A stretch of DNA of 64,000 nt. Origin: Pirellulimonas nuda (GTDB lineage Bacteria > Planctomycetota > Planctomycetia > Pirellulales > Lacipirellulaceae). Below are positions 1 through 64,000 of the stretch, piece after piece (position 1 is the first letter of the stretch; the number at the start of each line of letters is the position of its first letter). The position numbers and the translations under genes are program-made. Under the pieces are notes generated by a model. The model ran no database searches. It had not been told where the DNA came from and saw only the letters and a program-made list of their open reading frames with translations. The DNA is taken from contig NZ_CP036291.1 in NCBI RefSeq assembly GCF_007750855.1, positions 5,368,905 to 5,432,904 of the forward strand, given 5' to 3'.

Positions 1-831
1 GGGCTGATCGTGGGCTGCGACGCGTTGGTGGCTTGGTGCGCGGGGCTGTTGGACCGCGGCTACCGCGGCGAGATGGAGTGCATCGTCGCCAAGGTGTTCG
101 GCTCCGAGGCGCTCAAGCACGCCGCCGTCGAGCTGATGATGAAGACGCACGGCGGCCGGTCGTTCCTGGCCGGGCACGCGTTCGGCGACAACGTGCACGA
201 TTACCTCGCCCCCTGCATCTATGAGGGAGAGGGAGAGATGCTCAGCATGGCGCTGTTCAAATCGCTGGTGAAGCACCACGGCAAGACCTACTTCGAGCCG
301 GTGGGCAAGGCGCTTGCCGCGGCCGGCATCAAGCGGGCCAACCCGCTCAACCCGCTGCACGCCATCAAGCTGGCGCCGGTGGCGATGCCCTACCTCAAGT
401 GGCTGGTCGGCCGGCGGCTGATGTGGTCCGCGGCGCCCGAGCTCCCCTCGATGCCCGGCGCCCTCCGCGGCCACGCCGAGTACGCGGCCGGCGGGCTGCA
501 GGGCATGGCGCTGAAGATCGACAGCGCCATGCAGAAGTTCCAGCTCTCGCTGGCCGACCGCCAGTGCCGGATGGCGAGCCTCAGCCAAGACTGCCAGGAC
601 CTGATCACGATCCTCGCCACGGCCCTCTACGCGTCGCGTCAACACGACGAGGTGATCCGCGGCGCGGCGGACGTGCTCTGCCAGCGGTTGCGGCAACGCA
701 TCGATGGCGCAAAGCCGAGCAACCAGTACTTCCGCGAAGTCACCACGCTGGGCGCCGCGATCGCCGACGGAGCGTTCCCCGGCCTCGAAGAGATACCGAC
801 GGACGAGATACTGATGCGCTACGACCGGTGA
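1..831 (+). CDS. Acyl-CoA dehydrogenase family protein, C-terminal part (5' truncated by window edge)
   Basis: The reading frame is open to the first base, so the gene starts outside the window and only about 276 residues are seen. Acyl-CoA dehydrogenases are FAD enzymes that oxidise acyl-CoA to enoyl-CoA and pass electrons to ETF. The visible part has the all-helical C-terminal domain typical of the family, including HGGRSFLAGHAFGDNVHDY and then CIYEGEGEML. The Glu in IYEG is where medium-chain enzymes carry their catalytic base. The last 150 residues go beyond the short-chain core and resemble the extended planctomycete/actinobacterial forms. Substrate length cannot be inferred. It converges with the cupin gene, with overlapping 3' ends. 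Confidence 0.8.
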   Translation, partial: GLIVGCDALVAWCAGLLDRGYRGEMECIVAKVFGSEALKHAAVELMMKTHGGRSFLAGHAFGDNVHDYLAPCIYEGEGEMLSMALFKSLVKHHGKTYFEPVGKALAAAGIKRANPLNPLHAIKLAPVAMPYLKWLVGRRLMWSAAPELPSMPGALRGHAEYAAGGLQGMALKIDSAMQKFQLSLADRQCRMASLSQDCQDLITILATALYASRQHDEVIRGAADVLCQRLRQRIDGAKPSNQYFREVTTLGAAIADGAFPGLEEIPTDEILMRYDR

Positions 832-1361
832 GCCCTGGGCGCCAGCCGGCGGATCTCTTCGGAAGCGGTGGGGTTGCGCTCGGCGAGCCGATCGACTTCT
901 TCGGGCGTAGCGACGTGAAAGTCGCGGAAGTCGAAGCCGGGCGCCACGGTGCAACCCAGCAGCGCCAGCGCGCCGCCAGCGGCCAGCCGGCACGCCTGCC
1001 ACGCGCCCCCGGGGACCAGCACCTGGGGCCGCTGCCCCGCGGCGAGATCGACGCCAAGCGTCTGCGTATCGACGCCCCCGCCCGGCGGCAGTTGCGTCAT
1101 CACGACTGGGTCTCCCAGGTAGAAATGGAACAGCTCGTCGCTGGGAAGCACGTGCCAAGCAGAATGTTCTTCCGGGGTCAGCAGGAAGTAGATCGCCGTG
1201 CCGGCGTTGCGGTCTCCCTCATAGGAGGCGGGCAACCCGGCTCCGGCGATCGTGCACGCCGATCGGTAGGTCTCTCGGTAGAAGCCCCCCTCCTGCGGCA
1301 GCGGCTTCAGCCCGAGCAGCGTCTTGATGGCCTGGGCGTCTTGCGGGTTTCGCGACATCAT
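819..1361 (-). CDS. Cupin_5 (DUF985) family protein
   Basis: About 180 residues forming one small beta-barrel cupin of the DUF985 type. Recognisable family signatures are LLGLKPLPQEGGFYRETYRS near the N-terminus, YFLLTPEEHSAWHVLPSDE in the middle and VAPGFDFRDF near the end. The family is uncharacterised; the fold suggests binding of a small sugar- or nucleotide-like ligand. The ATG pair at 1361/1358 is preferred because GAGG lies just upstream; in-frame ATG 1373 and a longer frame to 1424 lack a ribosome site. The gene is divergent from the protease at 1449, leaving under 100 bp for both promoters, and its 3' end overlaps the acyl-CoA dehydrogenase by 13 bp. Confidence 0.8.
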   Translation of the reverse strand: MMSRNPQDAQAIKTLLGLKPLPQEGGFYRETYRSACTIAGAGLPASYEGDRNAGTAIYFLLTPEEHSAWHVLPSDELFHFYLGDPVVMTQLPPGGGVDTQTLGVDLAAGQRPQVLVPGGAWQACRLAAGGALALLGCTVAPGFDFRDFHVATPEEVDRLAERNPTASEEIRRLAPRAHRS

Positions 1362-1448
1362 GACCTCGTCCATCTGCTTGTGAGTTACGCTAAACGTCAC
1401 TATTGTAGCCAATAGCAGACACATTCATTTTTCGGACGGAACCAGCTC

Positions 1449-3077
1449 ATGCATCGGCGGTCCCGCGCACTCGGTGCGCTCGTTCTCTGGACCTGCATGG
1501 CCGGCGTTTCGCTCGGGCAGGTCTTCCCCGTCGACTCCAGCAACCGCGCGCTGGGGAACAAGACGGCCCTCTACATGGTGATCCGCGACACAAGCGACCC
1601 CGCTCTGGGCGCGACGCAGATCAATCAGATCAAGAGCTTCGAGTCGACGATGCGCGAGTTCTACGCTCGCAACTCCGGCGGGAAGCTGGACATCGCGTAC
1701 AAGCGCGACGCCAGCGGCGACGTGGTCGTCCTCGACATCCCCGTCACGCTCAACGCGGACCGCACGCGCCCGTCGAACTACCGCACGACGGCCGAGTCCG
1801 TGGCGGCCTCGCTGGGGTACGGCAGCCCCAGCAGCTACTACGCCCAGCTCTTCGACGTCAGCGGCACCCAGGCCAGCGAGGGCCAGGGCTGGGCCGGCGT
1901 GTACTGCTGCACCAACGACATCCAGATCCAGACCAAGGTCACCAACGGGTTCTACGACAACGTGCTGATCCACGAACTGGGGCACCGCGCCGGCTCGGGG
2001 CACGCCAGCGCCGTGCGCTCGATCAACAGCGCCGACTACTCCAGCTACGTCTGGAACGCCGACGCCCAGTCCTACGAGACCTACAACACCGCGACCCACG
2101 GCGTGCAGCCCACCACGTTCGGCGCCTACAGCGATGAGTACGGCAACCCCTTCGACGTGATGGGCAACGTCTCGACGGGCGACTTCCGCGCCGAGATCAA
2201 GAAGGACCTGGGCTGGCTCACCACCGCCCAGGTCCCCAACCTGCGAAACCTGGGCCAGGGGACCTACCGCCTGTACGCCCACAACGAGCTGGAGTCGGTG
2301 GTTGGCCCCGGCGGGCAGTACGGCGTCGTCGAGGGGTACGACCCCAACACGCTGTACGGGCTGACCTACACCCGCAGCGCCGAGCGGTTCATCACCAGCA
2401 GTTCCAGCTTCCAGAACTACACCCAGCAGGTCGACCTCGAGTACCGGGTGAACAGCAACGGCACGGGACGCGACGGCGTGCAGTTTTACATCGACGGCGA
2501 GATCGTCGACCTCGACCTCGAGGGGGGCACGAGCCGAAACAACACCGAGCGCGAGCTGGAGGTGGGCGGCTCGGTCACCGACTTCTCGTTCGGCACGTCG
2601 GTCTTCTGGGTCGCGGACACCGGGGTCGACTTCCTCAGCTTCAGCCCCCCCGCCCCCAAAGACCCGCTCAACTTCAACAACCAGTGGTGGGAGTTCTCGG
2701 CCCTCTCGACCGGCAGCGACGCCATCGGCCACTACATCGATCTAGCCGTGAGTCTCTTCGACCCGCTGGCGACGACGCTGCTGGCAGACCTGAACCAGAA
2801 CGGCTCGCTCGACCAGGGCGACGTGTCGATGTTCGTCGGTTTCTGGAGGTTCGACACCGCGTCTATGCTCGAATCGGACCGCCCCCAGTACGGCGACTTC
2901 GACGCCAGCGGTCTTGTTGATCTATCCGATTGGTTTTTCTTGCGGCAATCGTTCCTCGGGGCGGGGCTCGCCGCGCCGTCGATGGCCGCGATCCCCGAGC
3001 CCGCGTCTTGCACGCTGGCCGCGGGGCTGATCGCGTTTGGGTTCGCCGCCCGCCGCCGAGCAAAGATATCTGCGTGA
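1449..3077 (+). CDS. Secreted metzincin-type zinc metalloprotease with dockerin-like repeats and PEP-CTERM tag
   Basis: 542 residues. An N-terminal signal peptide ends near residue 23 (VSLGQ). Residues 175-185 read HELGHRAGSGH, an exact HExxHxxGxxH zinc site, and a Met-turn-like DVMGN follows around residue 238, placing it with metzincins (gametolysin M11-like; subfamily is inference). Residues about 340-390 look like a beta-sandwich. Two dockerin-type Ca-binding loops follow at about 442-505 (DLNQNGSLDQGD and DFDASGLVDLSD). The C-terminus is a PEP-CTERM tag: IPEPA, a hydrophobic helix, then RRR. It is probably exported, processed by exosortase and active outside the cytoplasmic membrane. Its stop codon overlaps the next gene's GTG (GTGA). 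Confidence 0.85.
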   Translation: MHRRSRALGALVLWTCMAGVSLGQVFPVDSSNRALGNKTALYMVIRDTSDPALGATQINQIKSFESTMREFYARNSGGKLDIAYKRDASGDVVVLDIPVTLNADRTRPSNYRTTAESVAASLGYGSPSSYYAQLFDVSGTQASEGQGWAGVYCCTNDIQIQTKVTNGFYDNVLIHELGHRAGSGHASAVRSINSADYSSYVWNADAQSYETYNTATHGVQPTTFGAYSDEYGNPFDVMGNVSTGDFRAEIKKDLGWLTTAQVPNLRNLGQGTYRLYAHNELESVVGPGGQYGVVEGYDPNTLYGLTYTRSAERFITSSSSFQNYTQQVDLEYRVNSNGTGRDGVQFYIDGEIVDLDLEGGTSRNNTERELEVGGSVTDFSFGTSVFWVADTGVDFLSFSPPAPKDPLNFNNQWWEFSALSTGSDAIGHYIDLAVSLFDPLATTLLADLNQNGSLDQGDVSMFVGFWRFDTASMLESDRPQYGDFDASGLVDLSDWFFLRQSFLGAGLAAPSMAAIPEPASCTLAAGLIAFGFAARRRAKISA

Positions 3078-3874
3078 ACGGCCTCTCGATTTCCAGCCGC
3101 AACAACCCACGCATCAAGCACGCGGCCGCGTTGCGCGAGCGCCGCGAGCGACGCAAACGCGGCGAGGCGCTGGTAGACGGCGCCCGCGAGATCGTGCGCG
3201 CCCTCGAGGCGGGCGTCCGACCGGTCGAGGCGTTCGTCTGCCGCGGGCTCGCGCGGACCGAGGCGGCCCGTCAAGCAGCGGCGCTGCTCGGGTCGGGGCC
3301 GGCGCCCCTGCATGAAGTGACGCCGGAGGTCTTCGAGCGGCTGGCGTTCGGCAACCGTGGCGACGGCGTGGTGCTGGTGGTTGCGGCGCCCGCCCGACTG
3401 CTGACCGAGTTGACGCTCCCCGCGGCCCCGGTGATCGCCCTGCTGGTGGGCCTGGAGAAGCCGGGCAACGTCGGCGCCATCCTCCGCTCCGCCGACGGCG
3501 CCGGCGTCGACGCCGTCATTGTCGTCGGGGGCGCCGACCTAATGAACCCCAACGCGATCCGGGCCAGCGTCGGCGCGGTGTTTAAGCCCAACGTCTGCGA
3601 TGCGACCGAGCCCGAAGCAGACCGCTGGCTTACGTCGCTGGGGCTGCCGATCTACTCGACGCGTCCCGAGGCGTCGCTCCCGTACCACGAGGTAGACTTC
3701 CGCCGCGGCGCCGCGTTGTTGTTTGGCAGCGAAGACGCCGGCCTGGGGGACGCGTGGCGTGGCGTGGGCGTCACCCCCATCCGCCTGCCGATGCAGGGGG
3801 TGGCGGACAGCCTGAACGTCGCTGCCTCGGCGGCCGTGTTGTTCTACGAGGCGCTGCGGCAGCGGACGCTCTAG
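3074..3874 (+). CDS. TrmH/SpoU-family RNA 2'-O-methyltransferase
   Basis: 266 residues. The family transfers methyl from S-adenosylmethionine to ribose 2'-OH in rRNA or tRNA. The N-terminal substrate-binding domain starts SSRNNPRIKHAAALRERRERR. The SPOUT knot domain carries the three SpoU motifs: LVGLEKPGNVGAILRSADG (motif 1, with N and R), LLFGSEDAGL (motif 2) and RLPMQGVADSLNVAASAAV (motif 3). The GTG at 3074 is chosen because it overlaps the upstream TGA as GTGA, implying translational coupling, and because family homology begins there; the frame upstream to 2930 is unrelated to the family. The exact target nucleotide cannot be told. Confidence 0.88.
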   Translation: MNGLSISSRNNPRIKHAAALRERRERRKRGEALVDGAREIVRALEAGVRPVEAFVCRGLARTEAARQAAALLGSGPAPLHEVTPEVFERLAFGNRGDGVVLVVAAPARLLTELTLPAAPVIALLVGLEKPGNVGAILRSADGAGVDAVIVVGGADLMNPNAIRASVGAVFKPNVCDATEPEADRWLTSLGLPIYSTRPEASLPYHEVDFRRGAALLFGSEDAGLGDAWRGVGVTPIRLPMQGVADSLNVAASAAVLFYEALRQRTL

Positions 3875-3913
3875 CCCCTGCTAGCACAGGCAGTCAAGCG
3901 TGACGCGATCGCG

Positions 3914-4789
3914 CTATCGAGTGGTTCGATCGCCCGCGAGCCCGCGTGCAGCCGCCAGCGTGTTGTACAGCAGCATCGTGATGGTCATGGGCCCGACGCC
4001 CCCGGGGACGGGGGTGATGTAGCCGGCTACCTCGGAGACCGCCGCGAAGTCGACGTCTCCCACCAGCCCGGCGTCGGTGCGGTTGGTGCCGACATCGATT
4101 ACCGCGGCGCCAGGCTTCACCATGTCGGCGGTAATGAACCCCGGCTGCCCGATCGCGGCGACCAAGATGTCCCCCTGCCGGGTGATGCCCGCCAAGTCGC
4201 GCGATCGGCTGTGGCACAGCGTCACCGTGGCGTCGGCGCCCTCGCCCCGCAGCCCCAGCATGATCGCCAGCGGCTTGCCGACGATGTTGCTCCGGCCCAC
4301 CACCACTACGTGGCTCCCGGCGATCGTCACGCCGCTACGCAGCAGGAGTTGCTGGACGCCCGCGGGCGTGCAGGGCAAGAACCGCGGCCGCCCCTGCACC
4401 AGCAGCCCAACGTTCTCGGCGTGGAACGCGTCAACATCTTTTGCCGGGGAGATGGCGTGCAGCACGCTGTCGGCGTCGATCTGCCCGGGCAGCGGCAGTT
4501 GCACCAGGATGCCGTGGACCTGCGGGTCGGCGTTGAGCTCGTGGACCAGCCCCAGAAGTTCGGCCTGCGTCGTCTCGGCGGGCAGCCGGATCAGCCGGCT
4601 GGTGATGCCCACTTCTTTGCAGCTCCGCCCCTTGTTGCGGACATATACCGCACTGGCGGGGTCGTCTCCCACCAGCACCGCCGCCAGGCAGGGGGCGTAG
4701 CCGGCCTCCGAGGCGAACCCCGCCACTTTGGCGGCGAGTTCGCCCCGCATTTCGGCCGCGATGCGTTTTCCGTCGATGATGGTCGCCAT
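3914..4789 (-). CDS. folD: Bifunctional methylenetetrahydrofolate dehydrogenase / methenyltetrahydrofolate cyclohydrolase
   Basis: 291 residues, normal length. FolD interconverts 5,10-methylene-THF, methenyl-THF and 10-formyl-THF in the cytoplasm, supplying purine synthesis and formyl-Met-tRNA. Visible signatures are [14 protein letters not shown] with the catalytic Lys of Yxxx[11 protein letters not shown], the Rossmann motif [14 protein letters not shown] and the C-terminal [10 protein letters not shown]. An AGGAGG-type ribosome site lies 8-10 bp upstream of the ATG. It stands alone, followed upstream by the inverted repeat at 4806-4885. The window also holds an H4MPT-linked enzyme (ftr, 33192-34079), so both C1 carriers seem to coexist. 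Confidence 0.95.
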
Positions 4790-4805
4790 TGTGCCCCCTC
4801 CTAGT

Positions 4806-4885
4806 GGCCGACGGGCTCCGCCCCGTCGGCGCAGCTCGATTGACGCTGCTTTTCCGCTGCGCCGACGGGGCGGAGCCCGTCGGCC
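4806..4885. repeat. Perfect 30-bp inverted repeat, GACGGGGCGGAGC family
   Basis: Arms 4806-4835 and 4856-4885 are exact reverse complements separated by 20 bases. Each arm is itself nearly palindromic (CCGACGGG..CCCGTCGG), so the DNA can form either one long hairpin or two short ones. A single related copy lies at 51688-51708. It sits between the divergent genes folD and sulfite reductase. Confidence 0.85.
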
Positions 4886-5062
4886 GCTGGATCTGGTAGG
4901 CTCCGTTGTTTGTGGGGGTGATTGTACCGCGGCGGGCCATCTTCGTCTGGCCGGGTGGCGGCGTGGCCGGTATGATCCTTTCTGCCACCCAAATCCCGCG
5001 ACCGGCCCAATCTCCCCAGGCCGATCCCCCGCGGATTCCCTGATTTTCGATACGGAATACGT

Positions 5063-6826
5063 ATGAGTGACGAGCCCGCCAAGCTCAGCGCCGTTGAGGG
5101 CGTCAAGCTAGAAAGCCATTACCTCCGCGGCACGATCGCCGCGGAGCTCGCCAACGACGCGCCCAACTTCGACAAGGACACCACCAATGTCCTGAAGCAC
5201 CACGGCACGTACGAGCAGGACGACCGCGACCGCCGAGCCGAGGCCCGCGCCGCGAAGGTCCCCGGCGGGAAGTTCTTCAGCATGATGATCCGCTCGGCGA
5301 TCCCCGGGGGCCGGCTCACCAGCGCTCAGCTATTGGCGCAGCTCGACCTGTGCGACCAAGTCGGCAACGGCACCCTCCGCATCACCACCCGCCAGGGCCT
5401 GCAACTGCACGGCGTGCTGAAGGAGAACCTGAAGCAGGTGATCCGCGGCATTAACGAGAGCCAGCTCACCACGCTGGCCGCCTGCGGCGACGTGAAACGC
5501 AACGTCATGTGCTCGCCGGCCCCGTACAAGACCGACCCCGTCTACGACCAGATGCAGCGGCTTGCCGACGAGCTCACCGCGGCCCTGAACCCGAAGACAA
5601 CCGCCTACTACGAGATCTGGCTGACCGACTCCGAGACCGGCGAGAAGGCGCTGGCCGGCAGCGGCGGGCCGGGGGCCAATGGTTCGGGCGGCTACGACGT
5701 CGAGCCGATCTACGGGCAGACCTACCTGCCCCGCAAGTTCAAGATCGGCGTCTCACTGCCGGGCGACAACTCTTGCGACGTGTACGCCCAAGACCTCGGC
5801 TTCCTGGCGATCTGCGAGGGCGGCCAGATTGTCGGCTACAACGTGCTGGTCGGCGGCAGCTTCGGGGTCACCCCCAGCGCGGACAAAACTTTCGCGGCTA
5901 TCGGCCAGGAGATGTGCTACGTGCCGGCCTCCCAGGCCGTCGACATCGCGATCGCCGTCGTCAAGGTGCAACGCGACTTCGGCAACCGCAGCGACCGCAA
6001 GGTCGCGCGGATGAAGTACTTGATCCACAACTGGGGTCTCGACCGCTTTACCTCGAAGGTTGAAGAGTACTTCGGCGCCCCGCTCGAGGCGCCACGCGAC
6101 GCCCCCGTGACCGGCTACAACGACTGCATGGGCTGGCACGAACAAGGGGACGGCCGCTGGTTTTACGGCCTGAACGTCGAGAACGGCCGCATTAAGGACG
6201 AGGGCGACTTCCGCCTCAAGTCTGCACTGCGCGAGGTGTGCCAGACGCTGGCGCCCCCGTTGCGGCTCACCCCGCACCAGAGCGCCATCTTCTGCGACAT
6301 CCAGCCGCAAGACCGCGACAAGCTAGAGTCCATCTTACGCTCGCACGGCGTCCCCCTCTCCGACCAGTTCAGCACGGTGCGCCGCTGGTCGATGGCCTGC
6401 CCCGCACTCCCGCTGTGCGGCTTGGCGGTCACCGAGAGCGAGCGCGTCATGCCCGGCATCATGGACCAGCTCGAGCCCAAGATCGCGGCGCTGGGGCTGC
6501 AGGACGAGGTGTTCACCACCCGCATGACCGGCTGCCCCAACGGCTGCGCCCGCCCCTACAACGCCGACATCGGGCTGGTGGGGAAGACAAAGGGCAAGTT
6601 CACCATCTTCCTGGGAGGCCACACGCTCGGCCACCGGCTCAACTGGATCTACAAAGACCTGGTCCCAGAAGACCAAGTAGTCGACGAGCTGACCGCGGTG
6701 CTCCGGGTGTTCGCCTCCGAACGCTCCCCCGGCGAGACGCTGGGCGACTTCTGCCACCGCGTCGGCAAGGACGAGCTGATTGCGATGTGTGAGGCAGAGC
6801 CAGTCGGACCCAACGTGCAAGCCTAG
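5063..6826 (+). CDS. cysI: Assimilatory sulfite reductase, siroheme/4Fe-4S hemoprotein
   Basis: 587 residues. It catalyses six-electron reduction of sulfite to sulfide. The nitrite/sulfite reductase half-domain is duplicated. The cluster and siroheme ligands are visible as CPALPLC (C446, C452) and CPNGC (C491, C495) within [18 protein letters not shown], which matches sulfite rather than nitrite reductases (inference from local motif). The N-terminal half contains [13 protein letters not shown], the siroheme-proximal Arg region. No flavoprotein CysJ is adjacent, so ferredoxin or a distant CysJ may be the donor. It fits functionally with cysD and cysN-cysC at 15.7-20.3 kb. ATG 5063 lies downstream of a short AT-richer stretch. 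Confidence 0.9.
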
Positions 6827-6846
6827 CCCGTCGATTGAATGCTGGA

Positions 6847-7560
6847 CTAGCTAGCAGACCATTGCGGCCAGCGCAGCGGCCCCGGCAGGCCGCTGCCGGC
6901 GTACTCCAGGTGGACCACCCGCCGGCGTGACGGCGCCGACGCCTTGGAGCTGCGGTGCAGCGTGAGCGGACGCATCAGCAGCACGTCGCCCGCCCGGGCC
7001 GGACACGTGTCCGCGCTGCGCTCGGCGAGCAGCGCCTCGATCTCGTCCCGCCCCAGCTTCCCCCGCCGGTGCGAACCCGGGGCGACTTCAAGCGCGCCGC
7101 TAGCAGTGCCGCAGTCGTCTAGGTGAAGCCGGACCGACAGCATGTCCTCGAGCACCACGCGGGGCAGGCCGGTGTGCGGCACGCCGTCTTTGACGCTCCA
7201 AGGCCCGAAGCCGGGGGTTTCGATCCGGCTGGCGACCGGGAAGACCAAGTCTTGATGCCAAGCGACCAGCCAGTTCGCGTCGGCGGTCTTGTCGAACAAT
7301 ATCCCGCGTACCGGGCGGGCGTGCTCCCCCAAGACAGCACGGGCCCACTGGGCGACGGGCCCCGACGACGCTAGCTGCCAGACCGCCGGGATCGCCAGCA
7401 GCCCGCGCTTCGCCGAGCCCTCTTGTCCAACGTGCGCGACCGCGTCGCGGAGGGTCTGGACCGTCGCTGCGGAGACCACCGAGCGAACGAGGCCGTAGCC
7501 ACGGCGGTCGATCGATGCTCGAACCGCGGCGGACGTCGAAGAAAAGGTGTCTGGCGTCAC
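6847..7560 (-). CDS. Phytanoyl-CoA dioxygenase (PhyH) family Fe(II)/2-oxoglutarate oxygenase
   Basis: 237 residues with a double-stranded beta-helix. The metal triad is visible: HxD in AWHQDLVF and the distal His in RPLTLHRSSKA; an Arg 8-10 residues later (SRRRVVH) can bind 2-oxoglutarate. SGALEVAPGSHRRGKL is also typical of the family. These enzymes hydroxylate diverse small molecules, and the substrate here is unknown. It starts with GTG and lies 55 bp downstream of the parvulin gene on the same strand, so may share its transcript. Confidence 0.8.
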   Translation of the reverse strand: MTPDTFSSTSAAVRASIDRRGYGLVRSVVSAATVQTLRDAVAHVGQEGSAKRGLLAIPAVWQLASSGPVAQWARAVLGEHARPVRGILFDKTADANWLVAWHQDLVFPVASRIETPGFGPWSVKDGVPHTGLPRVVLEDMLSVRLHLDDCGTASGALEVAPGSHRRGKLGRDEIEALLAERSADTCPARAGDVLLMRPLTLHRSSKASAPSRRRVVHLEYAGSGLPGPLRWPQWSAS

Positions 7561-7615
7561 CGCCCGATTTTGACGCGACCAGTCCCCACGCTCAAGCGTG
7601 AATCAGCAACCGGCA

Positions 7616-8728
7616 CTAGCGGCGCTGCGCCGCATCGCGGGCCGCGGCGTACTCGGGGCCGGGGAGGTCTCCGTCCCAAGCGGTCCAGATGCGGGCCTTG
7701 TTCCGCAGCGCGGCGAGGTGGTCGTCGTAGGCGGCCTGCTGCCGCTCGTTGAGGATCGACGTGCGGATCTCGTCCTGCACCTCGGTGAACGGAGTCTTGC
7801 CCGCTTCTTGGCGCTCCAGCACACGGACGATGTGAAACCCGTAGGGGCTCTCGACGATGGGGCTCATCTGGCCGACCGGCAGGGTGAACAAGGCCTCGTC
7901 CAGCCGCGACGCGGCCAGCGAACCCTTGTTGATCCAGTCGTGGACGCCCCCCTCGCTGGCTTCAAGCCCGTGCGAACGCTGGCGGGCCAATTCGCCGAAC
8001 ACCGGCTCGTCCGGCGAAGGCGAGGCGGAGGCCATCGCTTGGAAGGCCAGGTTGCCGATCTCGGCCAACTCGCGGTACGCGGCGGACTTGTCATTGAAGC
8101 GGTCGAACCGCACCATCAGCTCTTCCCACCGCGCGCGGTTCGCGACGGCGAAGTCGTCGCCGTGGTTCTCGTAATAGTCCAGCAGTTGTTCGTGTGTGAC
8201 GGTGCGGTCGATCTTCACGCTCTCGGTCACCCACTGCCGGGCGATCATCGTGGTGAAGAAGTCGCTGCGCCGTTCGCGCATCGAGGTCTGCAGCTCCAGG
8301 AGCCGTGGCTCCAGATCGCGCGGGTCGGTGACGCCGACCCCCTTCATGAGCTTGGGGACCTCTTGCTCATCGAACATCGGCCCCAGCTTCTCGTAGATCG
8401 CCTTGATGTCTGCCTGCGGCACGGTGGCCCGGAAGTCGCCGTACGCGATGCGGGTGTCGACCATCATCATCACGTGCTGGCGGACGAGGTCTTGGGTGAT
8501 CTCGTCGAGCTTGTCGGGCGGGATGCGCCCCTTGTTCTTTTCTAGGATCAGATTCACCTGCCACAGCACCTCGCAGGCCACGATCACCTGGCCGTTTACC
8601 CGCGCCATCACTTGGCACTCCGGCATCGGCTGGGGGCTGGAGGCCGGCTGCGCATCGGGTTGGGCGCATGCCGCTACCGCGACTGCCATGAGGGCGGCAA
8701 ACATCAGCCTGGCGAGCTTTTGCGGCAC
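7616..8728 (-). CDS. Parvulin-type peptidyl-prolyl isomerase lipoprotein (SurA/PrsA-like)
   Basis: 370 residues. The N-terminus (LARLMFAALMAVAVAACAQ) is a signal peptide with a lipobox-like AAC, so the protein is probably membrane-anchored outside the cytoplasm. A SurA-like helical region precedes a rotamase core with GGVHDWINKGSL, ALFTLPVGQMSPIVESPYGFHIVRV and a C-terminal helix rich in E/Q. It probably helps fold exported proteins. The start is GTG at 8728, with an in-frame ATG eight codons later. It follows mfd by 48 bp, so mfd, this gene and the PhyH gene look like one operon. Confidence 0.85.
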   Translation of the reverse strand: MPQKLARLMFAALMAVAVAACAQPDAQPASSPQPMPECQVMARVNGQVIVACEVLWQVNLILEKNKGRIPPDKLDEITQDLVRQHVMMMVDTRIAYGDFRATVPQADIKAIYEKLGPMFDEQEVPKLMKGVGVTDPRDLEPRLLELQTSMRERRSDFFTTMIARQWVTESVKIDRTVTHEQLLDYYENHGDDFAVANRARWEELMVRFDRFNDKSAAYRELAEIGNLAFQAMASASPSPDEPVFGELARQRSHGLEASEGGVHDWINKGSLAASRLDEALFTLPVGQMSPIVESPYGFHIVRVLERQEAGKTPFTEVQDEIRTSILNERQQAAYDDHLAALRNKARIWTAWDGDLPGPEYAAARDAAQRR

Positions 8729-8776
8729 GGAGACCCGGCTTGGTGGGAGAATCTTGGGACACGGAGCGGCGGGAGT

Positions 8777-11700
8777 CTACGGGGCCGCGCCAGCGGGCCG
8801 CAAGAGCGCTTTAGCGGTCTCGAGCAACGCGGCCGGCGCGTGGCCCCCGCCCGAGCCGCTGCCCGCACCCAGAGGCAGGTAGGCGCTCGACGCGTCGGCC
8901 ACACGCAGGCGCCCCCCCGAGGCCTCGACCAGCTTCCTGACCTTCTGGCTCGACGAATACCCGCACACCAGGTAGTTGTCCTCGCGCCGCACCAGCGTCA
9001 CCCCCCAGCCGTGCGCCCAAACCCGCAGGCGTGCTAGCTCCAGCAACCGCGTCACCGGGTCGGGGATGGGGCCGAAGCGGTCGAGCAGCTCCGCCCCGAA
9101 GTCGTCTACCTCCGCCTCGCTGGTGATCCTCGCCAGACGGCGGTAGAGGTCGATCCGGCTCCGCATGTCGCCGGCGTACTCGGCGGTCAAGAAGGCCTCG
9201 ACAGGGAGGTCGATGGTGACGTCCACCATCTCGCGGGGCGCCATCTTCTTGAGCCGACGGACCGCCTTCTCCAAGAGCTGGCAGTACATCTCGTAGCCCA
9301 CCATCGCGATGTGGCCCGACTGCTCGGTCCCCAGCAGGTTGCCGGCGCCGCGGATCTCCAGGTCGCGCATCGCCAGGGCGAAGCCGGCGCCCAACTGGTT
9401 GAACTCCTCGATCGCCCGCAGCCGGCGGGCCGCCTCGGGGGTGAGCCGGCGGTCCTCGTCCACCAGCAGGTAGCAGTAGGCACGCCGCTGGGCGCGGCCC
9501 ACGCGTCCCCGCAGTTGGTGCAGGTCCGCCAGCCCGTAGCGGTCGGCGTCGTCGATGAACATCGTGTTGGCGTTGGGGATGTCGAGCCCACTCTCGATGA
9601 TCGTGGTCGCTAGCAGCACGTCGTACTCGTGCCGCACGAAGCGGGTCATCACTTCTTCCAGCTCGTGCTCGTTCATCTGCCCGTGCCCGACGCAGACGCG
9701 GGCTTCCGGAACGATTTCTTCGATCCGGGCCGCCACCTTGAGGATGTCGTGCACGCGGTTGTGAACAAAGTAAGCCTGCCCGCCGCGGTTGAGCTCCCGC
9801 AACAACGCGTGGCGGATCATCTCGTCACTGAACCTCGAGACGCGCGTCTCGACCGCCAAACGATCGGCCGGCGGCGTTTCTAGGTTGGAGATGCTGCGTA
9901 CGCCCAACAGCGCCATGTGCAGCGTCCGCGGGATCGGGGTCGCCGTCATGGTGAGCACGTCCACGGCCGAGCGTAGCGCCTTGAGCCGCTCCTTCACCGC
10001 CACGCCGAAGCGTTGTTCCTCGTCGATGATCAGCAGCCCCAGATTGTTGAACTCAACATCCGCCGAGGCGAGCCGGTGCGTGCCGATCAGGATGTCGAGT
10101 GAGCCCTCCTTGGCCCGCTTGATCAGCTTGGTCTGCTCCCCCTTGGTGCAAAATCGCGAGAGCGAGGCGATCTCGAACGGGAACTCCGCCATCCGCTCGC
10201 GGAACGTGCGGCCGTGCTGCTCAACCAGCACCGTGGTGGGCGCCAGCACGGCGACTTGGTAGCCGGCGTCCACCGCCTTGAACGCGGCCCGCATCGCCAC
10301 CTCGGTCTTGCCGAAGCCGACGTCGCCGCACAGCAGCCGGTCCATGCTGCGCGGGGCCTGCATGTCGTCCTTGATCGCCTCCAGGGCGGTTAGCTGGTCG
10401 GGGGTCTCTTGGTAGGGGAACGCCGCGTCGAACTCCTGCTGCCAGTGCGTGTCGCTGGGGAAGCTGACGCCGGGCCGCGCGTCGCGCCGGGCTTGCAGTT
10501 CCAGCATGTCCGCGGCGAGGTCGGTGGTGGCCCGCTCGGCCGCTTCTTTCTGCCGGACCCACGCCTTGCCGCCGATCCGCGCCAGCGGCGGCTTGAGCTT
10601 CTTGCCGCCGACGTATTTCTGCACCAGCTCGATCTTCGACGCCGGCACGTAGATCCGCGTGCCGCCGAAGTACTCTAGCTCTAGGTGCTCCTCGGCGGCC
10701 CCCTCTTTCTCCAGCAGCTTGATGCCGCGGTAGCGGCCGATGCCGTGCGTGATGTGGACGATCAGGTCCCCCTCACGCAGCTCCAGGAACGAGTCGATCG
10801 CCCGCGCCGCGACCTGCCGGATCGAGCCCCGCACCACGTCGTGCCGATTGAACAGCTCGGAGCTGCTCAGCACCACCGCGTTGCGGCCGACGTAGCGGAA
10901 CCCCTCGCCGAGCTGCCCCACCACCAGCCGCAGCCGGTCTTCGGTTGCTAGCGGGCTGTCGGCAAACAGCTCCGCCAGGCGTTCGGTGTCTGCCTCGGTA
11001 GGGCAGACGATGAATACCTCGTTCTTGTCCGCGACCGATTCCAGCTCGTTACGCACCTTGTGCACGTCGCCGCTGAACCGCTCCACCGACTCGAAGCCCA
11101 GGTGCTGCGTCTCCTCCAGCGACCCGGCCGGCACCCCCGCGGCAGTAACGCTGGGGAACTTATAGACCTCAGCCAGGGTCGTTCGCACGCTGTGGCAGTC
11201 ACGCGGGCGGGTCGAACGTTCGAGGTAGAACCGCCCTTCTTCGGCGATGTCGGCCGGCTCGATCAGCAAGAACCAAGTATCGGGGGCGAGGAACGCCGTG
11301 AAGTGCGAGCGGTCCGAGGCGCCCGGCTTGAGCATGGTGAGCGGCGCGTGGTCGAGCGCGCCCAGGCTCCGCTGCGTGGCGACCTCGAAGGGGCGGATCG
11401 ATTCGACCTCGTCGCCGAACAGCTCGATCCGCAACGGGTGCTCGGCGTCGGGGGCGAAGACGTCGAGGATGCCGCCCCGTACCGCGAACTCGCCCGGCAG
11501 CTCCACCGCAGAGGTTTGCGCGCCCCCCTGCGCCAGCAGCCACTCCCGCCAAGCGTCTGCGTCGAAGGACTCGCCAACCCGCACGCTGCGGGTGGCGCCC
11601 GCCAGAGCGTCTCTTGCCGGGGTGGGCTGCATCAACGCCTGGATGCTGGTGACGACCAGCTTCGGCCGATCGAGCCGCTGGGCGCCCGAAAGCGCCGCTA

Positions 11701-12061
11701 GGCTGCGCAGCCTCAGCCCAAAAGTCTCGTCGTGGGCGACGCGTTGGTCGGGCTCTGTCTCCCAGGCAGGGAAACGCGCGACGCGTCCCGGCGCGAACAG
11801 CGGGAGCGCTCCGGCCAGCGGGTCGACGTCTGCCTGCCGCGGGCACACCACCACCAGGGCGCCGGGCGCCCGGCCGGCTAGCGCCGCCGCGACCAGTGCG
11901 CGCGAAGCCCCCCAGACGCCCCCCAGCGTGCCGCTCTGCCCCGCTGCCAGGCAATCCGCAACACGCGCCAGGCCGGAGTCCTGCGCAAGATAGTCGGCCA
12001 GCCCGCGGAGCCGACCGGGGTCGGCCGCCTCCGCGCCGGCTACGGGAGCCGTTTGCTTCAC
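8777..12061 (-). CDS. mfd: Transcription-repair coupling factor Mfd
   Basis: 1094 residues, usual length. Mfd removes RNA polymerase stalled at DNA damage and recruits UvrA. Domains in order: UvrB-homology module (about 1-350), RNAP-interacting domain near residue 435 (HITHGIGRYRGIKLL), RecG-like helicase core with Walker A GDVGFGKTE near 579, DEEQ box near 679 and TATPIPRTL, then the C-terminal TRCF domain (IDLPVEAFLTAEYAG). The start codon is GTG. The last 30 residues form a Gly/Ser/Ala-rich tail. The 305 bp upstream, up to trkH, hold its promoter. Confidence 0.95.
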   Translation of the reverse strand: MKQTAPVAGAEAADPGRLRGLADYLAQDSGLARVADCLAAGQSGTLGGVWGASRALVAAALAGRAPGALVVVCPRQADVDPLAGALPLFAPGRVARFPAWETEPDQRVAHDETFGLRLRSLAALSGAQRLDRPKLVVTSIQALMQPTPARDALAGATRSVRVGESFDADAWREWLLAQGGAQTSAVELPGEFAVRGGILDVFAPDAEHPLRIELFGDEVESIRPFEVATQRSLGALDHAPLTMLKPGASDRSHFTAFLAPDTWFLLIEPADIAEEGRFYLERSTRPRDCHSVRTTLAEVYKFPSVTAAGVPAGSLEETQHLGFESVERFSGDVHKVRNELESVADKNEVFIVCPTEADTERLAELFADSPLATEDRLRLVVGQLGEGFRYVGRNAVVLSSSELFNRHDVVRGSIRQVAARAIDSFLELREGDLIVHITHGIGRYRGIKLLEKEGAAEEHLELEYFGGTRIYVPASKIELVQKYVGGKKLKPPLARIGGKAWVRQKEAAERATTDLAADMLELQARRDARPGVSFPSDTHWQQEFDAAFPYQETPDQLTALEAIKDDMQAPRSMDRLLCGDVGFGKTEVAMRAAFKAVDAGYQVAVLAPTTVLVEQHGRTFRERMAEFPFEIASLSRFCTKGEQTKLIKRAKEGSLDILIGTHRLASADVEFNNLGLLIIDEEQRFGVAVKERLKALRSAVDVLTMTATPIPRTLHMALLGVRSISNLETPPADRLAVETRVSRFSDEMIRHALLRELNRGGQAYFVHNRVHDILKVAARIEEIVPEARVCVGHGQMNEHELEEVMTRFVRHEYDVLLATTIIESGLDIPNANTMFIDDADRYGLADLHQLRGRVGRAQRRAYCYLLVDEDRRLTPEAARRLRAIEEFNQLGAGFALAMRDLEIRGAGNLLGTEQSGHIAMVGYEMYCQLLEKAVRRLKKMAPREMVDVTIDLPVEAFLTAEYAGDMRSRIDLYRRLARITSEAEVDDFGAELLDRFGPIPDPVTRLLELARLRVWAHGWGVTLVRREDNYLVCGYSSSQKVRKLVEASGGRLRVADASSAYLPLGAGSGSGGGHAPAALLETAKALLRPAGAAP

Positions 12062-12366
12062 GCCGAAAGTCTATCGGATCGCGCCCCTGCCCTCCTAGGG
12101 AACAAGCGGCCCCTACGCGCCCCCTCGCCCACGCCCCCCAGAGCCTCGGCGGGCGTCCGCGTGCCCGCCCAGGGACGCCGGCCCGCTCCACCGGGGGCCG
12201 TGCATCCTGCGGCGACCCTTGGCCGGGGGAGCGAAACCGGCTGTCCAACGCCGCGATCGGGCCGCGGCGGTCTATTTCGACTCTCGGCCGGTTTTGGTAG
12301 AACCCCCCGACAGGTCCGCCTCGCACCGGGGCCCCCCCGTGTCACCAACGCCGCACGTTTGCCCGC
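12062..12366. other. Intergenic region between divergent mfd and trkH
   Basis: About 305 bp of GC-rich DNA with no supported gene. It must hold promoters for both divergent genes. The only AT-richer pocket is around 12268-12300, just upstream of trkH. No convincing -35/-10 pair or hairpin was recognised. Confidence 0.5.
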
Positions 12367-13755
12367 ATGGCCAAAGTTACCGGTCCCGTCGCCCAGTACC
12401 CGGCGCGGGCCTCGCTCATTTGCTACGTCGGCCTGATCGTCGTCGGTTGGTTGGCCCTGATGGTCCCCGCTTGCCGGGTTGATAGCGCCCTCCCTATCTC
12501 GGTAGACGACGCGCTTTTCACCGCAACCAGCGCCGTGTGTGTTACGGGCTTGATCGTCCGCGACACCGCCACGGAGTTCTCCTTCCTGGGGCAACTGGTG
12601 ATCTTGGCGCTGATCCAGGTGGGCGGGGTCGGGATCATGACGGTCACCACCTTCATCGTGATCCAGTTCGACCGCCAGAGCAGCCTGCGGCAACGCGCCC
12701 TGCTGGCGGAAACGATCGGCGCCGCCGAGGGGAAAACCACCGACCTCCGGCGGATCTTGGCGCGCGTGCTGTTGTTTGCGGCGCTGTTCGAGGCGGTTGG
12801 CGCCCTGCTGCTGTTCGCGCACGCAACGCTCTGGCTGCGGCGCCCTGTATTGGAATCGGCGTGGCATTCGATTTTTCATTCGGTGTCCGCGTTCTGCAAC
12901 GCAGGGTTTGCGTTGGAGACCAACAGCCTGGAGGGCTACCGGGGCGACTGGGGCGTCAATCTGATCATCGCCGTGCTTATCATCTCCGGCGGCCTGGGCT
13001 TTCCCGTCATCCTCGACATCCAGCGCAACCTTAAGTTTGGCCTCCGCGACGGTTGGAACCGGCTGCAGCTCCACTCGAAACTCATGCTCACCGGCACCGG
13101 CGTTTTGCTGGTGCTGGGCGCCGTCGCGATCCTGCTGCTGGAGTGGAACAACGCCCTGGTGCGGATGCCCTGGCACGAGCGGGTGCTGGTGTCGTGTTTC
13201 CAATCGGTCACCTGCCGGACCGCCGGTTTCAACACCATCCCGATGGGTTCGCTCAGCAACGCGTCGCTGCTGGTGAGCATGCTGCTGATGATGATCGGCG
13301 CCGGCCCGTGCTCTACCGCGGGTGGGTTTAAGGTGACCACAGCCGCCATCCTGCTGGTGCGGGCGTGGAACACCTTCCGCGGCTACACCCGTGTGAACCT
13401 CTGGCGCCGCACGCTGCCAGACGAGAGCATCGACCGGGCGAACGCCACGCTGATGCTGTTTGTCGCCATCGCGGTCACGGCGTTGATTATGTTGCTGTCG
13501 ATTGAATCGCCCGACCCGGAGCAGTTCTCGACGCGCAACTCTTTTATGCAGTATTCCTTCGAGGTGATCTCGGCGCTCGGGACGGTGGGTTTGAGCACGG
13601 GCATCACGGCGTTTGTGAGCGTCCCGGGCCGGCTGGTGCTGATCGCGCTGATGCTGTTGGGCAGGTTGGGGCCGATCTCGACGTTCGTCGCCCTCTCGCA
13701 CGGCGAACGCCGCAACCCGGTACAATTCGTCAACGAAGAACCCCTGGTAGGCTAA
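12367..13755 (+). CDS. trkH: Potassium uptake protein, TrkH/KtrB membrane subunit
   Basis: 462 residues of an integral membrane K+ translocator built from four M1-P-M2 repeats. Selectivity-loop glycine motifs are visible in each repeat: TSAVCVTGL, SAFCNAGFAL, CRTAGFNTI and SALGTVGLSTG. Basic charges between segments (RRILARVL, RNLKFGLRD) fit the cytoplasmic loops. The length is nearer KtrB than E. coli TrkH. It is followed 27 bp later by the RCK-domain regulator at 13783, the expected partner, giving a two-gene K+ uptake operon. Confidence 0.9.
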   Translation: MAKVTGPVAQYPARASLICYVGLIVVGWLALMVPACRVDSALPISVDDALFTATSAVCVTGLIVRDTATEFSFLGQLVILALIQVGGVGIMTVTTFIVIQFDRQSSLRQRALLAETIGAAEGKTTDLRRILARVLLFAALFEAVGALLLFAHATLWLRRPVLESAWHSIFHSVSAFCNAGFALETNSLEGYRGDWGVNLIIAVLIISGGLGFPVILDIQRNLKFGLRDGWNRLQLHSKLMLTGTGVLLVLGAVAILLLEWNNALVRMPWHERVLVSCFQSVTCRTAGFNTIPMGSLSNASLLVSMLLMMIGAGPCSTAGGFKVTTAAILLVRAWNTFRGYTRVNLWRRTLPDESIDRANATLMLFVAIAVTALIMLLSIESPDPEQFSTRNSFMQYSFEVISALGTVGLSTGITAFVSVPGRLVLIALMLLGRLGPISTFVALSHGERRNPVQFVNEEPLVG

Positions 13756-13782
13756 CGCCCAACCGCAACCGCTGAACTTGCT

Positions 13783-14448
13783 ATGGCCGAATACAAACAC
13801 TTTGTCGTTATCGGGCTCGGGTCGTTCGGCAGCGCGCTGGCGCGGCGGCTGAGCGAGCACGGCGGGCGTGTGACCGGCATGGACCAGAGCGAGGACCGGG
13901 TGGAGTCGCTCAAGGACGCCCTCTACGAAGCGGTAATCGGCGACGCCCGCGAAGCAGAGACCCTAGCCCACCTGCCGATCGCCACCGCCTCGGCGGTGTT
14001 TATCAGCATGGGGGAAGACATCACCCAGTCGCTGCTGGCCACCCTGCACGCGAAGGAGCTCAAAGCGCGGCAGATCATCGTTAAAGGGGTGACCGAGGAG
14101 CACGGGCGGATCCTCAAGGCGTTGGGGGTAGACCGGGTGATCTTCCCCGAGACAGAGATCGCCAGGCAGCTCGCCGACCGGATCACGTTCCCCAACGTGA
14201 TCGACTGGCTGCCGATCGACCCGGAGTACAGCTTCCTAGAGATCGCGGTCCCCGATTCGTACGCGGGCAAGACCCTTCAAGAGATTCAGGTCCGCAAGAA
14301 GTTCAACGTGTGGGTGGTCGGCGTGAAGGACGCCCTGACCGGAAAGCTGGCGATGTTCCCGGACGGCCAGTACACCCTCTCGGCCGACCAGGTGCTGCTG
14401 GTCGTCGGCAAGCAGGTCGACGTGAGCAAGATGGCCGACTTCAAGTAG
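13783..14448 (+). CDS. trkA: Potassium uptake regulatory protein, TrkA/KtrA (RCK domains)
   Basis: 221 residues, the size of KtrA. The N-terminal RCK_N Rossmann domain opens FVVIGLGSFGSALARRLSE, the nucleotide-binding GxGxFG motif, and ends its first sheet with the acidic GMDQSED. The C-terminal RCK_C (about 135-221) contains LEIAVPDSYAGKTLQEIQVR. This cytoplasmic ring gates the adjacent TrkH/KtrB channel in response to ATP/ADP or NAD(H). It is co-directional with trkH. Confidence 0.9.
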   Translation: MAEYKHFVVIGLGSFGSALARRLSEHGGRVTGMDQSEDRVESLKDALYEAVIGDAREAETLAHLPIATASAVFISMGEDITQSLLATLHAKELKARQIIVKGVTEEHGRILKALGVDRVIFPETEIARQLADRITFPNVIDWLPIDPEYSFLEIAVPDSYAGKTLQEIQVRKKFNVWVVGVKDALTGKLAMFPDGQYTLSADQVLLVVGKQVDVSKMADFK

Positions 14449-14544
14449 CCTCTGACCGCGCGGGGCAGCAGCGCCGCGGTTTACCCCGCTGCTCTTCATG
14501 CCGCAACGCGGTTCGGGCCTCGTGGGCCTCACGCCTCGTGGGCC

Positions 14545-14790
14545 TCACACCTCGCCCGCGTCGAACAAGAACCGATCGACGCACGCCAGCGCCCCCAGCG
14601 CCACCGAGAACCCGACGCACGCCGCGGCCGCGATCGCGCAATGCTGAAAGCACTGCCAGGCGACGATCTCGTCGCTGCGCACCTTGAACCAAGTGATCGC
14701 CAGATAGGCCGCCCACCCGGCCGCGATCCACGCCATGAGCATCGCGATCCAGGCCGCCATTTCTACCGTCCGCTCGAATAGCCAAGCCAT
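14545..14790 (-). CDS. Small two-helix membrane protein, unknown
   Basis: 81 residues with two clear hydrophobic segments: residues about 10-32 (MAAWIAMLMAWIAAGWAAYLA) and about 46-70 (CAIAAAACVGFSVALGALA). A short charged loop (KVRSDEIVAW) separates them. No family was recognised. It is convergent with trkA and isolated from other genes. The start context (AGATGG about 8 bp upstream) is weak. Codon use resembles the neighbours, so it is probably real. Confidence 0.55.
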   Translation of the reverse strand: MAWLFERTVEMAAWIAMLMAWIAAGWAAYLAITWFKVRSDEIVAWQCFQHCAIAAAACVGFSVALGALACVDRFLFDAGEV

Positions 14791-15118
14791 TTTGCAACCA
14801 TCTGGTGTGTAGGGTGACCGGTTCTGTCGTCAGAACCCTCAGGATTTTAGCCCCTGAGGTCGGCCTCCGCAAAGCCGCCAAGCACGTCATGAAAAGGGAG
14901 CGTCTGAACCCGATGGGCCGCGATTCATGCCGCACCGGGGCGTCAATTCATGCGTCGCGCCGATTGTTTTAGGCTATTACTCACGTTTTCTTACACAAAA
15001 CAGCACTATCTGCGGCGGCGGGGCTTTATCTAATCGACGCGTGTGTCATATTTTGACATAGGGCGAATCAGCATCGCTGGGTCGCAATTTAACTCCACTG
15101 GGCTTGCTTGAGGAAGAC
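14791..15118. promoter_or_regulatory. AT-richer intergenic region upstream of the Lys-rich protein gene
   Basis: 328 bp without a gene. It contains the lowest-GC stretch of this part of the window (about 14960-15100), as expected of a promoter. A small inverted repeat TGTCA-tattt-TGACA lies at 15044-15058, possibly an operator. No -35/-10 pair with good spacing was identified. Confidence 0.35.
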
Positions 15119-15457
15119 ATGGCTAAGAAGAAGGCCGCTACCGCGGTGAACAAGAGCGAAGAGATCCGTAAGTATCGCGACGCTCATAAGACGGCGCGTC
15201 CGAAGGACATCGTCGATGGCCTGAAGGCCGCCGGCGTCGAAGTGTCGCCGGCGCTGGTGAGCAACGTCTTGGGCGCCAAGAAGAAGCGGGTCAAGAAGCG
15301 GGTGAGCGCCAAGCCGGGACCGAAGGCCAAGGCGTCCGCCGCCGGCGGCGAGTCCGTCAAGGTAGACGCCCTGATCGAAGCCGCTGGGTTCGCGGCCAAG
15401 GTGGGTGGCGTCGACAAGGCGCAATCGATCTTGAAGACGCTCGGCCGCCTCAAGTAG
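15119..15457 (+). CDS. Small Lys/Ala-rich putative DNA-binding protein
   Basis: 112 residues. ATG 15119 follows the ribosome site GAGGAAG by a few bases, so the frame upstream to 15104 is not used. Residues about 14-50 (EEIRKYRDAHKTARPKDIV then LKAAGVEVSPALVSNVLG) look like a helix-turn-helix. They are followed by a basic linker (KKKRVKKRVSAKPGPKAKA) and a second helical segment to the end. This resembles nucleoid-associated proteins but no named family is certain. It is monocistronic with its own promoter region and downstream hairpins, consistent with high expression. Confidence 0.7.
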   Translation: MAKKKAATAVNKSEEIRKYRDAHKTARPKDIVDGLKAAGVEVSPALVSNVLGAKKKRVKKRVSAKPGPKAKASAAGGESVKVDALIEAAGFAAKVGGVDKAQSILKTLGRLK

Positions 15458-15527
15458 GCCGGCGTCGCAAGTAGTCTGCAATGCTTTCACCCCGCAGCTA
15501 CACAGGGCAGCAGTAAACCTAGGCCGC

Positions 15528-15588
15528 ATCAATAAGGTGCGGCGCTAGCGCTGGGCATGGGCCGGGGGTATGGATATACCCTCGGCCC
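15528..15588 (+). terminator. Two hairpins downstream of the Lys-rich protein gene
   Basis: A first stem GCCGCA/TGCGGC lies at about 15529-15549. A second, longer stem GGGCCGgGGGTA/TACCCtCGGCCC lies at 15558-15587. The second is strong but has no T-run after it. They lie between genes converging from both sides, so a bidirectional terminator is plausible. Confidence 0.45.
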
Positions 15589-15710
15589 GAATGCCTAGGC
15601 GCCCCCTTCTGGGTGGCGATCCCCGGGTCGTTTAGTCGGCCAGTCATCGGGCCGGTCGAAAACTGGCGTTACGACTTCTGGCCCAGTCGACCGCACGCGC
15701 CGGCGGGCGA

Positions 15711-17642
15711 TTAGCCCAACAAGCCGCGTTCTTCGAGCATCTTCACGACACGGTTGGCGCACTCGTCGAAGCTTAGTTCGTGCGTCGGCAGCACCAGGTC
15801 GGGCTCAGCGGGCGGCTCGTACTCTGCGTTCACGCCGGGCAGGCTGGCGATCTCGCCGGCGTCTGCTTTGGCGTAGGCCCCCTCGGTGTCGTGGGCCCGG
15901 CACCAATCGGCCGGCGCCGACACGTGGGCCACGATAAACCGCTCACGCCCCACGACGTCGGCCGCCCGTTGGCGGACCGCCTCAAACGGCGCCGTAAACG
16001 CCGCGATCACGATCACCCCGGCGTCGTTAAACAGCTTCGCCACCTCCGCGGCGCGCCGGACGTTTTCGCTGCGGTCGTCGATCGAAAAGCCCAAGTCACG
16101 GCTCACGCCGCGGCGGAGCGATTGGCCGTCGAGCACCGCGACCGCACGGCCGCGATCAAAGAGCTTCCGCTCAACCGCGTTGGCGATGGGCGTCTTGCCC
16201 GCGGCGGTCAGCCCCGTCAGCAGCACCGTAGCGGGCTTCTGTCCGTAGCGGGCCTCGCGCTGTTGGGCGGTGACATTGCTCTCGCGTTCTTGCAGACTAT
16301 CGGCGGCCTCGTCGTCCCAGTGGTCGGACGCGTCGACACTGGCGCGGTCGAGGATCATCCCCGCGCCGACGGTCACGTTCGTCACCCGGTCGATCAGGAT
16401 GAAAGCGCCCGTCGAGCGGTTCGAGCGGTAGCCGTCAAACGCGATCGGCTGGTTGAGCTTGATATGGCAACGGCCGATCTCGTTCAGCGCCAGGGTCGGC
16501 GTGTCCGCCCGGTGGAGCGTGTTCACGTCGATGCGGTAGCGGAGCGTGCTGATCCGTCCCGGCGCCACCTTCGAAGCGTGCTTGATCAGGTACTCCTTGC
16601 CCGGCGTGAGCGGGTCGTCGCTCATCCACACGACCGTGGCCTCGAATTTGTCCGCGACCGACGGCAGGTTGTCGGGCCGGACCAGCATGTCGCCCCGGCT
16701 GACGTCGATCTCGTCTTCCAGGGTGAGCGTCACCGCCAGCGGCGCAAACGCCTCGTCCAGCTCGCCGTCGAAGGTGACGATCGACTTCACCTTGCTGCGG
16801 CGCTTGGACGGCAGGGCGAGCACCTCGTCCCCCTTGCGGACCTTGCCAGACGCGATGGTGCCGCAGAAGCCGCGGAAGTCGAGGTTGGGCCGGTTGACGT
16901 ACTGCACCGGGAGGCGGAAGTCGATCAGGTTGCGGTCGGACGCGATGTGCACGTTCTCCAGGTGGTGCATCAGCGTCGACCCCTCGTACCACGGCATCTT
17001 CTCGCTGTGGGCGATCAGGTTCTCTCCCTTGAGCGCGCTAATCGGCACGAAGTGCTGGTCGGGCATCTCCAGGCGGGTGGCGAACTCGCGGTAGTCTCGC
17101 TTGATCTCCTCGAACCGCTCCTCGGAGTAGTCCACCAGGTCCATTTTGTTCACGGCGATCAACACGTGCTTGATGCCCAGCAGCGACACGATGAACGAGT
17201 GCCGCCGGGTCTGCGTCATCACGCCGTGCCGGGCGTCGACGAGGATGATCGCCAGGTCGCACGTGCTGGCGCCGGTCGCCATGTTGCGTGTGTACTGCTC
17301 GTGTCCCGGGCAGTCGGCGATAATGAACTTGCGCTTGGCGGTTGAGAAGTAGCGGTACGCCACGTCGATCGTGATCCCCTGCTCCCGCTCGGCCTTGAGG
17401 CCGTCGGTCAACAGCGCCGGGTCGAACCCGCCGCCTGTCGTGCCGTGCGTCGCCGAAGCGGCCTGCACCGCAGCGAGCTGGTCCTCGTAGATCATCTTCG
17501 ACTCATAGAGCAGCATCCCGATGAGCGTGCTCTTGCCGTCGTCGACGCTGCCGCAGGTGAGAAACCGGAGGAGCTCCTTGTTCTCGTGCTGCTGCAGGTA
17601 GGCATCGATGTCGGTGGCGATTAGATCGGATTGGTGGCTCAT
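15711..17642 (-). CDS. cysNC: Bifunctional sulfate adenylyltransferase subunit 1 / adenylylsulfate kinase (CysN-CysC fusion)
   Basis: 643 residues. CysN is the GTPase that drives APS formation by CysD; CysC phosphorylates APS to PAPS. The GTPase part (about 1-460) shows G1 [10 protein letters not shown]3 [12 protein letters not shown] and G4 NKMDLVD. The kinase part (about 468-643) shows the P-loop [23 protein letters not shown] and [17 protein letters not shown]. The kinase is divergent: the usual DGDNVR is DGQSLR, and the Ser of the family's SPHR motif is Ala (FTAPFE). Its partner cysD is not adjacent but 1.7 kb upstream, beyond three other genes. All are on the same strand, so co-transcription is possible. 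Confidence 0.92.
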
Positions 17643-17686
17643 TTGCGATGGACCCGAGACGGGATGACGGAAACGGTAGAAGGGAT

Positions 17687-18541
17687 TTACTCGCGTGCGA
17701 CGCTATCGAGAGCGGACTTCGCGGCACTCTGGACGTCTTCTGCTATGAGCATTGTTTTTTCGTTTGACGAGCTCCAGTAGGGCCGAAAGCCCGGCGCAAC
17801 ATCTTTGACACTCAACGCGACGTCAATTTCGTCTAGGGACCTCTTGTCCGCGAGCTTCGAAAGGCAATGGATAGCGTGTATGCGTTCGCAGGCGTCGCCG
17901 TTCCTGAGTTGCTGAACGTAGTGCTCACGCCACTCCAATGTCCGCGGCACCAGCAAGCTGAACAATTCGTCTGTTGACTCGAACGGGAACTGAATGTCTG
18001 CGCGCACCATTAAACCCTGTTCCTCGATCAATTCGGGCCCTGGCCGCCAAGGAGTGCGTGACGACTCCGGCAGCTCGACAGGCGGGGACGCTTGAATTCG
18101 GTCATTGATCGCATCGATCAACTCCGAAGCTGTCAATAGCACGCGTCCAAACTGGGTCACGCCGTAGGAACTCCCGTGCATGCTTTGCTTTGTGACCATA
18201 GATAGCGGGCGCCCTATCCCAATTTCCCCCAGCAAGAGCGAGCCCTCGCTAACGAATACGACGCGCTGCTTGCCACCTTTCGGAGGGATGCGCCAGGACA
18301 CACGGGTCTCCGGCGGTCTGAGATCGGAGCCGATGGCTTCACCGTCACCCTTGAGTGCAACAAGCACCCTAAGATCTGCGTCCTCATGCTCAACGATCGC
18401 GATGATGTCACTGTTATCGACCAGCCACTCGACGGTTGGGATGCCGTACCAGTTGTAGTCGCCCTGGGCATGGGTCGCGACCAGCGAGGCTACGACGCAC
18501 CCAACCACGCACATGGCATTGCACTTTCGTCGGGCAATCAT
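17687..18541 (-). CDS. Secreted protein of unknown function inside the cys cluster
   Basis: 284 residues from ATG 18541, chosen because a signal peptide starts there ([26 protein letters not shown]); the longer frame adds unrelated residues. The mature part begins with a domain containing [16 protein letters not shown], suggestive of a small beta-rich module, and ends with a helical region around [20 protein letters not shown] that looks HEAT-like. No family was recognised. Its base composition is visibly lower in GC than the flanking cys genes, hinting at a different origin. It lies 45 bp upstream of cysNC. Confidence 0.6.
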
Positions 18542-18650
18542 CCTGGAGTCTCCGGGGCTCACAAAGCGGTCCGATGAAACAACCGTCCCATTTCCATCGA
18601 CTTCGCCGCGTCGCATTTCAAGGCCTGCTCCCGCAACTTGCTAGCCATGG

Positions 18651-18980
18651 TCATAGGTATTCGACGTGGTTCCGCATCTCGGCTTCGCTCATGCACTCGT
18701 GAACAAGGAGCAGGGCTTTGACCAGTTCGCCGATCGCGTACTTCTGGCAATGGCAGTAGCAAATGCCAAAATCCGCTTTCTCCACCATCGGCGGTCTTGT
18801 GAAGCCGATGTCGTTTGTCACCAAAGCCCGGCCGTTGACCACCGCAAACGAGAGTTGGTTTGGATCCGGCTCGCCAAGCAACGCCGCTTCCTGGCTTGTC
18901 GATACATCAACGCCCGAGCGACGCAGGGCAATGGCTAGCGACGGCGAGAGGTGTTCGTCAAGATGGAACTTTATCGCCAT
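18651..18980 (-). CDS. DUF5615 PIN-like protein (putative toxin of a DUF433/DUF5615 pair)
   Basis: 109 residues. ATG 18980 is preferred because GGAGGGG precedes it by about 6 bp. DUF5615 is a PIN-like nuclease fold; the expected acidic residues are visible in FHLDEHLSP, EPDPNQL and ALVTNDIGFTRP. The C-terminal half (ICYCHCQKYAIGELVKALLL) is helical. The start overlaps the end of the upstream DUF433 gene by 23 bp, the usual arrangement of the antitoxin-first pair. Ribonuclease activity is inferred from fold and context, not shown. Confidence 0.8.
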   Translation of the reverse strand: MAIKFHLDEHLSPSLAIALRRSGVDVSTSQEAALLGEPDPNQLSFAVVNGRALVTNDIGFTRPPMVEKADFGICYCHCQKYAIGELVKALLLVHECMSEAEMRNHVEYL

Positions 18981-19293
18981 CGTTTCCCCTCCGTCGGATG
19001 GCGTCGGGCAGCTTAGGTGGGTAGAGTTTTCGACCCTCTTCCTCAAGCTCTACCTCTCTCTCACACTGCCTCTTGTACATCGCTTCGTTGTCCCAGTAGT
19101 ACGTCATCGCGGCGTGGACATCGCCGAGTGTCAACTGGGGGAAGTCGCTAACGATCTCGCGCGGAGTCCTCCCATGCACTTCGATCCAGGCGTGGATGTC
19201 CACTACACGGATGCGGGTGCCGGCGATCACGGCCTTCTGACCGTGAGTGGCGCTGGGGACCAGTTCAATATGCTGGGTGGTGACGGGAGTCAT
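18958..19293 (-). CDS. DUF433 family protein (putative antitoxin)
   Basis: 111 residues from ATG 19293, which has AGAGGAA about 8 bp upstream. The DUF433 helix-turn-helix core is clear: VIAGTRIRVVDI, HGRTPREIVSDFPQLTLGDVHAAMTYYWDN. Such proteins accompany DUF5615 PIN-like proteins and are thought to bind DNA and neutralise the partner. The C-terminal tail (KRQCEREVELEEEGRKLYPP) is strongly charged and may be the toxin-binding part (inference). The gene is the first of an overlapping pair inserted between cysD and cysNC. Confidence 0.8.
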   Translation of the reverse strand: MTPVTTQHIELVPSATHGQKAVIAGTRIRVVDIHAWIEVHGRTPREIVSDFPQLTLGDVHAAMTYYWDNEAMYKRQCEREVELEEEGRKLYPPKLPDAIRRRGNDGDKVPS

Positions 19294-19348
19294 GGCTGGG
19301 TTCCTCTCTGCCCTCATTCTAACACGGTGGGCGGGTTGGGAGCTCGAT

Positions 19349-20260
19349 CTAGAAGTACCCTTCCTTTTTCTTCTCTTCCATCGACCCTTGCGAATCGTGG
19401 TCGATCACTCGCCCTTGTCGCTCACTTACCCGAGCGACCAGCATTTCCTGAATGATTGACGGGAGGTCGGCCGCGTCCGACTCCACGGCGCCGGTCAGCG
19501 GATAGCATCCAAGCGTGCGGAAGCGGACGTTCCGCATGACAGCTTTTTCTGCATGCTCTTTGGGCATGCGGTCGTCGTCGACCATGATCAATGTGCCGTC
19601 AATTTCCACCACCGGCCGCAGTGCCGCCAAGTAAAGATCCGGGATCGGTATATTCTCCAAGTGGATGTACTGCCACACGTCCAGCTCGGTCCAGTTTGAT
19701 AGCGGGAAGACGCGGATGCTTTCCCCCTTTCGAACGCGGCCGTTGTACAGGTTCCACAACTCGGGCCGCTGGTTCTTGGGGTCCCAACGGTGGTGCTGGT
19801 CGCGGAACGAGTAGACGCGTTCTTTGGCGCGGCTCTTCTCTTCGTCACGGCGGGCGCCTCCAAACGCGGCGTCAAACTTGTGCTTGTTGAGCGCTTGCTT
19901 GAGCCCCTGCGTCTTCATGATGTCGGTGTGCACGGCGCTGCCGTGCGTGAAGGGGCCGACCCCCTGCTTCACCCCCTCCTCGTTGATGTGGACGATCAGC
20001 TCCCAGCCTAGCTCCTTACGGATCAGGTTCTCGCGAAACGCGATCATCTCCTTGAACTTCCACGTCGTGTCGACGTGCATCAGCGGGAACGGCGGCTTGC
20101 CGGGGAAGAACGCTTTCTCGGCCAGCCGGACCATCACGGCCGAGTCCTTGCCGATGGAGTACAGCATCACCGGGTTGTCGAACTCGGCCGCCACCTCGCG
20201 GATGATGTGGATGCTCTCGGCTTCGAGCTGCTTGAGGTGGGTCAGGTTGTAGGAAGTCAT
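19349..20260 (-). CDS. cysD: Sulfate adenylyltransferase subunit 2
   Basis: 303 residues, standard length. CysD forms APS from sulfate and ATP with CysN. The PP-loop ATP-pyrophosphatase motif [13 protein letters not shown] is at about residue 36. Also typical are [31 protein letters not shown] and [15 protein letters not shown]. The C-terminus ends in [10 protein letters not shown] as in most CysD proteins. It is the first gene of the sulfate-activation cluster; cysNC follows after the DUF433/DUF5615 pair and a hypothetical. Confidence 0.95.
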
Positions 20261-20370
20261 GGCGGCTTAGGCGGGGGAGTGGCGGGGCCGACGGATAACA
20301 ATGCCGAAGAATCACCCGAATCTACACGAATTATCCCTGCAGAATAACGGCTCGCCCCCACCGGCAGGGG

Positions 20371-20391
20371 CCAGACGCCCCCCGCGTCTGG
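20371..20391. terminator. Hairpin between thrS and cysD
   Basis: Stem CCAGACGC/GCGTCTGG with a 5-base C loop, lying downstream of thrS and upstream of cysD on the minus strand. No U-tract follows on the minus strand, so factor-independent termination of thrS is uncertain. Confidence 0.35.
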
Positions 20392-20458
20392 TGCGCGGGG
20401 CCTTTGATTCGTGAGGGCTCGATCGGTTGGTGGGCAAAAAACCGGGGGGAGGAGGGGG

Positions 20459-22471
20459 CTAGTACTCGTTCTCGGCGCCGGCGCTGAGGCTCACGGCGGG
20501 CGCCTGGGCGTCGGCGACCTGGCGGACCGTCCGCGCGGCGATCTCTTCCCGCAGCTTGGCGACCGCCGCGTCGAACGACATCGCCCCCTGATCGCCTTCT
20601 AGGCGGTCGCGGATGGTCACGGTCCCTTCGTCGCGGTCTTTTTCGCCGATCACGAACATGTACGGCACCAGGTCGACCTGGCCGTCGCGGATCTTCGCTC
20701 CCAGCTTGACGCCCCGGAAGTCGCCGGTGGTGCGCAGGCCCGCTTCCTTGAGCTTGGCTTCGACTTCTCTGCCGTAGGCCTCGGACTTTTCGCTCACGGT
20801 GAGCACCCGCACCTGTTCGGGCGCCAGCCACAGCGGGAAGGCGCCGGCGAAGTGCTCGATCAGCACGCCGATGAACCGCTCCATCGACCCGAGCGGCGCC
20901 CGGTGGATCATCACCGGTTGGTGGGGGGTGTTGTCGGGGCCGATGTACTCCAGATCAAAGCGGTCTTTGCTGGGCAGGTTGTAGTCGAGCTGCACGGTGC
21001 CGAGCTGCCATTCTCGGCCGATACAGTCGGTGACCACGAAGTCCGCCTTCGGCCCGTAGAAGGCCGCCTCGCCCTGTTCGATCGACATCTCGGGGAGGTT
21101 CATCGACTCGCAAACCGCTTGCAGCTCTGCTTCGGCGCGGTCCCAAACCTCGGGACGCCCGACGTACTTGTCGCTGGTCGGGTCGCGGAAACCCAGCCGC
21201 ACGCGGTAACGGTCCATCCCCAGCGACCGCAGGACTTCTTGGGTCATCTCGATGCAGGCACGGAACTCGCCCGCCACTTGGTCTTCGGTGCAGAACAGGT
21301 GGGCGTCGTCCTGGGTGAAGCCTCGGACGCGGGTCATGCCGTTCAGCTCGCCCGATTGCTCGTACCGGTACACGGTGCCGAACTCGGCCAGACGCACCGG
21401 CAGGTCGCGGTAGCTGCGCGGCTTGGCCTTGTAGATCATGATGTGGTGCGGGCAGTTCATCGGCTTGAGCAGGTAGCGCTCGCCGTCTTCCATGTCGATC
21501 GGCGCAAACTGGCTGTCGCTGTAGTACGGGTAGTGCCCCGAGATCTCGTACAGCTCGACGCGGCCGATATTGGGGGTGTAGACGCTCTCATACCCGCGGC
21601 GTCGCAGCTCCCCCTTGAGGTAGTCCTCGAGCGTCTGCCGGATCACGGCGCCCTTGGGGAGCCAAAGGATCAGGCCCGAGCCGACCTTCTGATCGATCGT
21701 GAACAGGTCGAGCCGCTTGCCCAACTCGCGGTGGTCCCGCTTCTTCGCCTCTTCCAGCCGGGCCAGGTGCTCCTGCAGGTCCTTCTTGTCGAAGAACGCG
21801 GTCGCGTAGAGCCGCTGCAGTTGCTGCCGGTTGGCGTCTCCTTTCCAGTAGGCGCCCGCCACGGACAGCAGCTTGAACGCCTTGCCGATCATCCCGGTGC
21901 TGGGGACATGGACGCCCCGGCACAGGTCGACAAACTCCCCCTGCCGGTAGAACGAAACGTGCGACTGATCGCTCAGCCCGGTCTCGATGTGCTCTACCTT
22001 GAATTCTTGAGCCAGCTCGCGGCAGAGCGTGATCGCCTCGTCGCGGGGCTTATTGATCCGCTCGAACTCCAGGTCTTCCTTGACGATCTTCGCCATCTCG
22101 GCCTCGATCGCAGGGAAATCCTCCTCGGAAAGCGGCTCCTCGAGGGCGAAATCGTAGTAAAAGCCCCCGGCGGTCGTCGGCCCAAAGGCGAGCTGGACCC
22201 CCTTATGCAGCCGCATCACCGCCTGAGCCATCACATGGGCGGTGGAGTGTCGCAGGATGGCGAGGGCTTCTGGGTCGCGTTTGGTGATCAGGCGAACCCG
22301 CACGTCCCCTTCCGCGGGGAGCGGGGCTGACAGGTCGGCTTGGTCCCCCTCAACAACGGCGGCGACAGCGGCCTTGAGCAGTCCTGCGCCGATATCCGCC
22401 GCCAGATCGCGACAAGTGACGGGGCGGTCAAAGTGGCGTTGGCTCCCGTCGGGGAGCAGCACGTTGGTCAT
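20459..22471 (-). CDS. thrS: Threonyl-tRNA synthetase
   Basis: 670 residues from ATG 22471; the longer frame to 22636 adds residues with no family similarity. Domains: N-terminal TGS ([21 protein letters not shown]), editing domain with [11 protein letters not shown] and the Cys of CRGVHV, class II catalytic core with motif 2 [21 protein letters not shown] and zinc ligands in MNCPHH and HRAPLGS, and a C-terminal anticodon-binding domain. It ends with a short Ala/Glu extension. No T-box is evident in the 417-bp upstream region. It is divergent from the PEP-CTERM gene. Confidence 0.95.
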
Positions 22472-22888
22472 CTCAAGCGGCAGGGAAAGGGAGGGGCTGG
22501 TTTGCTTCAACTCGTGGGAGTATAAGGAGTTGAGGCGGATTTGCCTACGCCGCATCCGGCCTTGCCGCAGATGGCCAGGACGGGCTCTGGCGGCTAGTGG
22601 ATCGGCCGCCAGAAACCTTCCGGATTTTCCAAACAAAACACTTGCAAGGTCGCAAGCCGCGTGACTATTATGAGTCCACGCAGAGTGCGGGTACGCCCCT
22701 TTTTCGAGTCGACCTCCTGATCTGAGACCTCCAAACTCTTGGAAAGCTAGTGATCTGAGTCGATTCTGTATGGACGCTGCCCAGTGCAGACCCTTTTCGA
22801 CAGGATTCGTTTAGACAGTACACCGTGATTTTCACTACCACTCAGTTCGCGTCACAGTAAGACGCGAAGAAGCTTTCAGGAGGTGCTC
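22472..22888. other. Intergenic region between divergent thrS and PEP-CTERM gene
   Basis: 417 bp without a gene. It contains the candidate promoter at 22642-22671 and a long untranslated leader for the plus-strand gene. The segment around 22615-22680 is AT-rich relative to the window. No riboswitch class was recognised. Confidence 0.5.
22642..22671 (+). promoter_or_regulatory. Candidate sigma70-type promoter of the PEP-CTERM gene
   Basis: TTGCAA at 22642-22647 and TATTAT at 22666-22671 are separated by 18 bases. It would give a 5' leader of roughly 210 bases before the ATG at 22889. Consensus match is fair only. Confidence 0.35.
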
Positions 22889-23698
22889 ATGTTGCGAAAC
22901 AAAATGACCCTCGCGGGGATTCCCGCGATCTTTTCTCTCGTCTGCCTCTGCGCTCTTGCCGTTCCCAACGGCGCGCAAGCCGCCATCATTTACGGCGACT
23001 TTAGCGATGTCCCCCCCGGGGGCGTGATGTATCTGGATGTCACCGAGAGCTCCTTCTCGGTGCCCGTCCCTCCGAACGCCCTGTACGGCGCCCCGACCGC
23101 CACGGGCAACAACCTCGACTTCGACCCCTCCGCTTTCGGCGTTAGCTCTTCGGGCGGCAACTCTGGGGTAGTCGACGGTCAAGTCAGCTTCACGATCATG
23201 GCGCTCCCCGGTGCTGGCCTGACGAGCTTTGTGATCGCCGAGCGTGGCGACTACAGCTTTACCGGCGTGACCCCAACGCCGGGCACCTTTGTGTCGGCAA
23301 GCGCCGGCGCCACGGTGACGGTCTTGGAAGTTGACGGAGTGGCGTTGGCGAACCCGATCCTGCTGTTCGCTTCCGACACGTTCGTAACGGACTACCCCAC
23401 CACCGGTGGGGCGCCCTCCACCGGCCTGAAGTCGTGGTCGCTCAACACCACGGTCGACCTGGGCCCGTCGCTTCCCGTCGGGTTTGTTAGCGGCGCCTCG
23501 AAGATCGAGGTCTCGATCAACAACCAGCTCAACACCGCCACGACCCTGGGCAACCTGGCCGCGATCGCGAAGAAAGACTTCACGATCATCCCGGTTGGCG
23601 ACCTGATCCCCAACAACGTGGTTCCCGAGCCGGCGACGTTGTCGCTCGCCGCCCTGGCTTGCCTCGGCTTGGTCGCGGTCCGCCGCGGGAAGAAGTAG
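22889..23698 (+). CDS. PEP-CTERM sorting domain protein, secreted
   Basis: 269 residues. ATG 22889 is chosen because a perfect AGGAGG lies 5 bp upstream. A signal peptide (residues about 1-32, ending NGAQA) is followed by a beta-rich, Gly/Thr/Ser-rich body without recognised catalytic motifs. The C-terminus is a canonical PEP-CTERM: VPEPATLSLAALACLG, hydrophobic helix, then RRGKK. In this system exosortase cleaves the tag and the protein is delivered to the surface or matrix. It has a strong dedicated promoter region, ribosome site and terminator, so it is probably well expressed on its own. Confidence 0.85.
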   Translation: MLRNKMTLAGIPAIFSLVCLCALAVPNGAQAAIIYGDFSDVPPGGVMYLDVTESSFSVPVPPNALYGAPTATGNNLDFDPSAFGVSSSGGNSGVVDGQVSFTIMALPGAGLTSFVIAERGDYSFTGVTPTPGTFVSASAGATVTVLEVDGVALANPILLFASDTFVTDYPTTGGAPSTGLKSWSLNTTVDLGPSLPVGFVSGASKIEVSINNQLNTATTLGNLAAIAKKDFTIIPVGDLIPNNVVPEPATLSLAALACLGLVAVRRGKK

Positions 23699-23746
23699 CT
23701 CCATCTGACTCGGTTGCTTTCGGAAGAGAGCACCTCCGAAACGCAA

Positions 23747-23784
23747 AAGGGCCGCCCGGGTTTTACCCGGGCGGCCCTTGTTTC
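23747..23784 (+). terminator. Strong intrinsic terminator of the PEP-CTERM gene
   Basis: Perfect 14-bp stem AAGGGCCGCCCGGG (23747-23760), loop TTTTA, complementary arm 23766-23779, then GTTTCG. It is preceded by AAA, so it could also serve the converging minus-strand gene at 23806. Confidence 0.85.
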
Positions 23785-23805
23785 GTGGCGTCAACGCGGA
23801 CGCGA

Positions 23806-24963
23806 TCACGGGCCGCCGTTCTTTTCGTACAGCGGCTCCGGCTGCCACAGGTACAAAAATAGCGGGAGTTCGGCGCGTTGCGACCCCGGAATGCTCAGCG
23901 GCGATGCCCCCGTGCCGGGCGTGTTCTGCGTGATGTCGTAAGAAGTAAGTGCGCGGTCGTTGCTGCGCCGGTACATCACGGTTTTCGCCTCAGACACGCC
24001 GCCCAACTGCTTGGCCGCTGCAATCGCCTCGTCCAGGTAGCCTACGTGATCGACCAGGCCCTGCTCGATTGCTTGCTCGGTTGTGAACACGCGCCCGTCG
24101 AACACGGTGCCGGCAAACGCGGTCGCGTTGGTTTCCTGGGGGTTGCGCGGACGACCTCCCGGCAGTTGTTCGACGATTTGGGGACGAGACTCAACGATCG
24201 TGCTTCGCAGCAGGTGGTGGTACTCGGATGCAATGCCTTCTAGAACCTTCTGCTCTTGAGACTCAAGGCCACGCAACGGGCTGCCCATATCCACCATCTC
24301 ACCGCTGCGGATGGCCCGCTGAGCAACCGGTGGAAGCTCTAACGCTAGCTGACCACTGTTGTCTTCTTCGTCTACGTCGACCTTCTCTAGGTCGTACAGG
24401 TTCAAAATGACGCCCAATCCGCCGGTAACCGTTGAAGGCCCCGCATAGACCGCGTCGGCCGCCGAGGCCAAGTAGTAGGCGCCTCCGGCGCCGACGTCCA
24501 TCAAGCACGCGACCACCGGGCGGCCAGTGCGGCGTCGAAACTCAACGAGGTCGTGCCGCATCATATCGGTCGCCGCCACGGATCCGCCGGGGCTGTTGAT
24601 CCGTAGAACGACCGCCACAACGCAGGGATCTGCGTCCGCCGCATCGAGCTTCTCACGGAACAGCGAGACGGGGTTCTCGCCCATGGATTGCGGCCCGGTC
24701 AGGTTCCCGTTGACCAGCAGGCCATCGACGTCGATTACCGCCACCTTGCGAGCCTGCCATCGGCTGCCGGCGAGCACGTAAGCATTCACGGGCCTGACGT
24801 TGCGATCGAGCACGGCAGAAGCCGCGATAGCGCCCTTTGCCTTAACGTCGCCTCGCATGCTTACTTGTGACGGCCCCGAGGCGCAGCCTGCCGCCAGGAG
24901 TACGACCGCGGACCACAGTCCTGCGCACCGCGTCGGGCATCTTGGCCAGGATAGAAACATCAT
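23806..24963 (-). CDS. SppA-like (peptidase S49 fold) lipoprotein, catalytic residues lost, copy 1
   Basis: 385 residues. The signal peptide ends in lipobox LAAGC (C27). The S49 fold is clear: VAVVLRINSPGGSVAATDMM, then ADAVYAGPSTVTGGLGVILNLY, FDGRVFTTEQAIEQGLVDHVGYLDEAI and a C-terminal LPLFLYLW comparable to bacillary SppA. Aligned without gaps to SppA, the nucleophile Ser of AASGGYY is Gly160 (in GAGGAYY), and the general-base Lys of KSGAHKD is Val224 (in RSGEMVD). It is therefore probably not a protease by the known Ser-Lys mechanism. It ends in the same 13 residues (WQPEPLYEKNGGP) as its tandem paralog upstream at 25054-26205. Confidence 0.8.
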   Translation of the reverse strand: MMFLSWPRCPTRCAGLWSAVVLLAAGCASGPSQVSMRGDVKAKGAIAASAVLDRNVRPVNAYVLAGSRWQARKVAVIDVDGLLVNGNLTGPQSMGENPVSLFREKLDAADADPCVVAVVLRINSPGGSVAATDMMRHDLVEFRRRTGRPVVACLMDVGAGGAYYLASAADAVYAGPSTVTGGLGVILNLYDLEKVDVDEEDNSGQLALELPPVAQRAIRSGEMVDMGSPLRGLESQEQKVLEGIASEYHHLLRSTIVESRPQIVEQLPGGRPRNPQETNATAFAGTVFDGRVFTTEQAIEQGLVDHVGYLDEAIAAAKQLGGVSEAKTVMYRRSNDRALTSYDITQNTPGTGASPLSIPGSQRAELPLFLYLWQPEPLYEKNGGP

Positions 24964-25053
24964 CGCACCGAGTGTCGCTGGGGTGGCTAGAGAATGGCGC
25001 TAAACTCGCAGCGATCGGCGCCCGGGTTGGCGGTTCCCGCAGGCGCGACCCGC

Positions 25054-26205
25054 TCAAGGGCCGCCATTCTTTTCGTACAGCGGCTCTGGCTGCCAGATGT
25101 AGAGGAACATCGGTAGCTGTGCACGGTCGTAGCCCGGGATACTAAGCGGCAGCAGGCCGCCTCCGGGTGTGTTCTGTGTAATGTCGTACGGAGTAAGCGC
25201 GCGGTCCGTATTGCGTCGGTAGAGCACCGTCTTCGCGGTCGTAACCCCCCCGAGGCCACGCGCCGCGGCCAGCGCGTCGTCAAGATAGCCGACGTTGTCG
25301 ATCAAGCCGAAGTGTAGGGCCTGCTCAGAGGTAAACACCCGCCCATCGAATACGGTGCCGGCGAACTCGTTGGGCAGCTTGCCGGTGGGAGCACTAGCGC
25401 CGGTCGCCCCGTTGCGGTCGCCAGGCACGGGTACTTCTTCGGGCAGTCGCTGAACCAGTTGTGATCGCGCCTCCATCACGGTCGCTCGGAGCCGGCGGTG
25501 GTACTGCTTGGCGATATCCTCCAGCACGGTTTTCTCTTCTTCGACCATGGCGCGCGTCGGGCTGCCGATATCGACCATCGCGCCGCTCTTGATTGCGCGC
25601 TCGAAGATGTTCTGCTGGCTTAGGGCGTCCTCCATATCGTAGAGGTTCAAGATCACCCCTAGCCCGCCGGTCACCGTGGTTGGGTGCGCGTACACCGTAT
25701 CGGCAGCGGTTGCTAGGCAGTAGGCGCCGCCGGCGCCGACGTCCATCAAACATGCGATCACCGGCAGCCCGGTGCGTAGCTTGAAGGCGACCAGGTCGTG
25801 TCGCATCATGTCGGTCGCCGTGACCCCGCCGCCGGGGCTGTTGATCCGCAGCACGACGGCCGCCACGCAGGGGTCGGCGGCCGCGGCGTCCAGCTTCTCG
25901 CGGAACAGCGCCACGGGGTTCTCGCCCATCGACTGCAGGCCCACGAGGTTGCGGTTCACCAGCACCCCATCGACGTCGATCACCGCGATCTTCGGGGAGC
26001 ACTTGGGGCTGCGCGGCAGCGCCCTAGCAGCAACCGGGGTGACGTTGTTGTCGATCACCGTCGACGTCTTCATCGCCCCTTTGGCGGTGATATCGCCGCG
26101 CATGCAGACGTACGCCGGGTGGTTCGAGCAACCCGCCACAAGCAACGCGAGCAGCGCGACGCCGTGGCGTGTGTGGATTAGCAGAGTGGGGGCAGAACGG
26201 GGCAT
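25054..26205 (-). CDS. SppA-like (peptidase S49 fold) lipoprotein, catalytic residues lost, copy 2
   Basis: 383 residues from ATG 26205. The frame runs further upstream into an overlapping gene region, but signal-peptide logic places the start here (lipobox LVAGC, C26). It is a close paralog of the 23806-24963 product through the whole length, except a variable loop after ILNLYDME. The SppA nucleophile position is Gly159 (GAGGAYC) and the Lys position is Val211 (KSGAMVD), the same two losses as in copy 1. The tail WQPEPLYEKNGGP is identical. Tandem duplication followed by retention argues for a non-enzymatic role such as envelope assembly or binding (inference). Confidence 0.78.
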   Translation of the reverse strand: MPRSAPTLLIHTRHGVALLALLVAGCSNHPAYVCMRGDITAKGAMKTSTVIDNNVTPVAARALPRSPKCSPKIAVIDVDGVLVNRNLVGLQSMGENPVALFREKLDAAAADPCVAAVVLRINSPGGGVTATDMMRHDLVAFKLRTGLPVIACLMDVGAGGAYCLATAADTVYAHPTTVTGGLGVILNLYDMEDALSQQNIFERAIKSGAMVDIGSPTRAMVEEEKTVLEDIAKQYHRRLRATVMEARSQLVQRLPEEVPVPGDRNGATGASAPTGKLPNEFAGTVFDGRVFTSEQALHFGLIDNVGYLDDALAAARGLGGVTTAKTVLYRRNTDRALTPYDITQNTPGGGLLPLSIPGYDRAQLPMFLYIWQPEPLYEKNGGP

Positions 26206-26345
26206 AGCGCGCCGGCGGTGCGAGGAACGTACGGAAGAACCGTTGCGTTCGGTAGCATCGTCAGCCGCGTGCAAGGGGCTACAAACGCTATTCCCCCAGC
26301 CTCGCAGTTTACCCAGCCGCGCAGGTTGCGGCGGGTGCTGGCGCC

Positions 26346-27233
26346 CTAGGGGGCCGGCGCCGTTTGCGCCACCGCTTTGGCCACCTGAGTGAGCAAAGCC
26401 ACGTACTTCTGCTGGTCGAACGTCCGCACGCAGGCGGCCTTGGCCAGCTCGGGGGAGAAGGGCACGTCGGTCCCCGGCGGGAGCGACTCGACGGCAAACG
26501 CCGTGGCGCTGGGGATGCCGAGCATGTTGAACTGGCCGCCGTCGACGTGCATCCGGCGGTTCTCGTGCAGGTTGGGGGGCAGCAGTTGGGGCGTGGCGTC
26601 GATCAGGCGGAAGTCGGCGCCGGGGCCCGGGTCGTCCATCGCCCAGACCAGCACGCCCAGGTCGCCCGTCCGCCGCGAGACCCAGATGAAGTACCGCGCC
26701 GTCGTCAGCACGTGCTTGCCGTCGCGCAGCAGGAGCGTCGGCGCGTCGATCACCATCCCGTACCTGTAGCGGGCGGTTTGCTGCGTGTCCTTGAGGGCCG
26801 CTTCGTTCCCCGAGAAGACCGAGCCGCCGATGAAGCCAAGGTTGGCCCCAAGCTGGCGGTGCGTGTCGCTGGTGATCACGACGTTGCGTCCCCCGATCGA
26901 AGTAGAGAAGCCGATCGCGGCCTTCTCTAGCACGTAGCCATCGTCGCCCTGCTGCACCACGTTGGCCAGCAGGATCAGGTTGAACAGCTCGGCGTACCGC
27001 GTGACGGTGCTGTTGACCACGCTGAGGTCGCCGGAGGTGAGCTGGCCGCGGACGAACAAAATCGGGTTCGACCACCCCTGCACGGTGTCGCCCCCCACCA
27101 CCACGCCGCTGGGGATGCGCGTCAACGGTCGCGGCTGGAAGTCCCAGCCGGCGCCCCCTTGGGCCAGGCAGCTAGAGGCGTAAAGCGCGAGTGCAGGCAG
27201 AGCGAGCAGGGCCCGGACGGTGCTGTTTCTCAT
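26346..27233 (-). CDS. Secreted protein of unknown function upstream of the SppA-like pair
   Basis: 295 residues from ATG 27233, the start of a signal peptide (MRNSTVRALLALPALALYASSCLAQ). A lipobox-like SSC is present but probably not used, since AQ follows as a normal cleavage site. The body is beta-rich with motifs GDTVQGWSNPILFVRGQLTSGD and GGRNVVITSDTHRQLGANLGF. No named family was recognised, though the style is that of planctomycete secreted proteins. It precedes the two SppA-like lipoproteins on the same strand with a 140-bp gap, so a three-gene unit is plausible. Confidence 0.6.
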   Translation of the reverse strand: MRNSTVRALLALPALALYASSCLAQGGAGWDFQPRPLTRIPSGVVVGGDTVQGWSNPILFVRGQLTSGDLSVVNSTVTRYAELFNLILLANVVQQGDDGYVLEKAAIGFSTSIGGRNVVITSDTHRQLGANLGFIGGSVFSGNEAALKDTQQTARYRYGMVIDAPTLLLRDGKHVLTTARYFIWVSRRTGDLGVLVWAMDDPGPGADFRLIDATPQLLPPNLHENRRMHVDGGQFNMLGIPSATAFAVESLPPGTDVPFSPELAKAACVRTFDQQKYVALLTQVAKAVAQTAPAP

Positions 27234-27327
27234 GGCGGACACAGGCGGGGTTTCTGGGAGGTAGGACGCCAATCAGCAACGCATCCTACGCCCACTTGGT
27301 ACGCCAATCCATCCCGATTGTTCGCCG

Positions 27328-28620
27328 CTAGGCGGCTGTCCGCATGCCGGCCGGGTCGGAATCGGCGCCCACCGAGCCCCAGTCGATCAGCGCCGCAGAG
27401 GGGGGCAGGCCCATCCGCTCGCGGAGCCGGGCGGTCCAGTGGGCGGTGAAGTTTTCTGCCGAGTTGTACCGGACAAACCCTCGGGCGCCCTCGTTCGGGC
27501 GATGCCCCGCGGAGCGATCCAGCGCCCGCCGGACGCACGCCGCGAGCTGCTGGGGCGACCCCGCCGGCTCGCAGCCGGCCGCCACGCAGGCTTCCCCAAG
27601 CCCGAACCGCCGCACCACCGCGCCGCACCAGCCGTAGTCGGCGCACACCACCGGCTTGCCGGCGGCGACGGCGCGCGTGACGACGCTGGAGGAATAAGGG
27701 TGCCCGGAGTACAACGCGGAAACCGCGTCGCTCGCCGAGAACGCGGCGGCGAACTCGTCCGACGAGAGCATCCGATCGAGCAACACCACCCGGCCCGAGC
27801 GGACCAGGTCGGCGTACTCGCTTTCGATGAGCGTGCGGATGCTTGGCTCGCAGCGGCCCGCCAGCAGCAGCCCATCGCCGGGCGCGAACAGTTCGGGGTG
27901 CTCCCGAAAGGCGCGCAGCAGGGGCGCCACCCCCTTGTTGTGGCGGAGTTGCCCCAGGACCCCCAGGCGCCTCCCTGCCAGCGGCACACCGAGCCGCCCC
28001 CGGGCCTGTTGCAGCGGGACCAGCGGCTGGTGTTCGACGGGGTCGGGCAGCGGGCGGCTCTTGCGGGCCAGCGGCCCGTAGCTGGCCGCGCCGAACGCGG
28101 CCGCCTGTGGGTCGAAGCTGAAGACCGTACGCCACGGCTCGTGGGAGAGCTTGCGGAAGCGCTGCCAGCGACGAAAGTTGGCGCGCCACCGCGACCGGCG
28201 GTCGAGGCACGGGTAGAAATAAGCGCCGCCGATGACTAGCGTCTCTGCTTCCACCCCAGCGGCGCCGAGCAGCCGTTGCCAGCCGGCGCCGGCGGGCGCA
28301 TAGCTGGCCAGGCTGGTGCCGTCGGTCACGTAAACGTGCTGGGCGCGCGACTGGGCGATCGCCTGACTAAGCATCCCGCCCACCTCCGCCACGTGCCGAC
28401 GGCGCTGGACCCCGGCCTCGTGGTGCGCGGGACCGTCGAGCACAATCCGTCGCAACGAGCCGCGTCTCGCGAGGTGCGTCTGCCATTCCTCGGAACGGGC
28501 GCCCGCCGCGGAGGTAGCGAGCGTCACCTCACAGCCAAGCCCGCGCACCGCGTCGGCGAGCATGCCGACGTGGGCGTAGTGGTGGCCCAAGTACTCGGGC
28601 TCGAAGATCAGCGTGCGCAC
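27328..28620 (-). CDS. GT-B fold glycosyltransferase (group 1-like)
   Basis: 430 residues from GTG 28620, with GGAGG about 11 bp upstream. The N-terminal Rossmann half opens LIFEPEYLGHHYAHVGMLAD. The C-terminal half has the sugar-nucleotide-binding pattern of group 1 transferases: RLGVLGQLRHNKGVAPLLRAF, then a region of SALYSGHPYSSSVVTRAVAAGKPVVCADYG where an acidic E is often found. The family transfers a sugar from NDP- or prenyl donors to glycans. No partner genes are adjacent, so substrate is unknown. A repeat element lies just upstream. Confidence 0.75.
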   Translation of the reverse strand: MRTLIFEPEYLGHHYAHVGMLADAVRGLGCEVTLATSAAGARSEEWQTHLARRGSLRRIVLDGPAHHEAGVQRRRHVAEVGGMLSQAIAQSRAQHVYVTDGTSLASYAPAGAGWQRLLGAAGVEAETLVIGGAYFYPCLDRRSRWRANFRRWQRFRKLSHEPWRTVFSFDPQAAAFGAASYGPLARKSRPLPDPVEHQPLVPLQQARGRLGVPLAGRRLGVLGQLRHNKGVAPLLRAFREHPELFAPGDGLLLAGRCEPSIRTLIESEYADLVRSGRVVLLDRMLSSDEFAAAFSASDAVSALYSGHPYSSSVVTRAVAAGKPVVCADYGWCGAVVRRFGLGEACVAAGCEPAGSPQQLAACVRRALDRSAGHRPNEGARGFVRYNSAENFTAHWTARLRERMGLPPSAALIDWGSVGADSDPAGMRTAA

Positions 28621-28686
28621 GTCGGTTCCAGCCTCCGCGGTAAAGCGGTGAGGCTAACAACGGACCCACAATCTGCGGAAGCCCAA

Positions 28687-28765
28687 TAGCTGCCGACCTA
28701 CGGTCGGCGCGTGTCGCGAGAGCCAGTCGGGCCTTGAGAACGCGCCGACCGTAGGTCGGCGGCTA
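28687..28765. repeat. Paired palindromic repeat, CGACCTACGGTCGG family
   Basis: Arms 28687-28711 and 28741-28765 are reverse complements with one mismatch, spaced by 29 bases. Each arm is itself a small palindrome (CCGACCtaCGGTCGG). Related copies are at 46421-46453 and 51757-51780. Confidence 0.85.
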
Positions 28766-28794
28766 TCGGCGGACCTGCGACCTGCTAGCAGGGG

Positions 28795-29925
28795 TCAGTG
28801 TGATTGCCGCAGCGCGTCCGCGGGCGCCAGCTTGGTGGCGTGCATCGCCGGGATTACGCCGCCGAGGACGCCGACGATCACCGCCACGGCCATCCCCTGG
28901 CCGACGACGGCCGAGTCGATCCGCGAATTGACCATCATCGCCTGGGGCAGCAGGGTCAGCAGCCACACGATCAGGAAGGCCACCCCTACCCCCAACAGCC
29001 CCCCAAAAACGCTCAGCAACACCGACTCGCCGAGGATCATCTTGCCGACCCGGCTGCGGGTCCAGCCGACGGCGCGCAACAGGCCGATCTCGCCGGTGCG
29101 TTCTTGCAGCGACATAATCATCGTGTTGAGCATCCCGAGCGTGCCGACCACCATCGCGATGGCGCTGGTGAGCCACGCCATGCCGATCGCGAGCCGGATC
29201 TCCTGCAGGTTCTCCACGTGCTCCTTGGTGGGCTTGGCGACGATGCCGCGCTCCATCTTCTCTACCTCAGACTTGATCCGCGCCATCGCCTCTTTATCGT
29301 TGGGATCGTCCAGCACGATGCTGATGCCGGTTACCTGCCCCTCGCGGTCCATCATGTACTGGTGCTGCTTGAGCGAGAGCACGACCGCCGCGTTGTCGAG
29401 CTGGCTGTCCGCCTCGTAGATACCGACGATCTCGTACGGCTCGCCGGGGATCAGCTCCAGCGTGTCGCCGACGTTCTTCTCGACCGCCTTGGCGAGTCCT
29501 GCGCCCAGCATCGCCGCCGCCCCGTCGTCGACCGTTAGCTTGCGGCCCGACGTCATCCGGTAGTGGTCGAACACAAACGTGCCGGGCACCAGCCCGTTCA
29601 CGGGCACCACCTGCAGGCCGTAGTCGTTGAGCGAGATGATGTCGACCGAACCGGGGATCACGTCTTTCACGCCCGGCAGCGCAGCGATCTTGTCCGAGAT
29701 CTCCTCGGGGATGGCGCTGGTGAGCTTGCGGGCGCCCCCCTCGCGGGTCACCAGCATGTCGATGCCCAGTTCCTGGTAGAAGCTCTTAAAGGTGTCGAGG
29801 AACCCCGTCGAGATGCCGACAAGCGCCACTACGCTCGCCACCGCGATCGCCACCGCGCTTGCGGTCAAGAACGACCGCCATTTGCGGCGCATGACGTTGC
29901 GGAACAAGAACGAAATGAAGTTCAT
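28795..29925 (-). CDS. ABC transporter permease, MacB/FtsX type
   Basis: 376 residues. One TM helix near the N-terminus (FLTASAVAIAVASVVALVG), a periplasmic MacB-type core (about 45-240), then three C-terminal helices of the FtsX domain (SAIAMVVGTLGMLNTMIMS, GESVLLSVFGGLLGVGVAFL, GMAVAVIVGVLGGVIPAMHA). The cytoplasmic coupling motif ERTGEIGLLRAVGWTRSRV is clear. These permeases work with a separate ATPase in lipoprotein or peptide export rather than import. No ATPase gene is adjacent in the window, so it is either split or shares one encoded elsewhere. Confidence 0.85.
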   Translation of the reverse strand: MNFISFLFRNVMRRKWRSFLTASAVAIAVASVVALVGISTGFLDTFKSFYQELGIDMLVTREGGARKLTSAIPEEISDKIAALPGVKDVIPGSVDIISLNDYGLQVVPVNGLVPGTFVFDHYRMTSGRKLTVDDGAAAMLGAGLAKAVEKNVGDTLELIPGEPYEIVGIYEADSQLDNAAVVLSLKQHQYMMDREGQVTGISIVLDDPNDKEAMARIKSEVEKMERGIVAKPTKEHVENLQEIRLAIGMAWLTSAIAMVVGTLGMLNTMIMSLQERTGEIGLLRAVGWTRSRVGKMILGESVLLSVFGGLLGVGVAFLIVWLLTLLPQAMMVNSRIDSAVVGQGMAVAVIVGVLGGVIPAMHATKLAPADALRQSH

Positions 29926-29956
29926 CGACGGCGCCGTTGGTTGGGTCTACGTTTAG

Positions 29957-30036
29957 TTAACCACAGAGTCTCAGAGGACACCGAGATGGGTTGAGAAAGC
30001 AGGTCAGCCACGAAAAGGCGCAAGGAGTTTTATTGT
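29957..30036. repeat. Interspersed CCACAGAG/CCACGAAAAGGCGCAAGG element, degenerate
   Basis: The stretch begins TTAACCACAGAGTCTCAG and later has CCACGAAAAGGCGCAAGG. It belongs by sequence style to the same family as 52541-52685 and 57282-57402, but here the arms are not a clean inverted pair. It lies in the 237-bp gap before 30163. Confidence 0.5.
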
Positions 30037-30162
30037 TGCGAAACAATTGAGCCCGGTCAGACCAACACTCCCATCTGCCGCCTGACTGCGACGTATCTCG
30101 TGCTTGCTTGCGCCTCTCCGAGGCAAACATCCGTCCGTTTTTCGTCTCTACGGCGGATCGAC

Positions 30163-31101
30163 CTACTCGGCGACTTCTTCGCTAGCCTTGGCCAGCTTGC
30201 GGCGGAAGTCGGTTACGTTGTTCTTTACCACGATCGGCAGCTTCGACGCCAACAGGTTGCGGCCCTTGAACCAGTCGTACGGTTCAACAAACACGCCGTG
30301 GCACTCCACCAGGATCGCGCCCGGCTCGAACTTCAGCTCGGTGGTCTGCAGGTAGCCCGCCAGGCCGCGCCACGGTTGGGGTTCGCCGAGGTCCTCGTCC
30401 CCCTGGGCGCCGCGGGGGATCTCTTGCCAGACCGTCGGGAAGTCTTTGTCGTCAAGCATCGAAACGGGCGACATGGAAGACTCCACCAGCATCGCCTGGA
30501 AGTCGCGCCCGTCTCCCTCCACGATGCCGGCGATCATCACCTTCTCGATCAACGGGAAGCGGAACCGCGTCAGGTGGTGGCGGCTAGCGCCCTTGAGCTG
30601 AAGGTCGAAGCCGCGCTCTTGGCACTCCTGCTGGGTGAGCCCCTCACCGTACTTCTCGAACCCGTCTTCTTCTGCCTCCCTGCCCTCTCCGCCGCGTCCT
30701 CCGCCGAGCACGCTCTGCATCAGGTCCTTGTCCCGCACCACAGCGAGCTTGCCGTACGCCACGAACGCTAGATCGAGCGTCCGCACCTTGGCGGATGGGA
30801 GCTCGGCGCCCGCTTCGCCGATCGAAAGCTCAAACGGGGAAACCACGGAATCCTTCATGAACTGTTCCATCCTCAACTCGCCAACGAGCGCCGCTACCGC
30901 CGCCCGTTGGGCTTCTGCGTCCATTGACGCATCGACCGTCGGGGGCGACACGATGACACGCACCCCCTCGGCGACCTCAAACCCCTCGGTCGCCAACTCA
31001 TTGACCACCGGGTGGGGAGAAAGCGGCTCCGCGGCGAAGCAGGGGCCGGCCAACAGGACGAGCAGCGATGCAAGTGAGAAGTACGTCGAGGTAGTGTGCA
31101 T
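30163..31101 (-). CDS. Secreted protein of unknown function
   Basis: 312 residues. ATG 31101 begins a signal peptide (MHTTSTYFSLASLLVLLAGP, cleavage after CFAA); the longer frame to 31272 crosses the repeat element and is rejected. The mature protein has alternating charged segments, including GGGRGGEGREAEEDGFEKYGE and a conserved-looking PQPWRGLAGYLQTTELKFEPGAILVECHGVF. No family was recognised. It stands alone between two repeat-bearing spacers. Confidence 0.6.
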   Translation of the reverse strand: MHTTSTYFSLASLLVLLAGPCFAAEPLSPHPVVNELATEGFEVAEGVRVIVSPPTVDASMDAEAQRAAVAALVGELRMEQFMKDSVVSPFELSIGEAGAELPSAKVRTLDLAFVAYGKLAVVRDKDLMQSVLGGGRGGEGREAEEDGFEKYGEGLTQQECQERGFDLQLKGASRHHLTRFRFPLIEKVMIAGIVEGDGRDFQAMLVESSMSPVSMLDDKDFPTVWQEIPRGAQGDEDLGEPQPWRGLAGYLQTTELKFEPGAILVECHGVFVEPYDWFKGRNLLASKLPIVVKNNVTDFRRKLAKASEEVAE

Positions 31102-31144
31102 GATCTGCCGTTTCTGAGTCCAGTAGGCAAGGACTTGGAGGCGT

Positions 31145-31250
31145 GTAGGCCGGAACAAGCCCGCGGTAGCGGGCGCAGTTCCGGCATAGGGCGGGTACTC
31201 AGCCGCTTGCCGGAACGGCGCCTGCCTGCGGCGGTCTTGTTCCGGCCTAC
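31145..31250. repeat. Inverted repeat, GTAGGCCGGAACAAG family
   Basis: Perfect 15-bp arms 31145-31159 and 31236-31250. The interior has further partial copies (GTTCCGGCAT at about 31177, GCCGGAACGG at about 31209). A single arm-like copy lies at about 34088-34130. It separates the secreted-protein gene from the S1 gene. Confidence 0.85.
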
Positions 31251-31265
31251 GGGATTGCGTACGAC

Positions 31266-33011
31266 CTACCAACGCAGGCCGAACTTGTCGCCGCCCGACT
31301 TGTGGCTCATCCCCCCCTTGAGCTTCGAACGGTCCATCCGCGGGCGGTTCTCCTGCGGCTCCGGTTCTGCCTCGGGCTCGGGGCGGGACTGCTCCCGTTC
31401 GGGCCGCGCCTTGAGCGCCCGCAGCGACAGGCCGATCCGCTGTTTCTCCAGGTCGACGCTCACCACCTTGGCCTCGACCTGCTGGCCCTCGGTCACGACG
31501 TCGGTCGTGCGCATCACCCGGCCGTGGTCGAGCTCCGAGATGTGGATCAGCCCCTCGACGCCCGGCGCCAGCCGGACAAAGGCGCCGAAGTCCATCGTCT
31601 TCGAGACGGTCCCCTTGGCGTTGGAGCCGACCGGGAAATCGCTCTCGACCGTTTCCCAGGGGTTGGCGACCGACTCGCGGTAGCTCAGCGCGATCTTGCC
31701 GGTCTCGCGGTCGATCTTTTCTACCTTGACCTTAATCGTCTGACCCTCGGTGAGCACGTCCTTGGGGTGGTTCACCCGCTCCCAGCTCAGCTTGCTGACG
31801 TGCACCATGCCGTCGACGCCCCCCAGGTCAACAAACGCGCCAAAGTCGCGGAGGCTGCGGACCACCCCTTCGCGGGTCTGGCCGGGGGCGATCTCCGCCA
31901 GCAGCTTCTCGCGGTTCTCGGCCCGCTCGCGCTCCATCAGCGCACGGTGGCTGAGCACCAGGTTCTTGCGGCTCTTCTTGGCCTCGGTGATCACGCAGCT
32001 CAGCCGCTGACCGACGTACTCCTCGGGCTGCTCAACGCGGTAGATCGAGATCTGCCCCATCGGCATGAAGCCGCGGATGCCGGCCACCTGGCACTCCAGG
32101 CCCCCCTTGTTCACGCCGGTGATGTTGACCTCTACGACCTGGCCCTCTTGAACCTCGTCCCAGTTGCCGACGTCGACCGTGCCGGTCGGCATCGTGACTT
32201 CGTAGTAGCCCTCGTCGGCGTTGAGCTTGATGACAACCACTTCGACCTGGGCGCCCACCTCCGGCGGGGTCTCGCCGAACTGCCGCATCGGCAGCAGCCC
32301 CTGTTTGACGCCGCCGAGGTCGACGAACACGTCTTCGCCGTGGATCTTGCTGATGGTGCAGGTGAGGCGAGTCTCGGCCGCGATCTCGCGGACCGCTTCG
32401 CGCGAAGAGGCGTTGTCGAGGATCTCGCCCACTTCTTGCCCGGCGACCATCGCGTCGAACTCTGCCTGCAGGTCGTCGCTAAGCTGGCTGCGGATGTTCG
32501 GTGGGGGGTACTTGCCCGGAGGGGGGGAGCTGGGCTCGCGCGGCCTGTCACCGGCGGGGCCGGGCGACACCGGCTTGGCGACAGCGGGCTCATCTACCGT
32601 GCGACCGCCGATCTTGATCCGCTCGCTGGGACGGGCGTCGTCTGCGGTCGGCTCGGTCCCCGTCGCGCTGGCGAGCGCTTCGGACACCATCTCGCTGACA
32701 ACCGGCGCCGGCTCGATATGCACCGGCTCGAACGAGCCCTGGTCAGCCGCGGGCGTCGGCAAAGCGGATTGACCCGGCGCTTGCTCAACGGATTGATCAG
32801 CGACGGGCGCCGGATCAACCGACGGCTGCGCCGCGGGGGCCTCGGCTGGCGCGGGCTCGTCGGGCCGCGGCATGGCGGCCTGCTCGGGGGCTGCCTGCTC
32901 GGGGGCGGCCTCCTGCGGCTGCCCCGCGGGGGGCGCCCCTTCGACCTGCTGGGGACCAGACGGGTCGCTAGCGACGGGACCAGACGCTTCCGGCTTCAAC
33001 TCTTCAGACAT
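31266..33011 (-). CDS. S1 RNA-binding domain protein, ribosomal protein S1-like, with long N-terminal extension
   Basis: 581 residues from ATG 33011. The first about 190 residues are low-complexity and rich in Ala, Pro, Glu and Gln. Four S1 (OB-fold) domains follow, beginning near VREIAAETRLTCTISKIHGEDV, VVEVNITGVNKGGLECQVAG, EGVVRSLRDFGAFVDLGGVD and KGTVSKTMDFGAFVRLAPGV. E. coli S1 has six. The last two domains are the most canonical. It probably binds mRNA and the 30S subunit. The extreme C-terminus is charged (RPEPEAEPEPQENRPRMDRSK). An AGAGAG ribosome site precedes the ATG. Confidence 0.85.
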   Translation of the reverse strand: MSEELKPEASGPVASDPSGPQQVEGAPPAGQPQEAAPEQAAPEQAAMPRPDEPAPAEAPAAQPSVDPAPVADQSVEQAPGQSALPTPAADQGSFEPVHIEPAPVVSEMVSEALASATGTEPTADDARPSERIKIGGRTVDEPAVAKPVSPGPAGDRPREPSSPPPGKYPPPNIRSQLSDDLQAEFDAMVAGQEVGEILDNASSREAVREIAAETRLTCTISKIHGEDVFVDLGGVKQGLLPMRQFGETPPEVGAQVEVVVIKLNADEGYYEVTMPTGTVDVGNWDEVQEGQVVEVNITGVNKGGLECQVAGIRGFMPMGQISIYRVEQPEEYVGQRLSCVITEAKKSRKNLVLSHRALMERERAENREKLLAEIAPGQTREGVVRSLRDFGAFVDLGGVDGMVHVSKLSWERVNHPKDVLTEGQTIKVKVEKIDRETGKIALSYRESVANPWETVESDFPVGSNAKGTVSKTMDFGAFVRLAPGVEGLIHISELDHGRVMRTTDVVTEGQQVEAKVVSVDLEKQRIGLSLRALKARPEREQSRPEPEAEPEPQENRPRMDRSKLKGGMSHKSGGDKFGLRW

Positions 33012-33191
33012 CACTCTCTAAGCCTTGAGGGCACACCAGGCGCGCATCGTCGACGACACCGCCGACGCAGCGACCCAGAAGTCTAACCTGCCGCCATGGC
33101 TAAAAAAAGCCTCTCGCACAGGTGCAGGGACGGGCAGCCGGGGCTTCCGCTGCGCGGCGCGCCTCCTACTCCCCTTCTCAACACGCGTCCG

Positions 33192-34079
33192 TCAGCCCAG
33201 CAGCTCGCGCAGGTGGAAGTGGAACTTGCCCAGCTTGCCGCCGTAGTTGCCCGCGCTGATGGCCGGGATCCCCGGCCCGGCGGCGGCGTGGATGGCCCTT
33301 TGCATCGCGGCGGCCACGGCCTGCTCGTCCTGGCCGTTGATGACGATCTCGTAGGCGCAGTTGGCCTCGGGGGCGAGCTGGGTCTCCAGTCGGCCGCGGA
33401 GCGAGGGGCAAAACGCCTGGTTGGTGCTGGCGACCATGCCGGCATACTTGGCGCCCACCTTGCTGCCGCTACGCACCACCCCCCCGGGGAACGGGGTAAT
33501 CGTCCCCGGCAGCGGGGCGACCGCTTCGACCGCGCGGCGCGCAGCGTCGAGCGCCCCCTGCTGCGTTCTGCTCTGGATGATGATGTTCCCGCCGGCGACC
33601 CCCTTGGCCACCCCAAACGACTCCTCACAGACAAACTCGCCGTCCATCACCGGCACACGCCAGAAGCGGCGATCGAGGTGGCGCTTGCTCTTCTGGTAGC
33701 CGTCGCCGAAGAACCGCAGGTGGCTGCCCAACGCAAACCGGTCGTCGGCCCCGGGCAGCGCGTCGAAGACCGCCGACGTGGCGCAGGTCATCACGCACTG
33801 CCCCACCCGGTTCGGGACCGCCTTGGCGAGGGCGTCGCCCGAGAACCCAAACGCCATGACCAGCGCGCCGGGCCGACCGTCGGGCGAGTCGTCCGCCGCC
33901 AGCATCCGCTCAACGCCCACCTCCGCGTCACAGCCGATCACGCTGGAGCCATAGCCGCAGAACTCTCGCAGCGCGGCGTCGAGCCAGTGCGGGTCGATCG
34001 CGGTCACGCAGAGCCGCGCGAAGCGCATGCGGAACGCTTCGGCGTAGGTGTCCGCGATGAGAGTTGGACCGATCTTCAT
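33192..34079 (-). CDS. ftr: Formylmethanofuran:tetrahydromethanopterin formyltransferase
   Basis: 295 residues, matching the family. It moves a formyl group between methanofuran and H4MPT in the H4MPT-linked C1 pathway. The start MKIGPTLIADTYAEAF and the internal motifs GGNIIIQSRTQQGALDAARRA, AGMVASTNQAFCPSLRG and AGNYGGKLGKFHFHL are characteristic (FhcD/Ftr). ATG 34079 is taken; a GTG lies two codons earlier. No other H4MPT genes (fhcABC, mtdB, mch) are nearby in the window. In Planctomycetes these genes are known to be scattered or clustered and may serve formaldehyde oxidation or other C1 chemistry. Confidence 0.9.
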   Translation of the reverse strand: MKIGPTLIADTYAEAFRMRFARLCVTAIDPHWLDAALREFCGYGSSVIGCDAEVGVERMLAADDSPDGRPGALVMAFGFSGDALAKAVPNRVGQCVMTCATSAVFDALPGADDRFALGSHLRFFGDGYQKSKRHLDRRFWRVPVMDGEFVCEESFGVAKGVAGGNIIIQSRTQQGALDAARRAVEAVAPLPGTITPFPGGVVRSGSKVGAKYAGMVASTNQAFCPSLRGRLETQLAPEANCAYEIVINGQDEQAVAAAMQRAIHAAAGPGIPAISAGNYGGKLGKFHFHLRELLG

Positions 34080-34087
34080 GCCCACCA

Positions 34088-34130
34088 GTGTAGGCCGGAA
34101 CGAGCCCCCGCAGCGAGCGCCGTTCTTGCG
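34088..34130. repeat. Half copy of the GTAGGCCGGAACAAG repeat family
   Basis: GTGTAGGCCGGAACGAGCC at 34088, followed by CCCCGCAGCGAGCGCCGTTCTTGCGGGG, which can fold into a short hairpin. It lies between ftr and the STN-domain gene. Confidence 0.55.
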
Positions 34131-34202
34131 GGGCGGGGCGGGCGGGTCGGATGGCGAGCGGTTGTTGCGGCGCGCCGGGGGCGACGACCCAAGTCCGACA
34201 AA

Positions 34203-35273
34203 CTAAAACTGTCCACCGCCGCCGCCGCGAAACGGTTGGCCGCCGCCACGGCTGACCAACATGCCGAGGGCCTCAAGTTGGTCGGCCACCTGAGTCTGGA
34301 TGCTGGGATAGTCAAGCACGACGATCCGCGTCTGGATTGCTTGCATAAACGGCTTCCGGCCGGCCGCGTCGGGCTCGCGCGACTCGAACGCCTCCGGCAC
34401 CAGCGCAGGAAGCATGTGCAGAACCTGCTGGGCGACCGAGGTCGGCTCTGGATTTTGGTCGCTGACGAGCTGGTAGACCCGGGTTGTAAGGCGTGGCGAG
34501 GGCGCGGCCAACGGGCTGGGCGCATGGCGTTGGCCCAACCGCGCAGCCTTCAAGAACGCCTGTACAAGTTCGTGACCGCGCTCGGTCTGGGAGATGACGA
34601 GCGCCCCTGGTCGGAGGGCGCGGATGTCGCTGCTGCTGCCGCCGTTCTCGGCCCAAGAATCGCTGTTCACCGTGGCGACGATCGTATCGATCAGCGAGTC
34701 GAAGTCCGAGTCGTCCGGGCGGCTTGGATCGGGTTGAAGGAGGTCGGCAACCGGGTAGACCGCGGTTGTCAGATAAGCGGCGGATTCATCTTCCGTCGTA
34801 AGAACGAGCGCGCCTCCGCGGACCGTGTAGTCAAGCTCTAGGTCTTGCAGCATCAGCCTGAGAGCGCTCCCCAAGGAAGTATTGCGGACATTCACCGTGA
34901 CCGGCTCATCGGCTGAAACGCCGTACTCGTCGAGCGCGCGGCGATCGATCTGCACTTCCAGGTCGTACTCATCTCGGATGAATTCGACGACATGCTCGAG
35001 GGCCGCTTCGCTGAAGTCGAATCCAGAGGACTTGAGAGGCTCGCGCAGGGTCTGCCGGATCCGTTGGTTGGCTTCTGCATCGGCGTCGGCCCAGTAGCAC
35101 GTCGTTTCGATGAGCTGGCCCGTCTTCGGCCCTGGTTCAGCGGGGGATGCCTCGTCTAAAGACTTTGGCGCCTCGGCTTCCGAACCAAACGGGTCTTGGC
35201 CGGCAAACTGCGCGCAAGCCGGCAGCGAGACCAGGCACCCCAACACGATCCACAAGCGGGCAGTGCATCGCAT
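34203..35273 (-). CDS. Secreted protein with STN/secretin N0-like domain, unknown function
   Basis: 356 residues from ATG 35273, with AAGGGG about 9 bp upstream. A signal peptide ends near ACAQF. Residues about 80-165 look like an STN-type module: FSEAALEHVVEFIRDEYDLEVQIDRRALDEYG, TVNVRNTSLGSALRLMLQDL and LDYTVRGGALVLTTEDES, as in the N0 domains of secretins and TonB receptors. The second half contains YPVADLLQPDPS and another beta-alpha repeat. No outer-membrane secretin core follows, so it resembles planctomycete stand-alone relatives. It ends in a Gly/Arg-rich tail (RGGGGGQF). Confidence 0.65.
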   Translation of the reverse strand: MRCTARLWIVLGCLVSLPACAQFAGQDPFGSEAEAPKSLDEASPAEPGPKTGQLIETTCYWADADAEANQRIRQTLREPLKSSGFDFSEAALEHVVEFIRDEYDLEVQIDRRALDEYGVSADEPVTVNVRNTSLGSALRLMLQDLELDYTVRGGALVLTTEDESAAYLTTAVYPVADLLQPDPSRPDDSDFDSLIDTIVATVNSDSWAENGGSSSDIRALRPGALVISQTERGHELVQAFLKAARLGQRHAPSPLAAPSPRLTTRVYQLVSDQNPEPTSVAQQVLHMLPALVPEAFESREPDAAGRKPFMQAIQTRIVVLDYPSIQTQVADQLEALGMLVSRGGGQPFRGGGGGQF

Positions 35274-35420
35274 CACAGTTCCCCTTCAAGCGAGTGCGGG
35301 ACCCGCGCCGACGTCGGCGCGCGGCTATCAGTATAGCCGTGCTTCGCTCGGGGATACGGACTCTATTGCAAGGGGCTCCGGCGGCCGACGCCGACGGCTC
35401 GCCTAGTGGGGGGCGTGGCG

Positions 35421-35897
35421 CTAGCCGGCGCGGGCCGGCGCGACGCGGTCCGGCAGCAGCCGGCGGACGTGGGCGCCGTACTCGTAGCGGCCCTGGGTGG
35501 TGAACCGGCGCCAGGCGATCTCTACCTCGACCGTCATCCGGCCGAGCAGGGCGTCTTCCAACCGCAGCACCGCCCGCCGGCAACGCAGCAGGTCGGAGTG
35601 GGAGAAGCCGATGCCGCGACGCGACAAGTTGCGTCCCACGACGATCATGGCCTCTTGCTCGGAAGGGTTTCCATCGGCGTCGAGGGGGGTGAGCACAAGC
35701 GGCAGAGGCATTGCGTAGCGTTCTGCGCAGCGGCGGTCGACGTCGCCCGGCGGGCGGAGCCGGCCCAGCAGCCTTTCCATCGCGTCGGCGAGTTGCTGCT
35801 TGCCGTCGACGGCCGGGGCGGCCTGGCCCGGCTTGGGCGACGCGGCGCCGAGTTGGGCGGCCAAAAGCAGCTGCGGCCGAACCGAAGTTGGCGCCAT
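35421..35897 (-). CDS. PilZ domain protein (putative c-di-GMP effector)
   Basis: 158 residues from ATG 35897, which has TGGAGA about 6 bp upstream; an in-frame ATG four codons earlier and a frame to 36056 are less likely. The PilZ signatures are present: a DRRCAERYAMPLPL segment supplying the RxxxR-type c-di-GMP-binding Arg residues, and GRNLSRRGIGFSH supplying NxSxxG. The N-terminal 55 residues are Ala/Pro-rich with no domain. Such proteins bind c-di-GMP and regulate motility, exopolysaccharide or attachment. Direct binding is inferred only. Confidence 0.7.
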   Translation of the reverse strand: MAPTSVRPQLLLAAQLGAASPKPGQAAPAVDGKQQLADAMERLLGRLRPPGDVDRRCAERYAMPLPLVLTPLDADGNPSEQEAMIVVGRNLSRRGIGFSHSDLLRCRRAVLRLEDALLGRMTVEVEIAWRRFTTQGRYEYGAHVRRLLPDRVAPARAG

Positions 35898-36107
35898 GCG
35901 GATCTCCATCAATGAGGCGGGGACGGCGGCCCGGGGCTGGGCACAGCGGAAGAGGAGGGGGCACGGCACTAGCCGCTGCCTACGGGAAGAATAGCTCGCG
36001 CCGCGGCCGCAGGGCGGACCGGCGTTGCAAGAATCGGTCGCGCGAGGCAGGCGCAAACCATCACGACCCGCAGAGGCGGACGGGTCGCGTTTGGGTGGCG
36101 CAGCCGT

Positions 36108-36515
36108 CTAGAAGTGGGCGGCCCAAGCCAGGAACAGCCCGACGACGGCCAGCACGGCCGACGCGGAGAGCAACTGCCAAACCAGCCGATACGCCTTGCG
36201 CTGCTGGGCGGGCGACAGCGGGCTGGGGCGGCGGTGCGGTTGCAGCCGCCTGACCGGGGGCGCCGCGATGGCCGCGGCGGCCACCCTACGGTATGCCTGC
36301 GAGTGCGTCGGGCCGGCGTGCCAGTAGCCGGGGAGGTCGCGTCCTTCTGCCGGGGAGATCGCCTCGTGGAACGTCTCGGTCGCGGGGCGGAGCGCCTCGG
36401 CAATCTGACTGCACGACGGGCAGGCCTCAAGGTGGGCCTGCACGAGGGTGTCGGTCGGATGGCCGGTAGGGAACGGCCCCCGGGTCAGCGCGAAAAACAC
36501 GCGATCGCAGTCCAT
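36108..36515 (-). CDS. Zinc-finger anti-sigma-like membrane protein
   Basis: 135 residues from ATG 36515 (an in-frame TTG at 36551 is less likely). It has a zf-HC2-like zinc motif in LVQAHLEACPSCSQI (HxxxCxxC), as in ECF anti-sigma factors. A C-terminal TM helix follows (LLSASAVLAVVGLFLAWAAHF). No sigma factor gene is adjacent, so it could be an orphan anti-sigma factor or an unrelated zinc-finger membrane protein. Confidence 0.55.
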   Translation of the reverse strand: MDCDRVFFALTRGPFPTGHPTDTLVQAHLEACPSCSQIAEALRPATETFHEAISPAEGRDLPGYWHAGPTHSQAYRRVAAAAIAAPPVRRLQPHRRPSPLSPAQQRKAYRLVWQLLSASAVLAVVGLFLAWAAHF

Positions 36516-36679
36516 GGCAGCGCAGCGGAAAAGAACCTTGGGGTCCGGCAACTCTACAGCATAGCGATTAGGGGGAATTTGACGCCAGATGGGAACAGGA
36601 AAAAATCTGCGGAAAGATCTGCCGTGTGCGGGTCGGTGGGGCTTAGTCCGCCGGAAGTTTGCTCCTTCGGTAGCATTGA

Positions 36680-37153
36680 TCAGGGCAATTCTTTCAGGGC
36701 CTCGAGCACCTTTTCGTCGTGCCCATCGACGCTAACGCGTTTCCAGAGCTTGGCGACCTTGCCCTGGGAATCGATCAAGAACGTGCTGCGTTGGATCCCC
36801 ATCGACTTCTTGCCGTACATGTTCTTTTCCCGCCAGGCGCCGTATTTTTCGGCGGCTTTGTGGTCGAGGTCGACCAGCAGCGGGAAGTTGAGGCTGTATT
36901 TGTCGCGGAATTTGGCGTGGCTGGCGGCGTCGTCGGGGCTCACGCCCAGCACTTTGGCGCCCAGCTTCTTCAGCGCTTCGCTCTGGTCGCGGAACGCGCA
37001 GGCCTGGCGGGTGCAGCCCGGGGTGTCGTCCTTGGGATAGAAATAAAGCACGACCGGGCCGCCTTTGAGGTCGCCCAGGCGAACCTTCGACCCGTCGTCT
37101 GCGGTCATGGTGAAAGCCGGGGCGCGATCGCCCTCTTCTACCCACTCGCCCAT
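36680..37153 (-). CDS. bcp: Thioredoxin-dependent thiol peroxidase, Bcp/PrxQ family peroxiredoxin
   Basis: 157 residues, standard size. ATG 37153 is preceded by AGGGG; the frame to 37261 is not family sequence. The peroxidatic Cys sits in YPKDDTPGCTRQACAFRD, with the resolving Cys five residues later as in the PrxQ type. It reduces H2O2 and organic peroxides using thioredoxin, in the cytoplasm. It diverges from rsfS with about 190 bp between starts. Confidence 0.92.
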   Translation of the reverse strand: MGEWVEEGDRAPAFTMTADDGSKVRLGDLKGGPVVLYFYPKDDTPGCTRQACAFRDQSEALKKLGAKVLGVSPDDAASHAKFRDKYSLNFPLLVDLDHKAAEKYGAWREKNMYGKKSMGIQRSTFLIDSQGKVAKLWKRVSVDGHDEKVLEALKELP

Positions 37154-37341
37154 CGGAACCCCTGTTTTGTTGAGGATTTGCAGAATCTCCGGCCGCAATC
37201 CGCCGGGTAGACGATTGTAGCGCCCCGGCCGACCATCGACAGGCGGGGGTATTGGCGCCAAAAATGCAGGTCAAGAAGCAGCGTATTCCGAGGTCGTTCT
37301 TTCCGGCACCCGAAAGTAGAATAAAACACAGCGCCAAACTC

Positions 37342-37764
37342 ATGTCCGAACTCATGATGGAGCCGCCCATCGCCGCCCCGCTTACCGTTTCGCAAGAATC
37401 TGCCGAGAGGAGCCTGCAATTGGCCCTCTCCGCCGCCCGCACCGCGGAAGACAACCGTGGTGAGGACGTGGTCATCCTCGACATGCGAGAGATCACGCCG
37501 GTCTTCGACTACTTCGTGATCGCTACCGGCAACAGCCGCCGGCAATTGCACGCGATCAGCGAGGAGATCGACCACACCCTGGAAGACGACCTGGGTGACC
37601 GCCGGATGGGGATCGAAGGCTACTCCGAAAGCCGCTGGATCCTGCTGGACTACGGCAACGTGGTGGTGCACATGTTCGACGAAGAGACCCGCGCCTTCTA
37701 CTCGCTAGAAGAGCTGTGGGCCGACGCGCCGAAGGTGCCGCTGCCGTGGCACGAAGCGTCGTAG
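37342..37764 (+). CDS. rsfS: Ribosome silencing factor RsfS
   Basis: 140 residues. ATG 37342 (MSELMMEPP) is preferred, with ATG 37354/37357 also possible. The RsfS/Iojap core is complete: LALSAARTAEDNRGEDVVILDMREITPVFDYFVIATGNSRRQLHAI, then EGYSESRWILLDYGNVVVHMFDEETRAFYSLEELW. It binds L14 and blocks subunit joining in nutrient limitation. It lies 76 bp upstream of argS and may be co-transcribed with it. Confidence 0.92.
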   Translation: MSELMMEPPIAAPLTVSQESAERSLQLALSAARTAEDNRGEDVVILDMREITPVFDYFVIATGNSRRQLHAISEEIDHTLEDDLGDRRMGIEGYSESRWILLDYGNVVVHMFDEETRAFYSLEELWADAPKVPLPWHEAS

Positions 37765-37840
37765 TGGATCAACCGCCTCGCGGGTGGCCGGGCGACGCCC
37801 AGCGCTTGCCGCGGGGGCTGCTTGCGGGCATCTTCTGGGA

Positions 37841-39796
37841 ATGAATGTTCTCTCTGAACTGCGCGGCCGGTTTGCCGCGGCGCTCGCCGGCCTGACGGAC
37901 GACCCCACCGATCTGCTTGCCCTGGTGCTCCCTAGCCAGGGGCCCAAGTTCGGCGACTACCAGGCCAATTGCGCCATGCCGCTGGCGAAGCGGATCGGCC
38001 GCCCGCCGCGCGAGGTGGCCGAGGAGATCATCTCCAAGGTGGATGTAGGGGACCTGTGCGAGGCGCCCGAAGTCGCCGGGCCCGGGTTCGTGAACCTGCG
38101 GCTACGCGACGACTGGGTAGCGGCGCAGACCCAGCGCCTGCTGGCCGACGAGCGCCTTGGGGTGGTTCCCACCGAGGCGCCGCGGACGCTGGTGATCGAC
38201 TTCTCGTCTCCCAACGTCGCCAAGCCGATGCACGTGGGGCACATCCGCTCGACGGTGATCGGCGACGCCCTGGTGCGGGTGCTGCGAGAGCTGGGCCACA
38301 CGGCCATCAGCGACAACCACATCGGCGACTGGGGGACCCAGTTCGGCATGATCTTGTATGGCGTGAAGCACCTAGCGGACGCCGATCGGCTGGCCGCGCG
38401 GCCGGTAGACGAGCTCGGCCGGCTCTACAAGCTGGTCAGCCGGCTGGCCGGCTACCAGGAGGCGAAGCGCGCGCTGCCGGACGCCCAGCGGGCCGCCGAG
38501 CGCGCCAAGCAGCGGGTCGACGCCCTCTCGAGCCGCACGATGCCCCTCAACAAGGACGAGCAGAAGAAAGAAGCCAAGGCCGCGCGCGACGCGGAGCAGC
38601 AGTACGCTGCGCAGCGCGAGACACTCGAGGGGCTGCAGAAGCGCATCGAGGGGGTCGAGGCAGAGCCCGAACTCCAGAAGCTGGCCGACGCCCACCCCAA
38701 GATCGGCAAGCGTGCGCTCGAAGAAACCGCCAAGCTCCACTCCGGCGACGCCGAGAACGTGGCGCTCTGGAAGCAGTACCTGCCGGCGTGCCTGGAAGAG
38801 CTGAACGCTACCTACGGCCGGCTGAACGTGACGTTCGACCACACGCTGGGCGAGAGCTTCTACCACGACGCGTTGGCCGGCGTGGTAGACGACCTCAAAG
38901 CCAAGGGGATCGCCACCCAGAGCGACGGCGCCGTGTGCGTGTTCATCGACGGGCAGGACGCGCCGATGATCGTGCAGAAGCAGGACGGCGCCTTCCTGTA
39001 CGCCACCACCGACCTGGCGACCATCCAGCACCGGCTGAAGACCTGGCAGCCCGACGCGATCGTGTACGTGGTGGATCACCGCCAGTCGCTGCACTTCGAG
39101 CAGTTGTTCGCCGCGGCCCGCAAATGGGGCGTCGACGACGTCGAGCTGACGCACGTGGCGTTCGGCACCGTGCTGGACGAAGACGGCAAGCCCTACAAGA
39201 CGCGCAGCGGGTCGGCCGTGGGGCTGATGGGGCTGCTGGACGAGGCGGTAGAGCGGGCCCGCGCGATCGCGGACCAGAGCCCGGCGCTAGAAACAGACGA
39301 CCAGCGCGCCGCGGCGGCCGAGCGTATCGGCATCGGCGCCATCAAGTACGCCGACCTGGCCCACAACCGCACCAGCGACTACGTGTTCAGCTACGACAAG
39401 ATGCTCGCCATGCAGGGCAACACGGCCGCGTACCTGCAGTACAGCTACGCCCGCGTGCGCGGCATCTTCGACCGCGGCGGGGTCGACCCGGCAGCGCTCC
39501 GGAAGCAGTCGCCCGCGATCCTGCTCGGACACCCGGCCGAGCGCGCCCTCGCGATGGCGCTGCTGCGTTTCCCGGAGGCGCTGGAGCGCGTGGCGGCCGA
39601 CTACCGCCCCAATCACCTCACGTCGTACCTGTTCGAGCTGGCGAGCCGGTACTCGGAGTTCTTCGAGCACTGCCCGGTGCTCAAGGCAGACGACCCGGCG
39701 AGCCGCGACAGCCGCTTGGCGCTGTGCGACCTCACGGCCCGGGTGCTCCAGCGCGGTCTGGGGCTGCTGGGGATCCAGGCGGTGGAGCGGATGTGA
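37841..39796 (+). CDS. argS: Arginyl-tRNA synthetase
   Basis: 651 residues. ATG 37841 (MNVLSELRGRFAAAL) is used; the in-frame start at 37784 adds 19 non-family residues. Class Ia with HIGH-like HVGH in AKPMHVGHIRSTVIGDALVRV and the DNHIGDWGTQFGMI motif typical of ArgRS. The KMSK region is replaced by KTRSGSAV, as in many ArgRS. A charged helical insertion (about residues 210-300, KRALPDAQRAAERAKQRVDALSS onward) lengthens the protein by about 80 residues. The C-terminal anticodon-binding DALR domain ends in GLGLLGIQAVERM. Confidence 0.93.
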   Translation: MNVLSELRGRFAAALAGLTDDPTDLLALVLPSQGPKFGDYQANCAMPLAKRIGRPPREVAEEIISKVDVGDLCEAPEVAGPGFVNLRLRDDWVAAQTQRLLADERLGVVPTEAPRTLVIDFSSPNVAKPMHVGHIRSTVIGDALVRVLRELGHTAISDNHIGDWGTQFGMILYGVKHLADADRLAARPVDELGRLYKLVSRLAGYQEAKRALPDAQRAAERAKQRVDALSSRTMPLNKDEQKKEAKAARDAEQQYAAQRETLEGLQKRIEGVEAEPELQKLADAHPKIGKRALEETAKLHSGDAENVALWKQYLPACLEELNATYGRLNVTFDHTLGESFYHDALAGVVDDLKAKGIATQSDGAVCVFIDGQDAPMIVQKQDGAFLYATTDLATIQHRLKTWQPDAIVYVVDHRQSLHFEQLFAAARKWGVDDVELTHVAFGTVLDEDGKPYKTRSGSAVGLMGLLDEAVERARAIADQSPALETDDQRAAAAERIGIGAIKYADLAHNRTSDYVFSYDKMLAMQGNTAAYLQYSYARVRGIFDRGGVDPAALRKQSPAILLGHPAERALAMALLRFPEALERVAADYRPNHLTSYLFELASRYSEFFEHCPVLKADDPASRDSRLALCDLTARVLQRGLGLLGIQAVERM

Positions 39797-39798
39797 CG

Positions 39799-39815
39799 CA
39801 CCGCCACGGGCGGTG
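39799..39815 (+). terminator. Short hairpin after argS
   Basis: CACCGCC-acg-GGCGGTG immediately downstream of the argS stop, in a convergent 40-bp gap. No clear T-run. Confidence 0.3.
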
Positions 39816-39836
39816 GACGGCGGCGTCACACCGCCC

Positions 39837-40499
39837 CTAGTCGCCCCGCTCCGTGTCACCCGGCTCCGATTGCTCCGGATTGGCGCCCCCCCGCAATGAC
39901 TCGGCTCGCTCGATCGCAGCGCGGAGCTCGGTCATCTCCATCCCCAGGTGCTGCCGCAGCGGGCCGATCCGGTCCGATGGCTCGAGCACGCCGTTCACGC
40001 CGAGTTCTTGCGCGAGCATCGCGGGGGTGACGCCGGTCGCGGCCTGCAGTTCGCCGAGCGTCGTCCGCCCGCTGAGCAGCGGAGCGTCGCCCGCCTCGTG
40101 GTCGGCTCTGACTGCGCCCCGATCGGCGACCTCGACATCGCCGGGCGCTTGCGAGCGGATCGTGGCGGTGAACGGCGTCGCGAGCGCCAGCAGGACCGCC
40201 ACGGCGAGTGCCGACGCGATCCCAAGCCGCAGCCGCCGGTGGTCCTTAGGTTTGCCCCCGACGACGCAGACGACCCACTTCCAGTGCAGCGCCAGGTGCA
40301 CCCCTACAGTCGCCAGCATCGCCATCGCGACCCAAAAGTGCAGGGCGCCCCAGGCGTGGCGGTCGAGCCCCCAGAGCGTGAGCCAGTGCCCAGATCCGGC
40401 CGGCAGCAAGGCGTGGATCAGCAGGCCGGTCGAGGCGAGAAACGCAAACTCCACGGCGGCTAGCGCGTCGACACAAAAGTTGAGCCAGGTACGTGTCAT
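39837..40499 (-). CDS. DUF4405-like cytochrome b-type membrane protein
   Basis: 220 residues from ATG 40499, with GGAGGA about 7 bp upstream. Three predicted TM segments lie in the first 120 residues (AAVEFAFLASTGLLIHALLP, ALHFWVAMAMLATVGVHLALHW, LGIASALAVAVLLALATPF). His residues in HALLPAGSGHW, HFW and HLALHW fit heme or quinone binding in DUF4405. The C-terminal tail contains GVTPAMLAQELGVNGVLEPSDRIG and LRQHLGMEMTELRAAIERA, a cytoplasmic or periplasmic module often seen in this family. No partner is adjacent. Confidence 0.7.
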   Translation of the reverse strand: MTRTWLNFCVDALAAVEFAFLASTGLLIHALLPAGSGHWLTLWGLDRHAWGALHFWVAMAMLATVGVHLALHWKWVVCVVGGKPKDHRRLRLGIASALAVAVLLALATPFTATIRSQAPGDVEVADRGAVRADHEAGDAPLLSGRTTLGELQAATGVTPAMLAQELGVNGVLEPSDRIGPLRQHLGMEMTELRAAIERAESLRGGANPEQSEPGDTERGD

Positions 40500-40576
40500 C
40501 GAACGATCCTCCGACAGCAATCGTTGCTGGAAGGATCGACGCGTCTACGTGGCAAACGGTCGCGGGCGCGGCCGCG

Positions 40577-43294
40577 TTACTCCGGCGACTTCTTAGCGGC
40601 CTTCTTCTTGGCGGTCTTCTTCTTCGCCGGCGCTTTCTTTGCGGCCTTTTTGGCGGCTTTCTTCTTGGGCGCCTTTTTCTTTTTCGAGCCCCCCGCCGCG
40701 GCGCGGTCGGCCAGCAGGTTGAGCGCGTCTTGGAAGGTCAGCTCCTCGGGCTTCACCCCCTTGGGGAGCGAGGCGTTGGTTTCGCCGTCGGTCACATACG
40801 GGCCGTAGCGGCCGTCGAGCATCTGAATCTTTTGCTCGGTGACGGGCGATGGGGCGTCGAAGACCTTGATCGGCTCCTTGGGCGCGCCGCGGCCACGGCC
40901 GCGTTGCTTGGGCTGGTTCAATAGCTCGATCGCTTGCTCGAGCGTCACGTCGAGCGGCGACAGGTCGGCCGGCAGGCTGCGGGTTTCTTCACCACACTTG
41001 AGGTAGGGGCCAAAGCGGCCGTTCTGGGCGACGATCTTCGCTTCGAGCTTCGGATGATCCCCGAGGTTGCGTGGCAGCGATAGCAGCCGCAGCGCGGTGG
41101 CGAAGTCGATCTCTTCGACCGTCATCCCCTTGAGCAGCGACGCGTTCTTGGGCTTCTCTTCTCCCTCGGTGGCGCCCCGCTGCACGTACGGTCCGAACCG
41201 GCCGACCTTGATGTACACCGGCTGGCTCGTCTCGGGGCAGATCCCCAGCGGTTCCTCGGCGCGGTCGGCCTGGGCCAGCAGGTCGAGGGCAAATTTCAGT
41301 TGCACCTCGTCCGGCGGGGTCTCTTCGGGGAGGCTCGCGGTGCGCTCCCCCTTCTCCACAAACGGGCTGTAGCGGCCGACGCGTACGAACACCTCCTCGC
41401 CGTCTTCTGCCTTGCCGAGGCTGATGCGGCTGATGGTGCGGGCGTCGATCTCGTCGATCTTGTTCTCGAGCTGCTGCTTCAGCCCGGGACGCGCGGGCCC
41501 GCCGTTTGCCGAACCCGACTTATCGCCGCCGAAGTAGAAGTCGCTGAGGTAGTCGACATACTTGCGTTCGCCGCGGCTGATGGCGTCGAGGTCGTCCTCC
41601 ATCTGGGCGGTGAACTGGTAGTCGACCAGCCCGCCGAGGTGGTCCTCCAGCAGCTTGACCACCGAGAAGGCGACCCACGTGGGGACGAGCGCGCCCCCCT
41701 TCTTGAACACGTAGTTGCGGGCCAGGATCGTGTCGATGATCGACGCGTAGGTGCTCGGCCGGCCGATGCCGCGTTCTTCCAGCGCCTTGGTCAGGGCCGC
41801 TTCGCTGAACCGGCTAGGGGGCTGCGTGGAGTGTTCTTTGGGGTCGAGCTCAACACACTTGAGCGCCTCCCCCTCGACCACGCTCGGCAAGATCTTCTCT
41901 TGGTCGGCCAGTTCTGCGTCGGGGTCGTCCGAGCCCTCAACGTAGGCCCGCAGGTACCCGGGGAAGTCGATCGTCTTGCCGCTCACCGAGAACGCGCACC
42001 CTTCTCCCTCGATCGTGATGCTGATCCGCCGCCCGCGGGCGTCTTCCATCTGACTGGCGATGGTCCGCTTCCAGATCATGTCGAACAGCTTCGCCTCGTC
42101 GCTCCCCAGCTTGCTGGTCATCTCTTCCAGCAGCGGGAAGGGGTGGCCGGCGGGGCGGATCGCTTCGTGGGCCTCTTGGGCGTTCTTTACCTTGCCGGTG
42201 TAGGTGCGCGGCTGCGAGGGGAGGAATTTTTCCCCGTACTGTTCCTTGACCAGCGAGCGGGCGTCCTCGATGGCGACCGCCGCCAGGTTGGTCGAGTCGG
42301 TTCGCATGTAGGTGATGTGGCCGTTCTCGTACAGGCTTTGGGCGGCCTGCATGGTGCGGCGGGCGGTCATGCCGAGCTTGCGGTTGGCCTCCTGCTGCAG
42401 CGTGCTGGTAGTGAACGGTGCGTACGGCTTCGACGTGTAGGGTTTCTCTTCCACCTTGGTGACGCGGAAATCGCCGCTGCGGATCTTGGCCGCCAGGGCG
42501 CGGGCGGCGTCGCCGTCCATCTGCAGCAGCCGCTCGTCCTTGAGCTTGCCGGTGGAGGGGTCGAAGTCCTTGCCCAACGGGATCCGCCGCCCCTCGACCG
42601 TGTTGAGCACGGCGTCGAGCCGCTGGCCGTCCTGCTTGGCGAAGCCGGCGATCAGGTCCCACCAGGTGGCGCTGACAAACGCCATGCGTTCGCGCTCGCG
42701 TTCTACGATCAACCGCACCGCTACGCTCTGCACCCGGCCGGCCGAGAGCTTGGGACGCACCTTCCGCCACAGCAGCGGAGAGACCTCGTACCCGTACAGG
42801 CGGTCGAGGATCCGGCGGGTTTCTTGGGCGCGGACAAGCCCGTCGTCCACCTGACGCGGCGACTCGAGCGCCTTCTGGATGGCGTCTTTGGTGATCTCGT
42901 GGAACACGAGCCGGTGGACCGGCACCTTGGGCTTGAGGATCTCAAGCAGGTGCCAACTAATGGCCTCCCCTTCGCGGTCTTCGTCGGTCGCCAGGTAGAG
43001 CGTGTCGGCCTCTTTGAGCTTGCTCTTGAGCAGGTTGATCTGCTTGGTCTTGCCGGGGGGCACCACGTAGATCGGGGCAAAGCCCTCGTTCACGTTCACC
43101 CCCAGATTGCTCCACGACTCTCCCTTGTACTTGGCCGGAATCTGGGCGGCGCCCTGCGGCAAGTCGCGGACGTGGCCCACCGAGGCCTCCACGGTGAAGC
43201 CCGGGCCCAGGTACTTGCCGATCGTCCGCGCCTTGGCGGGCGATTCGACAATGACCAGGGCGTGGCCGCCGGCGGAAGCGTTTTTCTTTGCCAT
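40577..43294 (-). CDS. topA: DNA topoisomerase I (type IA) with Lys/Ala-rich tail
   Basis: 905 residues. N-terminal Toprim (VIVESPAKARTIGKYLG), DxD region in ATDEDREGEAISWH and the active-site Tyr in HITYMRTDSTNL (about residue 328). Instead of classic Cys4 zinc fingers, the C-terminal half carries repeated topo_C_Rpt modules, each with a GRFGPYxxxG or GRYxPFxxxG signature. The final about 35 residues are almost only Lys, Ala and Pro (KKKAPKKKAAKKAAKKAPAK), as in histone H1 tails. It relaxes negative supercoils. ATG 43294 has no strong ribosome site. Confidence 0.94.
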   Translation of the reverse strand: MAKKNASAGGHALVIVESPAKARTIGKYLGPGFTVEASVGHVRDLPQGAAQIPAKYKGESWSNLGVNVNEGFAPIYVVPPGKTKQINLLKSKLKEADTLYLATDEDREGEAISWHLLEILKPKVPVHRLVFHEITKDAIQKALESPRQVDDGLVRAQETRRILDRLYGYEVSPLLWRKVRPKLSAGRVQSVAVRLIVERERERMAFVSATWWDLIAGFAKQDGQRLDAVLNTVEGRRIPLGKDFDPSTGKLKDERLLQMDGDAARALAAKIRSGDFRVTKVEEKPYTSKPYAPFTTSTLQQEANRKLGMTARRTMQAAQSLYENGHITYMRTDSTNLAAVAIEDARSLVKEQYGEKFLPSQPRTYTGKVKNAQEAHEAIRPAGHPFPLLEEMTSKLGSDEAKLFDMIWKRTIASQMEDARGRRISITIEGEGCAFSVSGKTIDFPGYLRAYVEGSDDPDAELADQEKILPSVVEGEALKCVELDPKEHSTQPPSRFSEAALTKALEERGIGRPSTYASIIDTILARNYVFKKGGALVPTWVAFSVVKLLEDHLGGLVDYQFTAQMEDDLDAISRGERKYVDYLSDFYFGGDKSGSANGGPARPGLKQQLENKIDEIDARTISRISLGKAEDGEEVFVRVGRYSPFVEKGERTASLPEETPPDEVQLKFALDLLAQADRAEEPLGICPETSQPVYIKVGRFGPYVQRGATEGEEKPKNASLLKGMTVEEIDFATALRLLSLPRNLGDHPKLEAKIVAQNGRFGPYLKCGEETRSLPADLSPLDVTLEQAIELLNQPKQRGRGRGAPKEPIKVFDAPSPVTEQKIQMLDGRYGPYVTDGETNASLPKGVKPEELTFQDALNLLADRAAAGGSKKKKAPKKKAAKKAAKKAPAKKKTAKKKAAKKSPE

Positions 43295-43768
43295 AGGTAT
43301 CTAGTGGTCGCGCTGGGCCGGCGTTTCGAAGGGGAACGTCAGGATGGAGGGAGCTAGGGGGATACTTTGTCGTGGCTTCGAGATGTCAAGCGGCAATATG
43401 CGGGGGGCACGGCTACACTGAGGCCGGGCTGCTGTAGTTCCGACTAGAAACTTTCCGTCCATCAAATGGGTTCTCACTCGCTCTGAAACCACGTCGGAGC
43501 CGCCCAGAACCCATCCCCTCTCTCCTTCTTATCCCCACCTCTCCCTTCTGGTTGTGTGCCGGCGCACTGTCCGGTAAGCCTGATTGGGATTGCGTTTACG
43601 TCGATTGGCCATAGAATCGGGGGCTTTTCCGGAACCCGCCGTTCTCGCGGATCGCCCGGCCGTCGACGATAGTGCTCTGCCGGTAGGGATTTAGGCCCCT
43701 CCCGACAGGCTGTCAAGCCGGTCAAGCTTCCGCCTTCGGTTCATCACCATCGGTCGAGACCTCCCGTT
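43295..43768. other. Intergenic region between divergent topA and PpiD-like gene
   Basis: 474 bp without a supported gene, the second-longest gap in the window. AT-rich pockets occur at about 43540-43600. A palindromic CTGTC..GACAG at about 43704-43718 lies near the plus-strand gene. No known RNA was recognised. Confidence 0.45.
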
Positions 43769-46399
43769 ATGGCGACGCCATTCACGTTTTTTCGCAAGTA
43801 CACCGGCTGGATGATGGCGGTGCTGTGCGTGATGCTGATGTTCGCGTTTGTAGTCGGCGATCCGATTATGAACCGCCTGCAAGGGGAGGGCGGCCCCGGG
43901 ACCGGCAGCCGCAAGACGGCTGTCACCTGGAAAGGGGGGAGCCTGACCGAGGGCGACCTCTCGACCCTGATCGCCAAACGGGCCAGCCTGATGCGTTTCA
44001 TGGGCGGGATCGAGTACACGGGGCGGTCCGCCGCCGAACGCGAGGGCGCCGGCGGGCTCCCGCCACGCGTCCGCTTCATGCCGCTGCCCACCTCGCGAGA
44101 TCAAGGCGTAGAGGCCGACGTTGTGCGGATGAAGGTGGTCGCGGACGCGGCCCGCAAGGCAGGCATGGTCATCGGCGACGGGGCCGTGCTGGACTACCTG
44201 GCCGGGCTGGGACGCGACCGCGTGACCCCGCAAGAGATCTCCGACATCGCCAAGCAGGTGGGCCGCGACGCCGGGCCGCTGGCCTCGCTGAACAACCTGC
44301 TGGAGGGGGTCCGTGAGATGCTGCTGGTACGCAGCTTCCTCGGCAGCCTGACCTTCGAGCAGATCACCGTCACGCCGCAGCAGCGGTACGCGTTCTGGGA
44401 GAAGCTGAACGACCGGATGGCGGTTGAGGCGGCCCCCATCGCCGCCGAGAGCCTAGTGGCCAAAGTCGCCGATCCGACCGACGCCGAGCTCAGGAAGTAT
44501 TTTGACGCGCACAAAGATTTCGACCCGCAGCCGGTCCGCGTGATGGGGGTCGAGCTCCCCTCGCCCGACCCGGGCTTCGCCGTGCCGCGCAGGTTTGAGC
44601 TGCAATACCTGCAAGCCAGCTACGACGATTTCGTCGCCAAGGCGGCCGAAGAGGTCACCGACGAGCAGATCGCCCAGTACTACGAAGCGAACAAGGAGCA
44701 GTTCGTCAAAACCAGCACCGACCTGTTCGGCGAAGACGACGCAGCAGACGGCCCGGCCACAGACAGCCCGGAGATGGGCGACGGAGCCGGGTCAGAGACG
44801 CCAGAAGAGCCGGCGGAAGACGCCAAAGAAGACGGAGAGAAAGCAGCCGAGGCCGACAAGCCCGCCACCGATGAGCCTGCCAGTGAGGAAGCGGACAGCG
44901 AGGGACCCGGCAGTGACGAGCCGGCCGGCGACGACGCGCCCGAGCAGGAGTCGCCCACCAGCGACGCGGCCGACGAAGAGTCGCCCGCCGAATCCATGGA
45001 AAGCGACGGGGACACGGACGCCGAAACCCCGGCCGAATCGGAGTCCGAGGCAGACGAGGCAGCCGAAGCCGAGCCGGAGGCGACCCCCGAGAAGCCGAGC
45101 GAGCCAGCAGAGAGCCCGCAGCCCGAGGGAGAGCCGCAGTCGGCCCGCCCGAGCCGCTCGCCGTTCCGCCTCGCGGCGTACCAGCCCGAGGAGACCGCGG
45201 CCGACGATCCGGCGCCCGATGCCCAGGACGCCCCCGCCGCGGACGAAGAGCCCGCTGCCGAGGGCGAGGACGGCGAGGACCAACCAGCGGCCGACAAGAC
45301 GGAAGCAGACAAGCCTGAGGCCGACCTCTTCGACGGCCTAACCGATGGGATGGAGACCGAGCCCTCCCAGGACGCCAAGCCGGCCGACGAGACGGCCGCC
45401 CCCGAGAAGCCGAAGCAGTACGAGCCGCTCGAGGACGTCCGCGAGGAGATCCGCCAGATGCTGGCCCGCGACCAGGCCCCGGTGAAGATGATGGAGGTCA
45501 TCGAGCCGATCCAAGCCAAGCTGAAGGCGACCTACAACGACTACTTCTCAAAGGTGCTAGACGCCGAAGACGCCGGCCAGACCGTGCCGGAACCCCCGGC
45601 CGAGCTGCTCGACCTGACCCAGGTCGCCAAAGAGGCGGGCCTGACGTTCGAGAAGGTCGAGCCGGTGACCGTGCTGGAGCTGTTCGACAAGCCGGTCGGC
45701 AAGGCGCTGGACCTCAACGCGGGGGACGACACGCCGCTGGCGGCGCGGATGGCCGCGAAGCGCGGGATGTACCTCTACGACCCCATGGTGGCGATCGGCA
45801 ACACGATGTCGGGCAGCGACATCTACATCGTGATGAAGCTGGCCGAGACCGAGCGTAAGGTCCCCGAACTCGACGAGGTGCGGGACCGCGTGGTGCAGGA
45901 GTGGAAGCTGTCCAAGGCGGCCGACCTGGCGCTGGCCGAAGCCAAGAAGCTGGCCGGCGACGCCTCGCCCTCCGGCGTGCCTCTGGTTGAGTTCTTCGCC
46001 AATGAGCCCGAGATCAAGGTCGAGACCTCCGAGCCCTTCACGTGGCTGGAGCTCGGCTACGTCGACCCGATGTCGGGCAACGCGGTGGTGAGGCTCTCGC
46101 AGCCCAAGCCGCTAGAAGGGGTTGGCCCCGACTTTATGGAAGCGGTCGCCGGCCTCGAGGTGGGTGAGACCACAGCGGCGCTCAACCACGACCGTTCCAT
46201 CGCCTACGTGGTGCGGATGTCGGAGAAGCTCGAGAGCGAAGACTCGCTCCGCAGCGCGTTCCTCAAAGACGCCCGCATGTACGCCGGCCTGCCGAACCTG
46301 ATCCGCCAGCAAATGGGCGAAGTCAGCGGCGCGGTGCTCGACTCGTTCGACATCGACTGGAAGCGCGACCCGGACGCGCTAGCGCCCAGCGAGGAGTAG
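43769..46399 (+). CDS. PpiD/SurA-like membrane-anchored peptidyl-prolyl isomerase-type protein with long acidic insert
   Basis: 876 residues. One N-terminal TM anchor (TGWMMAVLCVMLMFAFVVGDP) precedes a SurA_N-like helical region (residues about 50-280) typical of PpiD. Residues about 322-552 are a low-complexity insert built almost wholly of Glu, Asp, Ala, Pro and Ser. The C-terminal part (about 555-860) has VREEIRQML, VPELDEVRDRVVQEWKLSKAADLALAEAKKLAG and VGETTAALNHDRSIAYVVRMSEK, as in PpiD C-terminal folds. A clean parvulin core was not recognised, so the insert may replace it. It is probably a periplasmic chaperone. Confidence 0.6.
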   Translation: MATPFTFFRKYTGWMMAVLCVMLMFAFVVGDPIMNRLQGEGGPGTGSRKTAVTWKGGSLTEGDLSTLIAKRASLMRFMGGIEYTGRSAAEREGAGGLPPRVRFMPLPTSRDQGVEADVVRMKVVADAARKAGMVIGDGAVLDYLAGLGRDRVTPQEISDIAKQVGRDAGPLASLNNLLEGVREMLLVRSFLGSLTFEQITVTPQQRYAFWEKLNDRMAVEAAPIAAESLVAKVADPTDAELRKYFDAHKDFDPQPVRVMGVELPSPDPGFAVPRRFELQYLQASYDDFVAKAAEEVTDEQIAQYYEANKEQFVKTSTDLFGEDDAADGPATDSPEMGDGAGSETPEEPAEDAKEDGEKAAEADKPATDEPASEEADSEGPGSDEPAGDDAPEQESPTSDAADEESPAESMESDGDTDAETPAESESEADEAAEAEPEATPEKPSEPAESPQPEGEPQSARPSRSPFRLAAYQPEETAADDPAPDAQDAPAADEEPAAEGEDGEDQPAADKTEADKPEADLFDGLTDGMETEPSQDAKPADETAAPEKPKQYEPLEDVREEIRQMLARDQAPVKMMEVIEPIQAKLKATYNDYFSKVLDAEDAGQTVPEPPAELLDLTQVAKEAGLTFEKVEPVTVLELFDKPVGKALDLNAGDDTPLAARMAAKRGMYLYDPMVAIGNTMSGSDIYIVMKLAETERKVPELDEVRDRVVQEWKLSKAADLALAEAKKLAGDASPSGVPLVEFFANEPEIKVETSEPFTWLELGYVDPMSGNAVVRLSQPKPLEGVGPDFMEAVAGLEVGETTAALNHDRSIAYVVRMSEKLESEDSLRSAFLKDARMYAGLPNLIRQQMGEVSGAVLDSFDIDWKRDPDALAPSEE

Positions 46400-46420
46400 A
46401 GGGTCAAGCAATGCGACCGC

Positions 46421-46453
46421 CAGTAGCCGCCGACGTAAGGTCGGCGGCTACTG
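46421..46453. repeat. Perfect palindrome, CGACCTACGGTCGG family, possible bidirectional terminator
   Basis: Arms CAGTAGCCGCCGAC and its exact complement, with 5-base loop GTAAG. It sits between the converging PpiD-like gene and glgB, where a bidirectional terminator would be useful. It belongs to the same family as 28687-28765 and 51757-51780. Confidence 0.8.
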
Positions 46454-46490
46454 GAACATCGCGTGCTTCCTGCCCAAACTCTGCGATGCG

Positions 46491-48749
46491 TTAGCGGCGC
46501 GGCTTGAGCACCACCACGCCCAGCGGCGGCAGGGTGACGTAGATCGACGCGGGCCGCCCGTGGCTCTCGATCGGCTCGGCCTGGATGCCGCCGCCGTTGC
46601 CGACGTCGCCCCCGCCGAAGTATGCCGAGTCGCTGTTGCTGATCTCTTCGTACCAGACCGCTTCGGGGACCCCGAGGTGGTAGTCTTCACGCACCACGGG
46701 GGTGAAGTTGCAGCAGACGATCACGTAGTCCTGCGGGTCTTTTCCTTTGCGGATGTAGCAGAGGATGCTGTCGCGGTAGTTGTGGCAGTCGACCCACTCG
46801 AAGCCCTCGGCGTCGAAGTCCACCTCGTACAGCGCCGGCTCCGACTGGTAGAGGTGGTTGAGGTGGGCGACGTACTTCTGCATCCCCTGGTGGCTCTCCC
46901 ACTCTAGCAGGTGCCACTGCAGCGACTCGTCGTAGTTCCACTCGTGCCACTGGCCGAACTCGCCCCCCATGAACATCAGCTTCTTGCCGGGGTGGGTCCA
47001 CTGGTACCCGTACAGCAGCCGCAGGTTGGCGAACTTCTGCCACAGGTCGCCCGGCATCTGGTCGAGCATGGAGCCCTTGCCGTGCACCACCTCGTCGTGG
47101 CTGAACGGCAGGCAGAAGTTCTCCGTGAACGCGTAGATCAGCGAGAACGTCAGCTCGTCGTGGTGGTACTGCCGGTGGATGGGCTCGTGGCGGAAGTAGC
47201 GGAGGGTGTCGTTCATCCACCCCATGTTCCACTTCAGGCTGAAGCCCAGCCCGCCTAGGTAGGTGGGGCGTGACACGCCGCCCCAGGCGGTCGACTCTTC
47301 CGCGATGGTCAGCACGCCCGGGTACTGCAGGTGGACCTCTTCGTTGAACTTCTTGACGAAGTCGATGGCCTCGAGGTTCTCACGCCCGCCGTACTTGTTG
47401 GGGATCCAGTCCCCCCCCTCACGGCTGTAGTCGAGGTACAGCATCGAAGCCACCGCGTCGACCCGCAGCCCGTCGATGTGGTACTTGTCGAGCCAGAACA
47501 ACGCGTTGGAGAGCAGGAAGTTGGTGACCTCGTTGCGGCCGTAGTTGAAGATCATCGTCCCCCAGTCGGGGTGCTCCCCCTGACGCGGGTCGGCGTGCTC
47601 GTACAGCGCAGAGCCGTCGAACTGCCGCAGGCCGTGGTCGTCCTTGGGGAAGTGCGCGGGGACCCAGTCGATGAACACGCCGATGCCGGCCTGGTGCAGC
47701 GCGTCGACGAACGCCATCAGGTCTTCGGGCCGGCCGTAGCGGCTGGTCGCGGCGAAGTATCCGACGGTCTGGTAGCCCCAACTGCCGGTGAAGGGGTGCT
47801 CGCTGACGGGCATCAGCTCGACGTGCGTGAAGCCCATCTTGTGGCAGTACTCGATCAACTGCGGGGCGATCTCGCTGTAGCTGAGCCAGCGCGACGGCTC
47901 GCCGGGGTCGCGGCGCCAGCTCCCCAGGTGGAGCTCGTAGATCGACATCGGCGCGTCGAGGCCGTTGCGTTGCTCACGCTCGGCCGCCCAGCGGTCGTCC
48001 TGCCACTGGTGGGTCGAGAGGTCGGTGACGATGTTGGCCGTGCGCGGGGGCACCTCGGCCGCGAAGCCGTAGGGGTCGCACTTCTCAACGAGGCGTCCCC
48101 CCAGCTGCTTCACGGCGAACTTGTACTTGGTGCCGGCGGTGAGCTCCGGGAGGAAGAGCTCCCAGATCCCGCTGGGGATCTGCTTACGCATCGGGTGGAG
48201 CTTGGCGTTCCAGCCGTTGAAGTCGCCGACGACGCTGACCCCCTCGGCGTTCGGCGCCCAGACGGCGAAGTTCACACCCTTCACGCCGTCGATCTCGCGG
48301 AGGTGCGCGCCCAGGCGCTCGTAGCTCTGCCAGTGCGTCCCCTCACCCAGCAGGTGGTAGTCGTACTCGGTGAGCAGGGGGGTAAACGCGTAGGGGTCGT
48401 GTTTGGTCATTTCGCCGCCGTGTTTGTCATGGATGCAAAACTGGTAGCCGGCGCAGCGTCCCTGCCCACGCGTCGCCCTGGGGCGATCGGCACGCCCCGG
48501 GACGCCTCTATCTTGGGCATCGATCACCGCCTCATACAACCCGGCCGGGTGGATCTTACGCATCGGACGCCGCAAACCGCTCGCCTCGTCCACCACCCAA
48601 ACCCGCTCCGCGTCCGGCAGCAGGGCCCGCACCGCGGTCGCCTCGCGGCCGGCCTCGGTCACCCGGTGCGGCCCCAGCACGTCAAATGGGTTCTCGTGCC
48701 GGCCTTCGAGCAACGGGCCGATCGAATCTAGGGCGATTTGCGTACGCAC
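46491..48749 (-). CDS. glgB: 1,4-alpha-glucan branching enzyme
   Basis: 752 residues. Start GTG 48749 ([16 protein letters not shown]) has GAGGAAA about 9 bp upstream; the frame continues to 49328 but upstream sequence overlaps another gene and lacks similarity. Domains: N1/CBM48-like ([11 protein letters not shown]), second CBM48 ([23 protein letters not shown]), GH13 barrel with [13 protein letters not shown] (nucleophile Asp), [11 protein letters not shown] (acid/base Glu) and [15 protein letters not shown], and a C-terminal beta domain. It makes alpha-1,6 branches in glycogen. No other glg gene is adjacent. Confidence 0.94.
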
Positions 48750-48799
48750 AGCGGGGTTTCCTCGGGTTCGGGGGTCGGTAGCGATAACGCCGGCAATCG

Positions 48800-49396
48800 C
48801 TAGCTGGCAGCGACCAACGGGTGATGGGCGGCGTCTCGGGGCGCCGAGAGCCGTACGCTGTGCCCGCGGCGGCCGCGGACGATCATCACAGCGGGTTCGC
48901 GGAACGAGTCGGGCGCCACGGCGTGCGACCGGTCGAACCGCAGCCGCCGCTGGCTGGGGACGGGCCGGGCCACCTCGCCCGTTTCTTCCTCCGCCGGCGC
49001 CGTGGCGATCGCTGCGCCACGGTGCTCGACCTGGTGGATCTCGAGCGCCCGGTCGACCCGCCGCCACAGGTCGTGGTCGCGCACCAGCACCAGCCGGCCG
49101 AACCGCTCCCACTTCCAACGCGCCGCCCGCCAGGCGGCCACACCGCCGTCGAGCCCGCGACGGACGTAGTCGCTGCCGGACACCAGCGCCACACGCGACG
49201 GCTGGGCGAGCGCCTCCAGCCCCCGCACCACGGCCCACAGCTCGAGCCGCTGGCCCTCTGCGTCTGGCTCGTGGTCGCTGGCGGCCAGCGTCTGGCCCGA
49301 GTCGATCGAGTGCAGCACGAACCGCCAACGGGCGGCCCCGACGCTATCCACGAGCGTCTCGCACAACAGCAGGTGTCTGGGGAAATCGGCGTCCAC
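48800..49396 (-). CDS. RNase H-fold protein with degenerate active site
   Basis: 198 residues from GTG 49396 (GAGGG 5 bp upstream). Residues about 50-125 match RNase [16 protein letters not shown] to the catalytic-Glu helix, [14 protein letters not shown] to the TDSQYV strand, and [21 protein letters not shown] to VKNVDLWQRLDAALGQHQI. The Glu is kept, but the first Asp is Glu (LLLCETL), the second (TDSQYV) is Gly, and no DELA-like fourth Asp is found. Hydrolysis of RNA:DNA hybrids is therefore doubtful. The last 60 residues are basic and unassigned. It lies 50 bp upstream of glgB on the same strand. Confidence 0.7.
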
Positions 49397-49825
49397 GCGG
49401 CCCTCGTTCGGCGTTGTCTAACCCTGGCGCTCCGGCGCCGTCAGACTCAAGCCCTCCGTGCTAGCTGGATTGATCGGAACGGGCCCCTGGGTCGCTGCAT
49501 GCTGTCACCCAGACGGAATGGATTCCGTAGTTCCGCGCGCCGTCACTTCCGCGCAAGCCTGCGCCAGTAGTCGTGGTCCGCGCCTACGTCATTGTCGACC
49601 GGCGGGTTGGGCGGGCGAGAAAAACATGGCGGCCCGGCGCGCCGCTAGAACGGGACCCACCGGCCCGACCGCTGCAACGCGTTGCGGCGGACCCAACCAA
49701 CTTTGCCGTCATCGCCGGCAGCGGGCCCGTCGACGCCCGGCCGCAACCTACCCTTTTCCAAGACTCGACCGTCCGCCGGAACGGACGCCCTCGGGCCGGC
49801 ACCCGCTTTTGAGAGGCGAGACGAC

Positions 49826-50269
49826 ATGCGATTCGCGATCTACCTGATGCGCCGCGGCGTGATCAATACCGACCAGTTCGCCCGTGCCGTCGAGGCCCAG
49901 CACGACGAGCAGGCCCCGTTGGGTCAGCTCGCGATCGAAGAAGGGATGCTCACCGTCCGCGAGGTGTTCAAGGTGCTCCGCACCCAGAGTGACCTGCCGC
50001 ACGACCGCTTCGGCGACACGGCCGTGGAGATGGGGCTGCTGTCTCAGCGGCAGGTGATCGACCTGCTGATGCTGCAGGGCGCCCGCCGCAGGCCGATGAG
50101 CGAGCTGCTGGTCGACCTAGAGATCCTCACGCCGGCCCAGGTCAACCGCGAGATGCAGGCGTTCCGGCGAGGCCAGGAACGCGGCGGCGCCGCCGCCCGG
50201 CGCGTGATGGTAGAGAACGCCATGCAGCACGTCGCAGAGCGGGCGTGCGAGCCCGCTGCCACGCTCTAG
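49826..50269 (+). CDS. T2SSE N-terminal-domain-like protein, unknown function
   Basis: 147 residues from ATG 49826, preceded by GAGAGG. It has about three short helical repeats of the pattern seen in the N-terminal domain of type II secretion/type IV pilus ATPases: PLGQLAIEEGMLTVREVFKVLRTQ, DTAVEMGLLSQRQVIDLLMLQ and SELLVDLEILTPAQVNREMQA. No ATPase core follows. Stand-alone forms may bind c-di-GMP or an assembly partner, but nothing here proves that. It is not near secretion genes. Confidence 0.55.
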   Translation: MRFAIYLMRRGVINTDQFARAVEAQHDEQAPLGQLAIEEGMLTVREVFKVLRTQSDLPHDRFGDTAVEMGLLSQRQVIDLLMLQGARRRPMSELLVDLEILTPAQVNREMQAFRRGQERGGAAARRVMVENAMQHVAERACEPAATL

Positions 50270-50312
50270 CGTGCACGACGAGGGCGGCCCGAGATCGTAC
50301 CCCGAGTGCCTG

Positions 50313-51644
50313 CTACGTCCGGTCGATCGCCTCGGCCAGCAGGTCCGGCAGGTTCTTGAGCCGGCGTAGGTCTTCCGCTACCCGCGGGTGGACGAACAGC
50401 CGGACCCGTTTGACGTAGTCGTCGAACTGCTCACGGGCCAGCGTGCGGACCACGGGCGAGACTTCTCCCAACCGGCGGTAGCACCGCTCTTTGGGGTAGT
50501 AGACGTCGATGTCGAACTCCACCTCCAGCTCTACCGGCGGCGAGTCGAACAGCACCTCGTGCGGCGCCACGATCCGCCCCAGCCGCGTGCTGGCGACCGA
50601 GGCGAACTGCTCCGCGCACCGCGCCAGCCACGGGTAGGGCTTCCGCGCCAGCCGGCCGTACAGCTCCGGCTGCTCGAACAGGCTGTACTGGGCGAGCCGC
50701 TTGTAGAGCACGCGCGTCGGCCCAAACAGGCCATCCAGCAGCTCCGCCGCGGGCCCGTCCCCCGCGGCGGTCGTCATGGCGTCGATCATCGTCTGCTCGC
50801 TCATGCGGAACAGCGCGTCGAGGTCGAGCCCCTTGTGCAGCAAGTAGAACGCCCGCTGCAGCATCGCCGTGGCCGAGCGCACTGTGTGGTGCCAGTACAC
50901 CTCGCTGAACATCACGTAGCGGGCGAACACCATCATCTCTGCGGCGGTCTTCCCCTTCTCGGTGATGGCGATGCCGTCCCCCGCCTGGTTCACACACAGG
51001 CTCATCACCAGCCGCGCCTCGTCGAAGTTCCTCCCGTAGGGGACCCCCGCGTGCAGGCTGTCGCGCATCAGGTAGTCGATCTTGTCGACATCGATCGGCC
51101 CCGAGAGGATCGTCTGCAGCAGCCGGCTCTTGCGGTCGGTCGGCTTGCCGGAGAGCAGCGTCACCAGGTCGCGTGGGTTCACCCCCCAGTCGTCCCGCAG
51201 CGTGTCGGCCACCTCGCCCTCCAGCAGGAAGCTGTTGGCGAAGTGCTCGTGCTCGGGGGTTTTCGGCAGGCGGATATCTTCGATCGGGTGGCAGAAGGGC
51301 CAGTGCCCCAGGTCGTGCAGCAGCGCCGCCGCCAGCAGCAGCTCGGCGTCGGCGGGCCCCACCAGCGCGGCGAATCGCTCGTCCGCCCCCAGCCGCGACA
51401 AGAAGCCGAGCGCCACGCGGTAGACCCCCAGCGAGTGCTCGTAGCGCGTGTGCCGCGCGGCAGGGTAGACCAGGCTCACCAGGCCAAGCTGGCTGATCTT
51501 GGCCAACCGGCGGAACTCCGGCGTGTCGACCAACGCCCGAACCCGTGGCGTGATGGGCACATCGATCCCCGGCGGGAGACGGATCATCCCCTCGGGGGCA
51601 AGCAGTCCGGCGATCTCTGGGACAGAAGTAAGCAAATCGCCCAC
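50313..51644 (-). CDS. HD-domain phosphohydrolase, SAMHD1/dGTPase-like
   Basis: About 443 residues; GTG 51644 is preferred, with TTG 51668 and ATG 51587 as alternatives. The HD active site is intact: TRYEHSLGVYR (His), LLHDLGHWPFCH (HD) and DVDKIDYLMRD (Asp). PGIDVPITPRVRALVDTPEFRRLAKISQLG matches planctomycete-type relatives of SAMHD1. These proteins remove triphosphate from dNTPs or act on other nucleotides, probably limiting dNTP pools. The C-terminal 150 residues vary across the family. Confidence 0.82.
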   Translation of the reverse strand: MGDLLTSVPEIAGLLAPEGMIRLPPGIDVPITPRVRALVDTPEFRRLAKISQLGLVSLVYPAARHTRYEHSLGVYRVALGFLSRLGADERFAALVGPADAELLLAAALLHDLGHWPFCHPIEDIRLPKTPEHEHFANSFLLEGEVADTLRDDWGVNPRDLVTLLSGKPTDRKSRLLQTILSGPIDVDKIDYLMRDSLHAGVPYGRNFDEARLVMSLCVNQAGDGIAITEKGKTAAEMMVFARYVMFSEVYWHHTVRSATAMLQRAFYLLHKGLDLDALFRMSEQTMIDAMTTAAGDGPAAELLDGLFGPTRVLYKRLAQYSLFEQPELYGRLARKPYPWLARCAEQFASVASTRLGRIVAPHEVLFDSPPVELEVEFDIDVYYPKERCYRRLGEVSPVVRTLAREQFDDYVKRVRLFVHPRVAEDLRRLKNLPDLLAEAIDRT

Positions 51645-51687
51645 TGGGGACCGCGTAAAGAGAACCAAAAACCGGGGCAGCCAACAG

Positions 51688-51708
51688 CCGACGGGCTCCG
51701 CCCCGTCG
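51688..51708. repeat. Single copy of the GACGGGGCGGAGC palindrome
   Basis: CCGACGGGCTCCGCCCCGTCG, the same motif as each arm of the 4806-4885 element. It lies in the gap between the HD and zinc-ribbon genes. Confidence 0.7.
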
Positions 51709-51756
51709 AAGCATTGGCCATCAGCCCAAACTCAATTCCATCAACCACCAACACAC

Positions 51757-51780
51757 GCCGACCTTAGGTCGGCAGCTACC
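51757..51780. repeat. Single copy of the CGACCTACGGTCGG palindrome family
   Basis: CGCCGACCTTAGGTCGGCAGCTAC, related to 28687-28765 and 46421-46453. It lies 49 bp after the other palindrome and 24 bp before the end of the zinc-ribbon gene. Confidence 0.7.
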
Positions 51781-51803
51781 GGGCGCTCCGCACGCGTACG
51801 CCC

Positions 51804-52514
51804 TTAGGTTACGTCGCCCCCAAAAAACCCCGGGAGCACCGTCAACCCAGCCACGAACCGCAGGGCCACGGTGATCACGAAGAACATCAAGCAGTGCAGC
51901 AGCCCCACGGTAGGCTCTAGATCCAGCGAGGCAAAAGCCGCCAGCGTGCCGATGCCGACCGCGGCGGCCGCGGGCACGAGGATCTGCCAGATCTCGAGCC
52001 CCTTGGTCTGCCACTCTGGGTTGATCTGTCCCGCGATCAAGCAGTAAACGCCCCACAGCGCCGCGTACGCAAGGCCGCACACGATGCAGCGGATCCACAA
52101 CTCCTTGCCCACAAACGGCTCGAGCTCGGCGTCGCGCAGAAAGGTGTACCCCCCCCAGGCCGACAGCGGCCCCACGACCGCCGCAAACGCCAACAGCACG
52201 GCCGGGTTCTGTTGCAGCGCCGGGCTAAAACGCAGCACCAGGGCGCCCAGCAGGATCAGCAGCGCGGCGCCCGCCACGCCCGCGGCGACCAGCGGCTGGA
52301 ACTTGGTGTCCTTGCGCTTCGTGGTTTTCAGGACCGACCGCCCCTTGGCGTCCTTGGGCGCGTCGCCGACGGGGGCGTGGATCACCAACTCGTCTTCGAG
52401 CTTGGGGATCGTGATCTTCCCCTTGCACTTGGGGCACGGCCCCTCCTTGCCGGCGTACTTCTCCGCTACAGCAAACCGGGTCAGGCACTTGGGGCAGGTA
52501 ACTTGGATCGGCAT
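51804..52514 (-). CDS. Zinc-ribbon membrane protein, unknown function
   Basis: 236 residues. The N-terminus has a two-CxxC zinc ribbon (VTCPKCLTRFAVAEKYAGKEGPCPKCKGKI) like the MJ0042 finger seen in many planctomycete proteins. A basic linker (KTTKRKDTKFQP) is followed by five or six hydrophobic helices to the end (VAAGVAGAALLILLGALVL and WIRCIVCGLAYAALWGVYCLIAG among them). The topology suggests a cytoplasmic ribbon. No function is known. Confidence 0.65.
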   Translation of the reverse strand: MPIQVTCPKCLTRFAVAEKYAGKEGPCPKCKGKITIPKLEDELVIHAPVGDAPKDAKGRSVLKTTKRKDTKFQPLVAAGVAGAALLILLGALVLRFSPALQQNPAVLLAFAAVVGPLSAWGGYTFLRDAELEPFVGKELWIRCIVCGLAYAALWGVYCLIAGQINPEWQTKGLEIWQILVPAAAAVGIGTLAAFASLDLEPTVGLLHCLMFFVITVALRFVAGLTVLPGFFGGDVT

Positions 52515-52540
52515 CGCTATGGCTTGCGAGGGGAAGGAAA

Positions 52541-52685
52541 TTAACCACCAAGGGCACGAAGACGCACAAAGGACGGACGCAAGGCAAGGGGCTCTGAGCA
52601 GTGAGGAATCGACGGAGAGAGCACGATCTTGCGAACGTACGGTCCTTCCGTCCGTCTTTCGTCCTTGGCGCCCTTCGTGGTTCGC
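52541..52685. repeat. Interspersed CCAAGGGCACGAAG/CTTCGTGCCCTTGG inverted-repeat element
   Basis: Left arm begins TTAACCACCAAGGGCACGAAG at 52541, right arm ends CCTTGGCGCCCTTCGTGG at about 52680. The arms pair imperfectly over about 35 bp with a 70-base spacer. The same family is at 57282-57402 and, degenerate, at 29957-30036. Confidence 0.75.
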
Positions 52686-52691
52686 CGTCCG

Positions 52692-53183
52692 TCATTCCAA
52701 CTGCTTCAGCTCGTCTTCGTTGATCGTGTGGAAGCCCTTGGATTCGAGCGTTTCCAGCGCGTGCTCGATGTTGTCCACCATCAACGCCACGGCCGGGCGG
52801 CTCGCGGGACGCACCAGCAGGGGGTAGACCTGCGTGATGTTGATCTCTGCGGCCAAAAGCGCCGTGCAGACCTGCAGCAGCGGCTGCGGCCGGTCCGGCA
52901 GTTCGACGCCGATCAGGTCGGACTCTACGATCGCCAGGCCGGCGCGTTCCAGGATCTCGCGGCCTGCTTCCGGGTCGCTCAGCAAGAACCGCACGAGCGC
53001 GCACTCGGTCGAGTCCGAGATCGTCAGCGCGACGATCCGCACGCTGCTCCCCTCGAACCGACGGACCATCTCCATGAGCTGGCCGACGCGGTTCTCGAGG
53101 AATACGGTGAACTGCCGGATGGTGGGGTAGTCACGCCCCCGCATGGTGGAGAAGTCGGTCCCCGCCCCCTCGCCAATACTCAT
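52692..53183 (-). CDS. Tandem ACT-domain regulatory protein
   Basis: 163 residues from ATG 53183 with AAGGGG 7 bp upstream; the frame upstream to 53780 is noncoding shadow. Two ACT domains: IRQFTVFLENRVGQLMEMVRRFEGSSVRIVALTIS and LLQVCTALLAAEINITQVYPLLVRPASRPAVALMV. Such stand-alone proteins bind amino acids or similar ligands and regulate a partner. Ligand and target are unknown, and no amino-acid biosynthesis gene is adjacent. Confidence 0.8.
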   Translation of the reverse strand: MSIGEGAGTDFSTMRGRDYPTIRQFTVFLENRVGQLMEMVRRFEGSSVRIVALTISDSTECALVRFLLSDPEAGREILERAGLAIVESDLIGVELPDRPQPLLQVCTALLAAEINITQVYPLLVRPASRPAVALMVDNIEHALETLESKGFHTINEDELKQLE

Positions 53184-53372
53184 GGAAGCCCCTTGGATTC
53201 GGTGCGCCTGTCGGCCGTAAAAATAAGCCATGCAACGGGTTATTGCAACAAAGGAGCGGCCGCCGCCAAGGCGATCCGCCGGACTAGGCCGCCGGAGTGA
53301 CCCCGAAGTGCAGCATCGCCGAAGAACTCCGACGGCTCGCCTTCTCCCCTTGGGCCGCGTTAGGCTACGCAG

Positions 53373-53762
53373 ATGAGCCGAGAACACGAGATCGAGTTCC
53401 GCGTGCGGTACTACGAAACCGACGCCCAGGGGGTGGTCCACCACGCCAACTACCTCAAGTACTTTGAGATGGCCCGCGTCGAGCAGCTTCTGGCCGCCGG
53501 GCACGATTACGCCGAGCTCGAGGCCTCCGGCGTGGTGCTGGTGGTGGCCAAAGCAAGCTGCCGGTACCTGCGGCCCAGCCGCTTTGGCGACGTGCTGCGG
53601 CTGGTGATCCGGACCGAGCGCGCCCGCGGCGCCCGTATCGATCACGTTTACCGCGTGCTCCGCGGCGACGAAGTAATCGCCGAGGGGGAGACCACCCTGG
53701 CCTGCGTCAATCGCGACGGCGAGCTGCAACGCCTGCCTGATTTTTTGACCATCAACGATTGA
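53373..53762 (+). CDS. Acyl-CoA thioesterase, YbgC/4-hydroxybenzoyl-CoA thioesterase family
   Basis: 129 residues with a hot-dog fold. The signature FRVRYYETDAQGVVHHANYLKYFEMARVEQLL carries the catalytic Asp in ETDAQG. In E. coli YbgC belongs to the tol-pal region and hydrolyses short acyl-CoAs; here it is next to a DJ-1/PfpI gene. The next gene starts 10 bp later, so they probably form a pair. Confidence 0.88.
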   Translation: MSREHEIEFRVRYYETDAQGVVHHANYLKYFEMARVEQLLAAGHDYAELEASGVVLVVAKASCRYLRPSRFGDVLRLVIRTERARGARIDHVYRVLRGDEVIAEGETTLACVNRDGELQRLPDFLTIND

Positions 53763-53772
53763 GCGAACCGGA

Positions 53773-54348
53773 ATGCCCAAACGCGTGCTGATGATCGTCG
53801 GCGACTACGTCGAGGACTACGAAGTGATGGTCCCGTTCCAGATGCTCCAGCTCCTGGGGCACGAGCCGCACGCTGTCTGCCCCGACAAGGTGTCCGGCGA
53901 CACCGTGGCGACCGCGATCCACGATTTCGAAGGGGACCAGACTTTCACCGAGAAGCCGGGGCACCGTTTCCGCCTGAACGGAGACTTCTCCGCAGCCAGC
54001 GAGACGCACTTCGACGCCCTGCTGATCCCCGGCGGGCGGTCGCCGGAGTACCTGCGGGTCGATCCCCGCGTGATCGAGCTGGTGCAGGGCTTTGCCCGCG
54101 CCGGCAAGCCGATCGCAGCCACCTGCCACGCGGCCCAGTTGCTGGCCGCGGCCGACGTGATCCGCGGGCGTCGGATGCAGGCCTACCCTGCGTGCCGCCC
54201 CGACGTAGAGCTGGCCGGCGGGCTGTGGGACGAGCCCTCGCCGGAGCTCGATAGCGCGTGCGTGGACGGCAACCTAGTCACGGCGCCCGCCTGGCCCGCC
54301 AACGCCGCCTGGGTGAAGGCGTTCGCCCGGGTGCTCGACGCCTGCTAG
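53773..54348 (+). CDS. DJ-1/PfpI family protein
   Basis: 191 residues. The nucleophile Cys is in PIAATCHAAQLLAAADVIRGRRMQAYPACRPD with adjacent His, as in PfpI/YhbO proteins; GDYVEDYEVMVPFQMLQLLGHE opens the fold. Relatives act as glyoxalases, deglycases or chaperones, and the real substrate is unknown. It ends in CTAG, which is shared with the stop codon of the convergent MgtC gene. Confidence 0.88.
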   Translation: MPKRVLMIVGDYVEDYEVMVPFQMLQLLGHEPHAVCPDKVSGDTVATAIHDFEGDQTFTEKPGHRFRLNGDFSAASETHFDALLIPGGRSPEYLRVDPRVIELVQGFARAGKPIAATCHAAQLLAAADVIRGRRMQAYPACRPDVELAGGLWDEPSPELDSACVDGNLVTAPAWPANAAWVKAFARVLDAC

Positions 54349-54824
54349 GAATCCGATTCCTCGCTCCGCTGGTGCGGCTCGTCCCGCCCGAGCTTGCTGA
54401 GCAGCCAGCGGAGCGGCCGCAAGAACAGCAGCACCACGATGGCCATCGCCGTTGAGGCGACGGCTAACGGAAGCTGCCCCAAACCGACCGCCGTTCCGAC
54501 GGCCGCGGCAAGCCAGATGCTAGCCGCGGTGGTGAGCCCCATCACCTTGCGTTTGTGGTCGAGCTTGAGGATGGTGCCGGCGCCCAGGAAGCCGATGCCC
54601 GCGGCGACCCCCTGGATGACGCGGGTAATCTGCGCGGGCGACTCTTGGCAGAACGGCTGGGCGACGATTGAGAAGATCGCGGCACCCAGGGAAACCATCA
54701 TGTGCGTCCGCACGCCGGCCCAGTGGCCGTCCAGCTCGCGCTCGGCCCCGATCACCCCGCCCAACGCCACGGCGACCGCGAGGCGGATGGATTGATCGGT
54801 GAAGGCGGCGAGGTCGAATTCCAT
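54345..54824 (-). CDS. MgtC/SapB family membrane protein
   Basis: 159 residues from ATG 54824 (MEFDLAAFTDQ); an in-frame ATG at 54857 is an alternative with a G-rich ribosome site. The MgtC/SapB core is clear: SIRLAVAVALGGVIGAERELDGHWAGVRTHMMVSLGAAIFSIVAQ then GFLGAGTILKLDHKRKVMGLTTAASIWLAAAVGTAVGLGQ. These proteins have four or five TM helices and are tied to Mg2+ limitation and ATP synthase control in some pathogens. A charged C-terminal tail (GRDEPHQRSEESDS) is unlike most relatives. Confidence 0.82.
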   Translation of the reverse strand: MEFDLAAFTDQSIRLAVAVALGGVIGAERELDGHWAGVRTHMMVSLGAAIFSIVAQPFCQESPAQITRVIQGVAAGIGFLGAGTILKLDHKRKVMGLTTAASIWLAAAVGTAVGLGQLPLAVASTAMAIVVLLFLRPLRWLLSKLGRDEPHQRSEESDS

Positions 54825-55141
54825 CAGATAGCCATGGGTTTGGGGGGCCGGCCTCATTGTGGGTCCCCCCAGAGCGCCACCGCAATCGGGGGGGGGGCGG
54901 CCCGCCGGTGCATGCGAGACGGGCCGTCCACGGCCCCCTTGCCCAGCCCGCACGAGCAGCCTGCCGGGAAGCGCCGGGGGCGGGGACGACCCGGCCCGCA
55001 CGCTTCCCGCGGGAACCCACCGCCCGTCCCGCCCTTGCCCTTTCCGGCCGCGATCCGCCATAATCCCGGATTGCACCGAAAACCCTTTGTCGGCCCCGGG
55101 CGGTTTTCCCGTGGCCCAGCGCCCTTTCAGGAGAGTGTTGC
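54825..55141. other. Intergenic region upstream of rpsP
   Basis: 317 bp (285 if MgtC starts at 54857), GC-rich with no supported gene. It holds a run of ten Gs at 54888-54897. The promoter of the ribosomal cluster must be here, but no -35/-10 pair was clear. Confidence 0.4.
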
Positions 55142-55627
55142 GTGGCTGTTCGTATCCGCATGAAGAAGATGGGGAAGAAGCACCGGCAGTTCTTCCGGAT
55201 TTGCGCCGTCGACCGCCGCGCGCCGCGTGACGGCAAAGTGCTCGAGGAGCTGGGCACGTACGACCCGCACGTCGCGGAGACGGACGCCCGGACCATCCTC
55301 AAGACCGATCGCGTTGCCTACTGGCTAGGGGTTGGCGCCGAGCCGAGCGAGAAGGTGGCAGTGCTGATCAAGAAGTACGGGCCGGACGGCACGCACATCG
55401 AAGCCCAGAAGTCGGCGCTCGATCGGGTGGCGATGGCCCCCGAGATCCCGCACCCGGGCGAGCCGGCGTCGAAGCCCAAGAGTAAAGAAGAAGTCGCGGC
55501 CGAGCAGGCCGCTGCCGAGGCCCCGGCCGAAGCGGCTCCGGCAGAAGGCGCGGCCGAGCAAGCCTCGACCGAAGGCGAAGAAACCAAGCAAGCAGCGGAA
55601 CAGCCCGCCGAGGCAGCGGCCGAGTAG
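55142..55627 (+). CDS. rpsP: 30S ribosomal protein S16 with Ala/Glu-rich C-terminal extension
   Basis: 161 residues, roughly twice the usual size of 80-90. Start is GTG 55142 with AGGAGAG about 6 bp upstream. The S16 core (MAVRIRMKKMGKKHRQFFRICAVDRRAPRDGKVLEELGTYDPH) is conserved. From residue about 90 the protein becomes Ala, Glu and Pro rich (EEVAAEQAAAEAPAEAAPAEG). Such extensions occur in some other phyla, and the function is unknown. It is the first gene of the rpsP-trmD-rplS-yraN cluster. Confidence 0.92.
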   Translation: MAVRIRMKKMGKKHRQFFRICAVDRRAPRDGKVLEELGTYDPHVAETDARTILKTDRVAYWLGVGAEPSEKVAVLIKKYGPDGTHIEAQKSALDRVAMAPEIPHPGEPASKPKSKEEVAAEQAAAEAPAEAAPAEGAAEQASTEGEETKQAAEQPAEAAAE

Positions 55628-55699
55628 GTCGGTCGTTTCGGGAGGGGAAGCCGCTCCGGCGGCCGACCACCGAAGCCTTGAACGGTTGAGGCATTAGTC

Positions 55700-56464
55700 G
55701 TGGCAGCCATGCGGTTCGACGTGCTGACCCTGTTCCCGGAGATGTTCCCCGGATACCTGGGGCAGAGCCTACTGAAGCTGGCGATCCAGCGCGGCATTGT
55801 GGAGACCGGACTCCACAACATCCGCGATTGGTCGCGGGACAAGCACCACGCCGTGGACGACCGCCCCTTCGGGGGAGGGCCCGGCATGCTGCTCAAGCCC
55901 GAACCGGTTGTTGAGTGCGTTGAGGAGGTCCGATCCCGCTGCTCGCCGGCCGGCCGGCTGATCCTGCTGACCCCACAAGGGAGGCGGTTTGATCAACGGC
56001 TGGCAGAAGAGTTCGCACTGTCGCAGCGGCTGATGCTGCTCTGCGGGCGGTACGAGGGGTTCGACCAACGGGTGATGGACCTGCTGGCGCCCGAAGAAGT
56101 GTCCGTCGGCGACTACGTGCTCAACGGGGGCGAGGTCGCCGCGATGGTGATTATCGACGCGGTGGTCCGGCTGATCCCCGGCGTGCTGGGGGATGAGCAG
56201 AGCAGCGTGGAGGACTCGTTCTCCCGCGGCAACCGGATGTTGGAGCACGCCCAGTACACAAGGCCGCGCGAGTACCGCGGCAGAAGCGTTCCAGAGGTGC
56301 TGCTCTCGGGAGACCACGAGCAGATCGCCCGGTGGCGGGAAGCAAGCCGGACCGAGCGGACCGAGTCCCGCCGCAGCGACCTGCTGAGCGCCGGACAAGC
56401 AGACTCGAAGACCCAAGCAGAGCCAAAGACCCAAGAGACCGATTCCCGGGGAACCAAGCCATGA
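55700..56464 (+). CDS. trmD: tRNA (guanine-N1-)-methyltransferase TrmD
   Basis: 254 residues. GTG 55700 has GAGG about 8 bp upstream; an ATG three codons later is possible. It makes m1G37 in tRNAs. The SPOUT core shows FDVLTLFPEMFPGYLGQSLLKLAI, RPFGGGPGMLLKPEP, LCGRYEGFDQRV and VSVGDYVLNGGEVAAMVIIDAVVRLIPGVLG. The C-terminal 30 residues (ADSKTQAEPKTQETDS) are a non-conserved tail. It overlaps rplS as ATGA. rimM, normally between rpsP and trmD, is absent here. Confidence 0.94.
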   Translation: MAAMRFDVLTLFPEMFPGYLGQSLLKLAIQRGIVETGLHNIRDWSRDKHHAVDDRPFGGGPGMLLKPEPVVECVEEVRSRCSPAGRLILLTPQGRRFDQRLAEEFALSQRLMLLCGRYEGFDQRVMDLLAPEEVSVGDYVLNGGEVAAMVIIDAVVRLIPGVLGDEQSSVEDSFSRGNRMLEHAQYTRPREYRGRSVPEVLLSGDHEQIARWREASRTERTESRRSDLLSAGQADSKTQAEPKTQETDSRGTKP

Positions 56465-56832
56465 ATCAGCAGACCCTGTTGGCGGCCGTCGAGGCCGCGA
56501 GCCTGAAAGAAGAGAAGCCCGCGTTCGACGTCGGCGACACCGTTGACGTGCACACTCGGATCCTCGAAGGCAACAAAGAGCGGATCCAGGTGTTCAGCGG
56601 CGTCGTCATCGCCAAGAGCGGCGAGGGCGCCAAGGAGATGTTCACGGTCCGCCGGATCGTGAACAACGAGGGGGTCGAGCGCAAGTTCCCGATCCACTCC
56701 CCCAAGATCGCGATGGTCGACGTCAAGCGTCGCAGCCGCGTCCGCCGGGCGAAGCTCTACTTCCTCCGCGAACGCACCGGCAAGGCGGTTCGGCTGCGTG
56801 AGCGTAAGGACGAGAACTTCTCGAAGAAGTGA
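56461..56832 (+). CDS. rplS: 50S ribosomal protein L19
   Basis: 123 residues. ATG 56461 overlaps the trmD stop (ATGA), and the long frame from 56332 is not L19. The family body FDVGDTVDVHTRILEGNKERIQVFSGVVIAKSGEG and FPIHSPKIAMVDVKRRSRVRRAKLYFLRERTGKAVRL are clear. L19 sits at the 30S-50S interface. It overlaps the next gene as GTGA. Confidence 0.95.
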   Translation: MNQQTLLAAVEAASLKEEKPAFDVGDTVDVHTRILEGNKERIQVFSGVVIAKSGEGAKEMFTVRRIVNNEGVERKFPIHSPKIAMVDVKRRSRVRRAKLYFLRERTGKAVRLRERKDENFSKK

Positions 56833-57272
56833 CCCGACGCTGGGCCCCGCTGTGGGCCGCAGTCCGGCCTCCCTTCTGGCCCGAACGGGCGCTGCCGCTC
56901 GGCCCGCGGGGCGAACGCCACGCGGCCCGCATGCTGCGCAGGTCCGGCTACAAGATCGTCGCCGGGGGCGCCCGCTCGCGGTTCGGCGAGATCGACCTGA
57001 TCGCCGTCCAGGGCCGCACGATCGTCTTCGTAGAAGTCAAAACGCGACGCACCACCCGCGCCGGCGACCCGGCCGACGCCGTCGGCGCCAGCAAGCAGCA
57101 GCGGATCGCCGCCTCGGCGCTGGCGTTCCTCAAGTCGCACGGGCTGCTCGAGCACGCGGCCCGGTTTGACGTGATCGCCATCGTGTGGCCGGCCGACGCG
57201 CGGCGGCCCGCCTCGGCCCGGCACTTCGAGAACGCTTTCTCACCGCCGGGCTTCGGGCAGTTCTTTTCTTGA
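56829..57272 (+). CDS. yraN: UPF0102 (YraN) family protein
   Basis: 147 residues. GTG 56829 overlaps the rplS stop as GTGA. The family core is visible: PRGERHAARMLRRSGYKIVAGGARSRFGEIDLIAVQGRTIVFVEVKTRR, the Holliday-junction-resolvase-like fold with E, D and ExK nuclease residues. In many bacteria it sits near rnhB and rplS. Function is not established; nuclease activity is inferred from fold. Confidence 0.87.
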   Translation: MTRRWAPLWAAVRPPFWPERALPLGPRGERHAARMLRRSGYKIVAGGARSRFGEIDLIAVQGRTIVFVEVKTRRTTRAGDPADAVGASKQQRIAASALAFLKSHGLLEHAARFDVIAIVWPADARRPASARHFENAFSPPGFGQFFS

Positions 57273-57281
57273 CGGACGGCT

Positions 57282-57402
57282 TACCGCCAAGGGCACGAAG
57301 AAACGCGAAGCCAAGACGAGCGTTCGTGAGACTCCCGTCCCGTCGGCAAGGTCGGTTTCCACTCCGGTTCTTGGTGGGCCTTCGCGTCCTTCGTGGGTGG
57401 CC
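57282..57402. repeat. Interspersed CCAAGGGCACGAAG inverted-repeat element
   Basis: Left arm CCGCCAAGGGCACGAAGAAA begins at 57284, right arm GGCCTTCGCGTCCTTCGTGG begins at 57377. They pair imperfectly around a spacer of about 65 bases. The same family is at 52541-52685. It fills the gap between yraN and the next gene. Confidence 0.7.
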
Positions 57403-57468
57403 TTTTGCATTTTCTGCCCCGCCGCCCCACAATCGGGCTACTCGCGACTCGCCGCCGGAGCACAGGGA

Positions 57469-58707
57469 ATGGGATTGCTGGACAGGTTTCGCAAGCGTCT
57501 GACCCCCGACAGCTTCGCAGAGCTGCTCACCAAGCGGCTGCGGGCCGCCGGTGAACAGAGCGAGATCGTGTACGACGCCAAGACGTTCACGCTCCACCGC
57601 GGCGGGGTCGAAGCGATCACGTACCTCGGCAACATCTTCTCCGAGTACGAACGCGCAGACGCCGACCACCGCGAGCAGGTGCTGCGGACCTTCTTGGCGA
57701 CCTGGTTCACCGCCCAGCTCGAGCTGCCTGCCGAGCTCGACGACGCCCGCCCCGACATCCTCGCCGCGGTCCGGACGCGGGCCTACTTCGAGGTGGGGGT
57801 GCCGCTGATGGCGCTATTGGCCGGCGGAGAGGCGCCCCCCAGCGACCAGATGGCGTACGCCGACATCGCCGGCTGCTTGGCGGTGACCCCCGTGTACGAC
57901 CTGCCGACGTCGATCCGCCAACTCGACGCCCGCGACCTCGAGGCCTGGGGGGTGACGCTGTACGAGGCGCTGGAGATCGCGCGCATCAACCTCACCGAGA
58001 CGACGCGTGAGTGCGCCAAGGCGGGCGACGTGTACGTGTTCGCCCACGGCGACAGCCACGACGCCGCGCGGATCTTGCTCACCGACCTGCTGGGATCGCT
58101 CGACGTCGAGGGAGAGACCATCGCGATGGCCCCCAACCGCGAGCTGCTGCTGGTGACCGGGAGCGAGAACGAAGAGGGGCTGAAGGACATGGCCGAGATG
58201 GCCCGCAAGTCGCTCGAGCACGAACGCGGCATCTCGGGGACCGCGTTGCGGTTGGAGCTGGGCGAGTGGGCTGTTTGGCTGCCGGACGCCTCCCACGCGG
58301 CGTACCCTGCCCTCTCGCTGCTGCACGCCCAAACGCTGGTGGGGGAGTACGAACAGCAGCGGGAGCTGTTGACGCTGCAGCAGCAACAACAGGGCGCCGA
58401 CCGCTTGTTTGTTTCTTCGTTCAACGCCACGCAGGACCAGAAGACCGGCCGCGTGAACACCTACTGCATCTGGCCCGAAGGGATGCCGGCGTTGCTCCCG
58501 CGGACCGACCGGGTGGTGCTGTCGACCACAGGCCCGGACGGCAAGCCGTCCGGCATCGTCGCGGCCGCCGAGTGGGGACGCGTGGAGCAGGAAGTGGGCC
58601 TGCGGATGGCGCCCGTAGAAGCCTACCCAGAACGCTGGCGGGTCGAGAGCTTCCCCGGGCCCGAAGAGCTGGCGCGGATCGGCATGGCCGACTGGGCCGC
58701 GGGTTGA
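57469..58707 (+). CDS. DUF1444-like (YtpQ-like) protein, uncharacterised
   Basis: 412 residues from ATG 57469. The N-terminal half recalls the DUF1444 family (RLTPDSFAELLTKRLRAAGEQSEIVYDAKTFTLHRGGVEAITYLGNIFSEY). A second module (AALSLLHAQTLV-type helices and RELLTLQQQQQGADRLFVSSFNATQD) is unassigned. A glutamine run of five lies near residue 305. No signal peptide or TM segment is seen, so it should be cytoplasmic. Confidence in the family is moderate, in the gene high. Confidence 0.65.
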   Translation: MGLLDRFRKRLTPDSFAELLTKRLRAAGEQSEIVYDAKTFTLHRGGVEAITYLGNIFSEYERADADHREQVLRTFLATWFTAQLELPAELDDARPDILAAVRTRAYFEVGVPLMALLAGGEAPPSDQMAYADIAGCLAVTPVYDLPTSIRQLDARDLEAWGVTLYEALEIARINLTETTRECAKAGDVYVFAHGDSHDAARILLTDLLGSLDVEGETIAMAPNRELLLVTGSENEEGLKDMAEMARKSLEHERGISGTALRLELGEWAVWLPDASHAAYPALSLLHAQTLVGEYEQQRELLTLQQQQQGADRLFVSSFNATQDQKTGRVNTYCIWPEGMPALLPRTDRVVLSTTGPDGKPSGIVAAAEWGRVEQEVGLRMAPVEAYPERWRVESFPGPEELARIGMADWAAG

Positions 58708-58801
58708 ACGCTACGCGCCGATCGCCGCACGGGCCGTGCGCCGGCCGGCGCCGCCCAGTCTGAGAAGGGCCTGCTCGGGGCTGATCCTCATCGCAAAACT
58801 C

Positions 58802-59299
58802 TCACTGGGTTGATAGGGCGGCGCGGAGCACGCCATCGACAAACGCCTCGATCCCCGGCGCCTGCGAGGCCCGTGGGCCCGCGACGTTGAGCCTGCGCAC
58901 TCGGTACGCGGTCAGGAAGCCGCGCAGCGCGGCGCCGCAGGCCGCTTCCCGATCGCCGGCGGCCTTGTCGCCGACGTCGCGCGGCAGGTGGAGCCACGGC
59001 TTGCCGAGCCGGCGGGCCAGCTCGATGGTGAGGCGCGTCCCGCCGATGACCCCCTCGGCCAGGCTGAACACCACGGTGGCGTCGCTGTCGCGGATGTTCC
59101 ACTGGGTCCGCTGGCTGTACTCCCAGCCGGGCGTTTCACGCAGGCCGTAGCGGGGATCGATCGGGCCGTCCTCGGCCCGGCGGCCACGGGGCGCCCAGCC
59201 TCCGTGCGCCAGCCCCGCCGCCAGGGCGAAGTCGAGCGCCGCCCGGTCGGCGCCCGTCTGGCCGCCTGAGATGATCGTCAGGTCGGTCGCGGGGTTCAC
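58802..59299 (-). CDS. SLOG-superfamily (cpYpsA/molybdenum-carrier-like) protein
   Basis: 165 residues from GTG 59299, which overlaps the recJ stop as GTGA, so translation is coupled. The motif LTIISGGQTGADRAALDFALAAGLAHGGWAPRGRRAEDG is the nucleotide-binding GGxTGxD signature of the family, and ATVVFSLAEGVIGGTRLTIELARRLGKPWLHL fits. Members bind nucleotides or their derivatives and have been called molybdenum-carrier-like. No molybdenum gene is adjacent here, so the name is only by family. Confidence 0.8.
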   Translation of the reverse strand: MNPATDLTIISGGQTGADRAALDFALAAGLAHGGWAPRGRRAEDGPIDPRYGLRETPGWEYSQRTQWNIRDSDATVVFSLAEGVIGGTRLTIELARRLGKPWLHLPRDVGDKAAGDREAACGAALRGFLTAYRVRRLNVAGPRASQAPGIEAFVDGVLRAALSTQ

Positions 59300-61053
59300 G
59301 CCTGGGTCCGCTCCGATTCCGCTACCCAGTCGCGTAGGTGCATCTCAACGGTCGCCCGCCCGCGGAAGCGGTTCAGCACGGGCCGGAACGCGATCGCCAG
59401 CGGCCCGCGGGCGGCGCGGAGCGGTTCTTCCCAGTCTCCCTGGCCGAACGCCACGCCGCGCAGACGCACCCCGTGCTGCTCGACCTCGAGCGACAAATGG
59501 CGCCCGGCGCCCCCGATGCGTCGCGGCTCCCCCACCAGACGCACGCCGGAGGTGCACAGCGTGGGCCGCTCGTTGCCGCAGCCGAACGGCGCGAGGCGTT
59601 CGATCTGCTTCAGGGTTTGGAACGTCAGCGCCGCGAGCGGCGTCTCGGCGTCGACGTCGAGCACGGGCGCCGCCGAGTCGCCGCCGAGTTCGGCGCGGAC
59701 GAACTCGCAAAGCCGCTGCCGGAACGGGTCGATGTTGTCCGCCGAGATCCGCAGCCCCGCCGCCGCGGCGTGGCCGCCGTAGCCCTCCAGCAGATCGCTG
59801 CAGTGGGCCAGCGCCGCGTGCAGGTTGATGCCGGACGCAGAACGCCCCGAACCGACCGCCGGCTTGACCCCCAGCTCATCGAGCGACGCAAGGAAGACGG
59901 GCCGGTTGTGCGTCTCGGCCAGCTTGCCGGCCACGATGCCGATCACCCCCGGGTGCCAGTCGCGCCCCGCCAGCACCAGGGCCGACTCGTGCTGGGGGTC
60001 GAAGCGTTCGCGGATCTGCTTGCCTGCCGACAGCAGCACGCTGCGTTCGAGCGTCTGGCGCGTCTGGTTCAGCTCGTCGATGTAGGCCGCTAGCTCCGCG
60101 GCCCGCTGAGGGTCGGTAGTGGTGAGCAGCTCGACCCCCACCTCGGCCTGCCCGAGCCGACCGGCGGCGTTGAGCCGGGGTGCGATCGAGAACGCGATGT
60201 CTTCGGAATCGAGCATCGGATTCGCGGAGAGCCCGCACACCTTCTCCAACGCGCTGACTCCCGGCAGCGCGTGGCTGCGCAGCGCGGCCAGCCCGTGCCG
60301 CACCAGGATGCGGTTCTCGTCGACCAGCGGCACCACGTCCGCCACGGCGCCGATGGCGGCCAGCCCCACCGCTTGCAGCAGGAAGTTGCGCATCGCCTCG
60401 CCGACGCGTTTGGCGTCGCTGGCGCGTTGGCAGAGCGCCCAGGCCAGCTTGAAAGCCACCCCCGCGCCGCACAGGCCGTGGAACGGGTAGTCGCTGCCGG
60501 GCAGCGCCGGATGGACGATCGCGTCTGCGTCGGGCAGCCGCGCCGCGAACTGATGGTGGTCCGTGATGATGAGCGACAGGCCCAGCGCGCGGGCCTTGTC
60601 GGCCTCCGCCACCGCGGCCGCGCCGTTGTCGACCGTGATCACCATCTTGGCGCCCTCGGCCGCGAGGCGCACCAGCGCCTCGGAGTTGAGGCCGTAGCCC
60701 TCGTCCATCCGGTGGGGCACGTAGCAACGTGCCTCGGCCCCGAGGAGCCTGAGGCAGCGTAGCAAGATGGCCGAAGCGGTCATGCCGTCGGCGTCATAGT
60801 CTCCGAACACGACGATCGGGTCGCGTCGTGCGACGGCCGCCATGATCAGGTCGGCCGCTTGGGGGAGGCCCGGCAGGGTCTCGGGGTGGCGGATGCCGGT
60901 GAGCTTGGGCTGCAAGAACTCGCGGGCGACGCCGGGGTCGGCGATGCCGCGACGCAGCAGCAGTTGGGCGACCACCGTCGGAACGCCGGCGGCCCGCTCG
61001 AGGGCGGCGACGCGGCCGGCGTCGTGGACAGCAATCCGCCACGGGCCAGCCAT
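59296..61053 (-). CDS. recJ: Single-stranded-DNA-specific exonuclease RecJ
   Basis: 585 residues. ATG 61053 has GAGGAGG 5-6 bp upstream; a longer frame to 61134 is not used. RecJ degrades ssDNA 5'-3' in recombination and mismatch repair. DHH residues are present: VVFGDYDADGMTASAILLRC, ITVDNG, LIITDHHQF and, in DHHA1, GSGRSASGINLHAALAHC. The OB-fold domain follows (VRLVGEPRRIGGAGRHLSLEVEQ). The stop overlaps the SLOG gene. Confidence 0.94.
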   Translation of the reverse strand: MAGPWRIAVHDAGRVAALERAAGVPTVVAQLLLRRGIADPGVAREFLQPKLTGIRHPETLPGLPQAADLIMAAVARRDPIVVFGDYDADGMTASAILLRCLRLLGAEARCYVPHRMDEGYGLNSEALVRLAAEGAKMVITVDNGAAAVAEADKARALGLSLIITDHHQFAARLPDADAIVHPALPGSDYPFHGLCGAGVAFKLAWALCQRASDAKRVGEAMRNFLLQAVGLAAIGAVADVVPLVDENRILVRHGLAALRSHALPGVSALEKVCGLSANPMLDSEDIAFSIAPRLNAAGRLGQAEVGVELLTTTDPQRAAELAAYIDELNQTRQTLERSVLLSAGKQIRERFDPQHESALVLAGRDWHPGVIGIVAGKLAETHNRPVFLASLDELGVKPAVGSGRSASGINLHAALAHCSDLLEGYGGHAAAAGLRISADNIDPFRQRLCEFVRAELGGDSAAPVLDVDAETPLAALTFQTLKQIERLAPFGCGNERPTLCTSGVRLVGEPRRIGGAGRHLSLEVEQHGVRLRGVAFGQGDWEEPLRAARGPLAIAFRPVLNRFRGRATVEMHLRDWVAESERTQA

Positions 61054-61210
61054 CCTGCCTCCTCGGACATCCCAGTAACCACGCCGCGGCGCCAACACCC
61101 GTCCGGCGCGCGGAAGAAAGCCCGACGCGTCCAAGGAGCCGGACGCATGACAGCACTCCGCCGCGCGTCAGTACTCGGTCCCTCAGAAACAAGCGACGCC
61201 GCGGGGGGCG

Positions 61211-61387
61211 TTACTTCTTCTTTTCGATGTGGGTCGTGTGCTTGCGCAGGCGGGGGCTGTACTTGCTGAGCTTCAGCTTTTCACCGCCGCCTTTCCGCCG
61301 AACGGTGTAGTTGTAGTCACCGGTCTCCTCGCAAACGAGGAACACGGTCTCAACCTTCTTCTTTTTCTTGCCGCCACCTTTGGCCAT
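61211..61387 (-). CDS. rpmG: 50S ribosomal protein L33
   Basis: 58 residues. Reading the minus strand from ATG 61387 gives MAKGGGKKKKKVETVFLVCE then ETGDYNYTVRRKGGGEKLKL and a tail ending HTTHIEKKK, an L33 of the bacterial type. It has a single Cys, so it is the zinc-free form. The N-terminal Gly/Lys run is typical of planctomycete members. It is a very short gene lying 157 bp upstream of recJ on the same strand. Confidence 0.92.
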   Translation of the reverse strand: MAKGGGKKKKKVETVFLVCEETGDYNYTVRRKGGGEKLKLSKYSPRLRKHTTHIEKKK

Positions 61388-62063
61388 GACAAACGCCCGC
61401 GCAACGGAGATTCGTGAGTCTTAAACGAAGCCCCGAATCCTAGTCGGGATCGGCCCGCGGGGGAAGTGGGGCGCCCCGAGGGGCGAAACGGCCCTTAAAA
61501 GCAGGGCGCCCCCGCCCGCAGGGGGGCGCCGGCAGCCCTGCGCCGCCCGGAGGCTCCGGGCCGCTGGTTGTTCCTGAGCCACCGAGCCTCCTCGCTGGAG
61601 GGGCCTTGGAATCCATCGCAGTAAGTGGGGCAGGCCCGTCGCTTGCCAGGGATGGGGGAAACCTCGCAGTGAGCAGACGGGACTGCCCCGAAGGCGCCGC
61701 CATGCGGATCGCCAACACGACTCAACGGACCGCCGGCGCAGCACACATAAAGCTGCGACGAGGGGACCTACGAAGGGTGGGCCGAGGACCGGATGGCCCT
61801 CGCTGGGGAGGAGCGACGGCAGCGGGCGGGATGAGAGACCGCTGCTACTCAACGGATAGGTCACGCCCGGCACGCGGGCAAGCAGGAACCCGCCACGCCC
61901 GCTGGAGTTCGAGAGGTACTAGCTGAGCTTTCAGACAAACCGGCACATCCGCTACAGTCCCGCTCATCCGCCCCCGACACGCGGACCGATGCAACCGACA
62001 AGCCGTCACTGCGCCGCCCTTGGGCGCTACCCCCCTTCTGCTTCGACCGCCCGATAGGCGCCC
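61388..62063. other. Largest gap in the window (about 676 bp)
   Basis: No convincing coding region. It contains the structured element at 61440-61930 and about 130 bp of GC-rich leader before the LptF/G gene. A frame of about 107 codons at 61606-61926 is judged noncoding because its sequence is dictated by the hairpins. Confidence 0.5.
61440..61930 (+). ncRNA. Candidate structured RNA or unusual structured DNA, unidentified; strand uncertain
   Basis: Several strong stems lie within about 490 bp. Hairpin 61501-61541 has nested stems (GCAGGGC/GCCCTGC outside, GCGCCCCC/GGGGGCGC inside). A long stem pairs GGGGCAGgCCCGTC (61627-61640) with GACGGGaCTGCCCC (61676-61689) around GGATGGGGGAAACCTC. Further stems pair GCTGCgaCGAGGG (61753) with the region near 61797-61823. 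CTCAACGGATAG at about 61848 recalls conserved rRNA-type loops. Hallmarks of RNase P RNA (GAGGAAAGTCC, ACAGAA) and tmRNA were not found. Confidence 0.4.
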
Positions 62064-63197
62064 GTGGGAATCCTGAACCGGTACATCTTGTGGGAAACCC
62101 TGAAGGTGCTGGCCGCATCGATGGCCGTGCTGACGCTGCTGCTGACCTTTGGCATGGCGGGCAAGGAAGGGGTCCGCAACGGCCTGCCGCTGCCCGTGGT
62201 GCTCTGCACCATGCCCTACTTCTTGGTAGAGATGATCGGCTACGCGCTGCCGGGCTCGGCGCTGCTAGCGGTTTGTAACGTGTTCGGGCGGATGAGCGGC
62301 CAGAACGAGCTGGTGGCGATGAAGAGCCTCGGGATCAGCCCCTACCGCGCCATCCAGCCGGTGCTGGTGCTAGCGACGCTGCTGAGCATGGCGACCGTGA
62401 TTAGCTTCGATATAGCGGCCCGCTGGAGCCGCCCAGGCTTCCAGACGGTGCTCAGCCAGTCGCTGGCGGAGATCGCCACCGGCGTGCTGCGGGCCGGTCA
62501 GTCGTTCAACTCCCCAAAGTTTTCCGTCGCGGTCCGGCAGGTGCAAGACGGCCGGCTGATCGATCCCACCATCTGGATGGCCGCCCGCGCGGGGCAGCCG
62601 GAGGTGCTGATCGTGGCCCGTGAGGCGGTGCTCCGCACCGAGCCGGAGGGGATGGTGATCTCGTGCAGCGGCGCCGAGGCAGAGATCGGCGCCGAGGGCG
62701 AGGCGGCCTTCCCCGAAGACATCGAGATGTTTATCCCGTTCGATTCCAAGCAGCGGCCCGTCCATCGCGACTGGCTGGCGATGCGAGAAATCCCGTGGCA
62801 GGTGGGGGTGCTGAGCCGCGAGGCGGACGCTATCCGGAAGAAGCTCGAGGCCCACGAATACAAAGACTCCAGCGCCGCGGCGCAGACCCACCTCGAAGGG
62901 GTCGAGCGACAGGTTCGCCGGCTCGAGGCAGAACCCTACCGCCGGTGGGCGAACGGCTTTAGCTGCCTGGCGTTTGTGCTGCTGGGATCGCCGCTGGCGA
63001 TCCTGCGACGCAGCGCAGACTTCCTCGGCAGCTTCTTTACGGCGTTCTTGCCCATCTTGGTGATTTACTACCCGCTGCTGATGCTCAGCGAAAATCTATC
63101 GATCTCCGGGTCGGGGCCGCCGTGGGCCTTTTGGCTCGGGGACGCGCTGCTAGCAATCGCGGGTTGCTTGTTGGTGCGGCGCGTGATCCGCCGGTAG
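62064..63197 (+). CDS. LptF/LptG-type (YjgP/YjgQ) permease
   Basis: 377 residues from GTG 62064. TM helices 1-3 (VLAASMAVLTLLLTFG, VVLCTMPYFLVEMIGYALPG, IQPVLVLATLLSMATVISFD) are followed by a periplasmic jellyroll-like domain (about 130-270) and C-terminal helices (NGFSCLAFVLLGSPLAIL, FFTAFLPILVIYYPLLMLSE, WAFWLGDALLAIAGCLL). NELVAMKSLGISPYRAIQPVL is a family hallmark. In Gram-negatives LptF and LptG move LPS outward with LptB. Only one subunit is present here; the partner may be elsewhere. Confidence 0.85.
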   Translation: MGILNRYILWETLKVLAASMAVLTLLLTFGMAGKEGVRNGLPLPVVLCTMPYFLVEMIGYALPGSALLAVCNVFGRMSGQNELVAMKSLGISPYRAIQPVLVLATLLSMATVISFDIAARWSRPGFQTVLSQSLAEIATGVLRAGQSFNSPKFSVAVRQVQDGRLIDPTIWMAARAGQPEVLIVAREAVLRTEPEGMVISCSGAEAEIGAEGEAAFPEDIEMFIPFDSKQRPVHRDWLAMREIPWQVGVLSREADAIRKKLEAHEYKDSSAAAQTHLEGVERQVRRLEAEPYRRWANGFSCLAFVLLGSPLAILRRSADFLGSFFTAFLPILVIYYPLLMLSENLSISGSGPPWAFWLGDALLAIAGCLLVRRVIRR

Positions 63198-63380
63198 TCG
63201 GGGCCGCGGGCGGGCGCCCAGCCTGCCGCCAACCGCGGGACTGGGCGTGGCGGCGCCGGCGACGCCCAAGCCAGCATTGACTTCTTTAGCTCGGGCGACG
63301 CAAATAGACATTCTGGTGTAATCCTCACAGCTTGCCGCATTCGATCTAACCGGACCCCTCGCCGGCGCCGAAGACTACCT

Positions 63381-64000
63381 ATGAGCTTGTCTCCGGGAAT
63401 CCGCCGTCGGTCTTGGATGGGTCTGAATCGCATGGCGCAGCAAGCCGTTCGCATCCTGAGGTTACACGTCGCAGGCCGCGACGCGACGACCCCACGCGGC
63501 AGCCGATGGCTGTTGTGGGGCCCCCTGCTGGCGCTGCTGGGATGTCTGCTGATCTTCCGCATGACGTATGCAGACATCGCGGTCTCCGAGTGCTGCTACT
63601 GCCAGCTCACCGAGCGCTGGCCAATGGCCGACGCCCAGCCGTGGCTGTCGCTGTACGAGTACGGCTGTCTGCCGGCGATGGTGCTGGGGATCGGCGGTCT
63701 GCTGACCACGCTGGTATGCGTCTGCCTCAGGCGCGGCAGGAAGCCGCGACGCGCCGGGCTGTTCCTGGCGCTCTCACTGCTGCTGGGCCCCGGGCTGCTG
63801 GTGAACTTCATGCTCAAACCGATGATGGGCCGGCCCCGTCCGGCGCAGACCGAAGTGTTTGGCGGCGAAGAGTCGTTCGTGCTGGTCGGCACGCCGGCGC
63901 AGCTCGAAAACTGCCGGTCGTTCCCCTCGGGGCACGCGTCGATGGGCTTCTACCTGATGGCCCCGGCGTTCATGCTTAAGCGCAAGCAGAAGAAGCTCGC
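63381..64000 (+). CDS. PAP2-family phosphatase, membrane-bound (3' truncated by window edge)
   Basis: At least 206 residues from ATG 63381; the frame is open to the last base. Three TM segments are visible (WLLWGPLLALLGCLLIFRM, LPAMVLGIGGLLTTLVCVCL, LFLALSLLLGPGLLVNFML). The PAP2 acid-phosphatase signature appears as KPMMGRPRP (KX6RP) and RSFPSGHASMGF (PSGH). The third motif (SRxxxxxH) would lie beyond the edge. Such enzymes dephosphorylate undecaprenyl diphosphate or lipid phosphates at the membrane. Confidence 0.82.
   Translation, partial: MSLSPGIRRRSWMGLNRMAQQAVRILRLHVAGRDATTPRGSRWLLWGPLLALLGCLLIFRMTYADIAVSECCYCQLTERWPMADAQPWLSLYEYGCLPAMVLGIGGLLTTLVCVCLRRGRKPRRAGLFLALSLLLGPGLLVNFMLKPMMGRPRPAQTEVFGGEESFVLVGTPAQLENCRSFPSGHASMGFYLMAPAFMLKRKQKKL

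What the first reader, a model, noticed from the sequence alone, without database searches (positions are those of the whole stretch)
23806..26205. Tandem SppA-like lipoproteins with both catalytic residues replaced
Gap-free alignment by eye to bacterial SppA puts Gly160/Gly159 at the nucleophile Ser position (GAGGAYY or GAGGAYC instead of AASGGYY), and Val224/Val211 at the general-base Lys (SGxxVD instead of SGAHKD). The fold, the SPGG motif and the C-terminal LPLFLYLW region are all kept. Losing both residues in two retained paralogs suggests a conserved non-enzymatic job, perhaps a scaffold or a chaperone at the membrane. They also keep a lipobox, unlike classic SppA.
Basis: partly seen in the sequence, partly recalled or inferred. 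Interest (0 to 1): 0.7.

Follow-up and report, generated by a model that had tools for sequence, protein, structure and literature searches.

The report
Dead SppA lipoproteins beside lipid-transport genes
Two neighbouring planctomycete genes encode a lipid-anchored copy of a signal-peptide-cutting protease that has lost both catalytic residues, and this dead version is inherited together with a predicted lipid-carrying protein, which suggests that a protease shape was reused for moving lipids rather than for cutting proteins.

Summary
Both proteins have the SppA (S49) fold, with Gly at the nucleophile and Val at the general-base position. This is a clade property: of 110 non-redundant relatives none has Lys at the base position, and 107 have Gly and three Ser at the nucleophile position. 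They form one clade (SH-aLRT 100) under purifying selection (median dN/dS 0.11).

The surprise is the company. Of 396 genomes of the order, 66 carry the dead SppA; an exported protein of predicted START (lipid-transfer) fold is in 64 of those and in 14 of the other 330. In the window it lies 4 kb upstream. Near 68 dead-SppA loci there are also MacB/LolCE-type permeases (33), LolD-like ATPases (24), ketosynthases (15) and phosphopantetheinyl transferases (12). Near 20 canonical sppA loci only ATPases (3) occur. Twenty of the 68 loci show none of the markers other than, at most, an ATPase.

Best reading: a non-cutting, lipid-anchored SppA-fold subunit of a trafficking route for synthase-made lipids in Planctomycetia. 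The dyad loss is well supported by sequence; the lipid role is inferred and untested.

The parts
23806..24963 (-). Dead-SppA lipoprotein A (385 aa): S49 fold, lipobox Cys27, Gly160 at the Ser column (24484-24486), Val224 at the Lys column (24292-24294), C-terminal LPLFLYLW at 366
25054..26205 (-). Dead-SppA lipoprotein B (383 aa): Cys26, Gly159 at the Ser column (25729-25731), Val211 at the Lys column (25573-25575), LPMFLYIW at 364; sister of A
26346..27233 (-). X11: exported or anchored protein of unknown fold; present in 55 of 66 dead-SppA genomes and in 17 of the other 330
28795..29925 (-). MacB_PCD + FtsX (LolCE/MacB-type) ABC permease; same family beside 33 of 68 dead-SppA loci, 0 of 20 canonical sppA loci
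30163..31101 (-). X2: signal peptide (by eye) plus predicted START (StAR-related lipid transfer) fold; present in 64 of 66 dead-SppA genomes and in 14 of the other 330
27328..28620 (-). Glycosyltransferase inside the same gene run but NOT part of the conserved set: matched in 10 of 276 genomes, of which two (G000, G245) carry dead SppA

Best explanation
The pair are members of a planctomycete clade of pseudo-proteases: SppA-fold lipoproteins that lack the Ser/Lys dyad (Lys lost before the clade diversified, Ser lost in all but three known rows) and so cannot work as S49 peptidases (shown by sequence, not by assay). They most likely work as a membrane-anchored, probably oligomeric SppA-fold platform in a pathway that carries a synthase-made lipid out of the inner membrane. 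The acyl product of a polyketide/NRPS-type synthase is moved by a MacB/LolCE-type ABC transporter, carried by the exported START-fold protein X2, and received or docked by the dead SppA, whose former signal-peptide groove now binds hydrophobic chains or its own conserved FLYLW tail. Dyad loss, single clade, selection and co-inheritance with X2 are shown here. The lipid cargo, the oligomer, direct contact with X2 and the order of steps are inferred.
For: Fold: SppA is the top structural match (Z 23.6; next non-SppA family ClpP 17.4). Dyad: K in 0 of 153 rows; in 110 non-redundant rows G 107 and S 3 at the Ser column; no row combines Ser with the off-register Lys that 31 of 110 carry. One clade, SH-aLRT 100. 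Median dN/dS 0.11, maximum 0.34, over 109 pairs with dS under 1.5, of 155 pairs (pairs overlap and some genomes enter twice). Co-inheritance with X2: 64 of 66 against 14 of 330 genomes, 35 of 37 against 11 of 107 genera; 14 of 14 further dead-SppA genomes also have X2, namely G762 of another order of the class and 13 reached through named loci, 11 of these titled Gemmata, Gemmataceae, Zavarzinella, Singulisphaera or Isosphaeraceae. X2 fold: START domains fill the top rows (STARD4 Z 12.0, CERT 11.9; model pLDDT 90.1). Neighbours at 68 loci against 20 canonical sppA loci: permease 33/0, X2 32/0, ATPase 24/3, ketosynthase 15/0, PPTase 12/0, X11 10/0, AMP-ligase 8/0. Synthase types: KS-AT-DH-ER-KR in L212; NMO-KS-AT-ACP-KR in L199 Zavarzinella, scoring 1007.1 against the PfaA cut-off of 1010.1. 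Literature passages: B. subtilis SppA K199A is inactive yet still octameric, active sites are formed by two adjacent monomers, and the SppA C-terminal region was solved bound in the active site (PMC7568657).
Against: No lipid binding, localisation or oligomer was tested. X2 has no sequence match to START in Pfam, NCBIfam or PDB and a low Foldseek TM-score (0.35 by query), so its fold rests on prediction. 20 of 68 loci have none of the six marker neighbours, nor do 10 of 37 genera. Between 15 and 36 kb of the window no synthase or ABC ATPase was found by the models used. Ketosynthase adjacency in this order comes from 4 of 37 genera. The neighbour models other than KS and AMP were built from these same loci, which favours them over the control. 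Dead SppA was called with one protein at E 1e-40, so divergent copies in the 14 X2-only genomes could have been missed. Co-occurrence was not corrected on a species tree beyond genus level. The model is weak just before Val224.
Confidence: 0.6

Rival explanations
1. Regulatory subunit of an active SppA: the dead protein mixes into or caps the resident active SppA and tunes it, as ClpR does for ClpP (comparison recalled).
For: The own genome also carries two other S49 genes: a 401 aa protein with Ser and Lys at their columns and a 699 aa one with an intact Ser loop (its Lys was not assessed). SppA active sites are formed by two neighbouring monomers (PMC7568657 passage), so a dead subunit could poison neighbours.
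Against: 58 of 59 relatives have a match to the query, and all 19 such loci read (L018-L036) show Ser and Lys, while the dead form is in 66 of 396. Its nearest intact relatives in the tree are mostly from other classes of the phylum rather than the resident 370-400 aa SppA (the forks that nest it have supports 82 and 87, not starred). Canonical sppA loci share none of the six marker neighbours.
Confidence: 0.12
2. A different enzyme on the ClpP/crotonase fold: the kept oxyanion-hole glycines stabilise an acyl intermediate, for instance transfer of a synthase-made acyl chain, without Ser/Lys.
For: The two Gly of the SPGG loop are invariant in 58 rows and the Gly after the Ser position is kept in 107 of 110; acyl-making synthases are neighbours.
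Against: No Ser, Lys or His reaches 95% conservation. Apart from the lipobox Cys, the polar residues at 99-100% are R121, Y163, R260, D305, R363, D80, D170 and D289. The protein is predicted to be exported and lipid-anchored, away from CoA or ACP thioesters (inference).
Confidence: 0.13
3. Membrane scaffold or chaperone for exported proteins, unrelated to lipids.
For: Lipobox, kept fold, dead site.
Against: The most constant partner found is a START-fold protein, with synthases and a MacB/LolCE-type permease as frequent neighbours. Secretion and folding genes were not searched for as such; none was among the recurring clusters listed.
Confidence: 0.1
4. Decaying duplicates without function.
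For: Both catalytic residues are gone.
Against: dN/dS median 0.11, 23 invariant columns in 58 sequences, no stop inside any match listed.
Confidence: 0.02

Closest known systems
Bacterial SppA, MEROPS family S49 (B. subtilis SppA 3rst/4kwb; E. coli SppA 3bez/3bf0)
   Same: Fold over residues 70-332, SPGG loop, position and surroundings of the active site
   Different: Ser and Lys replaced by Gly and mostly Ile/Val/Thr; lipobox instead of a transmembrane anchor; extra conserved C-terminal PGxDRSxLPTFLYLWQPEP; different gene neighbourhood
Intact SppA-like proteins of other classes of the phylum (L222-L237)
   Same: Nearest relatives by profile score and tree; many share CxMD...SGGYY, the SGxxKD frame and a C-terminal FxYLW
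   Different: All 16 read keep Ser and Lys. X2 was found in 0 of 50 genomes of other classes with a profile match; eight of those 50 are among the 16 read
START / StAR-related lipid transfer domains (CERT, STARD4)
   Same: Predicted fold of the partner X2 (Z 12)
   Different: No detectable sequence similarity; exported bacterial protein; ligand unknown
Bst sterol transporters of Methylococcus (PMC10942540; abstract and passages seen)
   Same: Idea of a dedicated bacterial conduit from inner membrane through periplasm to outer membrane for a special lipid
   Different: BstB is a periplasmic substrate-binding protein and BstC a TRAP T-component protein; no SppA or START relative appears in the passages seen
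ClpR and other pseudoproteases (recalled)
   Same: Protease fold kept after loss of catalytic residues
   Different: ClpR works inside a ClpP ring; no evidence here of mixing with active SppA

Membership tests
Peptidase family S49 (SppA), as a fold and sequence family | Pfam PF01343 above gathering score | tested here: met
   70.6 and 84.6 bits against 24.9
Peptidase family S49 (SppA), as a fold and sequence family | ClpP/crotonase fold closest to SppA | tested here: met
   Predicted model of the first protein: Z 23.6 to 4kwb_A, 23.5 to 3rst_C
Active S49 peptidase | Nucleophile Ser | tested here: not met
   Gly160/Gly159; 107 of 110 relatives Gly
Active S49 peptidase | General-base Lys | tested here: not met
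   Val224/Val211; Lys in 0 of 110
Active S49 peptidase | Replacement dyad elsewhere in the fold | tested here: inconclusive
   No Ser or Lys column at 95% or more; the best are S93 and K105 at 91%. Side-chain geometry could not be examined
NCBIfam SppA equivalogs (TIGR00706, TIGR00705) | Score above curated cut-off | tested here: not met
   113.2 and 131.1 against 155.45; 117.1 and 114.5 against 311.45
SppA oligomer | Tetramer or octamer with shared active sites | not testable with these tools
   Only single-chain prediction available
START domain family (for X2) | Sequence match to START in Pfam, NCBIfam or PDB sequences | tested here: not met
   No family at E 0.01 in Pfam, none at E 0.001 in NCBIfam, no PDB sequence at E 1
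START domain family (for X2) | START fold | tested here: met
   Predicted model only: the top 37 of 50 VIA rows are START domains or the START-like carotenoid-binding domain, Z 10.2-12.0; Foldseek best E 1.7e-5 with TM 0.35 by query
START domain family (for X2) | Lipid binding | not testable with these tools
   No assay or docking here
MacB/LolCE-type ABC permease (window 28795-29925) | MacB_PCD and FtsX domains above cut-off | tested here: met
   79.9 and 67.9 bits

The most novel reading that the evidence does not exclude
Planctomycetia have a dedicated export system for synthase-made envelope lipids, built from a MacB/LolCE-type ABC transporter, an exported START-fold lipid carrier and an SppA protease converted into a lipid-anchored, non-cutting lipid-docking subunit. 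This combination was not found in the literature searches made here (open-access library only).
Probability: 0.4. Interest if true: 0.85.

Novelty: new variant of a known kind. Interest (0 to 1): 0.68.

Why it matters
No description of a conserved dead S49 family turned up: searches gave no paper, and one each, neither about such a family as far as the listing (26) and passages (65, read) show; most subscription papers are not held. If the link to X2 holds, it shows a protease fold reused for lipid handling and gives testable candidate genes for how planctomycetes, which carry polyketide-type synthases of largely unknown product (recalled; cluster counts per genome seen in PMC13190842), get such lipids into their envelope. 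A name such as signal peptide peptidase, given by fold alone, would mislead.

Tried and rejected
Shifted dyad: 31 of 110 relatives carry Lys one residue before the catalytic position (SGxKID), which could be a slipped Lys. Rejected because the flanking Gly and Asp keep the register, the Lys is not conserved, the window proteins have Met there, and no Ser-bearing row has it.

Ser-retaining members: three rows (L039_4427-5503, L076, L221) keep Ser with Ile at the Lys column. They are nested inside the clade, so the Lys loss is shared by all; whether their Ser is retained or regained was not settled.

Glycosyltransferase at 27328-28620 as a component: rejected, 10 of 276 genomes, two of them with dead SppA. 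This also shows that a gene of the same run need not follow the pattern.

Dead ends: the first genome-contig scan with the single protein found nothing; the alignment query found 92, of which the best 80 were kept. Coordinates of the models were not available, so the place of the FLYLW tail relative to the groove could not be measured. An empty X2 search in 61 genomes (50 of other classes with a profile match, 11 of the same class without one) is read as absence only because the same query rings. In the phylum search with the family profile (102 of 392) 16 of the 20 loci kept are intact, so that number is not a count of dead SppA. The first attempt at a lipobox listing crashed and was redone; that script reported a lipobox with a suitable start in 62 of 70 rows, but several were mispicked (L084, L082, L115, L120 clearly), so the column count is used for the Cys, and the residue count carries the same doubt.

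Rows dropped or chosen before counts: one search left out 14 of 70 rows before alignment A1 (11 with unclear starts, the duplicate locus L124, and the two window rows, which went in as P0001 and P0002). One search left out four near-copies (L124, L084, L116, L113), thinned the family to 60 rows under 80% identity, and added hand-picked rows: 19 further dead, 11 of the 16 intact from other classes, 13 canonical and 3rst; it was the quick method without bootstrap. One search skipped rows with K at the Lys column, of which one search shows there were none. L048 and L049 are intact relatives and were not counted as family. The 20 control loci were picked by hand. Of the 68 dead-SppA loci 64 hold 8 kb or more.
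Full report
WHAT IS THERE. The minus strand of the window carries two adjacent genes, 25054-26205 (383 aa) and 23806-24963 (385 aa). Each has a signal peptide with a lipobox (by eye), an S49 domain above the Pfam cut-off and a conserved C-terminal tail. Against solved SppA the Ser column holds Gly160/Gly159 and the Lys column Val224/Val211. The AlphaFold model of the first protein, made from 58 sequences, has mean pLDDT 77.9 and pTM 0.78, with blocks 71-80, 101-180, 251-260 and 291-330 above 90 but 191-220 at 48-58 and 221-230 at 73. Its best structural matches are B. subtilis SppA (Z 23.6 and 23.5) and E. coli SppA (21.5), well above ClpP (17.4).

THE LOSS IS A CLADE PROPERTY. A search of 396 genomes of the window's order with the first protein gives 66 genomes at E 1e-40 or better. 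A scan of named genomes with the family profile gave 92 relatives, of which 80 were kept; their titles include Rhodopirellula, Stieleria, Gemmata, Zavarzinella and Singulisphaera. In 153 rows from these sets (L221 of another order included) none has Lys at the Lys column. In the 110 rows left below 95% identity the Lys column is I 73, V 22, T 10, A 3, S 1, G 1 and the Ser column G 107, S 3. A maximum-likelihood tree of 104 rows (quick method) puts all 79 dead rows in one clade (SH-aLRT 100), inside a set of intact SppA-like proteins that come mostly from other classes of the phylum; the forks that place it there have supports 82 and 87. The 370-400 aa SppA of the relatives lies further off. 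Over 109 overlapping pairs of close relatives the median dN/dS is 0.11. Apart from the lipobox Cys, polar positions at 99-100% are R121, Y163, R260, D305, R363, D80, D170 and D289. No Ser, Lys or His reaches 95%, so no replacement dyad is in sight.

THE NEIGHBOURS. ORFs around the dead-SppA loci were clustered and the recurring families were turned into profiles and searched again at 68 loci (66 genomes), together with 20 loci of canonical sppA as a control, seven of these from genomes that also carry the dead form. Dead-SppA loci against control: FtsX/MacB-type permease 33 of 68 against 0 of 20; X2 32 against 0; LolD-like ATPase 24 against 3; ketosynthase 15 against 0; phosphopantetheinyl transferase 12 against 0; X11 10 against 0; AMP-ligase 8 against 0. 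Any of the six without the ATPase: 48 of 68 against 0 of 20 (Fisher p 4e-9, treating loci as independent, which they are not). By genus it is 27 of 37. Pfam and NCBIfam identify the synthases as type I polyketide synthases (KS-AT-DH-ER-KR in L212; KS-AT-DH-ER in L122, cut by the end of the locus), NRPS and fatty-acyl-AMP-ligase-like proteins (L043, L044, L077) and, in Zavarzinella (L199), a PfaA-like synthase with a nitronate-monooxygenase domain, just under the PfaA cut-off. Among 44 named loci that are not copies of the first set, 25 show a ketosynthase (listing).

CO-INHERITANCE. X2 (window 30163-31101) has no Pfam, NCBIfam or PDB sequence match. Its model is confident (pLDDT 90.1, pTM 0.86) and the best structural matches are START lipid-transfer domains: STARD4 Z 12.0, CERT 11.9, STARD5 11.9; Foldseek best E 1.7e-5, CERT, TM 0.35 by query. 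Percent identities are about 10, so this is a fold statement only. In the 396 genomes X2 is found in 78, 64 of the 66 with dead SppA and 14 of the other 330; by genus 35 of 37 against 11 of 107. In the window's own family the same five genomes carry both. This holds even where X2 is not adjacent: it is within the fetched flanks at only 32 of 68 loci. All 14 further dead-SppA genomes tested have X2: G762, same class but another order, and 13 reached through named loci, 11 with titles of Gemmata, Gemmataceae, Zavarzinella, Singulisphaera or Isosphaeraceae and two titled only Planctomycetota. None of 61 genomes of two control kinds has it: 50 of other classes with a profile match to the family (eight of them read as intact, the rest not read) and 11 of the same class without a match. 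X11 (window 26346-27233) is found in 72 genomes, 55 of the 66 and 17 of the other 330. The glycosyltransferase that lies between the permease and X11 in the window does not follow the pattern (10 of 276 genomes, two with dead SppA).

HOW IT MIGHT WORK. Shown: dyad gone in a conserved, selected, lipid-anchored SppA fold; strong co-inheritance with an exported protein of predicted START fold; frequent adjacency to an ABC permease of the MacB/LolCE kind and, in part of the genera, to acyl-making synthases. Inferred: the pathway moves a synthase-made lipid out of the inner membrane, X2 carries it, and the dead SppA provides the membrane-anchored docking site. The old signal-peptide groove is expected to suit hydrophobic chains (inference). 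In B. subtilis an inactive K199A SppA was still purified as an octamer, active sites are formed by adjacent monomers and the SppA C-terminal region has been seen bound in the active site (passages of PMC7568657), so loss of the dyad need not disturb the assembly, and the conserved FLYLW tail is a candidate occupant of the groove. The residue after the lipobox Cys is not Asp in any of the 59 rows scored (some lipoboxes mispicked), which in E. coli would allow sorting to the outer membrane (rule recalled; untested in planctomycetes).

AGAINST THIS READING. 20 of 68 loci lack all six markers. In the window no synthase or ATPase was found in the run itself, although the genome has ketosynthase and AMP-ligase genes elsewhere. 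The profiles used for the neighbour count were, except for KS and AMP, trained on these loci. Ketosynthase adjacency within the order comes from 4 genera. Dead SppA was called at a strict threshold with one protein. Nothing was tested at the bench. A regulatory role on intact SppA, or a new chemistry on the same fold, is less likely but open.

NOVELTY. As a pseudo-protease it is a new variant of a known kind. The combination of dead SppA, START-fold carrier and synthase-linked exporter was not found in the held library (most subscription papers are not held). Papers seen only as passages: PMC7568657, PMC10942540, PMC2577659, PMC1560137, PMC13190842; the other papers that these searches returned were seen as listings only.

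Noticed in passing
window 30163-31101 (-): X2, an exported protein with a predicted START fold and no family match in Pfam or NCBIfam; a candidate bacterial lipid-transfer family of its own.
   Followed up: partly
own genome C1:309332-310168 (outside the window): A second X11 copy lies about 5 kb from matches to an AMP-ligase at C1:291797-303873, so X11 may follow such synthases independently of dead SppA.
   Followed up: no
L039:4427-5503, L076:6914-8080, L221:1495-2718: Three members keep the catalytic Ser but have Ile at the Lys position; possible reversions or relics of the order of loss.
   Followed up: partly
L107, L109, L112 (after the lipobox): Some members have a repetitive Met/Gly/Asp-rich linker (GDM-type repeats) between lipid anchor and domain.
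   Followed up: no
L123 and L124 (G364:C58:21166-22047 and 44775-45656): Two dead-SppA loci with equal scores and the same neighbour pattern on opposite strands of one contig; an inverted duplication or an assembly artefact.
   Followed up: no
   Followed up: no
window 22883-23698 (+): Convergent neighbour whose C-terminus (VPEPATLSLAALACLGLVAVRRGKK) looks like a PEP-CTERM sorting signal (motif recalled).
   Followed up: no
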